Shown in pieces: positions 1 through 30,541 of a stretch of 30,541 nucleotides of DNA. A program made the translations under genes and the position numbers. Below the pieces are notes generated by a model. The model was not told the origin of the DNA, ran no database searches, and was given only the letters and a program-made list of their open reading frames with translations. Where the stretch lies: the IMG/VR virus record IMGVR_UViG_3300042298_002676, positions 1-30,541 of that record; one strand, 5' to 3'. The first letter of the stretch is position 1; every line of letters starts with the position of its first letter. The stretch comes from a virus.

Positions 1-2
1 CA

Positions 3-3000
3 GGAGCTACCCCTATAGTTTTGGAGATGGAAAACCTAGAAGAATTAAATAAATACTTTGAAGATAATAATAATCCAACTAAAGCTTTTATAGATTTTGT
101 AGAAAAAATTAATATAGAGTATCCAACAAACTGGGGATTTGTTCCATGGTCAGAAATGATTTGGGACTACGCTGGAAAATTTGAAGAAGGAGTAAAAAAG
201 GTTCCTTTTTCTTACGATAAAAATCCATTTGCTGGACAATCTACTCCTAGGTATATCCAAAATGGAGTTGGAGATTTAAGTGACTTAAAAGTTAGCATAA
301 GATCCAAGAGAGAGTTCTCATCAGATGAAGTAATCTTAAATGATATTTCAGATGAACAAGTTTATGAAAAGGCTTTTAAAATAAAACTAGCTGGCATTGA
401 AAAAATTGGAGAAAGTATTGTTAGACCACCTATAAACTTTGATTTTGATAGTCAACTGGAATATACCTACAATATTCTTAATCAAAAAACAGCTACAATA
501 AAGTTTTTAGTAGAGCTAGTTGTGTCAGGTGTTACTTATTATGCTAACTATACACTCAATACAGTTAGTGACATCTATGCAGCTGGTCCATTGTATTCTA
601 TTTTTAACATCGCGACAAATAGAACTAACTCGGATGTGCAGTTCAAGTCAAAAACTACAAATGTTAATTATGTTGACAATACTTCAACAACAGCCAGCAA
701 CACAATACATATATCTAATGTGACAGAAGCAAGAGTAAGCTTTGGTCACTTTATTTATTCAAGCACTACACCGCTATATACGATAAGCGGACACAGTACC
801 AGTAACTCTGGATGGATACACCCTAAGGGTCACGCAACCGCAAAGTACTATACAACGAGCTATGCTAACGCTTCTACCTCGACCTTGCCGTCGCCGTACT
901 ATACAATTACAACACCAACTATTTCGAAAATGCAGATCGAGTATGGATCGAGCATGCTTTCTAGTACCCCTTCAATTGGCTATACCTCTGCAGTAAAAAC
1001 CTCTGGCGTCTTAAGGCCATACTCCACCTCATCTGGTACTGCTACCCCATCTTTTAGTATACCTTTTAATTCCCTAGTTGCTTTAGCAAAAGGATTCCCA
1101 CCGGCTCAGTCCTCTCCAACCTATAACGCTTTGGTGTTAAGGAATACCGTCCCAGAAGATGCGTACATAGACCCGGATTACTCTACGCCTGGTTATGGAT
1201 ATAACGGTTATGGTGGTTATGTAAACCATCCACAGTTTAATATAAATTATTTTGTTCCTGGATTAATGATAGATTCAGACATAACAAGTCCTCAATTTTT
1301 TGCTACGCCATCTTATTCTTTATCAAGTACTCCGACAACACTTTCGGTTTACTGGGACCCTTATGCCGTGCCGAGCAATAGAAAATATTCCCTTAATGGT
1401 GTTGGACAAAACAACTACCCGCTTACCGTAGGGGAATGGAAGTATTTTGAAAAAACATCAGCAACACCTGTGTACTTTAGATTGTCTGAAAGAGGAGTTA
1501 TTAAGTCGGAGGAAGACATTGGTGCAAGCTATGAATTATCTGATTCTATTTCTAGTATAGATGTCCATAGATATAACTTTGACTTTAATTTATTAACGCC
1601 AAACAAATACATTGTAAATAATATTTCAGCAATTCCAGCTGATTCATCAGACAACTCATTTGAGGTTTGGACAGATAAAAGTTCAGTTATACCGTACTAC
1701 TCTATAAGTGAAGACGATGATCTCAGAGTGCCTAACACTATGTATGTACCTGCTGATTCTTACAATGAACTAAAGCAGGGGACAGACAATGATGTTTACA
1801 TACCTTCTGTAGTAGTTAGGTCAAGACTAAATACAAAACATAATAAAGACTTTGAATCAGAAATACACACAGGCTGGTATTACCTTAATAACCAAGAAAC
1901 CTATGTATATGCAAGACCAGTGACAGAAAATGTCACCTATACATCCTCTAACCCTTATCATCAGATAGTTTTGTCTGGCCACGCAAAGCAAGGTGCGCCA
2001 GTTATTATAGAATCTTTAAGCAACCCTAGCACTAGCTTGACGCAAGTAGCCTTTATCGATGCTGCGACACCATCAGTTTTCGGTAGTTTTAACACAGAGT
2101 ATTTAGAGGCAAGAAAAAACAATTATTTATACGTTGGTTATAAAAACATTTATGAAGTCTCGGTATATGATCCAATAACAGAATTATATCTTTTAGAAAA
2201 TGGTAGCTCAAATACTGAAAAAATAACAATGCCAGCGGGATCTATGGTGCCTGGCAGAACCTATACGGTAAAATATAAAGTTAGAAATGCTTATTCAGTA
2301 GACAACGAATACCTTGACAGTAATAATAAGTTGAAAACTAAAATATTGTTCCACGCTACTCCAATTACTGGTGACACCAATTACGCAGTCACCTATGAAT
2401 CTACGTTGTTTGATTCGTCTACACCTTCAGGAGTGTATCATTCGCCAATGAAGTCATTGTTAAACGAGGGATTTGTTTATTTGACTGACTCAGTTTATGA
2501 GTATGATAGATTTTTAGCAGAGACAAACCCAGGATATCTAATTGATGACCCGGCTTCTGACTATTCTATATTAACAATAGAAAGTTACGATAAAAACGGA
2601 AACCCAAAACCGTATCAAAAGTATAATATTACATCAAGTCTCTTGTCCGTAGAACCAAGCTCGGTAGAAACAGACAATAACGGCTTTGCTTACGCAAGAG
2701 TAGCTTATTCCGGTGCTACTCCAGCTATCGTAAATAACGCTCCCCTGTACATATCTGGGGTACAAAGTGGGTATAGCATGGCTAACGACTCTGCTACATT
2801 AAACTATTCAATAGTAAAGTCAGAGTCAGGCCTAGATAGTCTCTACGCTGAGGTAGACCCACAGATAATAAAAGCCGATGGAGTAAGTACCTTATCAATA
2901 AAAGGAATGCTGTCCTCTAAAACTAAAGACACTTCTTCTGTTAGGGTTTACTATAGACTGGGTAGAACCTTGTATTCAGCTATAACAAAGCCAACTTATA

Positions 3001-3428
3001 ATTCTGTAGTGTCCTTGGAAGATGGTTCGTTTACCATTGGTCCAATCACGGCACAGTCTTCAGCTACCCCAGGATATTGGTTTGCTGTTGTAGAAACAGA
3101 ATTTAGCTCCAATAATGTGTCATCCCCAGTTACTATATCAGGAGACATAGTACATTGGTTTGAAGATTCGCAAGATGCCATTTTGAATTCATCTGGTCGT
3201 GTTACGTCGGTGCAAGATACGTTTACTGCAAGTGATTTTTCTTTTGTGTCTTCTACCCCAGTTTATAAGATAGATTACTTGACTGGAAACCCAGCTCAAA
3301 AGAGCGCAACACCAAATGTATCTTTGCCAAAATGGTTTAAGATACCAAGATTAACGCAGTATCAGCTGGGTATTCTTGGAAACGATTACTATTCCCTAGA
3401 CAACAACAGACAAATATACCCAAGCTAA
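3..3428 (+). CDS. Large Ser/Thr/Tyr-rich virion protein with Ig-like repeats, 5' end probably outside window
   Basis: Probable tail or adsorption protein of at least 1133 residues. An in-frame ATG lies at 27, but the frame is open to the left edge and the upstream codons read Gly-Ala-Thr-Pro-Ile-Val-Leu-Glu, containing the Ala-Thr-Pro motif that recurs through the protein. The GGAG before the ATG abuts it and is too close for a good ribosome site, so I think the gene begins upstream. Near the C-terminus (about nt 2560-3170) are Ig-like segments; one has the Big_1/invasin-like pattern 'EVDPQIIKADGVSTLSIKG'. A mucin-like stretch (nt 740-1130) is dominated by Ser, Thr, Tyr and Pro, and a Gly/Tyr-rich loop lies near nt 1180-1220. 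Ala/Ser/Thr-Thr-Pro tripeptides occur about 16 times. No enzymatic motif is visible. The virion role rests on size, composition and neighbours. Confidence 0.75.
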   Translation, partial: GATPIVLEMENLEELNKYFEDNNNPTKAFIDFVEKINIEYPTNWGFVPWSEMIWDYAGKFEEGVKKVPFSYDKNPFAGQSTPRYIQNGVGDLSDLKVSIRSKREFSSDEVILNDISDEQVYEKAFKIKLAGIEKIGESIVRPPINFDFDSQLEYTYNILNQKTATIKFLVELVVSGVTYYANYTLNTVSDIYAAGPLYSIFNIATNRTNSDVQFKSKTTNVNYVDNTSTTASNTIHISNVTEARVSFGHFIYSSTTPLYTISGHSTSNSGWIHPKGHATAKYYTTSYANASTSTLPSPYYTITTPTISKMQIEYGSSMLSSTPSIGYTSAVKTSGVLRPYSTSSGTATPSFSIPFNSLVALAKGFPPAQSSPTYNALVLRNTVPEDAYIDPDYSTPGYGYNGYGGYVNHPQFNINYFVPGLMIDSDITSPQFFATPSYSLSSTPTTLSVYWDPYAVPSNRKYSLNGVGQNNYPLTVGEWKYFEKTSATPVYFRLSERGVIKSEEDIGASYELSDSISSIDVHRYNFDFNLLTPNKYIVNNISAIPADSSDNSFEVWTDKSSVIPYYSISEDDDLRVPNTMYVPADSYNELKQGTDNDVYIPSVVVRSRLNTKHNKDFESEIHTGWYYLNNQETYVYARPVTENVTYTSSNPYHQIVLSGHAKQGAPVIIESLSNPSTSLTQVAFIDAATPSVFGSFNTEYLEARKNNYLYVGYKNIYEVSVYDPITELYLLENGSSNTEKITMPAGSMVPGRTYTVKYKVRNAYSVDNEYLDSNNKLKTKILFHATPITGDTNYAVTYESTLFDSSTPSGVYHSPMKSLLNEGFVYLTDSVYEYDRFLAETNPGYLIDDPASDYSILTIESYDKNGNPKPYQKYNITSSLLSVEPSSVETDNNGFAYARVAYSGATPAIVNNAPLYISGVQSGYSMANDSATLNYSIVKSESGLDSLYAEVDPQIIKADGVSTLSIKGMLSSKTKDTSSVRVYYRLGRTLYSAITKPTYNSVVSLEDGSFTIGPITAQSSATPGYWFAVVETEFSSNNVSSPVTISGDIVHWFEDSQDAILNSSGRVTSVQDTFTASDFSFVSSTPVYKIDYLTGNPAQKSATPNVSLPKWFKIPRLTQYQLGILGNDYYSLDNNRQIYPS

Positions 3429-3444
3429 TATAGATGGAACATAG

Positions 3445-6400
3445 ATGAAAAAGTTTACAAACAACATAGAAAACTCAAAAGAAAAAAAGATTAGAACCGG
3501 ATCGGCTTTGCCAGCTAACTCGGTAAATTTAGCATACTTTAAAGTTGATGAAGTAACTCCGGGAAATAGTTTAACTGTAGTAGATTCTTCTTCTTCAATA
3601 AAAGAAAACTTTATTGATTACAAAAACGAACAAGTATCTTTGTTAGCTAATGAAGTTGGAATGTTATTTGATCCGTTATCTGGAAACTCAAAATTTCCAT
3701 CTTCCGATATATACGTGACCAATTATAGAAACAGCCAAAGAAATAACACTAGCTATGTAGACGTAAATATTTTAAATCAAAATATGATTGGCGAAAACTC
3801 AGTATCTGATTATATTTATTCATACTATGTAAGTAGATACTTTACTGTCAAGTCTTTGATGAGTGGAAGTCTAGTACAAAAAGTTTTCTATAATGGCAAA
3901 GAATATTTCGACATTATCAAGACCTCTGAAATACAAAATATTGAAAGAAAAAGAGACTCCATAGACCTGCAAGACATAATGGTCTTGAACCCAGATGGCT
4001 CAGAGTATGTTGATCTTAATGGCAAAAAAAAGTACAGGGTAGTTCTTGAGTCATATAACGAAAAGCAAGTTTCTTTAAGCGAGAGATTGTACAAGATAAT
4101 AGTTTTGTTAGAAGAACCAAACCCAGTAAATTTGTTTTTGTCTTATCCAAAGATTGAATTAGACTCAGATAACTATCTCGTTAACCAATCATTAGCTTAT
4201 AAGGAAAATATAACGCCAATACAATTATTTAATGAAGAGTCGGAAGAAGCTAGCGTAGTAGATTATGGTTCAAAATACGACAATACGTATGCAGTTAAGT
4301 CAACGGAAAGTATACAAAATAAATTTTCTACAGGCGGGGTTTTCGACGATAGAGGCTACAATATTTATGTAAACAAAAAAGCTATAACAGACGACAGAAC
4401 GTACGAAGTTTTTAGTTGGAGAATAGTAGGCAAGATAAATAGAAGCTTTAACTATGCTAACAGACTAGAAGGGCTGCTAGGTAACTCTGCTAGGTCTAGA
4501 GGCGTGGTAAAAGCAGCAGTGATCAAGGCAAATACAAAAGCAAGTTACGTTGATCACCATAAGATTTTTACTAAGTTAAACTTAGACAGTAACCCAATCA
4601 ATATATTTAATTACCTTTTTAAAAATCCAATATCGGAACAAGCAGCTATAGTCCCGACTAGTTTAGACGACTCATATTGGACAGTAGACTTGTCTACTAT
4701 CACGCATGATCAAGTAAAAACTTTTGATTTTTTAATTCTTGTGGTCAACTCTAACACAAACATAGAGCAGTATCAGGCAAAGATAACAACATTCTTAAAC
4801 AATGGTGGCTGTTTATTCGTTGAATTTGAAGGCAATCCTACTCTTTCCGTAAAGTCGATATACCCTATCCCATTAACTGACCTAGTAAGCGGTGCCGCAA
4901 CGTCCGTAACTTATAATAGAAGCACAGATGCAGCCCAGTACCCATACAGCTCAATCAATGAGTACGAAGATAATAGATCGTGGGACATCAGGAGCGAAGT
5001 CTTTGACACGGGCTTCGGTGCTTATGGAAAAATAGCGCAAACAGTCTCAGCTTTTGCTAGTTCAATGAGCGCCTATCAATCAATATCAACAAACGTTGGA
5101 CCAGTTCTAACAGTTAATAAAGTAGGAGCAATTGAATCAGGGGGAGTTAGTGCTGGTACTATCATATCTAACACCGTTTCTATAAACTCAAAAGCTGGAA
5201 CAGATTACATCCAAGGCGGCGCTTTGCCAGAGTCGGCAAGCGTTGGTTCGGTGTTGTTAACCTCTGATGCAGAAGGGCCATTAAAAGTATTCTATAATTC
5301 AATTATAGTTGGTTTGATATCAAAGTACTTTACTTCAGGAAACTCCTCAAATAATTCTTCTAGCACGCTGCTTACACCGGTGCTTATGCACGCTACTGCT
5401 TGGAAAACTTCCTGGGCCATAAACGGTCCAACATCTAATGATGAGTATGACTATAACGACGTTTTAATAAAAAATGATAAATTAGATGAGTATGCTCAGT
5501 TCCAGATAAACAAAGATCAAAACGGAGACTTGTACAGAACTATAGACACAATGTCATACAAAGAAATATTCTTGCAGGATTTCTCTAAATCAGTAGACAA
5601 CTCATATGGGCAATTCTATAATTCATCTAATGATGTTATATCCTATTATATAGAGTTTACTAATGAAACGATTATACCCAAAAATGGAACACGTCTTACG
5701 ACTCCTTTGTCTTCTGGTATAACAACACCATACTACACCTACTCTATATCAGCTACCGAAGCCTTGGGCAGCCCGGTAGTTAAAACTACGACCATGTCCA
5801 TGCCCCTCAATATCCCTGCAACGTTTGGACAATTCTACATTAAAGATAGAATTAACTCTGTCACAAACAACAGAGGCAACCAAACTAGTGCAACAAATGA
5901 CGTACCGTTTAGTTATAGTTATGATTTTAAAACAAGTTATAGAGCGGTCAGAAGCACTGAAGCGTCACTTGCTTTTGATCTTTCTTTTCAAGCTGATTTT
6001 ACATTAAGCCTTCCTATCACTATCAAGAACTTTAAATCAGTTTATGAAAAAGTAGGAACACGAATTAAACCAGGGTCAGATGACCCGGTAGACACTACGT
6101 GGCAATTTGCAAGATCCAAGCAAAGCATATCAGTACAGTCAACATTTGATGTACCCATAACTAGGCTAGGAAGAGGCATGACAAACAAATATGCTTGCGT
6201 CCAAGACTTAATAAACTATAAGGCAATACATGTTACAGGTGACGCACAAGCGGGAAATCATTTTCCATACACTGGAGATATAGACCTTGGAAACACCTAC
6301 AAGCAATACTCCGTAGGCCCAAGAACAGGAGATGTTAATACCGGAAACTACGTACATTATCTTCAATGGACTCTCAAAGCCGCTGGGTATTCAGTTGTAA

Positions 6401-7083
6401 CCGATGGAACATTAGGATCACAAACTGGTGCAGCCTTAACTTCTTTACAAACAAAGGCAGGACTAGCCTATGTAGATCAACAGCTTGATTCTGAAACAAA
6501 GTCTGCGATGGCTTACGTATGGTGCACAAAACTGCATGAAGGTAAGGTAGATGATTATAAAAAACAAATAACAAAGTTTTATGAAAAAAAACCATCTATA
6601 GGCGCTGCAGTCATATCGTATATAGAAGCTGCTATATTAAGTGATCCAGTAGGGTCTGCTGCTACTGGTAGAATACGAAGAATATCATACACTGGCTCTA
6701 TCCCAAGCAAAACTCCAGATAAACTTGTCTGTAATTTTATAGTACAAATACCTGATAGCATTCTTGATAGAACAGATAAAGAAGATATTCTATCAATAAA
6801 AATTTACGCTGGAGCTGCTGATATAACAATATCAAGAATCCAGTTTACTAAAGAAGTATGCAGCCCAACTGCTGGCCTAACTGCTTTCAATACACGACGT
6901 GCAGCAGGTGCAAAAGAAAAAGACCTTATAGACGTAGCGGTTATAGAAGCAGGCGGTGCAAAAAGATTTTTCTTAAATATCAACAATCCTAAAGACAACC
7001 AATATAAATACGTACTGATACAGGCAAGCGGTAGTAAGCTTGGTGGCGCATTTGGACCCAACGCAATGCGGAATGTTTATTGA
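3445..7083 (+). CDS. Large virion protein with GATase-like and peptidoglycan-binding-like domains
   Basis: A 1212-residue protein starting at ATG 3445, behind a GGA six bases upstream. Residues about 354-470 form an alternating beta/alpha segment ('VVKAAVIKAN', 'FDFLILVVNS', then 'FLNNGGCLFVEF') resembling the glutamine-amidotransferase-like or DUF4350 Rossmann fold. I see no catalytic Cys-His-Glu triad in it. Residues about 950-1030 resemble a peptidoglycan-binding (PG_binding_1-type) helical domain: 'YLQWTLKAAGYSVVTDGTLG' followed by a Gln/Thr-rich helix. The rest is beta-rich and unrecognised. It follows the Ig-repeat protein after 16 bases and overlaps the next gene by 11. Cell-wall contact at the tail tip or baseplate is a reasonable inference; there is no sign of a lytic catalytic domain. 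Confidence 0.72.
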   Translation: MKKFTNNIENSKEKKIRTGSALPANSVNLAYFKVDEVTPGNSLTVVDSSSSIKENFIDYKNEQVSLLANEVGMLFDPLSGNSKFPSSDIYVTNYRNSQRNNTSYVDVNILNQNMIGENSVSDYIYSYYVSRYFTVKSLMSGSLVQKVFYNGKEYFDIIKTSEIQNIERKRDSIDLQDIMVLNPDGSEYVDLNGKKKYRVVLESYNEKQVSLSERLYKIIVLLEEPNPVNLFLSYPKIELDSDNYLVNQSLAYKENITPIQLFNEESEEASVVDYGSKYDNTYAVKSTESIQNKFSTGGVFDDRGYNIYVNKKAITDDRTYEVFSWRIVGKINRSFNYANRLEGLLGNSARSRGVVKAAVIKANTKASYVDHHKIFTKLNLDSNPINIFNYLFKNPISEQAAIVPTSLDDSYWTVDLSTITHDQVKTFDFLILVVNSNTNIEQYQAKITTFLNNGGCLFVEFEGNPTLSVKSIYPIPLTDLVSGAATSVTYNRSTDAAQYPYSSINEYEDNRSWDIRSEVFDTGFGAYGKIAQTVSAFASSMSAYQSISTNVGPVLTVNKVGAIESGGVSAGTIISNTVSINSKAGTDYIQGGALPESASVGSVLLTSDAEGPLKVFYNSIIVGLISKYFTSGNSSNNSSSTLLTPVLMHATAWKTSWAINGPTSNDEYDYNDVLIKNDKLDEYAQFQINKDQNGDLYRTIDTMSYKEIFLQDFSKSVDNSYGQFYNSSNDVISYYIEFTNETIIPKNGTRLTTPLSSGITTPYYTYSISATEALGSPVVKTTTMSMPLNIPATFGQFYIKDRINSVTNNRGNQTSATNDVPFSYSYDFKTSYRAVRSTEASLAFDLSFQADFTLSLPITIKNFKSVYEKVGTRIKPGSDDPVDTTWQFARSKQSISVQSTFDVPITRLGRGMTNKYACVQDLINYKAIHVTGDAQAGNHFPYTGDIDLGNTYKQYSVGPRTGDVNTGNYVHYLQWTLKAAGYSVVTDGTLGSQTGAALTSLQTKAGLAYVDQQLDSETKSAMAYVWCTKLHEGKVDDYKKQITKFYEKKPSIGAAVISYIEAAILSDPVGSAATGRIRRISYTGSIPSKTPDKLVCNFIVQIPDSILDRTDKEDILSIKIYAGAADITISRIQFTKEVCSPTAGLTAFNTRRAAGAKEKDLIDVAVIEAGGAKRFFLNINNPKDNQYKYVLIQASGSKLGGAFGPNAMRNVY

Positions 7084-9271
7084 GCAAATAGTATTTCAAA
7101 ATAGTTCAGAAGGCGAAGAAGAGGATTATTTTGAATGGATTACTAAACCAGACCCAGATAAGGTAGTGACTGGTTTCATTGATGTTAAAACAACAAAACA
7201 AGTTTCAAGTTTAACTATTGCAAATACGCCAAGAACAGACAAATTTACTAGTGCAGATTTCTATAAGCTACCTTTGACTGTAACTAGTTTTTACTACAAA
7301 GATGAGGATAATGTCAAAGAAACTTTTGTATATGAAACTGACTCCACAGATAAAATAGAAGCAGGCCAAGCATTAAACCTTACATCAGTTGCTTCACTTA
7401 AAATAAACAATGGAGTTACAAAAGGCTGGGGCGAGATATCACTCGACATTGCTAAAGCAATTGTTTCGCCAACTGAACCACTGGTTATAAGCGAGAAAAA
7501 AGTTGCACCCACAGGGCAGACAACTTCTTCGACAAGCCCATACATAAACTATGTAACATTGGCACAAAGCAAAGAAACCTATAACGGTGCAGATCAAGTA
7601 GACTTAACCTATGATGTTAACATTAGTTCTCTGAGTAGTGAGGCTAGCTACAGTAATGACGTAGTGACCCCAACTTCTCATAAGCATTTATACGCAAGTT
7701 TCCTTCAGCCTAATCAGGCAAAAACGACTAGAGTATCGCCACAGAACAAGAGTAGGATAACCTATCTTGATGGAGTGGTATGCCTCTGTAATGATAGCGG
7801 TCTACCAGTTGGTATGGATGTAAGCCTAGCGTCCACCACTGAGATGAGAGGAATGATTGGTGACTTTAACTCTATCACTAATGTATATTTAGAAAAGAAT
7901 TCTAACTTTGCTTCTGATGGTTTAGTTTACGGTTTTTATGATCTAGCAGCAAAAAAGTTTTTAGGAACAAACATTTCTTATTCAGAATACTTAGAAAAAG
8001 ACGGTGCTCAAAATATTTATATAGCTGTAATGGCAACAGACTATGATGGAAACGTTTTGAATGATGACATGGACTATGCTGGTTTCCAAAGCATACCAAT
8101 CACAAACATAAACGTTCCCAACAAACTTATATGCCCAATATATAATATAAAGTTTAAAAACAAAACAGCCATACAATTACAAAAGCCACAAAGTAGTTTA
8201 AGCAAAAAAAATCCATGGCATGTGGGTGTGTCTTCTGGGTCGTTTACTAAAACATATAAATTAGATTTAGACAAGATATACAATGAAGACATTTTTTGGC
8301 TAAAGCAATATGCGTTGGAAGATGAAAACACCTGTACTGTAAAAGCCTTCTATGACACCACCAACTTCAACAATGTTGGTTGGTCAAAAATACTTGGAAA
8401 ACCATACGTAGACGTTAAACAAGAGACCCCAATCATAATAGACTCTACATCTATTAAGCTAAGACAAATCCCATTTGCCGTTATACATGAGCCATCAGAT
8501 AATCTTTCTTATTTCGCATCGCCAATAAAGCCTTTTGTTTTTGTATATATAAAAAATACAACGACCAATAATTGGGATCTTATTCCTTTTTCAGAAATAG
8601 CATCGTTTAACAATTCTACTGGCTATATAGAATTTAAGTCTGCAGTCGTACCTAACGACATCAGATCTATAAAAGTTGATTATGCTGTTGCCTCTTCTGC
8701 CGTACCAATAAAAGTTTTAGACAAAAAGGACATAAAGTTAAACCCATTTTTGTTTAAAGATGACATACAAATGAACAAGCCAATCTATTTTTATCTAGAG
8801 CCAAGAAGTATTCTTGTAGAAAACTCATCAAGCATACAGGTAGTTAATAATGATAACATTGAAAATGAAAATACCTTAAAGTATACTAAGAATGGTGACA
8901 TTTTTGACCCATCTCATCCAAATTATAATCCATTAAACATCCTATTGTGTACGGTTTATGTATCTGATTATAATTTCATAGACACCTTAAAGGTGGACGA
9001 CTTAAGACTTAAGGGTGGTGGCGTATCCTCGGTTATCCCACTAAAAGAAATACTAGACAACTACCCAGAAGTAAGATCTAACTGGGATATAATGGGCCCA
9101 GACGGATACGCTTATTCTAACGGTGGTTATGTCGTAATCCAACTGCCGGAAAACTTGAAAACTTACATGAGCAATGCTAAAATAAAAGAGACAATAAGCG
9201 CTGCTCTAACAGCTGGTGTGGTTTATGATCTACAAAATTATTCAGGCGAGGATTGGTATAAAACAACATGA
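7073..9271 (+). CDS. Hypothetical virion structural protein
   Basis: A 732-residue beta-rich protein with no family I can name. An earlier in-frame start at 7040 exists, but ATG 7073 is preferred because 'GCGGA' lies just upstream and the overlap with the previous gene is then only 11 bases. The C-terminal part has repeated beta strands and a segment near nt 8985-9260 that alternates charged and hydrophobic residues. The position between two large structural proteins and the ATGA-type overlap with the following gene suggest co-translation in the tail or baseplate operon. It lacks the coiled-coil plus 'WIPI' architecture shared by the next proteins. The Thr-Pro motifs so frequent in the first gene are nearly absent here. 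Confidence 0.7.
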   Translation: MFIEQIVFQNSSEGEEEDYFEWITKPDPDKVVTGFIDVKTTKQVSSLTIANTPRTDKFTSADFYKLPLTVTSFYYKDEDNVKETFVYETDSTDKIEAGQALNLTSVASLKINNGVTKGWGEISLDIAKAIVSPTEPLVISEKKVAPTGQTTSSTSPYINYVTLAQSKETYNGADQVDLTYDVNISSLSSEASYSNDVVTPTSHKHLYASFLQPNQAKTTRVSPQNKSRITYLDGVVCLCNDSGLPVGMDVSLASTTEMRGMIGDFNSITNVYLEKNSNFASDGLVYGFYDLAAKKFLGTNISYSEYLEKDGAQNIYIAVMATDYDGNVLNDDMDYAGFQSIPITNINVPNKLICPIYNIKFKNKTAIQLQKPQSSLSKKNPWHVGVSSGSFTKTYKLDLDKIYNEDIFWLKQYALEDENTCTVKAFYDTTNFNNVGWSKILGKPYVDVKQETPIIIDSTSIKLRQIPFAVIHEPSDNLSYFASPIKPFVFVYIKNTTTNNWDLIPFSEIASFNNSTGYIEFKSAVVPNDIRSIKVDYAVASSAVPIKVLDKKDIKLNPFLFKDDIQMNKPIYFYLEPRSILVENSSSIQVVNNDNIENENTLKYTKNGDIFDPSHPNYNPLNILLCTVYVSDYNFIDTLKVDDLRLKGGGVSSVIPLKEILDNYPEVRSNWDIMGPDGYAYSNGGYVVIQLPENLKTYMSNAKIKETISAALTAGVVYDLQNYSGEDWYKTT

Positions 9272-11928
9272 GGAAATACATCTCCCCCTATATAGACTCC
9301 TACACTTTTGGTTCTAGAAAAGCTGTTTCTGATTTAATAATTTCAGCAAAGAAAGATAAAAGGAGTTTAGGTAGCTTAGCTAAAAACCTATCTTCTATGT
9401 CAAATTTGAATAGTTATAATGGCCTTTATATCAGGCCTTATAATTTAGTTTCATTAGAAGCAATTATAGATTTCTTTAGAGATATAAATATTAAAACAAG
9501 ACAATATTTTGATTCTTTAAATACCGTTACGTATGCGATGAATAGTTACTCTAACGTAATGCATTCCGAAATAGCAAAGTTAGAAAAAAATATTCAAGAA
9601 CTACAGATTTATGCAGACAACTTTGCTTTTATATCTGGTGAGGATGATTTGTTTAATGGTTCATTTGTTGAAACATTTTCTGATGATACCAATTCCTATA
9701 TAAATGAAGGGCAACCTCTTGAATTAAAAGATAGGGATGGAAGTTCTTTTGACCAAAGCAAAATTTGTAAAGTAGATATAATTGCAGGGACTTTAAAAAA
9801 CGGAAAACCTTTTAGGAAACTAGATACAAACCCTATAGTTAAAAACTATATTAATAATTATTCTAATTACATTTCGACTTCGTCTTCTATAGAAGATATT
9901 TTTTCTGAAAAAGCTAACAAAGCTTGGAATGTTACCATCAAGTCACCTCGAATAATATCTGATTCTTTAGTTGGGCTACAGGATAAGATTGGTTATTCTT
10001 ACCCAGGAATTTCTGGGGCTCAAGCTTCTTTTACTATAGAGTTTTCAAAACCTGAAGAAATGAATTGTATAAGAATTTCTCCAAACATTGGAATTGATTT
10101 CCAGATTCTTCAAGTAATCATAAATAGCTCAAATGATTTGACATTAAATTCCAGTAGTTCAATAGGAAAAGTACTTGAATCTCCATTGTTAATTGATTCG
10201 ACAAAAGATATTTCGTTTAGTCACAGCACAGTAAGTTCTATAGAGTTCGTTATCAGCCAACCAACTTATAAAAAAATAGATAGAAGAGCTGCTGCAGCAG
10301 AAATGCAAGCACGTACGTTAAATGATTACATTAAAAGCATTAGAAATAAAAGAGTCAACAAGCATGATAAGCTGCAAGATCTAGTTTATTCTTATTTTAA
10401 CACCAGGAATGAAACATCTTACCTCAATACTAATAGCAAGTACATGCCTATTAACTACTCTTATAGATACCCATGTGACGACACTGAACCAATTTATGGT
10501 TCATTGTCTTCTTTCTTAGAAGGCAAAAAATCGTTTGTGCAAATGGATATGGAAAATAGATTTAACTCTGCGGATCAGTTAACTAATCTTGTAGAGTCTG
10601 TTGTATCTCACGTGTTAGGTGGCAAGTTTAGAATGTCACCTAGTGCGTACTTGTCGGTTAAGGGTGACGATGACCCTCTATCTATTTCTGATATACAGCA
10701 TAACGGCACGATGCATGTAGGAAGCCCTCAGGGCCCCCATGGAAAAGACGTGCAGGATCAAGAGCCACTTATGCACATGGCAGATAGATTTGATCTTAGC
10801 AGGTCTTCTTATTCTCTAGACAATATAGGATCTTATGAGTATGGTTTTTCTATAAAGTCTTTAAAGTTTGGTTTAATACAAAACGATATAGCCACGTCTG
10901 ATCAGATAAATTCTTCTAGTCAATCTTTGATGGGCAATGGGCTATCAAATAGCAAAGGCTATTACGTATCTAAGAAAATTAGTAGCGGTGGATTTATAAA
11001 TCAAGTAAAATTAAAGTCAGAATATTTTATTCCAAAAACTTTAAACCAGTTATTAGACTTAAAGCAAACTGCTTCGATTGAATTTTCCGTAACAACAAAA
11101 AATATTCCAATACAAGAATCCGATTGGATACCAATCCTTCCTTATGGCACAACAGATGTATCAGCTGAAGTGCTGTACCCAAACGTTGGCACTGGTCTTT
11201 GTACATTACGCTTTTTCGCAAAAGCAAATTCAATCAAATTGTATAAAAATGGCATACTATTATCTGATAACTCTTTTAGGGTTGTAGGTTCTGAAAACAT
11301 AAACAGTTTGCAAGTGATAACGCCAGATGCATCAAGCGTCTATGTTGTTAGTTATTCAGTAGACGCCTCTTTCAAGGACCCAAATTTAATAGATTTTTCT
11401 CAACTTTCTATAAATAATTTTTATGTGAGAAGCTATTCGGACCAGTATGGCCTAGGAGAAAAACTTTCTACACAGGGCGTTGAGAATAGAGCCATTCTTT
11501 CATCTGATCCATACATAGATTATTCAAAGTTTAATGGGTATGTATACTCAGCAACTTCGGGAACAATAGGTTACGACCCAAGCTCTAACTACTCAGAGTA
11601 TAGTCCAATAAGTGTTATACTAGAAGATGGAACACCGGCTATCAATTTAACTAATTATCTTTCTAATAAATATATTAAGTATTCTAACCCATCTGATAGC
11701 CAAACCCAAACTTACTTTATACAAACAGGAAAAACACTTGCCTTCTCTAAAAAAACTACCAACTTTAAAGCCTATTACGACTACATGCCTGAATCCCTTA
11801 GGTACAAGGTAGTTATAAGAACACTTGATCCCGCAACGCCAAACAGTGCGTTCGTGGATAACTTAATATTAAAATTCCAAATGAAAAATACAGATCAATT
11901 TGTTAATAAACTATTAAAGGTAATATAA
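9268..11928 (+). CDS. Baseplate/tail protein, paralogue family member 1
   Basis: An 886-residue protein starting at ATG 9268, which overlaps the previous stop (ATGA). Residues 1-120 are mostly helical, ending in 'EIAKLEKNIQELQIYADN'. A beta domain follows, opening with 'LFNGSFVETFSDDT' and containing 'MNCIRISPNIGIDFQILQV', a pattern typical of discoidin-like beta-sandwiches. Later 'IEFSVTTKNIPIQESDWIPI' matches equivalent segments in the proteins starting at 12102 and 14438. The C-terminal strands ('YKVVIRTLDPATPNSAFVDN') align with their ends too. One Ala-Thr-Pro lies near nt 11832. I infer a tail or baseplate component, possibly carbohydrate-binding; the exact role is unknown. Confidence 0.72.
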   Translation: MRKYISPYIDSYTFGSRKAVSDLIISAKKDKRSLGSLAKNLSSMSNLNSYNGLYIRPYNLVSLEAIIDFFRDINIKTRQYFDSLNTVTYAMNSYSNVMHSEIAKLEKNIQELQIYADNFAFISGEDDLFNGSFVETFSDDTNSYINEGQPLELKDRDGSSFDQSKICKVDIIAGTLKNGKPFRKLDTNPIVKNYINNYSNYISTSSSIEDIFSEKANKAWNVTIKSPRIISDSLVGLQDKIGYSYPGISGAQASFTIEFSKPEEMNCIRISPNIGIDFQILQVIINSSNDLTLNSSSSIGKVLESPLLIDSTKDISFSHSTVSSIEFVISQPTYKKIDRRAAAAEMQARTLNDYIKSIRNKRVNKHDKLQDLVYSYFNTRNETSYLNTNSKYMPINYSYRYPCDDTEPIYGSLSSFLEGKKSFVQMDMENRFNSADQLTNLVESVVSHVLGGKFRMSPSAYLSVKGDDDPLSISDIQHNGTMHVGSPQGPHGKDVQDQEPLMHMADRFDLSRSSYSLDNIGSYEYGFSIKSLKFGLIQNDIATSDQINSSSQSLMGNGLSNSKGYYVSKKISSGGFINQVKLKSEYFIPKTLNQLLDLKQTASIEFSVTTKNIPIQESDWIPILPYGTTDVSAEVLYPNVGTGLCTLRFFAKANSIKLYKNGILLSDNSFRVVGSENINSLQVITPDASSVYVVSYSVDASFKDPNLIDFSQLSINNFYVRSYSDQYGLGEKLSTQGVENRAILSSDPYIDYSKFNGYVYSATSGTIGYDPSSNYSEYSPISVILEDGTPAINLTNYLSNKYIKYSNPSDSQTQTYFIQTGKTLAFSKKTTNFKAYYDYMPESLRYKVVIRTLDPATPNSAFVDNLILKFQMKNTDQFVNKLLKVI

Positions 11929-11929
11929 A

Positions 11930-12151
11930 ATGGCACAATTCTCTCCAAACACAGTAGGCTATGACAACGCTGTATATAAAATATCAGGTTTTTTTGATAA
12001 GTACTATAATTCAGGTTTTAAAACTCATGAAGAATTCTTAAAAGAATACCAAATACTCTTGCAGTCTGTTTCTGGTTCAGCTGGAAATGTTATGACTAAC
12101 TATGAGCCTGTCACAAAACGGACAACCACCAAGGTCTGCGCATTTAAATAA
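11930..12151 (+). CDS. Short ORF, possible N-terminal part of the following gene
   Basis: A 73-residue frame starting at ATG 11930, one base after the previous stop. 'YDNAVYKISGFFDKYYNSGF' is helical and resembles in style the N-terminal helices of the sibling proteins starting at 9268 and 14438. It ends 50 bases inside the next open frame. The last residues after about nt 12117 look unnatural for such a domain, whereas the next frame continues a plausible helical N-terminus. Removing one A from the AAAA run at about 12115-12118 joins both frames into a single protein with the length expected from the siblings. So this is either a small gene, the first part of a frameshifted product, or a frame broken by mutation or sequencing error. 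Confidence 0.5.
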   Translation: MAQFSPNTVGYDNAVYKISGFFDKYYNSGFKTHEEFLKEYQILLQSVSGSAGNVMTNYEPVTKRTTTKVCAFK

Positions 12152-14441
12152 GTACGCAACTGATATAAGCGCAGACTCAGCTGTAGTAGCAAAACAAATA
12201 GACTACTTGTCATCAAAAACTATATCTACTTTTAATTTATTTTCTTCAGAAATAGAAAAAGAATCAAACTTTCTTGAAAGAATAAATTCAAAAATCAAAG
12301 TTCTTCAACTATATTCTAAGAGTTCAAGCGAAGACATATATTACTACGGCGATTCTTTTGACAACTTTGATAACATAGATACATCAGCTAAGTATGATCT
12401 TCCATTAGCTTCTACCGTAGATGGTTTTTTGAGCTTGCCTGTTGTCGATAGCGCAGTGTGGTCTATAGACTCAGTAGACATATTAGACAAAGACGAGAAC
12501 GGGAATAAACTTTCTAATGGGTTTTTGGGCAACAGCCACATGGCTATCCAGGATACTACCATCACAACACAGGCTCTTGCAAACACTGCTGCTTCATATA
12601 AGTACCTTTTTGAAGGCGGTAAGTCGCTTAACAATGTAGCCTATGCATACAGGGACAAAAATCCTGATACATATTTTGAATATGAAAAACTAAAAGTTAC
12701 CAACCCAAGAGGTGCCAGCCAAGACTATGAGTTTCAATATAAAAATAAAATAAACAATCAAAATTTGATTTATCAATGGAATAACTCTGATGATAGTCCT
12801 TTGAAACTGGTACTTCAAATATCTAAAAGAGGTTCTGCTCCAGCAAATAGTCTTTCTATAACGCCATTTTTTGGGTATGACGAAATAAATATTACTCCAA
12901 TTAAGATAATATCTATAATAGTAGAGACAATTGATCCAGGCTTTGAACCAAAACAAGAGATACTTAGCTCGCCAATCACCGTAGGGCCTACAGCTATACC
13001 AACATCCGTAACCGATTCTAATAACTTTTTCTTTAAAAAAGCTGTCATTAAATTTGCAGAAAGAAATGTCTCGAAAGTAACTGTTACAATTGAACAGAGC
13101 TCTTCTGCTGGCGTCAACATCAAGCATGCCTATTGGACAGTTGCTTCAGTCAATGCAAACTATGAATTTTCTGCAACAGATTATGTATCGTTTGGTGCAG
13201 ATAACAAGCCTGTTCCAGAAGGTATTTGGTCAAGTTCTTCAAGGTTTAATCCAAGCTTGATATACAATAGATCAACTATATCAAGTATAACTGGCGTAGA
13301 GTCATCGCTTGACAGGTTGATACCAAGCATATCAAACCCAACAGAAATAACTGGTGGGTCAGATCTATCTAGAAGAGTGACTATTAGCGGTGTGCAGGAT
13401 GTCCCGGTCACTTATTATGTTATGAAAGTTTTTGATAAAAAGAAAAACAAATATGTTTACGTTGAGGGCCTTAAACCTTTTTCAACTCAGGCTGAATACG
13501 ATAATGAACTTAGGCAAGTTCCTTCAGGTTCAACTCCATTTATCAATTGGTGGCCCGCAACTAACGAAATACTAGGATATGATACGCCAGCTAACGCTGG
13601 TTCATCTGGGGCTGCCAAAGCTTTTTATAGTTCAACCAATATTAATGATCCAAAGTATGATGCAATCTTAAGGCCATTTTTTGCAAACCCAAATTATATA
13701 CCAGCAACACCAGGATACGGTGTTGCCCCAGATGTATATGAATGGTGGGCTTTAAAATACAAGCTTACTGGTGTAGAAAAAAATTCAGGTTTTAAGGGAA
13801 CCGCCACTCCATCTTACTACCTGGGGCAAAGATACACCATTACAGAAAACGAAGCCAATGTAGGAGAATTAATTAAAGCAGAACAATCCCAAAAAATAAC
13901 AAAACCAAAAGTCCGATACAATATAAACTTAAATAAAAATTACGAGATTATTAGGGATGGCGCTAGTATAAATGACCAAACAGTCGCAGCTAAAAGATGG
14001 TCTATAGGGTTAAGGGATATATCGGTAGGCAATGAATTGTATAATACCTCGGCAGAAATAATTTCCAAACCTTTTAATTTCCCATACCCAGTAGAATACT
14101 TGATGCTGTACTCTGACTACACCATCCCAGTTGCTGAAATGGCAAATGAGTTTTCAGAACAAACTGAATTTATAAGTTACTATATTTCAGTAGAAGGCAA
14201 AGACGGCCCCTGGCTGCCGATATCTCCTGTTGAAAATCCATTTAATTCAAATGTACCAGAGATATATTCGTTCAGCAAAAATGTTTCAAGTGAATTGAGA
14301 ATACCTGGAATAGCTTATATAGATACTACTTCAGAGATAAACTCAGTAAGAGTAAGAATAAAAATTAGAAAACCAAATGTATTGAACGGCACACCGCTTA
14401 TAAATTACTACCAATTAGCAGCAAAGGTAAAGAGAGCATGA
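12102..14441 (+). CDS. Baseplate/tail protein, paralogue family member 2
   Basis: A 779-residue frame if started at ATG 12102, which has no convincing ribosome site. It overlaps the previous 73-residue frame by 50 bases in the +1 frame, so the true N-terminus may come from that frame. The body matches its neighbours: helices ending 'ERINSKIKVLQLYSKS', then 'GDSFDNFDNIDTSAKYD', a beta-sandwich, then 'FISYYISVEGKDGPWLPISP', and a C-terminus 'VRVRIKIRKPNVLNGTPLIN'. Ala-Thr-Pro followed by an aromatic occurs near nt 13701 (ATPGY) and 13804 (ATPSY). A role in the tail or baseplate is inferred from family and position. Confidence 0.7.
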   Translation: MSLSQNGQPPRSAHLNKYATDISADSAVVAKQIDYLSSKTISTFNLFSSEIEKESNFLERINSKIKVLQLYSKSSSEDIYYYGDSFDNFDNIDTSAKYDLPLASTVDGFLSLPVVDSAVWSIDSVDILDKDENGNKLSNGFLGNSHMAIQDTTITTQALANTAASYKYLFEGGKSLNNVAYAYRDKNPDTYFEYEKLKVTNPRGASQDYEFQYKNKINNQNLIYQWNNSDDSPLKLVLQISKRGSAPANSLSITPFFGYDEINITPIKIISIIVETIDPGFEPKQEILSSPITVGPTAIPTSVTDSNNFFFKKAVIKFAERNVSKVTVTIEQSSSAGVNIKHAYWTVASVNANYEFSATDYVSFGADNKPVPEGIWSSSSRFNPSLIYNRSTISSITGVESSLDRLIPSISNPTEITGGSDLSRRVTISGVQDVPVTYYVMKVFDKKKNKYVYVEGLKPFSTQAEYDNELRQVPSGSTPFINWWPATNEILGYDTPANAGSSGAAKAFYSSTNINDPKYDAILRPFFANPNYIPATPGYGVAPDVYEWWALKYKLTGVEKNSGFKGTATPSYYLGQRYTITENEANVGELIKAEQSQKITKPKVRYNINLNKNYEIIRDGASINDQTVAAKRWSIGLRDISVGNELYNTSAEIISKPFNFPYPVEYLMLYSDYTIPVAEMANEFSEQTEFISYYISVEGKDGPWLPISPVENPFNSNVPEIYSFSKNVSSELRIPGIAYIDTTSEINSVRVRIKIRKPNVLNGTPLINYYQLAAKVKRA

Positions 14442-16660
14442 TAGAGGACATACAAAAAGCTAGGTTTTTAAAAAACCTCTATAAATTAAATTATTCTTAT
14501 GGAAAACTTCTTGATGAAAATTCATTAAAGAAAGCATACTCTGAGTACTTTAGAGCAAACTCGCCTGGTGCCCCTATTGAAATTAACCCAGAGATCTTAA
14601 GATCACAAAACGTAACAAACGTAGATGATTTTAATTCGATGATGTTAAAAACAATATTTAATATGGACATACTCTACGATGCAAGTCATGAAGCAGTAGA
14701 AGATATGTTCCAGACCGTAACATCGATCAATAACAGGATAGATAACCTAAGATCTAAAAGAGCTACTTTAGAGAAAAAAATTGATGATTTAATATTTAAT
14801 ATAACAAATTCAGATGGTTTCTATGCGTCCTTTACCGAAGAATTTACAGACATAACCTGTATAGACACAAAACTATCATCAGTATACTATGACAAAGAAT
14901 CTCGTAGCTTAACTCTATCAAGCGTAGAATCTGGATCATTTAATAGACCTGGCAACCAAGGTAGCACAGCTGCTGCGGTATCTTACACCGTATATGAAAA
15001 TGGAACTTCTTCAGTAACAGCAAGAGATATCGGTGCACATTCTACAAACATTTTTGATGGTTTAAACGATACAAGTTGGAGTTATACCCATAGGTCTACT
15101 CAGCCAGCTATAGTATCCATGCAGCTAGATATAACTCCAATGTCTGGAGAAATTATATCAAAAGTTTTTGGAAGGTTATCTTCAGATAAGCCGGTAAAAG
15201 TTTTAGCTCATATATCTGGGGCGACAAATCAATCAAGTGAGCCACTGGTCTATTCTGGTCAATCAGAAAAAGACTTTGATAATTTTGTTTTTAATTTCGA
15301 AAGTACTTCGCCAACTTTAGTAAGTCTTTTTTTAATAAAGAATGAACCAGATAGAGTTACAACTTCTAACTCAGGAGCTTCTTACGAATATGATTTTACT
15401 ATAAGAGATATAGTATTCTCTGGTCCATATTACGAAACATACGGTTCATACGTTTCTAACCCTATATCTTTAAACTCTATAGATAATACAAAAAATATAA
15501 TAGATGGGGTATCGATAGACCTCATTAGCCAAAACACTAGCGTTAATGCGATAGACCTTTTTGTAGCAAAAAATGTCGAAAATGCTTCAAGCATAAACGA
15601 CTACGCTTGGATACCAATCTCTGCACAAAATACTTTGAATAAAACTAACCCAGACGTAGTAGACTTCCAGGGTTCTAATCTTGTTTATTCTACTATTGTA
15701 GAATCATCATCAGAGTCCACCAGTTCGGACACTTTAAAGTATTTTTCTACTCAACCATTTACAAACATACCAGGACTTGAGGGTATATCAATTTACAAAG
15801 TTGCAAAACTTAACCCGCAAATACAATATTCTGAACCAATAATCTTAGAAGGGTACAATAAGTTTTCTTGGTATAGGACAAGTTACAAGCAAAATTTATC
15901 TAAGTCTTTATCAAGATGGAAGAATGAAATAATTCCAGACCTAGAGTCGAACAACGTTATAGCCTCTACGGAAGATATGTCTTCTTCTCCTATATTTTGG
16001 ACTGCGCCCAACTTAAATGATGGCGGAAGTGTTCTTATAAGTTTTGAGATTTTAGTTTCTTCCGATGTAAAAATTAATAAAACAATACTAAAGAACGATG
16101 ATAACTCAGCTCTTTGGGATATGTCAGTTTACGTAAACGGGGTGCTTGTAAGGAACGTACTGCCTGGCCAATACTCCGACGAGATAGAGTTAAATCTAAA
16201 ATCAGGAAAGAACAGTATAGCGATAGCAATCGATGCTGCGCCTAGGGTTACCTCTGGTTCAACTGGTGGGCTATACGGATCGATGACGCTGTTGCAGGGA
16301 TCTAGAATAACTGACTACGGTATGGTATATCAAAACTATCTATCCTTGATCAACCCAGAGCTATTCAAGAACAACAACAATACGATCAATGCATCTTTTG
16401 CAATAAAGAAGATAGATACAATTGACTATGTTATATCTAATAAAAAAATAACTCCAGGGTCTAGAATGTATTATTATGTCAACAACTCAAACAACGATGT
16501 TTCCTCAATTAGAATAAGGGCAGACTTTAGTAGGCCAATTGGTGATCCAAAATCTACACCAGCGATTACATCCTATAAGGTTAAGTTTAAGAGATCAGAC
16601 AACGTAAAAGACGCTGCAAGAAAAACAGCTACTGACATCTTAAGAGGAAGGTCGAGTTAA
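14438..16660 (+). CDS. Baseplate/tail protein, paralogue family member 3
   Basis: A 740-residue protein starting at ATG 14438, overlapping the previous stop by four bases. Residues about 1-125 are helical, with a coiled coil 'RIDNLRSKRATLEKKIDDLI'. 'GFYASFTEEFTDITCIDTKL' matches the 'SF..eF.d' opening of the beta domain in the siblings. 'IFDGLNDTSWSY' is typical of a discoidin/F5-8C-like sandwich. 'IDLFVAKNVENASS' followed by 'YAWIPISAQ' matches the 'WIPI' segment, and the C-terminus 'IRIRADFSRPIGDPKSTPAI' matches the shared ending. Probable tail or baseplate component, perhaps with a sugar-binding face. Confidence 0.72.
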   Translation: MIEDIQKARFLKNLYKLNYSYGKLLDENSLKKAYSEYFRANSPGAPIEINPEILRSQNVTNVDDFNSMMLKTIFNMDILYDASHEAVEDMFQTVTSINNRIDNLRSKRATLEKKIDDLIFNITNSDGFYASFTEEFTDITCIDTKLSSVYYDKESRSLTLSSVESGSFNRPGNQGSTAAAVSYTVYENGTSSVTARDIGAHSTNIFDGLNDTSWSYTHRSTQPAIVSMQLDITPMSGEIISKVFGRLSSDKPVKVLAHISGATNQSSEPLVYSGQSEKDFDNFVFNFESTSPTLVSLFLIKNEPDRVTTSNSGASYEYDFTIRDIVFSGPYYETYGSYVSNPISLNSIDNTKNIIDGVSIDLISQNTSVNAIDLFVAKNVENASSINDYAWIPISAQNTLNKTNPDVVDFQGSNLVYSTIVESSSESTSSDTLKYFSTQPFTNIPGLEGISIYKVAKLNPQIQYSEPIILEGYNKFSWYRTSYKQNLSKSLSRWKNEIIPDLESNNVIASTEDMSSSPIFWTAPNLNDGGSVLISFEILVSSDVKINKTILKNDDNSALWDMSVYVNGVLVRNVLPGQYSDEIELNLKSGKNSIAIAIDAAPRVTSGSTGGLYGSMTLLQGSRITDYGMVYQNYLSLINPELFKNNNNTINASFAIKKIDTIDYVISNKKITPGSRMYYYVNNSNNDVSSIRIRADFSRPIGDPKSTPAITSYKVKFKRSDNVKDAARKTATDILRGRSS

Positions 16661-16667
16661 GTATTTT

Positions 16668-17066
16668 ATGAAAAATTATTTTTATAATGAGTTTGATAAA
16701 AGCCAAAATATATTTCAACCGATCTTGCAAAGATCAAGGCAAATATACAGAGGACATAGAGAATCTGGTAAGATAAACTTAGAGCAAGATCAGTTCAAGA
16801 TGGACGTGTCTCGATTAGAAGCCAGGATACAGGGAGCTTCATCACTCCTGAGGGTTATGTCGGAAGTTGGCTATCATCATAACTCTGCTACCCCTTTAAC
16901 TAATGCAGCAACTCCATTCTTTAATGCGCAATACAGAATTTTTGGGCAAGGCGCAACACCTTCCTCAGCAGAACAAACGGTTTTTACAGAAGATATATTA
17001 GAATTAAGTAGTACTTTAAATAGAATTCTAAATAAGATAAAAGCCCTAGAAAATCAGGAGAAATAA
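16668..17066 (+). CDS. Small helical structural protein with three Ala-Thr-Pro motifs
   Basis: A 132-residue protein. Residues about 40-65 and 105-132 are predicted helices ('MDVSRLEARIQGASSLLRVM' and 'LSSTLNRILNKIKALENQEK'). The loop between them holds three Ala-Thr-Pro tripeptides (nt about 16888, 16909 and 16951), in contexts NSATPL, NAATPF and QGATPS. Outside the loop it resembles the helical N-terminal regions of the neighbouring baseplate-like proteins, so it may be a truncated or specialised sibling or an adaptor. Its stop codon is immediately followed by the next start. I do not recognise a named family. The clustered motifs make it a compact test case for the glycosylation idea. Confidence 0.68.
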   Translation: MKNYFYNEFDKSQNIFQPILQRSRQIYRGHRESGKINLEQDQFKMDVSRLEARIQGASSLLRVMSEVGYHHNSATPLTNAATPFFNAQYRIFGQGATPSSAEQTVFTEDILELSSTLNRILNKIKALENQEK

Positions 17067-18335
17067 ATGTCAGAAGAAATATACACCCAAAAGAGAACTA
17101 ACCAATATGGTGGTAATTACTCATCAGCAGACTATAACAAAAGGGTTGAAGAAAATTATCAAGACTTAGTTTCTTTGTACAATAAGTACAACATAATAGA
17201 CACCAAGATTGAGTCAAGCTTTAATAGGATCATAACCGATCATATTTTCTTGTCCCAAGCAGTCAAAGATGTTTCTGACAGATTAAAGGCTTTAGAGGCT
17301 AATGAAAAAATGATAACGCTTCATTCATTTAGTCAAATTGATAATGGAAGATTCTCTGGCACAGATTTGGCAATAGGTATATCTGAGCAATTGTCGTTTA
17401 ATTCTATCTATAACTTTGTGACGCTCCCGCTTATTTCTGGGCCTTCTATTTCAATTATGAAAACATATAATACATTAGGCGAACAAGTTATGCCTAACTA
17501 TATTAACCTTCGAGTATCCCCAATTAACTCTTTGGACGCCCCAGGTGCAAAAATTGATACCACTCCACCTTACTACGCTTTGTATGATAGAGCTGATAGG
17601 GTTTGGAAAAGATCGATTATCTCCGATACCCAGTCCGATACTGGAGCCCTTACGTATCTTTACATTAAAGTTCCAAACGCATCTTCGAATTTAAAAATTA
17701 ACAACTTAAGGTTTAGCCCTTACCCGGTTAACTCAGTAGATATACTATCTGTTGAGTATACGCAGACCGCTAATCCATCTTTAACTTCAGGTGATTCTTG
17801 GAGAGCATTAAATGTTAATGGTCTTTATAATAATGATCCCGATGCAGTAGGGTACGTAGCCCCTGGTGGTTGGAGTAACAATCAGGTTTCCGACGCAATA
17901 ATGAACTCTGGACCTCTTTACTTTAATTGCACTATAACCAAGACCGACAATAAGCCAATAACTGGCTTTAGAATCCAAATGAGACAAAGAAATTATATAA
18001 AAGAAAATGGTAAATTTATTTACACCTATGGCCTGTCTGACTTAGACATTAGAGCAGACAAGTACATGCCACAGGGCAAAATGTTCATTAAGTTTGTTGC
18101 TCCTAAGGACACGTTGATTTTTAATGTTACGGGTGTAACGCCAAAGATATACAATGTTCCGCTTAGCTTAACGCAACTTGCCTTCAGCTCAAAAGTATAT
18201 TATCCAACTGCAGGTGGAGGCTACAGCCAAACCCCACAGGGGGGCTCTGCTTTGATTTGGCTGGAAATAACGATGAACGAATTAGACGATGGTACGATTC
18301 CTATCCTGTCTGATATTATGATTAAATACAGTTAA
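17067..18335 (+). CDS. Baseplate/tail protein, paralogue family member 4 (short)
   Basis: A 422-residue protein with ATG 17067 behind a good AGGAG site (about 17056-17060). Residues about 25-90 are helical, with a coiled coil ending 'VKDVSDRLKALEANEKM'. Then 'HSFSQIDNGRFSGTDLAIG' parallels the beta-domain opening of the proteins starting at 9268, 12102 and 14438. The C-terminus 'LDIRADKYMPQGKMF' and 'DGTIPILSDIMIKYS' echoes their final strands. It is about half their size, lacking one of the middle domains. It is the last gene of the structural run, followed by a 58-base gap with a promoter-like box. Confidence 0.7.
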   Translation: MSEEIYTQKRTNQYGGNYSSADYNKRVEENYQDLVSLYNKYNIIDTKIESSFNRIITDHIFLSQAVKDVSDRLKALEANEKMITLHSFSQIDNGRFSGTDLAIGISEQLSFNSIYNFVTLPLISGPSISIMKTYNTLGEQVMPNYINLRVSPINSLDAPGAKIDTTPPYYALYDRADRVWKRSIISDTQSDTGALTYLYIKVPNASSNLKINNLRFSPYPVNSVDILSVEYTQTANPSLTSGDSWRALNVNGLYNNDPDAVGYVAPGGWSNNQVSDAIMNSGPLYFNCTITKTDNKPITGFRIQMRQRNYIKENGKFIYTYGLSDLDIRADKYMPQGKMFIKFVAPKDTLIFNVTGVTPKIYNVPLSLTQLAFSSKVYYPTAGGGYSQTPQGGSALIWLEITMNELDDGTIPILSDIMIKYS

Positions 18336-18356
18336 TCTACGTCAGGCTAGTTACTA

Positions 18357-18387
18357 TATAATACATATCAAATAATTTTAAAAGGAG
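18357..18387 (+). promoter_or_regulatory. -10 box and strong ribosome site before repeat-protein gene
   Basis: TATAAT is exact at 18357-18362 in the 58-base gap. No good -35 hexamer stands 16-18 bases upstream, so a sigma-70 promoter is only partly supported. AAGGAG at 18382-18387 lies six bases before ATG 18394 and is the best ribosome site in the window. Together they suggest the next gene is separately and strongly expressed. Confidence 0.5.
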
Positions 18388-18393
18388 TTTTAA

Positions 18394-19017
18394 ATGACAA
18401 CGTTCTATGTAGGACCTAGACCAGTATTAAGAGGCCAAAATTCCAAAGATATGGTGAACCCATACGTCTCAATGACGGGCAAAGCCAAGTCAACGGGCAC
18501 CTATTCATTCTACCCACTGTATGCTACTAGCCAACTGTTGACTGGTGCACCAGACAATGACCACACACCAGGAACCGGTAGACACCCAGGTAACGTACTT
18601 CTTTCGCAGATTCTTAATGGGACTGCGCTCTATGTGCACCCACTTTCTGGGACATTTGCTGATGGTACGGCAACATACGCTGGCGCAAGATTCAAACCAC
18701 AGGAATTCAAGGGTCTAAGCTCAGCCAAGGCACTTGATGGGGGCCATGCAGTAGACCGCGCAAGCGACTATGCCCTCTACAGTAATTATAAGTTTGATGG
18801 CGTTGCTTCAGCAGAAGCATTTGCTAACCTAGGACACGCTGTTGGTAGAACAACCGGCATGGCAGCTTCTTTCGGTTTGTTTAGACCAACTGAGCTTAAC
18901 GGAGTACCAAGTGCTGCAGTTTTCACCAGCGGTTACGGTCAAGCTAACGTAGTAAGCGACTATGGCAGATACAAAGTACAGGAATACAAAGGTGTACCGT
19001 CTGCAAAGGCTCTCTAA
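18394..19017 (+). CDS. Putative abundant virion protein with ~32-residue internal repeats
   Basis: A 207-residue protein with an ideal start (AAGGAG, six-base spacing). From residue 100 to the C-terminus it consists of about 3.5 degenerate repeats, each opening with Phe/Tyr-Lys/Arg-x-x-Glu-x-x-Gly-Val/Leu-x-Ser-Ala: 'FKPQEFKGLSSAKAL', 'YKFDGVASAEAF', 'FRPTELNGVPSAAVF', 'YKVQEYKGVPSAKAL'. The N-terminal 99 residues are Gly/Thr/Pro-rich. Codon choice is visibly different from the structural genes to its left, with more C-ending and GC-rich codons, consistent with high expression. The position after the tail genes, a private promoter-like box and the repeats suggest a decoration or other abundant virion protein. 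No named family is recognised. Confidence 0.7.
   Translation: MTTFYVGPRPVLRGQNSKDMVNPYVSMTGKAKSTGTYSFYPLYATSQLLTGAPDNDHTPGTGRHPGNVLLSQILNGTALYVHPLSGTFADGTATYAGARFKPQEFKGLSSAKALDGGHAVDRASDYALYSNYKFDGVASAEAFANLGHAVGRTTGMAASFGLFRPTELNGVPSAAVFTSGYGQANVVSDYGRYKVQEYKGVPSAKAL
18691..19014 (+). repeat. In-frame degenerate repeats in the 207-residue protein
   Basis: Four units begin at residues 100, 132, 163 and 193 of the encoded protein; the last is truncated by the stop codon. The first and last are most alike even at DNA level ('CAGGAATTCAAGGGTCTAAG' against 'CAGGAATACAAAGGTGTACC'). The others have diverged, so the array is old and maintained at protein level. Confidence 0.65.
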
Positions 19018-19291
19018 CTATTATAAAAACCCTGTATCTTTAGAAAAACAAAAAGATACAATCTCTGGCGACTATGCTTGGCTTGTTTTAGCTACATCTA
19101 TAGCAGCATATGACATCTATGCAATAAAAAGCAAGAAAGCGGAAACTCTTACTAAAGCTTTTTGGAGATTCACAGAGAAACCATCAACTTCAGTGGTAGC
19201 ATATGCTGCGTGGGGTGTATTAACAGCTCATCTGTTAGCAGAAAAAAAGATAAGAAAAAACATTTGGAAAGATAAAGATCTGGAAAAATAG
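18962..19291 (+). CDS. Small two-helix membrane protein
   Basis: A 109-residue frame overlapping the last 56 bases of the repeat-protein gene in a different frame. The only ATG is 18962, without a clear ribosome site. GTG at 18992, preceded by AGGA at about eight bases, would give 99 residues and is an alternative. Two hydrophobic segments (residues about 38-55 and 77-93) are separated by a short basic/aromatic loop ('KAFWRF'), and the C-terminus is highly basic. The layout Ala-Tyr-Asp after helix 1, Glu-Thr-Leu in the loop, and Ala-His-Leu-Leu in helix 2 reminds me of small membrane proteins of actinophages (DUF7427-type). A holin is possible but unsupported. Confidence 0.65.
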   Translation: MADTKYRNTKVYRLQRLSNYYKNPVSLEKQKDTISGDYAWLVLATSIAAYDIYAIKSKKAETLTKAFWRFTEKPSTSVVAYAAWGVLTAHLLAEKKIRKNIWKDKDLEK

Positions 19292-19359
19292 TCACGCTAC
19301 AATCCCACTAATCAGTTAGCGCCTTGATATACTATACGAGGCATGAACATTAGTTATCT

Positions 19360-19384
19360 AAGTCCCGTCGCCTAGACGGGACTT
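19360..19384 (+). terminator. Hairpin, probable terminator
   Basis: AAGTCCCGTC (19360-19369) pairs perfectly with GACGGGACTT (19375-19384) around a five-base loop GCCTA. The following TACTTATTTATA is AT-rich but not a clean T run, so intrinsic termination is likely rather than certain. It sits in the 144-base gap (19292-19435) that separates the structural side from the metabolic side. The rest of the gap contains a TATACT (19328-19333) without a convincing -35. Confidence 0.6.
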
Positions 19385-19435
19385 ACTTATTTATACGGTT
19401 ACTTTATATGTTTTTCTAATTTTAGACAGGTGGTT

Positions 19436-20140
19436 ATGGTGTCAAAAAATTTACTTGAAAGAGTCATAGCAGAAGACGCTATGCCCATAGAACTAGCAGA
19501 AGAATATCTTAAGCTATATATAGCAGATGTAGAGTGGTCAGAACACATACAAAAGCTATGGGGAAATTTTTATAATAAGAACAAGAACGAAGAGCAATCA
19601 AAGGCTTTAGTTAAAAGAGCAGTAAGCTGTGCTATACTGCTGCCTGGTATGGACAACACTCAGATACCAGACCCCCCTCACTCTTTGTTATTTTGGTGTA
19701 CAGCTTGGGCACAATTTTACGAACGCGATTGGTTTGAACTATTCAAAGAAGTAGTGACAACTGATATAGAGATTAAAAATAATAGAAAAAAAATAATAGA
19801 ACTAGGTGTAATAGACCCAATCGACTATTCGCCAATGACGCGACAAGCTTTTAATTGGCTGTACGATAAAGCGGATTCAAGCGGTTGTATAGACGCAAGT
19901 AACAAAGATCTAGTTGCGCAAAAGCTTAAGAATCTTGTTACAATATATGGTGGAGCTGTAGTGTCCAGTATATTCATAAGCCACAAAGGTCTGTTACCAA
20001 AGGTAACCAACTGGAGAAGCGGCTACTTTTTCGAGAAACAGATATATAAAGTATACAATTTAGAAAAAATACTTAAGATAAAAAAAATGGAATTAGCAAA
20101 AACAAATCCAAAATACGTGAAAACATACCAGAATAACTAA
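19436..20140 (+). CDS. Hypothetical protein, first gene of metabolic block
   Basis: A 234-residue soluble, mostly helical protein that I do not recognise. An in-frame GTG at 19430 is possible, but ATG 19436 is preferred because ACAGG lies five bases upstream. It has an aromatic-rich centre ('LLFWCTAWAQFYERDWFELF') and a basic C-terminus ('KILKIKKMELAKTNPKY'). No catalytic motif, membrane segment or HTH is evident. It directly follows the hairpin and precedes the ribonucleotide reductase gene by 18 bases, so it is probably co-transcribed with it. Confidence 0.65.
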   Translation: MVSKNLLERVIAEDAMPIELAEEYLKLYIADVEWSEHIQKLWGNFYNKNKNEEQSKALVKRAVSCAILLPGMDNTQIPDPPHSLLFWCTAWAQFYERDWFELFKEVVTTDIEIKNNRKKIIELGVIDPIDYSPMTRQAFNWLYDKADSSGCIDASNKDLVAQKLKNLVTIYGGAVVSSIFISHKGLLPKVTNWRSGYFFEKQIYKVYNLEKILKIKKMELAKTNPKYVKTYQNN

Positions 20141-20158
20141 AACAAGGAGACATAAAAA

Positions 20159-22261
20159 GTGTTAGAAGAAATAGAAAACGGCAATCCTGACTTATTCCCA
20201 ATCGAAACCAAGTCGACTAGTACTTTTGCGTTTAGGATTACTGATGATTTTGTCCAGTCATATAGGAGCAAAACTGCGCCATTTGGTTATGTTGACGCAG
20301 CTGGAAACTCCGTTGGAGAGATAACATTTCTCCGCACGTATTCAAGACTAAAAGAAGATGGCACAAAAGAGACATGGGTTGATGTATGCGAAAGAGTTAT
20401 TAACGGCATGTACTCTTTGCAAAAAGATCACTGCAAGAAGAGCCGCCTTCCATGGAATGACGCAAAGGCTCAGGCTTCAGCAAAGGAAGCTTTTGATCGC
20501 TTGTTCAACTTTAAGTGGACACCACCAGGTCGTGGACTTTGGATGATGGGAACACAGATTGTTAACGTTCATAAGAACTCAGCTGCACTGCAGAACTGTG
20601 CCTTTGTTAGCACAGCAGAAATGACAAAGGCTAATCCAGCTAAGCCGTTCATGTTCTTGATGGAAGCGTCCATGTTGGGAGTAGGCGTAGGATTTGACGA
20701 CAAAGGTGCAGATAAAGACTTTACAATATATGAGCCAACAAAAGCTTCTGTTGTAGATGCTATTGCTGATGATCGTGAGAGCTGGGCAAGAGCTACTGGC
20801 GATTTAATTAACTCTTTCTTAAAGCCGGATCAAAATCCTATCCAATTTGACTATACACTTATTCGTCCATTGGGTAGTCCAATTAAAACATTTGGAGGAA
20901 CAGCATCTGGTCCAGCTCCTTTAATGAAATTACACGAGGCAATTAGAAAGCTATTCTTAGGTCGTGCAGGTGAGAAGTTAACACGAAAAGACATAGCTGA
21001 TATAGGAAACTTAATTGGTGTCTGTGTAGTCTCAGGAAACGTAAGACGATCAGCAGAGCTTTTGATTGGTAGAATTGACGATCAAGATTTTCTAAACTTA
21101 AAGAACGCTGAAGTATTTCCAGAAAGAAATTCATATGACTCAGAAAACCCAGGCTGGGGTTGGATGTCCAATAACTCAGTAGAGGTTTCTGTTGGTCAAG
21201 ACCTTTCTCCTATCGTTGATGGCATCGCTAGAAATGGTGAGCCAGGGGTTATTTGGATGGACATGGCTCGCAAGTATGGGCGTCTTGCTGACGCAGTTAA
21301 TAACAAAGATCATAGGGTAGCAGGTTTCAACCCATGTGCTGAGCAGTCCCTTGAGTCCTACGAGTGCTGCACATTAGTGGAGACATACTTAGGCCGACAT
21401 GACTCCCTGGAAGATTATAAGAGAACTTTAAAGTTTGCCTATCTCTATGCTAAGACCGTAACACTCCTTCCAACCCATTGGGAAGAGACTAATGCAATCA
21501 TGCAACGTAACCGACGCATAGGTACTTCAATGTCTGGAGTAGCAGACTTTGCAGACATAAACGGGATGCCTGTACTTCGTGACTGGATGGACCAAGGATA
21601 CAAGACAATTCAGAGATATGATAATATTTATTCTGAGTGGCTTGGTGTGCGCGAATCAATTAAGATGACAACAGTGAAGCCATCAGGTACTGTATCGATC
21701 CTTGCTGGACAGTCTCCAGGAGTCCACTGGACCCCAGGTGGAAAGTTCTTTAATCGTGCAATTAGATTCTCAAACGAAGACCCAATGTTGCCATTATTTA
21801 AAATGGCTAACTATAGAGTTGAACCAGCGTCAGAATCTCCTGATACAACGTCAGTTGTATTTTTTCCGATTGAATCTGGGGCAAAGAGAGCAGAGCGTGA
21901 TGTAACAATCTTTGAAAAGATGTCACTCGCTGCCGTTGCCCAAAGATACTGGTCAGATAACTCAGTCTCTGTCACTGTTTCTTTTAATCCAGAAACGGAA
22001 TCTCAACACGTTGGAACTGTTTTGCACATGTACGATGGTCAGTTAAAGACAGTATCATTTCTACCTTCAGGGAACATGACCTATCCGCAAATGCCGTACA
22101 CGCAAATAACAGAAGAAGAATACAAGCAGGGGTCAATGGACTTGTTCCCAATTGATTTCTCTGGAGTCTATGCTGGACTTGCAGCAGATGCAATTGGAGA
22201 AAACTATTGCACTACAGACTCATGCGAAATAAAGTTCATTAAGGAAAACGTTAAAGGTTAA
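20159..22261 (+). CDS. nrdJ: Adenosylcobalamin-dependent class II ribonucleotide reductase
   Basis: A 700-residue enzyme that reduces ribonucleotides to deoxyribonucleotides with a B12-generated radical. The start is GTG 20159, with AAGGAG nine bases upstream. The first active-site cysteine is C147 ('LQNCAFVST'). The radical cysteine C393 in 'FNPCAEQSLESYECCTL' is followed eleven residues later by C404, the same spacing as C408/C419 of Lactobacillus leichmannii RTPR. C684 and C689 near the C-terminus match the C731/C736 redox pair. The length is close to the monomeric RTPR family (about 740). It uses CGT/CGC arginine codons often, unlike the AGA-rich genes around it. With ThyX it supplies dNTPs for phage DNA synthesis without needing oxygen. 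Confidence 0.93.
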   Translation: MLEEIENGNPDLFPIETKSTSTFAFRITDDFVQSYRSKTAPFGYVDAAGNSVGEITFLRTYSRLKEDGTKETWVDVCERVINGMYSLQKDHCKKSRLPWNDAKAQASAKEAFDRLFNFKWTPPGRGLWMMGTQIVNVHKNSAALQNCAFVSTAEMTKANPAKPFMFLMEASMLGVGVGFDDKGADKDFTIYEPTKASVVDAIADDRESWARATGDLINSFLKPDQNPIQFDYTLIRPLGSPIKTFGGTASGPAPLMKLHEAIRKLFLGRAGEKLTRKDIADIGNLIGVCVVSGNVRRSAELLIGRIDDQDFLNLKNAEVFPERNSYDSENPGWGWMSNNSVEVSVGQDLSPIVDGIARNGEPGVIWMDMARKYGRLADAVNNKDHRVAGFNPCAEQSLESYECCTLVETYLGRHDSLEDYKRTLKFAYLYAKTVTLLPTHWEETNAIMQRNRRIGTSMSGVADFADINGMPVLRDWMDQGYKTIQRYDNIYSEWLGVRESIKMTTVKPSGTVSILAGQSPGVHWTPGGKFFNRAIRFSNEDPMLPLFKMANYRVEPASESPDTTSVVFFPIESGAKRAERDVTIFEKMSLAAVAQRYWSDNSVSVTVSFNPETESQHVGTVLHMYDGQLKTVSFLPSGNMTYPQMPYTQITEEEYKQGSMDLFPIDFSGVYAGLAADAIGENYCTTDSCEIKFIKENVKG

Positions 22262-22290
22262 TTAATCCATCAACTTAAGAATGGGGTATT

Positions 22291-22638
22291 ATGTCTGAAA
22301 AAGATGATTTAAATAATAAATTTTCAGAAATAACAGAAGAAATCGCCATAGATAATGTAGATAAAATAATACAAGAAGAGAAGATTAATCAAATACAAAA
22401 GTATTTAAATATAATTGAATCTTTAAACTACTCTAATATTGATATTAATATGGTGTTGAATGATTTACTTAATGACCCTTTGTTTTCTTTAGATAAATCT
22501 GTGTATGATATGATTGAAGATCTTTATTTTAGTTCAGAAAAACTTAGAGAAGCTATAGCTATCTTTTATGTGGATTCTATGGTAGAGTATTATGACGATA
22601 GCGAAGATGGAGAAGAAGATGAAGATAGAAGAATCTGA
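22291..22638 (+). CDS. Small acidic hypothetical protein
   Basis: A 115-residue protein starting at ATG 22291 after GGGG. It is strongly acidic, helical, and ends in an Asp/Glu-rich tail ('YYDDSEDGEEDEDRR'). No known domain is recognised. Its last 20 bases overlap the start of the ThyX gene, suggesting translational coupling. It could be a DNA-mimic or a partner protein, but nothing in the sequence proves that. Confidence 0.6.
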   Translation: MSEKDDLNNKFSEITEEIAIDNVDKIIQEEKINQIQKYLNIIESLNYSNIDINMVLNDLLNDPLFSLDKSVYDMIEDLYFSSEKLREAIAIFYVDSMVEYYDDSEDGEEDEDRRI

Positions 22639-23389
22639 TGAAAACTTTTCAGAGATCTCACCGGTAGTTACTTCTGGAATAGATAAAGAAAGCGATCATT
22701 TAATCCCTGTATTGAATAATGGGTACGTAAAATTAGTTGATCATATGGGGACTGACGTTTCTGTAGTTAATGCAGCTAGAGCCTCTTTTGCTAAAGAGAA
22801 TACAACCAAAGAACTGACAGTCGCAGATGCTAGATTGATTAATTTTTTAGCTAGAGAAAATCACATGTCACCGTTTAGGCACGCTTTTATCACGTTCGAA
22901 TTTAAGGCTCCGCTTATGGTTGCTAGACAACACTGGAAATACGTAGTCGGGTCTGACCATACAATGGATTCCTGGAATGAGTCGTCTAGAAGATACATAA
23001 CTATGGACCCTGATTTCTATGTCCCAGGAGTAGAAGATTGGCGCATGGCCCCAGAGGACAAGAAGCAGGGCTCTGGAGGCTCTGTAGGCCCCTGGATCGG
23101 CTCTGTATTGACCAACGAGCTCAACCGATATATAGAGCAGGGTGAAGCACTTTATAATATGGCTATGGAAAATGGGGTGGCCCCTGAGCAGGCCCGATTG
23201 TTCTTGCCGGCCTATGCTATGAACGTAGTTTACAGATGGTCAGCCAGCTTACAGTCAGTAGCTTTGTTCTTGAATCAAAGACTGGCAGAAGAATCGCAAA
23301 AAGAAATACAGCAGTACGCTGATGCAGTCTATAAATTAGTGCAACCGCTGTATCCTGTTTCCATATCGTGCTTAGTGGGTAGAAACTAA
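22619..23389 (+). CDS. thyX: FAD-dependent thymidylate synthase ThyX
   Basis: A 256-residue flavoenzyme that methylates dUMP to dTMP using methylene-tetrahydrofolate and NADPH. ATG 22619 is chosen because GGAG lies six bases upstream; an in-frame ATG at 22592 is less well placed. Family hallmarks: 'NHMSPFRHAFITFEF' (residues 81-95), the signature region from R103 to Y126 ending 'WNESSRRY', and 'RLAEESQKEIQQYADAV' (221-237). The signature differs from the classical RHRxxSxNxxSxRY: it reads 'RQHWKYVVGSDHTMDSWNE', with extra residues before the Asn. Another segment, about 146-160 ('DKKQGSGGSVGPW'), is Gly-rich. It complements nrdJ in dNTP supply. Confidence 0.9.
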   Translation: MKIEESDENFSEISPVVTSGIDKESDHLIPVLNNGYVKLVDHMGTDVSVVNAARASFAKENTTKELTVADARLINFLARENHMSPFRHAFITFEFKAPLMVARQHWKYVVGSDHTMDSWNESSRRYITMDPDFYVPGVEDWRMAPEDKKQGSGGSVGPWIGSVLTNELNRYIEQGEALYNMAMENGVAPEQARLFLPAYAMNVVYRWSASLQSVALFLNQRLAEESQKEIQQYADAVYKLVQPLYPVSISCLVGRN

Positions 23390-23556
23390 TGTTTATCGAT
23401 ATTTTATTGCTGGTAACATTCTCAGTCTGTATTAACTGGTTAGTTTCGCTAAACAACGTCTTGCAACTAGAGAAGAATAAAAGAACAAGATACCAAATGA
23501 TCTCATTATCTTTGGCTATAGGCGCAATTTCTGGTTTGGCACTTGCTATAATATAG
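23389..23556 (+). CDS. Small two-helix membrane protein (55 aa)
   Basis: A 55-residue frame whose ATG shares a base with the ThyX stop (TAATG). Residues about 2-20 ('FIDILLLVTFSVCINWLVS') and 37-55 ('MISLSLAIGAISGLALAII') are hydrophobic. They are separated by a charged loop 'LEKNKRTRY', giving a helical hairpin with a basic loop. Termination-reinitiation at TAATG would allow expression without its own ribosome site. Function unknown; a phage membrane or superinfection-type protein is possible. Confidence 0.55.
   Translation: MFIDILLLVTFSVCINWLVSLNNVLQLEKNKRTRYQMISLSLAIGAISGLALAII
23544..23552 (+). promoter_or_regulatory. Possible extended -10 promoter element
   Basis: TGCTATAAT matches the extended -10 pattern TGnTATAAT and lies 42 bases before ATG 23595. 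There is no matching -35, and the element is inside the end of the 55-residue frame, so it may be chance in AT-rich DNA. Confidence 0.25.
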
Positions 23557-23594
23557 CTATGTTAGTAGCAGCAAAAAAGATAGAGATACAATAA

Positions 23595-23807
23595 ATGGCA
23601 GCGTCAAAATTAAACTATATAGTTTTGTATGAAGGCGTTAGCCAGGTGTATGGATGTTCTTCTAAGAAGATAGCAATGGAAACACCTGCACCACAGGGCA
23701 TAGACCCAAAGAGTAAAAAAGTATTATTCGTTACATTTGAACCAGACACAAATGACCTTTGTGTTTATCAGATAGAAGAAGAAGATGACAAAGAAACAAG
23801 TATCTAA
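23595..23807 (+). CDS. Small hypothetical protein (70 aa)
   Basis: A 70-residue soluble protein starting at ATG 23595 with no strong ribosome site. 'LNYIVLYEGVSQVYG' and 'KKVLFVTFEPDTNDLCVYQI' look like beta strands, followed by an acidic tail ('EEEDDKETS'). No family is recognised. It overlaps the next gene by 23 bases, so the two are probably coupled. Confidence 0.5.
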   Translation: MAASKLNYIVLYEGVSQVYGCSSKKIAMETPAPQGIDPKSKKVLFVTFEPDTNDLCVYQIEEEDDKETSI

Positions 23808-24027
23808 GAAAAAAATTAATATCAAACTCAAACCTTACGAAGCGTTTGTTATAATGCAAACTAGTGAGCTTTTGTCTATAGCTGAGGTGTTAGAATCTGC
23901 TTTGAGAAAAGAAGAAGACAAGCAATTGAAAGCCAAAATTAACGATCTTGCATTACGTGTAAGATCAGCTATAAACGAAAACCAATTTGTACCGCAAGAA
24001 GAAGTGGGCTATGATGAATGGGAGTAA
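23785..24027 (+). CDS. Small hypothetical protein (80 aa)
   Basis: An 80-residue protein with a basic N-terminus ('TKKQVSKKKINIKLKP'), a central amphipathic helix ('SIAEVLESALRKEEDKQLKA') and an acidic end. ATG 23785 follows an A/G-rich AGAAGAAG stretch. No family is recognised. The next gene starts five bases after its stop, and its GGGAG ribosome site lies across the end of this gene. Confidence 0.5.
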   Translation: MTKKQVSKKKINIKLKPYEAFVIMQTSELLSIAEVLESALRKEEDKQLKAKINDLALRVRSAINENQFVPQEEVGYDEWE

Positions 24028-24031
24028 GAAG

Positions 24032-24268
24032 ATGCTTGGTCTTGCAGTAGCCGGAGTAACTTTTGTGATGTTGCAATTATATTACAACAAGAACCAGAAA
24101 CCTAATCGTGGTAGCTTCATCGAGCCTACAGAAAAACAGTTGAGAAATAGACTAGAAGAATTTTTTACTGACGATTCATTAGTAAAAGCTCAAGATAAAT
24201 ATGACACTATGATTAAAATGGGCTTGAATGGGAAAGATGCCTACAGAATATTAGGCTGTTCAGTATGA
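24032..24268 (+). CDS. Small membrane-anchored hypothetical protein
   Basis: A 78-residue protein starting at ATG 24032, with GGGAG at 24020-24024, seven bases upstream. Upstream ATGs at 24011 and 24014 are in frame but worse placed. Residues about 2-18 ('LGLAVAGVTFVMLQLYY') form one membrane segment, followed by a charged helical cytoplasmic part ('TEKQLRNRLEEFF') and a C-terminal helix. Its stop overlaps the next start (ATGA), tying it to the glycosyltransferase gene. A membrane anchor or tether for the neighbouring enzymes is possible but unproven. Confidence 0.5.
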   Translation: MLGLAVAGVTFVMLQLYYNKNQKPNRGSFIEPTEKQLRNRLEEFFTDDSLVKAQDKYDTMIKMGLNGKDAYRILGCSV

Positions 24269-25068
24269 TAGACTTGTGCGTAGTAAACCATAACACTGCT
24301 GGTCTAATGAAGCGATTTTTGGATACCCTTCATTCTGACCTAGGCGATAAAAATAGGAACTGGAAGCTACATATAACAGACAATGATTCTACTGACGAAT
24401 TTATAGAGTTCATTAGACAAACTGGTCATAACTATCATATAGAAAATTTGTTTTTGAGAAAGAACATAGGGTACGCTGCTGCTTGTAACTATATGGGCAG
24501 CAAAACTAATTCAGATATAATAGGCTTGCTGAATTCTGATGTATGGATGACTAACGATGATGTAGATAAGATACAAGCAATCTTCGATAGCAACCCCGAC
24601 ATACACATATTGGGCCCTAAGCAAAGAGACGAACACGGTCGAGTAACGCATGCCGGCATGACGGGCACTGGCGCACAACCAATCATGAGAGGTTGGATGT
24701 TGAGTGATCCCGAAGATACAATGTTTAGAGACAGAGTAAACTGTATCACAATATCTGGATCAGCTTACTTTATAAGAAGAGAAGTATGGGACGCTATGTT
24801 AAACCATCCTAAGTATAAAGAGATCCATCCTGAGGCTCTAGGCGCGTTCCTGCCTACTCCACATTACTACGAAGAAACATGGTGTTCTTATTTTGCCCGC
24901 CACTTAGGCTATAACGTAGTCTATGACGGTAGCGTATCAATTGGACATAGCTGGCACGCTTCGTCGGCAAAGCCCGGAGAAGGGATCAGCCACGTAGATC
25001 ATTACTTCCCTATATCAAGAGAAATTTTTAGAAAAGCTTGCGATCATATGGGGATCGAACGAGACTAG
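24265..25068 (+). CDS. Family 2 (GT-A) glycosyltransferase
   Basis: A 267-residue GT2-type enzyme resembling rhamnosyl- and related transferases. It opens directly with the nucleotide-sugar-binding strand 'MIDLCVVNHNTAG'. 'HITDNDSTDEF' follows, then the metal-binding Asn-Ser-Asp at 90-92 ('LLNSDVW'), the acceptor-side 'ISGSAYFIRREVW' (163-175), and 'YYEETWCSYFARHLGY' with the catalytic-base-like Glu203/Glu204. No membrane segment is present. The start overlaps the preceding stop, and the next glycosyltransferase gene begins seven bases after its end. It likely transfers a sugar to a phage or host acceptor; donor and acceptor are not readable from sequence. Confidence 0.85.
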   Translation: MIDLCVVNHNTAGLMKRFLDTLHSDLGDKNRNWKLHITDNDSTDEFIEFIRQTGHNYHIENLFLRKNIGYAAACNYMGSKTNSDIIGLLNSDVWMTNDDVDKIQAIFDSNPDIHILGPKQRDEHGRVTHAGMTGTGAQPIMRGWMLSDPEDTMFRDRVNCITISGSAYFIRREVWDAMLNHPKYKEIHPEALGAFLPTPHYYEETWCSYFARHLGYNVVYDGSVSIGHSWHASSAKPGEGISHVDHYFPISREIFRKACDHMGIERD

Positions 25069-25075
25069 CTAACTC

Positions 25076-25981
25076 ATGAATGACCATATATTTAATGACC
25101 ATATATTTATAGCGATTCCAGCTTTTAACGAAAAGTTTACGCACATAACTGTAGAAGATGCTTTTGCAAAGGCGGATAACCCACACAATGTATATATTGG
25201 AATCTTTAACCAGAAAACAAACAACCTTGAATTTGAAGATTTTTCTGGTTACAAAAATGTGAGATGCGTTAATGTAACATATAAAAATCCACTAGGTCTT
25301 GGGCTGGCTAGGGTAGCTGCAGCAAGTCTTTTAGAAGATGAAGAATATTTTTTGCAGCTAGATGCACACACAATTTTTGCAAAAGGCTGGGACACACGAT
25401 TGCTAGGCGACCTAAAGGAGTTATTGCAGTATTGCGATAAACCTTTGATATCGCAATCGTTAGCTTGGCATCGTGAAAAAGATTATTTCGATAATGATCA
25501 AGCTTACATAAAAAACTTTTATGGAATTAAAGCTTACCCTCTTTATAGGGAAGGAGATGTTAAGACTCATCCAGACCATTCTAGAGAGTCGGAAGAAAAG
25601 ATTCTTGGAAAATTTCTTGAGCACTACCTTTGTTATGGTGGTTTCTTATTCGGCGAATCAAAATTTTTATATGATATTTCTTATAATCCATTTATATTAA
25701 TGGATCCAGAGCAAGAAATAACAGCTCTTAGAGCATCCACTAGAGGTTATAGGTTTTTTAGTTCAGACATAACACCTATATCCACATTGGGTAAAGGCGA
25801 ACATGGCGGTTTCACAGAAGAAAAATATAAAGATGATATTAAATATGAATTTTTAAGGTATGATTTTGATCAGACCAGAAAAGGCTGGCATGGCAAAAGA
25901 TTTTATCAAGGTCTAAATTTTGGTTTTTGGGGAGCTGAAACAAAAGAACTATATGATGAATATTTTAAAAAAATACTATAA
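25076..25981 (+). CDS. GT60-like polypeptide N-acetylglucosaminyltransferase
   Basis: A 301-residue GT-A enzyme. 'FIAIPAFNE' (11-19) starts the fold. 'YFLQLDAHTIFAKGWD' (91-106) matches the 'LQIDSHxxFxxGWD' signature of the GlcNAc family (PF11397, GT60), with Asp96 and His98 as the DxH metal site. 'LGLGLARVAAASLLEDEEYF' just before it matches the family's 'AR..a..ly..E.y' helix. 'MDPEQEITALRASTRGYRFF' (209-228) matches its 'EE..la.R..trGy' segment. Known GT60 members add alpha-GlcNAc to hydroxyproline of Skp1 or to Thr of trypanosome mucins. So a protein acceptor, possibly a virion protein, is plausible here. Its ribosome site is weak. A tandem 15-base duplication lies at the N-terminus. Confidence 0.75.
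   Translation: MNDHIFNDHIFIAIPAFNEKFTHITVEDAFAKADNPHNVYIGIFNQKTNNLEFEDFSGYKNVRCVNVTYKNPLGLGLARVAAASLLEDEEYFLQLDAHTIFAKGWDTRLLGDLKELLQYCDKPLISQSLAWHREKDYFDNDQAYIKNFYGIKAYPLYREGDVKTHPDHSRESEEKILGKFLEHYLCYGGFLFGESKFLYDISYNPFILMDPEQEITALRASTRGYRFFSSDITPISTLGKGEHGGFTEEKYKDDIKYEFLRYDFDQTRKGWHGKRFYQGLNFGFWGAETKELYDEYFKKIL
25079..25108 (+). repeat. Perfect 15-base tandem duplication at glycosyltransferase start
   Basis: AATGACCATATATTT occurs twice in direct succession (25079-25093 and 25094-25108). It encodes Asn-Asp-His-Ile-Phe twice just before the first beta strand of the enzyme. Because 15 is a multiple of three, copy-number change would lengthen or shorten the N-terminus without breaking the frame. 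Confidence 0.9.
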
Positions 25982-26012
25982 TATTTTTACACAACAATAG
26001 AAAGAAGATAAA

Positions 26013-26414
26013 ATGTCAGATCAATTTAATGTTTATTTATACAACGCAGAAGTAATTAAAGTAGTAGATGGAGATACGTTCAAGATAAATATTGATCTTG
26101 GATTCGAAGTACACCTTGGGCCAAAGAGCGTAAGACTTTATGGCGTTAACACCCCCGAAAGTCGTACTACAAACCTTGAAGAAAAGAAGATGGGACTCGC
26201 TGCAAAAGAATTTACTGATCAATGGATTAAAAAAGCTGGTAGTAAGGTGAAGATAGAAACAATTCTAGATAAGAATGAAAAGTATGGTAGAATACTTGCT
26301 AGAGTATGGAACGAAGCTGGCGAATGTCTTAACACAGAAATTGTTAAGGCTGGACTAGCTAGAGAATACTTTGGCGTAGGCGACAAAACTTTTAATGAAT
26401 TTAAGAAGGCATAA
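26013..26414 (+). CDS. Staphylococcal-nuclease-like (SNase/thermonuclease) protein
   Basis: A 133-residue Ca2+-dependent nuclease-fold protein. 'VIKVVDGDTFKI' (14-25, Asp21), 'VRLYGVNTPES' (40-50) and 'EKYGRILARVW' (89-99, Arg93) are the SNase motifs. The residue equivalent to Asp40 of S. aureus nuclease is Asn46, as in some other family members; Arg41 and Glu49 are retained. No signal peptide, so it acts inside the infected cell, possibly on host DNA or RNA. It shares its last base region with the next start (ATAATG). Confidence 0.85.
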   Translation: MSDQFNVYLYNAEVIKVVDGDTFKINIDLGFEVHLGPKSVRLYGVNTPESRTTNLEEKKMGLAAKEFTDQWIKKAGSKVKIETILDKNEKYGRILARVWNEAGECLNTEIVKAGLAREYFGVGDKTFNEFKKA

Positions 26415-26818
26415 TGCAAACATTTTTACCATACGCAGATCTACAAGAATCAGTTCGGGTATTAGATTATCGTAGACTTGGCAAGCAGCGCGTAGAAACT
26501 TTTCAAGTTTTAAACATATTACTTGATCGTACACCAACAAAAGGTTGGAGAAATCACCCAGTAACACGTATGTGGTCAGGCTACGAATCTGCTCTACAGG
26601 TTTACCAGAATTATACTATCCAAGAATGGATCAATAGAGGGTATAAAAACAACATGCAGTTTGAGGAAATATTAATTCCGTCTCCACAAATGCCGAGCTG
26701 GTTTGGCGATGAAGAATTCCACAGATCACATAGGTCTAACTTATTAAGAAAAGACTATGAATATTATAGCCAATTTTTTGATGAGCCCACAGACCTAGAA
26801 TATAGTTGGCCAGTATGA
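26414..26818 (+). CDS. MSMEG_6728 / Pyr_excise family protein
   Basis: A 134-residue protein. 'MQTFLPYADLQESVRVLDYR', then 'RLGKQRVETFQVLN' and 'GWRNHPVTRMWSGYESALQV' match the N-terminal region of the MSMEG_6728 family, common in actinobacteria and annotated through PF03013 (T4 endonuclease V-like pyrimidine dimer glycosylase). The catalytic Thr2 of T4 DenV is not clearly conserved: here the second residue is Gln and the third Thr. A DNA-repair role is inferred from the family. Its stop overlaps the next start (ATGA). Confidence 0.8.
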   Translation: MQTFLPYADLQESVRVLDYRRLGKQRVETFQVLNILLDRTPTKGWRNHPVTRMWSGYESALQVYQNYTIQEWINRGYKNNMQFEEILIPSPQMPSWFGDEEFHRSHRSNLLRKDYEYYSQFFDEPTDLEYSWPV

Positions 26819-27222
26819 GTGTTACAGTTTATTTAGCTGGTGCAATGGATTACGTAGGCGACTATGCTCTTGGCTGGAGAAAAGAAGCTACCGAGCTTCT
26901 TAAGCAGAGAGACTATAAGGTTCTTGACCCTACTTCTATATCAGAAGACGATACTATGTCAGCTGAAGAAATAGTGCAAAAAAATCTGTTTATGCAGAAA
27001 CGATCAGACATTTTGCTGGTAGAATACATGCTAGAAGATAGAGCCTACATAGGCACTGACTTCGAAATGGCATACGCAAAACTAAACGATCAACCCGTAA
27101 TAGTCATATGCTCAAAGCAAAATAGTGATCGACCCTATATGAAATATATGTCGACAAAACTTGCTGACAGCGTTGCCGATGCTGTAGAATACATATCAAC
27201 ACATTATCCAACAAACCAATAA
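26815..27222 (+). CDS. Nucleoside 2-deoxyribosyltransferase-like protein
   Basis: A 135-residue protein. ATG 26815 overlaps the previous stop by four bases; a TTG at 26806 is in frame but less likely. 'VYLAGAMDY' (5-13), 'KRSDILLVEYM' (62-72) and 'GTDFEMAYA' (80-88, Glu84 at the nucleophile position) match the PF05014 fold. Members of this family cleave or exchange the base on deoxynucleosides or deoxynucleotides. It fits the nucleotide-metabolism theme with nrdJ and thyX, as a salvage or dNMP-hydrolase step. Confidence 0.78.
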   Translation: MSVTVYLAGAMDYVGDYALGWRKEATELLKQRDYKVLDPTSISEDDTMSAEEIVQKNLFMQKRSDILLVEYMLEDRAYIGTDFEMAYAKLNDQPVIVICSKQNSDRPYMKYMSTKLADSVADAVEYISTHYPTNQ

Positions 27223-27232
27223 AGGAAAAAAA

Positions 27233-27415
27233 ATGTCAGAGAATAAGTTCAAATACTTTACAGTAGAAACTGTAACTGTAGTAAAAGCTAATAGCAAAAC
27301 AGATGCAGAAAAGCTTGCAATGGGCCGTCGTGGTGTAGCAGGAGAAGTAATTCTCAAGACCACAGACGTTGAAAGAATCAGTGCAATCCAAGCTCGTAAG
27401 CACATCGTTATTTAA
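27233..27415 (+). CDS. Small hypothetical protein (60 aa)
   Basis: A 60-residue protein starting at ATG 27233, behind AAAGGA. It reads as two beta strands ('FKYFTVETVTVVKA') and a helix ('SKTDAEKLAMGRRG'), ending in a basic Arg-Lys-His patch. No known family. It sits just before the perfect terminator hairpin, so it is the last gene of the preceding transcript. Confidence 0.5.
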   Translation: MSENKFKYFTVETVTVVKANSKTDAEKLAMGRRGVAGEVILKTTDVERISAIQARKHIVI

Positions 27416-27433
27416 TTATCATTATTAGCAATC

Positions 27434-27472
27434 ACCAAGCGTGGGGTTCGTCCCCACGCTTGGTTTATCTTT
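27434..27472 (+). terminator. Perfect 13-bp hairpin with T-rich tail
   Basis: ACCAAGCGTGGGG (27434-27446) pairs perfectly with CCCCACGCTTGGT (27452-27464) around TTCGT, followed by TTATCTTT. This is a strong rho-independent terminator shape. It lies just before the AAGG ribosome site of the next gene and may also insulate that gene's transcript. Confidence 0.82.
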
Positions 27473-27482
27473 AAGGAAAAAG

Positions 27483-28193
27483 ATGATTTACGGATTAGTC
27501 GTAGCCAGAAACGAAGAAGATAGGTATTTAGAAAAATTCCTACAAAGATTATCTACACAGGTAGATAAGATAATATTTACAGATGATTGCTCAACTGACA
27601 ATACTGTAGAAATAGCCAAGAAGTATGCAGAGGTATACTCTACTTCTGAGAATATGTTCATAAAGCACGAGGGCGCTCTTAGAGCAGAAGCTTGGGCTAA
27701 TCTTGGTAAGCACGCAAAGCCAGGTGACTGGGTTGTGGCAATAGATGCAGACGAGATGCTGTATACAATGGATAATGAGTCCATAAAAGACACACTAGAT
27801 AAGTCTCCATTCGATGTAGTCAATGTTAGAAGATGCGAAATGTGGGATGAAAATTGTTACAGAGTAGACAAGATGTGGGCCCCACATAACACTACTAGAA
27901 TTTTTAGGTATGCAACTAATGGAGTCTATAAAGATAAAAGATTAGCTTGCGGATCTGAACCAACCTACGTAGATGAATGGGTAAGACGTGGTAATTTTTG
28001 GTACGAGAACCCATTCGTAATGCAGCACTTAGGTTATGCAAGACTAGAAGATAGAGTATCAAAGCACGAGCGTTACATGACCCTTGATAAGGGTGAGTTT
28101 CATAACATAATACACTTACAATCAATATTGGATAATAACCCAACTTTAATTAATTGGGGTATTTTTGGAAACAAAGAGGTAAACCTAAAATGA
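27483..28193 (+). CDS. Second family 2 (GT-A) glycosyltransferase
   Basis: A 236-residue GT2-type enzyme. ATG 27483 is chosen because AAGG lies seven bases upstream; an earlier in-frame start at 27441 falls inside the terminator stem. 'MIYGLVVARNEEDRYLEKF' opens the fold. 'FTDDCSTDNTVEI' (32-44) and the metal-binding 'IDADEML' (87-93) follow. 'TTRIFRY' and 'HLGYARLEDRVSKHERYM' near the C-terminus are typical of GT2 enzymes that glycosylate from nucleotide-sugar donors. No membrane segment. Acceptor unknown. Confidence 0.85.
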   Translation: MIYGLVVARNEEDRYLEKFLQRLSTQVDKIIFTDDCSTDNTVEIAKKYAEVYSTSENMFIKHEGALRAEAWANLGKHAKPGDWVVAIDADEMLYTMDNESIKDTLDKSPFDVVNVRRCEMWDENCYRVDKMWAPHNTTRIFRYATNGVYKDKRLACGSEPTYVDEWVRRGNFWYENPFVMQHLGYARLEDRVSKHERYMTLDKGEFHNIIHLQSILDNNPTLINWGIFGNKEVNLK

Positions 28194-28813
28194 CAATCAT
28201 AAATAGCAAAGAAACAATAAAAGAATTGACTTATAAAATGTCAAGAAAAGAGCGCTTTGCTTTTGTTAACTTTTCTAGATCAGCACTGCTTGCTGCAACC
28301 GGAAAGATACCATCAGAAAAAAGACCTCCTAAGCCTTTTGTAAAGTCGATAGTCAATGCTTTAGAAGTAAAGAACAGCAACTATATGAAAGCTATCCCTA
28401 CTCATATGATTGGCCAAGGGTCTGGTTTTTCCGTGAGCGAGATCAAGAGTCTTGATAACGAAAAGATATATGATGCAGGGATGTTAGAATATTATTATGT
28501 TTCTAAAAAAGATATTTTTGATTCATTTGTTGAGCATTACATTAAATATAGTTCAACACTAGTAGTTTCTTTTCATGAGAAAAAGACTATACAAAAAGTC
28601 ATAGGATCACCTAAGCATTACTTGCAGGTTCCATACAATGACTTTTATGATAAGCTAGACTCAATTTATGAATCTATAATAGCTCATGAAAATATAGACT
28701 ACTGCATTCTCGACTGCCCAGTTCTAGCGTCCGCGTTAGCTCCTAAAATTTGGGAAAATTCAAACATGTCTATATTAGACTTTGGAAAAGTATTTACCAT
28801 AGCTAGCAAGTAG
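28190..28813 (+). CDS. Possible GT-D-like glycosyltransferase or unknown protein
   Basis: A 207-residue protein. ATG 28190 overlaps the previous stop (ATGA) and follows GAGG about nine bases upstream. The layout 'RFAFVNFSRSALLAATG' early and 'YCILDCPVLASALAPKIW' then 'MSILDFGKVF' at the end recalls the GT-D (DUF1792-type) fold, where a similar strand-helix-strand ends in 'DiGk'. The GT-D Asp-Gly-Glu motif is not present. 'LVVSFHEKKTIQKVIG' and 'YLQVPYNDFYDKLDSIY' are internal strand-helix units. The partner position after a GT2 gene supports a sugar-related role, but the assignment is tentative. Confidence 0.45.
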   Translation: MTIINSKETIKELTYKMSRKERFAFVNFSRSALLAATGKIPSEKRPPKPFVKSIVNALEVKNSNYMKAIPTHMIGQGSGFSVSEIKSLDNEKIYDAGMLEYYYVSKKDIFDSFVEHYIKYSSTLVVSFHEKKTIQKVIGSPKHYLQVPYNDFYDKLDSIYESIIAHENIDYCILDCPVLASALAPKIWENSNMSILDFGKVFTIASK

Positions 28814-28818
28814 TCCTT

Positions 28819-29481
28819 ATGCGAAGAGGTTCAAGTCCGCATAAAGACAACGATGATACCGAATACATGGTAGACTTGCTTATGGAAACGTCTATGTCCT
28901 TGACTGAAATAGCCAAGGAATTAGGTTGGACAATCAACGCTTTAAATAAGAAGATCAATCAGTTAGGGCTTAACTGGGTAAAAACTAGACACAAAAAAAT
29001 GTCTAGAGGTCAGGCAGCCTTGACTGATATAATGCAAAAGCTATTGCCTAATGAATCCATAGTGAGCGAACACCATATTGGCGATAGGTTGAAGCTTGAT
29101 ATATACTGCCCTAAGTATAAGATAGCTGCAGAGTATCATGGCCGTCAGCACTTTTATTATACTGGAAGATTCTTTAATTCAAAAGAAGATTTTGAAGAAG
29201 CTGTTCAGAGAGACGAAAAAAAAGCAAGACTTTGTCAAGAACAGGGTATAGCTCTTTTAGTTTTTAGGTATAATGACAAGCTCACAGAAGAAGCGGTATT
29301 CTCTAGAATACTTGAAGCGATAAAAAACTATGTTCCGTCAGAAGAAAAGGTTAATAAATATAGCAAGAATAAGATATCTGAAAGTAGCTTCTATCAAGAC
29401 GCAAAAAAAAGATATAATACTATCCAAAGAAAAAGATATAAAGAGCTAAAGGAAAAAAATGGCAACAGAAGAAAACAATAA
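28819..29481 (+). CDS. HTH plus PD-(D/E)XK-type endonuclease
   Basis: A 220-residue protein starting at ATG 28819. Residues about 25-55 form a helix-turn-helix ('MSLTEIAKELGWTINALNKK'). The nuclease part has Asp94 ('LKLDIYCPKYKIAAEYHG'), Glu105, Gln110-His111 and Asp132, then 'GIALLVFRYND'. This is the D...E-x-H-G-x-Q-H arrangement of Vsr/PD-(D/E)XK-like phage endonucleases, including several homing-type enzymes. The tail is very Lys/Arg-rich and may bind DNA. It overlaps the helicase gene by 23 bases. Either a genome-maintenance nuclease (resolvase-like) or a free-standing homing enzyme. Confidence 0.7.
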   Translation: MRRGSSPHKDNDDTEYMVDLLMETSMSLTEIAKELGWTINALNKKINQLGLNWVKTRHKKMSRGQAALTDIMQKLLPNESIVSEHHIGDRLKLDIYCPKYKIAAEYHGRQHFYYTGRFFNSKEDFEEAVQRDEKKARLCQEQGIALLVFRYNDKLTEEAVFSRILEAIKNYVPSEEKVNKYSKNKISESSFYQDAKKRYNTIQRKRYKELKEKNGNRRKQ

Positions 29482-30541
29482 CAATTATCCGATTGAATAT
29501 CAGATATTTGCGCTATGCCTAAGACACCCTGGTTCAATAAACTTTTTTCATGAGAACTTAAAGGCAGAGATAGTAGGAATAAACCATGGAGAAAATGGTG
29601 TCTTCGAATTCTATAACGCAATCCTGGCTTTCCATAAAGCAACTCAGCTAGATATAGTAGATCCAATAGCTTTTAGATCTTGGCTACAAACAGAGACTGA
29701 AATATATGAAGCTTTAGGTGGGCATGTAGGCACCCAGGCTATGTTTGACATATTAATGAACATAGACTTGTCGAGTGCAGAGTCAATACTAAAAGTCATA
29801 GAGCACAAGGCTAATAAAAGAAAACAGATAGACTATCTACAAGAGCTACAGATTTTAATCACACAAAAATCAAGCAAATCAGATGAAGACATAGAAAGAA
29901 TATCTGTTTTAACTAACAAGATTAGAGAATTAGAAAATGAGATTAACTATAATCCATTAGAGAATGTTACTACAGCAAGTGATATAGCTGGTAGAGCAGA
30001 AGAGCTGTTGGTAATACCAAATTTTTTACCAACTCAATTCAAGTCACTTAATAGAGCGATGGGCTATACAGATGAGGGAGGCTTCTTTAAGGGGGCCGTG
30101 CACGCTATCATAGCCCCTTCTGGCAAGGGCAAAAGCACGTTTGCTAAGTGCCTAGTAAACCATTGGGTTGAGGTTGGTTATTCAGCGTTGTTCATTAACT
30201 TCGAAGAAGCGATATCCCACTGGGAGAGAGTTCTGATGACCCAAATTATAGGACAAAATGTTTATTCCGAAGCAGGTAAGTGGTCTCAGCAAGAAAAAGA
30301 TAAGCACCTAAAAACATTTAAAGACAAGATGGAGCAGTGGGGGGACCGATTCATGGTGAGACATGATCCGGAAACTCCATACTTTGAGGACCTAGAGAGA
30401 TGGCTTAGAGACATTATGGGGCACAATGCTAAGCTGCCAGACGTAATTGTAATTGATACCATACAATCGATGTTCACCCGAGGCGGAAAAGGTAAGCCAA
30501 GATGGGGCGAATTTGAAGAGATGATGGTTCGCCTAGAGAAG
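29459..30541 (+). CDS. DnaB-family replicative helicase, 3' end outside window
   Basis: The 5' part of a replicative helicase: 361 residues, still open at the right edge. ATG 29459 has AAGGA about seven bases upstream. The N-terminal ~150 residues are helical ('EYQIFALCLRHPG', then a helical hairpin). Walker A is 'APSGKGKST' (219-227), followed by 'SALFINFEEA' and Walker B 'DVIVIDTIQSM' ending in Asp333 (about 328-337). This is a RecA-type ATPase of the DnaB/T7 gp4-like group. It unwinds phage DNA at the fork; the adjacent endonuclease suggests a replication-recombination operon. Confidence 0.85.
   Translation, partial: MATEENNNNYPIEYQIFALCLRHPGSINFFHENLKAEIVGINHGENGVFEFYNAILAFHKATQLDIVDPIAFRSWLQTETEIYEALGGHVGTQAMFDILMNIDLSSAESILKVIEHKANKRKQIDYLQELQILITQKSSKSDEDIERISVLTNKIRELENEINYNPLENVTTASDIAGRAEELLVIPNFLPTQFKSLNRAMGYTDEGGFFKGAVHAIIAPSGKGKSTFAKCLVNHWVEVGYSALFINFEEAISHWERVLMTQIIGQNVYSEAGKWSQQEKDKHLKTFKDKMEQWGDRFMVRHDPETPYFEDLERWLRDIMGHNAKLPDVIVIDTIQSMFTRGGKGKPRWGEFEEMMVRLEK

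Follow-up and report, generated by a model that had tools for sequence, protein, structure and literature searches.

Does this viral locus encode a system that decorates the phage's own tail with sugars and, if so, which of its enzymes would read the protein motif concerned? The question arises from a window of 30,541 nucleotides (the whole stretch of DNA that was analysed, from IMG/VR virus record IMGVR_UViG_3300042298_002676), in which four predicted glycosyltransferase genes accompany virion proteins carrying the tripeptide Ala/Ser-Thr-Pro, or [AS]TP. The preliminary description had read these as a candidate mucin-type O-glycosylation system, in which a GT60-like enzyme primes the Thr of the motif, with the remaining enzymes lengthening the glycan. 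The relevant features are as follows:

3..3428, plus strand: baseplate-region virion protein, C-terminal 1141 aa of 1619 (phrog_21059 virion structural protein)
12102..14441, plus strand: virion structural protein, 779 aa, with 3 [AS]TP (weak excess, P 0.015)
16668..17066, plus strand: virion-module protein, 132 aa, with 3 [AS]TP inside 25 residues (P 6e-6)
24265..25068, plus strand: P0001, GT2-family glycosyltransferase, conserved core (PF00535)
25076..25981, plus strand: P0002, PF11397/GT60-family glycosyltransferase with D96-A97-H98, accessory, in the variable slot
26013..26414, plus strand: SNase-like nuclease, the usual downstream edge of the variable slot
26414..26818, plus strand: pyrimidine dimer DNA glycosylase-like protein (PF03013), syntenic, outside the glycan model
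26806..27222, plus strand: nucleoside 2-deoxyribosyltransferase-like protein (PF15891/PF05014), syntenic, outside the glycan model
27483..28193, plus strand: P0003, GT2-family glycosyltransferase, conserved core, with invariant D88-x-D90-E91 (PF00535, PF13704)
28190..28813, plus strand: P0004, GT-D (DUF1792)-fold protein, conserved core (AF2 model and Foldseek)

All four glycosyltransferase ORFs are intact, lie on the plus strand exactly where they had first been placed, and belong to the families first proposed for them. For the GT2 enzymes, PF00535 (cutoff 23.3 bits) scores both P0001 (46.1 bits; relatives are 64-100% identical) and P0003 (49.6 bits, with 43.9 bits for PF13704) above its threshold; an alternative upstream start for P0003 lies at 27441. 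P0002 matches the PF11397 GlcNAc profile at 79.9 bits (E 3.3e-22; cutoff 21), with just 15.6 bits for PF00535, and a relative, P0006, reaches 71.4 bits. P0002 also has a D-x-H motif of the metal-binding type (LQLD96AH98); two PF11397 proteins from bacteria (L131 and L143) show QIDSH, and a distant phage member (L031) has DAQ. The cellular proteins nearest to P0002 are about 30% identical to it and mostly proteobacterial, phmmer found no relative of it in the PDB, and no homologue of either P0002 or P0004 was detected among known phages. P0004 owes its GT-D assignment to its fold, since its sequence scores below the cutoff of the GT-D-like profile PF22882 (17.4 bits vs 27); the AF2 model (pLDDT 91.7) has as its top three Foldseek matches in the PDB the DUF1792/GT-D structures 4phr, 4pfx and 5v4a (E 2.9e-6 to 5.3e-5, TM 0.65-0.70; 4phr at E 2.9e-6 and TM 0.70).

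The claim that virion proteins here are rich in Thr-Pro survives in a narrower form, strongly for one protein (3-3428) and weakly for two (16668-17066 and 12102-14441), because the remaining virion ORFs of the window show no [AS]TP enrichment. The strong case has 18 TP, of which 15 are [AS]TP where 1.1 would be expected (P 1e-12), and its full 1619-aa version in contig G001 has 19, 15 of them within the part present in the window. Its gene is the second downstream of a baseplate-J gene, and the upstream neighbour is a baseplate wedge gene (phrog_6). The motif is not a DNA repeat, since the 15 nonamers encoding it represent 13 distinct sequences and use all four Thr codons. Structure prediction for this protein gave a pLDDT of 39, too poor to judge the exposure of the [AS]TP sites.

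Every baseplate homologue that we counted contains [AS]TP, and full-length proteins carry about 14-26 copies: nine proteins from deeper branches have 14-20 each, and full or partial homologues from G028-G038 have 11-26 where about 0.8-1.2 would be expected. Among eight aligned homologues, in which [AS]SP and [AS]VP are at or near chance and which also display A/S swaps and motif gains, [AS]TP occupies 39 alignment columns and only 6 of the 39 are common to all, so that selection appears to act on the motif and not on fixed positions; a synonymous/nonsynonymous test of motif codons in the close pair G001 and G017 was not significant (P 0.43). [AS]TP is concentrated in tail proteins: in contig G007 the baseplate protein has 24 (0.9 expected) and a fibre-like pair has 12 (1.2 expected), against 18 in the non-virion remainder of the genome, where 15.5 would be expected. 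From these sequence patterns we infer that [AS]TP is a candidate modification site.

Which enzymes, then, accompany the motif? The constant partners of [AS]TP are the two GT2 enzymes and the GT-D protein; of 87 non-identical loci, 83 carry P0003 and 83 carry P0004. The association between this trio and the motif rests on two remote outgroups, because both are constant within the lineage: a single [AS]TP occurs in each of the distant baseplate homologues, which come from Moorella phage MTATph1 and Bacillus phage KLEB27-3 (one of the two proteins is short, at 590 aa), and in neither record was a match to P0001, P0003 or P0004 found. GX15bay has P0001- and P0003-like genes, yet its [AS]TP excess is weak (21 vs 10.7). 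A scan seeded with the GX15bay relative of P0001 provides no independent test of the trio-motif link, because by gene criteria all the phages that it returned fall in the same lineage. The carriers are a lineage of large, probably aquatic phages, and this lineage occurs in many IMG/VR contigs.

The GT60 gene behaves quite differently. It fills the slot in 8 of the 87 loci and is missing from the other 79, a distribution that involves at least five gains or losses on well-supported branches; among the 80 loci selected by P0001, 63 have no GT60 gene in the slot. In some relatives the slot holds C5-cytosine methyltransferase genes. One syntenic relative, G017, shares about 95% identity with the window phage across most of the genes flanking the slot and lacks the slot gene, and its baseplate protein keeps 18 of 19 motifs and has gained 2. 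The motif likewise stays at full density without GT60 in G021, G022, G025, G026 and further contigs, among them G030, G031, G032, G039 and G040 (193-210 kb), which contain no PF11397 gene at all. Motif density does not differ between phages with and without GT60 (P about 0.2, with only 3-4 GT60-positive phages). The GT60 gene is dispensable for the [AS]TP motif, and a motif density that does not depend on this gene is one of the outcomes that the preliminary description had named as evidence against itself.

The reading that we tentatively prefer, and to which we would give a chance just short of even, is that the GT2/GT2/GT-D core modifies [AS]TP in tail proteins, probably as an O-glycan on Thr, with GT60 as an accessory; both the action of the trio on the motif and the identity of the modification as a glycan are putative. 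Under this proposal the constant core (24265-25068, 27483-28193 and 28190-28813) would most likely O-glycosylate the large baseplate protein (3-3428) at the Thr of its Ala/Ser-Thr-Pro motifs, and a tail-fibre-like protein would be a further target in relatives. Motif copy number stays at about 14-26 in full-length proteins while many positions shift. The GT60-family gene comes and goes at one slot directly after the first GT2 gene, and its product would probably add or vary a sugar, or act on another target. A broader formulation, which we consider possible but hold with less assurance, treats [AS]TP as a sequon for protein O-glycosylation on phage baseplates and fibres, read by the trio and maintained by motif-level selection while sites turn over across a large aquatic phage lineage, with GT60, GT25-type and other enzymes swapped as tailoring cassettes. 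The label 'mucin-type' is not supported: the data allow no deduction of the acceptor or the sugar.

The most serious alternative is that [AS]TP is a short structural or protein-binding motif, such as a beta-strand turn or a docking site, and that the glycosyltransferases target something else. A Thr-Pro tripeptide can indeed favour turns, at least one relative has a second cassette with extra glycan genes, and the enzyme-motif link is itself something that we infer. We nevertheless think this explanation rather unlikely, because the strictness of Thr ([AS]SP is little or not enriched), the turnover of the motif between non-homologous positions and its presence in tail proteins that are not related to one another (baseplate, fibre-like and the 132-aa protein) together favour a recognised motif. 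That the enzymes instead change host surface glycans, for receptor alteration or superinfection exclusion, is improbable: P0003 weakly matches a GtrB-like PHROG (30.7 bits), but when the four window enzymes were scanned against Pfam and PHROG, the only glycosyltransferase domains to appear were of soluble type, and the locus keeps synteny with genes for nucleotide metabolism and replication in a large phage.

Modification of phage DNA bases by these glycosyltransferases seems a shade less probable again. Nucleotide-metabolism genes do surround the locus, and the co-occurrence with DNA-modification genes that the preliminary description had named as evidence against itself was found weakly, as the C5-cytosine methyltransferase genes in the slot of some relatives; such a gene was not found in G001, G003 or G017. 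A hydroxylated base usually stems from a PF00303 or PF12851 gene. PF00303 was absent from 16 contigs (which may be incomplete) and detected in control genomes, while Tet_JBP (PF12851) gave nothing above cutoff and one sub-cutoff match in G007, a weaker test because the control genomes likewise gave no match; the contigs tested therefore offered no source of a hydroxymethyl acceptor. Finally, priming of [AS]TP by the GT60-like enzyme is very improbable indeed and largely refuted, despite its solid PF11397 membership and the action of characterised GT60 enzymes on polypeptides (PMC6939170), since most relatives lack GT60 and still have 14-25 motifs per full-length baseplate protein, so that a surviving form requires a non-homologous primer in GT60-minus phages. 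As the writer of [AS]TP, GT60 is rejected on its presence and absence across relatives.

Why might this matter? Virion glycosylation in phages is already known, but within the limited literature that we consulted we know of no sequence-readable short acceptor motif for it. If our preferred reading is true, [AS]TP would be a defined, genome-searchable and testable sequon for phage protein glycosylation, and together with the constant trio it would predict sugar-coated tail surfaces across the lineage. The analysis also corrects the tempting assignment of the [AS]TP role to the GT60 gene.

How does the locus compare with known systems? As in T4-type and TET-type DNA base glycosylation, the glycosyltransferases are phage-encoded; unlike those pathways, no PF00303 hydroxymethylase or above-cutoff TET member accompanies them in the contigs tested. 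GT60/PF11397 members include the Skp1 Gnt1 enzymes of Toxoplasma and Dictyostelium and the polypeptide alpha-GlcNAc-transferase of T. cruzi (PMC6939170). P0002 resembles them by sequence, scoring far over the Pfam cutoff and retaining D-x-H, but unlike the characterised enzymes it is accessory, and its occurrence does not follow that of the motif proposed as acceptor. The DUF1792/GT-D domain of dGT1 works in the stepwise O-glycosylation of the serine-rich repeat adhesin Fap1 (PMC5063993), and P0004 is predicted to share its fold, although its sequence score falls under the GT-D-like Pfam cutoff. The cytoplasmic, stepwise glycosylation of that adhesin by several glycosyltransferases may thus serve as a working analogy; unlike the Fap1 system, the window enzymes include no identified primer of the Gtf1/Gtf2 type, and the putative target is no serine-rich repeat. 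A further comparison is with the mycobacteriophages, whose virion glycans, in the accounts of Freeman et al. (2023) given in PMC12619734 and PMC11256854, are reported to sit at the C-terminal ends of capsid and tail tube subunits. In the present system, too, phage-encoded glycosyltransferases would be linked to glycans on virion proteins; unlike the mycobacteriophages so described, however, the window lineage would place its sites at dispersed [AS]TP motifs in baseplate and fibre-like proteins, and would serve them with a GT2/GT2/GT-D enzyme set in which GT60 is optional.

The Thr-Pro richness that the preliminary description attributed to virion proteins is mostly the property of a single protein, the product of the baseplate-region ORF at 3-3428, because only two other ORFs in the window show an excess. 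Here, Ala/Ser-Thr-Pro ([AS]TP) occurs 15 times against 1.1 expected and is encoded by 13 different nonamers. The ORF forms the C-terminal portion of a 1619-aa protein seen in longer contigs of the same virus, its product matches a virion structural PHROG, and a baseplate-J gene sits two genes upstream of the full-length gene. All counted baseplate homologues carry the motif, down to ~30% identity (31 proteins, some near-identical), and an alignment of eight homologues places it in 39 columns, with six common to all eight, and with gains (SSNP to SATP, for example) and A/S swaps among them; [AS]SP and [AS]VP are at or near chance in the baseplate homologues. In one relative, G007, a fibre-like pair (L048:1457-5320) has 12 [AS]TP against 1.2 expected, and the non-virion remainder of the genome 18 against 15.5; all three TP of its sheath-like protein (L043:3754-5391) are [AS]TP. 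On these sequence patterns, we think that [AS]TP is probably under selection as a recognised motif on putative tail surfaces; the main rival is that it is a purely structural or binding motif.

The window (an IMG/VR record of 30.5 kb, 37% GC) holds four glycosyltransferase ORFs, all intact, and their proposed identities stand up well. The GT60-like enzyme (25076-25981) scores 79.9 bits with the PF11397 profile against a cutoff of 21, and the GT2 assignment is good for both 24265-25068 (P0001) and 27483-28193 (P0003). By sequence, 28190-28813 (P0004) falls below the GT-D-like Pfam cutoff, and we accept it as a predicted GT-D because three DUF1792/GT-D crystal structures are the first matches to its AF2 model (pLDDT 91.7).

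What does not survive is the suggested pairing of GT60 with the motif, since relatives without GT60 in the slot (the variable position between P0001 and the SNase gene) keep [AS]TP. The 67.7-kb contig G017 is ~95% identical to the window phage in most slot-flanking genes, its slot is empty, with the SNase gene directly after P0001, and the PF11397 profile finds no match in it; its 1619-aa homologue has 20 [AS]TP, 18 at window-phage sites and two gained. Four further relatives (G021, G022, G025 and G026) have slots without GT60 and baseplate proteins 32-48% identical, with 18-25 motifs, a figure that for split genes includes the short fragment from the N-terminus. A fragment without GT60 is no proof of absence, because the gene can sit outside the slot, as in G029, G041 and G051, and it is the large contigs that make the point: in G030, G031, G032, G039 and G040 (193-210 kb, completeness not stated) PF11397 has no match anywhere, and [AS]TP numbers 19 in G030, G031 and G040 and 11 in a 1055-aa fragment from G032 (these counts cover four of the five contigs; the G039 gene lay on the opposite strand of its locus). 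Nor does motif density differ by GT60 status (P 0.19 and 0.20, with only 3 or 4 GT60-positive phages). A search with P0001 gave 80 loci, of which 63 have no GT60 in the slot, eight have one and nine have two; across 87 non-identical loci, from two joined P0001 scans, GT60 occupies eight slots, and their tree requires the gene to have been gained or lost at least five times on branches with good support.

Of these 87 loci, 83 contain P0003 and 83 contain P0004. Two remote baseplate homologues, one of 1363 aa from Moorella phage MTATph1 and one of 590 aa from Bacillus phage KLEB27-3, contain a single [AS]TP apiece, and P0001, P0003 and P0004 were not detected in either record; this link between trio and motif is a correlation over two outgroups and falls short of proof. 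An otherwise different mangrove-soil phage, Caudovirales GX15bay, has adjoining P0001-like (39%) and P0003-like (28%) genes in the same order (L097:13126-14819).

Gene content, synteny and motif statistics are direct observations; acceptor, sugar, order and enzyme we infer. The simplest model is that a glycosylation core acts on [AS]TP in the cytoplasm, where one of the two GT2 enzymes, rather than GT60 as previously proposed, would place the first sugar on Thr and the remaining core enzymes would lengthen the glycan; GT60, and the GT25-family enzyme in G007, would be optional tailoring genes. Glycosylation of DNA by the phage enzymes is opposed by the contigs searched, in which no hydroxymethylase was found and no TET gene rose above cutoff, and modification of the host surface by the glycosyltransferases has little support.

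Slot cargo and neighbouring genes in relatives
L204:11744-14253, L178:10819-11907, L211:10818-11363 (examples): slot cargo after P0001, namely C5-cytosine methyltransferase, GT25-family enzyme, 2OG-Fe(II) oxygenase
L085:9950-11215 (G022): P450 gene, just past the SNase gene
L017:7240-12025, minus strand (G003): second sugar cassette of TauD dioxygenase, GT2, GDP-mannose-type NAD epimerase/dehydratase, GT2 and FkbM methyltransferase

The G003 cassette is compatible with glycan diversification; the syntenic stretch of G017 is without its epimerase-sized gene.

PF11397 also turns up elsewhere. One 1519-aa protein (L034:338-4897) contains two PF11397 stretches and is followed by a gene that is carbamoyltransferase-like by eye. 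Yersinia aldovae (L131:818-9644) and Morganella morganii (L143:929-9617) each have a type VI secretion locus that includes a PF11397/GT60 gene; in both the genes run TssF, TssG, ImpA_N, Fimbrial-domain protein, GT60, small protein, OmpA, and the enzyme possibly modifies a contractile-machine or surface protein. In limited full-text literature searches, a single paper turned up that uses the term PF11397, and its subject is a brown alga. The searches also showed that GT60 biochemistry (PMC6939170) and the part of GT-D in Fap1 glycosylation (PMC5063993) have been described, and that virion glycosylation is on record for mycobacteriophages, as cited in PMC12619734 and PMC11256854.

Follow-up and report, generated by a model that had tools for sequence, protein, structure and literature searches.

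The PF11397 glycosyltransferases (CAZy family GT60) include Gnt1 of Dictyostelium and Toxoplasma and the polypeptide alpha-GlcNAc-transferase of T. cruzi. The GT60 activity is UDP-GlcNAc:polypeptide alpha-GlcNAc transfer, with hydroxyproline of Skp1 or threonine as acceptor, and the slime-mould relative glycosylates a protein of the ubiquitin pathway. The hydroxyproline that Gnt1 requires is produced by a 2OG oxygenase (PMC6939170). In GalNAc-T2, one of the polypeptide GalNAc-transferases (GT27), manganese is coordinated by Asp224, His226 and His359, and Glu334 is positioned 25 residues ahead of His359 (PMC4432651).

Here we describe a PF11397 gene in a window of 30,541 nt, the whole stretch of viral DNA that was analysed (IMG/VR record IMGVR_UViG_3300042298_002676). 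The open reading frame at 25076-25981 (+ strand) has an ATG start and encodes a protein of 301 amino acids. Eight IMG/VR contigs carry identical or near-identical copies of the gene and a ninth has an 85% relative. The dN/dS values against two relatives are low (0.04/0.23 and 0.11/0.97, about 0.18 and 0.11), indicating that the gene is maintained under purifying selection.

Family assignment and predicted fold

The protein matches the Pfam profile PF11397, 'Glycosyltransferase (GlcNAc)', with an E-value of 3.3e-22 and 79.9 bits (cut-off 21), while the GT2 profile PF00535 reaches 15.6 bits and remains below its cut-off of 23.3; an assignment to GT2 was rejected on this basis. The protein belongs to the PF11397/GT60 family rather than to GT2, as the initial annotation had proposed from two motifs and a preceding 'Ala-Arg helix'. 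Both motifs are present in the product, YFLQLDAHTIFAKGWD at residues 91-106 and EQEITALRASTRGYRFF at residues 212-228; the helix corresponds to residues 75-83 and contains R79, which is invariant in all 54 aligned relatives, together with the preceding G74. In PHROGs the protein matches phrog_24687 'glycosyltransferase' (3e-15), NCBIfam gave zero matches, and a PDB sequence search found no related protein; fatty-acid-binding matches in the latter search were attributed to chance.

The PF11397 match spans residues 60-229 plus an N-terminal stretch and covers profile positions 2-41 and 97-262 out of 352, while canonical members match the profile to about position 350. This partial match, together with the absence of a histidine that is very probably a metal ligand (see below), identifies the protein as a divergent PF11397 branch, neither a canonical GT60 enzyme nor a copy of Gnt1. 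It shares with CAZy GT60 the family profile, the DxH motif and the GT-A fold; unlike GT60 enzymes, it has only 301 amino acids, no WH-His, Glu-Gln in place of Glu-Glu and no match to the C-terminal quarter of the profile. It is also encoded in a phage glycosyltransferase cassette, and no 2OG prolyl hydroxylase gene was recognised within the window.

The initial annotation was right about the family but not in regarding it as unusual in a phage, and it missed the loss of the histidine. A degenerate-pattern scan of IMG/VR identified 163 stretches that encode PF11397 relatives, the family has its own PHROG, homologues are found in Xanthomonas phage XacN1 (ORF334) and Stenotrophomonas phage RAS14, and the best structural neighbours in BFVD are phage proteins named 'Glycosyltransferase, GlcNAc' (A0A6J5MJ19 and A0A6J5MV95). 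All these phage proteins have family and fold in common with the window protein, but the canonical phage members are mostly about 400-430 amino acids long, keep the histidine and often have a Ser/Thr-rich gene just before them. PF11397 also occurs in bacteria: 24 of the 397 Pseudomonadota genomes sampled have it, as do 12 of 291 from Cyanobacteriota.

An AlphaFold2 model built on a 54-row alignment (pLDDT 83, pTM 0.87) has a predicted GT27-like GT-A fold. In comparisons with Foldseek and VIA-align, polypeptide GalNAc-transferases (GT27) ranked top, with a Z of 19.5, 3.4-3.8 A, about 250 residues and 12-16% identity; the nearest solved folds are thus mainly eukaryotic polypeptide GalNAc-transferases and not GT2 enzymes. 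B4GALNT1 and LARGE1 are at most one Z unit from the top match and chondroitin polymerase is one unit lower, and with all of these so close in Z the fold does not fix the acceptor. A solved Gnt1 structure for comparison was not found. The model shares with GT27 the GT-A fold and, at matching places, the DxH motif and a Glu: D96-A-H98 (25361-25369, + strand), the presumed metal/UDP site, does not vary at D or H in any of the 54 relatives, and E212 (25709-25711, + strand) is near-invariant (52 E and 2 D). GT27 enzymes differ in having a lectin domain, for which 301 amino acids leave no room, and His359.

The transferase cassette and its candidate acceptors

The ordinary GT2 genes mentioned in the initial annotation are real and lie on the + strand, as do the genes between and just after them: one (24265-25068; PF00535, 6.7e-12) ends 7 bases upstream of the PF11397 gene and the second, conserved in the cassette, lies at 27441-28193 (PF00535, 6.8e-13; PF13704, 4e-11). 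Between the transferases are genes for an SNase-family nuclease (26013-26414; PF00565, 2.5e-15), a pyrimidine-dimer DNA glycosylase family protein (26414-26818; PF03013, 9.9e-23) and a nucleoside 2-deoxyribosyltransferase-like protein (26806-27222; PF15891, 5.7e-9).

A fourth transferase-fold gene at 28154-28813, previously overlooked, probably has its true start at an internal ATG at 28190. Its predicted structure (AlphaFold2, pLDDT 88) resembles GT-D: the DUF1792 structures 5v4a, 4pfx and 4phr match with a Z of 17, TarA/TagA with 10.6 and the rest with about 5 or less. The fold is thus common to this last gene of the cassette and the GT-D/DUF1792 glycosyltransferases of streptococci, but the sequence gives only a hint of GT-D (Pfam E 0.0035), a match that falls far short of the cut-off. 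The usual N-terminal acidic motif is apparently replaced, and the protein may be a divergent or inactive GT-D.

The four transferase genes (GT2, PF11397, GT2, GT-D-fold) recur together across the clade as a co-directional block, surrounded by genes for ribonucleotide reductase (RNR), ThyX and a DnaB-like helicase. The block is also kept in the lineage of L030, L031, L033 and L035, where PF11397 identity is about 43-45%, and is absent as such from the relative L036. The PF11397 gene is therefore part of a conserved four-transferase cassette, a feature newly seen here. Several relatives have two PF11397 copies; in L007 they are tandem paralogues (4992-5888 and 5920-6879) that are about 64% identical, while the window is single-copy. 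Elsewhere in the window, the product of 3445-7083 is 1212 aa long, carries PF01471, a peptidoglycan-binding domain, around residue 1000, and is probably a virion-associated lysin.

Our leading, still tentative reading is that the gene encodes a divergent but functional PF11397 transferase that contributes to glycan assembly, with a phage protein as the most likely carrier. The PF11397 score, the conserved DxH motif and E212, the confident GT-A model, the low dN/dS and the conserved cassette all suggest this. From what is known of the family, the enzyme would use a UDP-sugar, probably UDP-GlcNAc or UDP-GalNAc, and would cooperate with the two GT2 enzymes and the GT-D-fold protein of the block; the conserved co-occurrence of the four genes suggests a short glycan as the probable product of the cassette. 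The most likely acceptor would be a phage structural protein, modified at Ser/Thr or at a hydroxylated residue, as other phage members adjoin genes for Ser/Thr-rich or collagen-repeat proteins.

To survey this gene context, the directly upstream same-strand gene was scored at 27 non-redundant phage loci whose PF11397 protein is longer and has the His. The upstream gene is Ser/Thr-rich in 11/21 loci versus 19/192 background genes, with a Fisher P of 1e-5 that is merely indicative, as the cut-off of 20% or more Ser/Thr was picked once the data had been inspected; a rank test without cut-off gives 4e-5. The downstream gene is Ser/Thr-rich in just 1/26 loci. In L075 the gene directly upstream encodes a collagen-repeat protein (PF01391, 1e-47), and Ser/Thr-rich collagen-like (GSSGTSG) proteins are encoded immediately 5' of canonical PF11397 genes in both L075 (2610-4925) and L079 (1-831). 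In L055, an HtrL/YibB-family gene (PF09612; 3305-4999) takes this position, and in L063, L070, L071 and L089 genes of similar size precede the PF11397 gene.

Proteomics identified at least two glycoproteins in phage XacN1, and the authors suggest the phage's own two transferases, ORF334 included, as their makers (PMC5852040); the link to ORF334 rests on that suggestion. XacN1 has no recognised tail fibre. These glycoproteins and the Ser/Thr-rich or collagen-like upstream genes make proteins plausible acceptors for the PF11397 family in phages. The initial annotation had taken the family to point to a protein acceptor, and the context of the other phage members and the XacN1 glycoproteins lend this indirect support, but the surroundings of the window gene itself do not: in its clade a Ser/Thr-rich upstream gene was found in 0/10 cases, and the neighbours are other glycosyltransferases and nucleotide or DNA enzymes rather than fibre genes.

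A GT2-rich cassette fits lipid-linked or surface glycans equally well, and during infection it may instead remodel a polysaccharide of the host surface (LPS, capsule or similar), for example to block superinfection, with the PF11397 enzyme adding one sugar. The two GT2 proteins match moron/GtrB-like O-antigen conversion PHROG families, one of them weakly, and weakly match exopolysaccharide and teichuronic-acid enzymes, and the near structural matches of the PF11397 protein include the cell-wall or polysaccharide enzymes TarP, TarS, RmlT and K4CP. However, none of the scanned window genes matched a GtrA- or GtrC-like, membrane-anchored partner, and the acceptors best known for PF11397 are polypeptides (PMC6939170); we consider host-glycan remodelling rather unlikely, though worth keeping in mind.

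The metal site and the His-less clade

Residue T237 (25784-25786, + strand) occupies the place of the WH-His of members outside the window's clade. All 14 aligned rows of the window's clade have T or S in this column, against H in 40/40 others, and the distance from the Glu to this His is 25 residues in all 40 His-bearing relatives, exactly the spacing between Glu334 and His359 of GalNAc-T2, whose Asp224 and His226 are the counterparts of D96 and H98. Spacing and fold together make the WH-His a very probable third metal ligand. The window thus belongs to a clade, newly seen here, without the His that all 40 other examined members keep.

In the tree, a branch supported at 100/99 separates the 14 His-less rows from the others; L036 is on a long branch and its placement in this clade is less sure. 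The usual Glu-Glu is replaced by Glu-Gln or Asp-Gln in 13 of the 14 rows, L036 being the exception. All 14 rows keep a lysine, K240, three residues past T237; that K240 substitutes for the metal or takes over charge neutralisation is speculation.

With this His lost and the C-terminal part differing, the window's clade probably has an altered use of metal or an altered rate, in a gene still under purifying selection. The loss could reduce the activity of the window enzyme, and the protein might even be a catalytically weakened or regulatory member that has perhaps lost a C-terminal acceptor-binding part too: besides the exchanges at the His and the Glu pair, the profile match stops at position 262 of 352, and tandem PF11397 paralogues exist. 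This is improbable given the retained DxH motif and E212, the dN/dS of about 0.1-0.2 and the good GT-A model, and the conserved K240 could compensate in charge.

Oxygenases and possible hydroxylated acceptors

The acceptor residues of the His-less branch might first be hydroxylated by phage 2OG-Fe(II) oxygenases, which would give phages an equivalent of the PhyA-Gnt1 pathway. PF13640 genes are present in 7/7 His-less records of at least 60 kb (33 in 916 kb, 3.6 per 100 kb) and in 4/15 records of the His-bearing branch (9 in 2322 kb, 0.39 per 100 kb). This association is confounded by shared phage ancestry, with about four or five lineages only, and cyanophages carry many 2OG oxygenases as well as halogenases (PMC3037559), so that it is a lead rather than a result. 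The larger records of relatives have between one and eight PF13640 genes, which adjoin PF11397 only in L036 and L037 and lie some 1.2 kb away in L022. In L036, fibre-like genes are followed directly by a tightly packed group in which oxygenase genes flank PF11397 on both sides. We regard pre-hydroxylation of the acceptor as doubtful; a general pairing of prolyl hydroxylase (P4H) and GT60 was rejected, as most His-bearing records are without a PF13640 gene.

At 3088-9158 of L036, two fibre-like genes are followed end to end by 2OG oxygenases, the PF11397 transferase and a radical-SAM-like gene, an arrangement that resembles a post-translational modification island. The relative G001 (210,831 bases with a 119-base terminal repeat; L094-L104) has about nine 2OG-Fe(II) oxygenase-like genes clustered in its fibre region (195-211 kb plus the first 2 kb), accompanied by a tryptophan-halogenase-like flavoprotein and collagen-like proteins with GPT repeats; its PF11397 genes are far from this cluster, at 67-71 kb.

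Glycosylation of phage DNA at a hypermodified base, to which the neighbouring ribonucleotide reductase, ThyX and deoxyribosyltransferase-like genes and a dCMP deaminase in relatives might point, is very improbable, because PF00303 (thymidylate synthase/hydroxymethylase) is absent from 40 IMG/VR records of relatives, including those of 202 kb and 211 kb (XacN1 and RAS14 have one PF00303 gene each), and TET/JBP matches in the relatives' records are all below the cut-off; the cassette also has no known base-hydroxylation step.

The clade without an otherwise fixed metal ligand is a natural experiment in how GT-A enzymes replace their metal. Protein glycosylation in phages is poorly known, and PF11397 genes beside genes for Ser/Thr-rich or collagen-like proteins offer a testable pairing of enzyme and acceptor.
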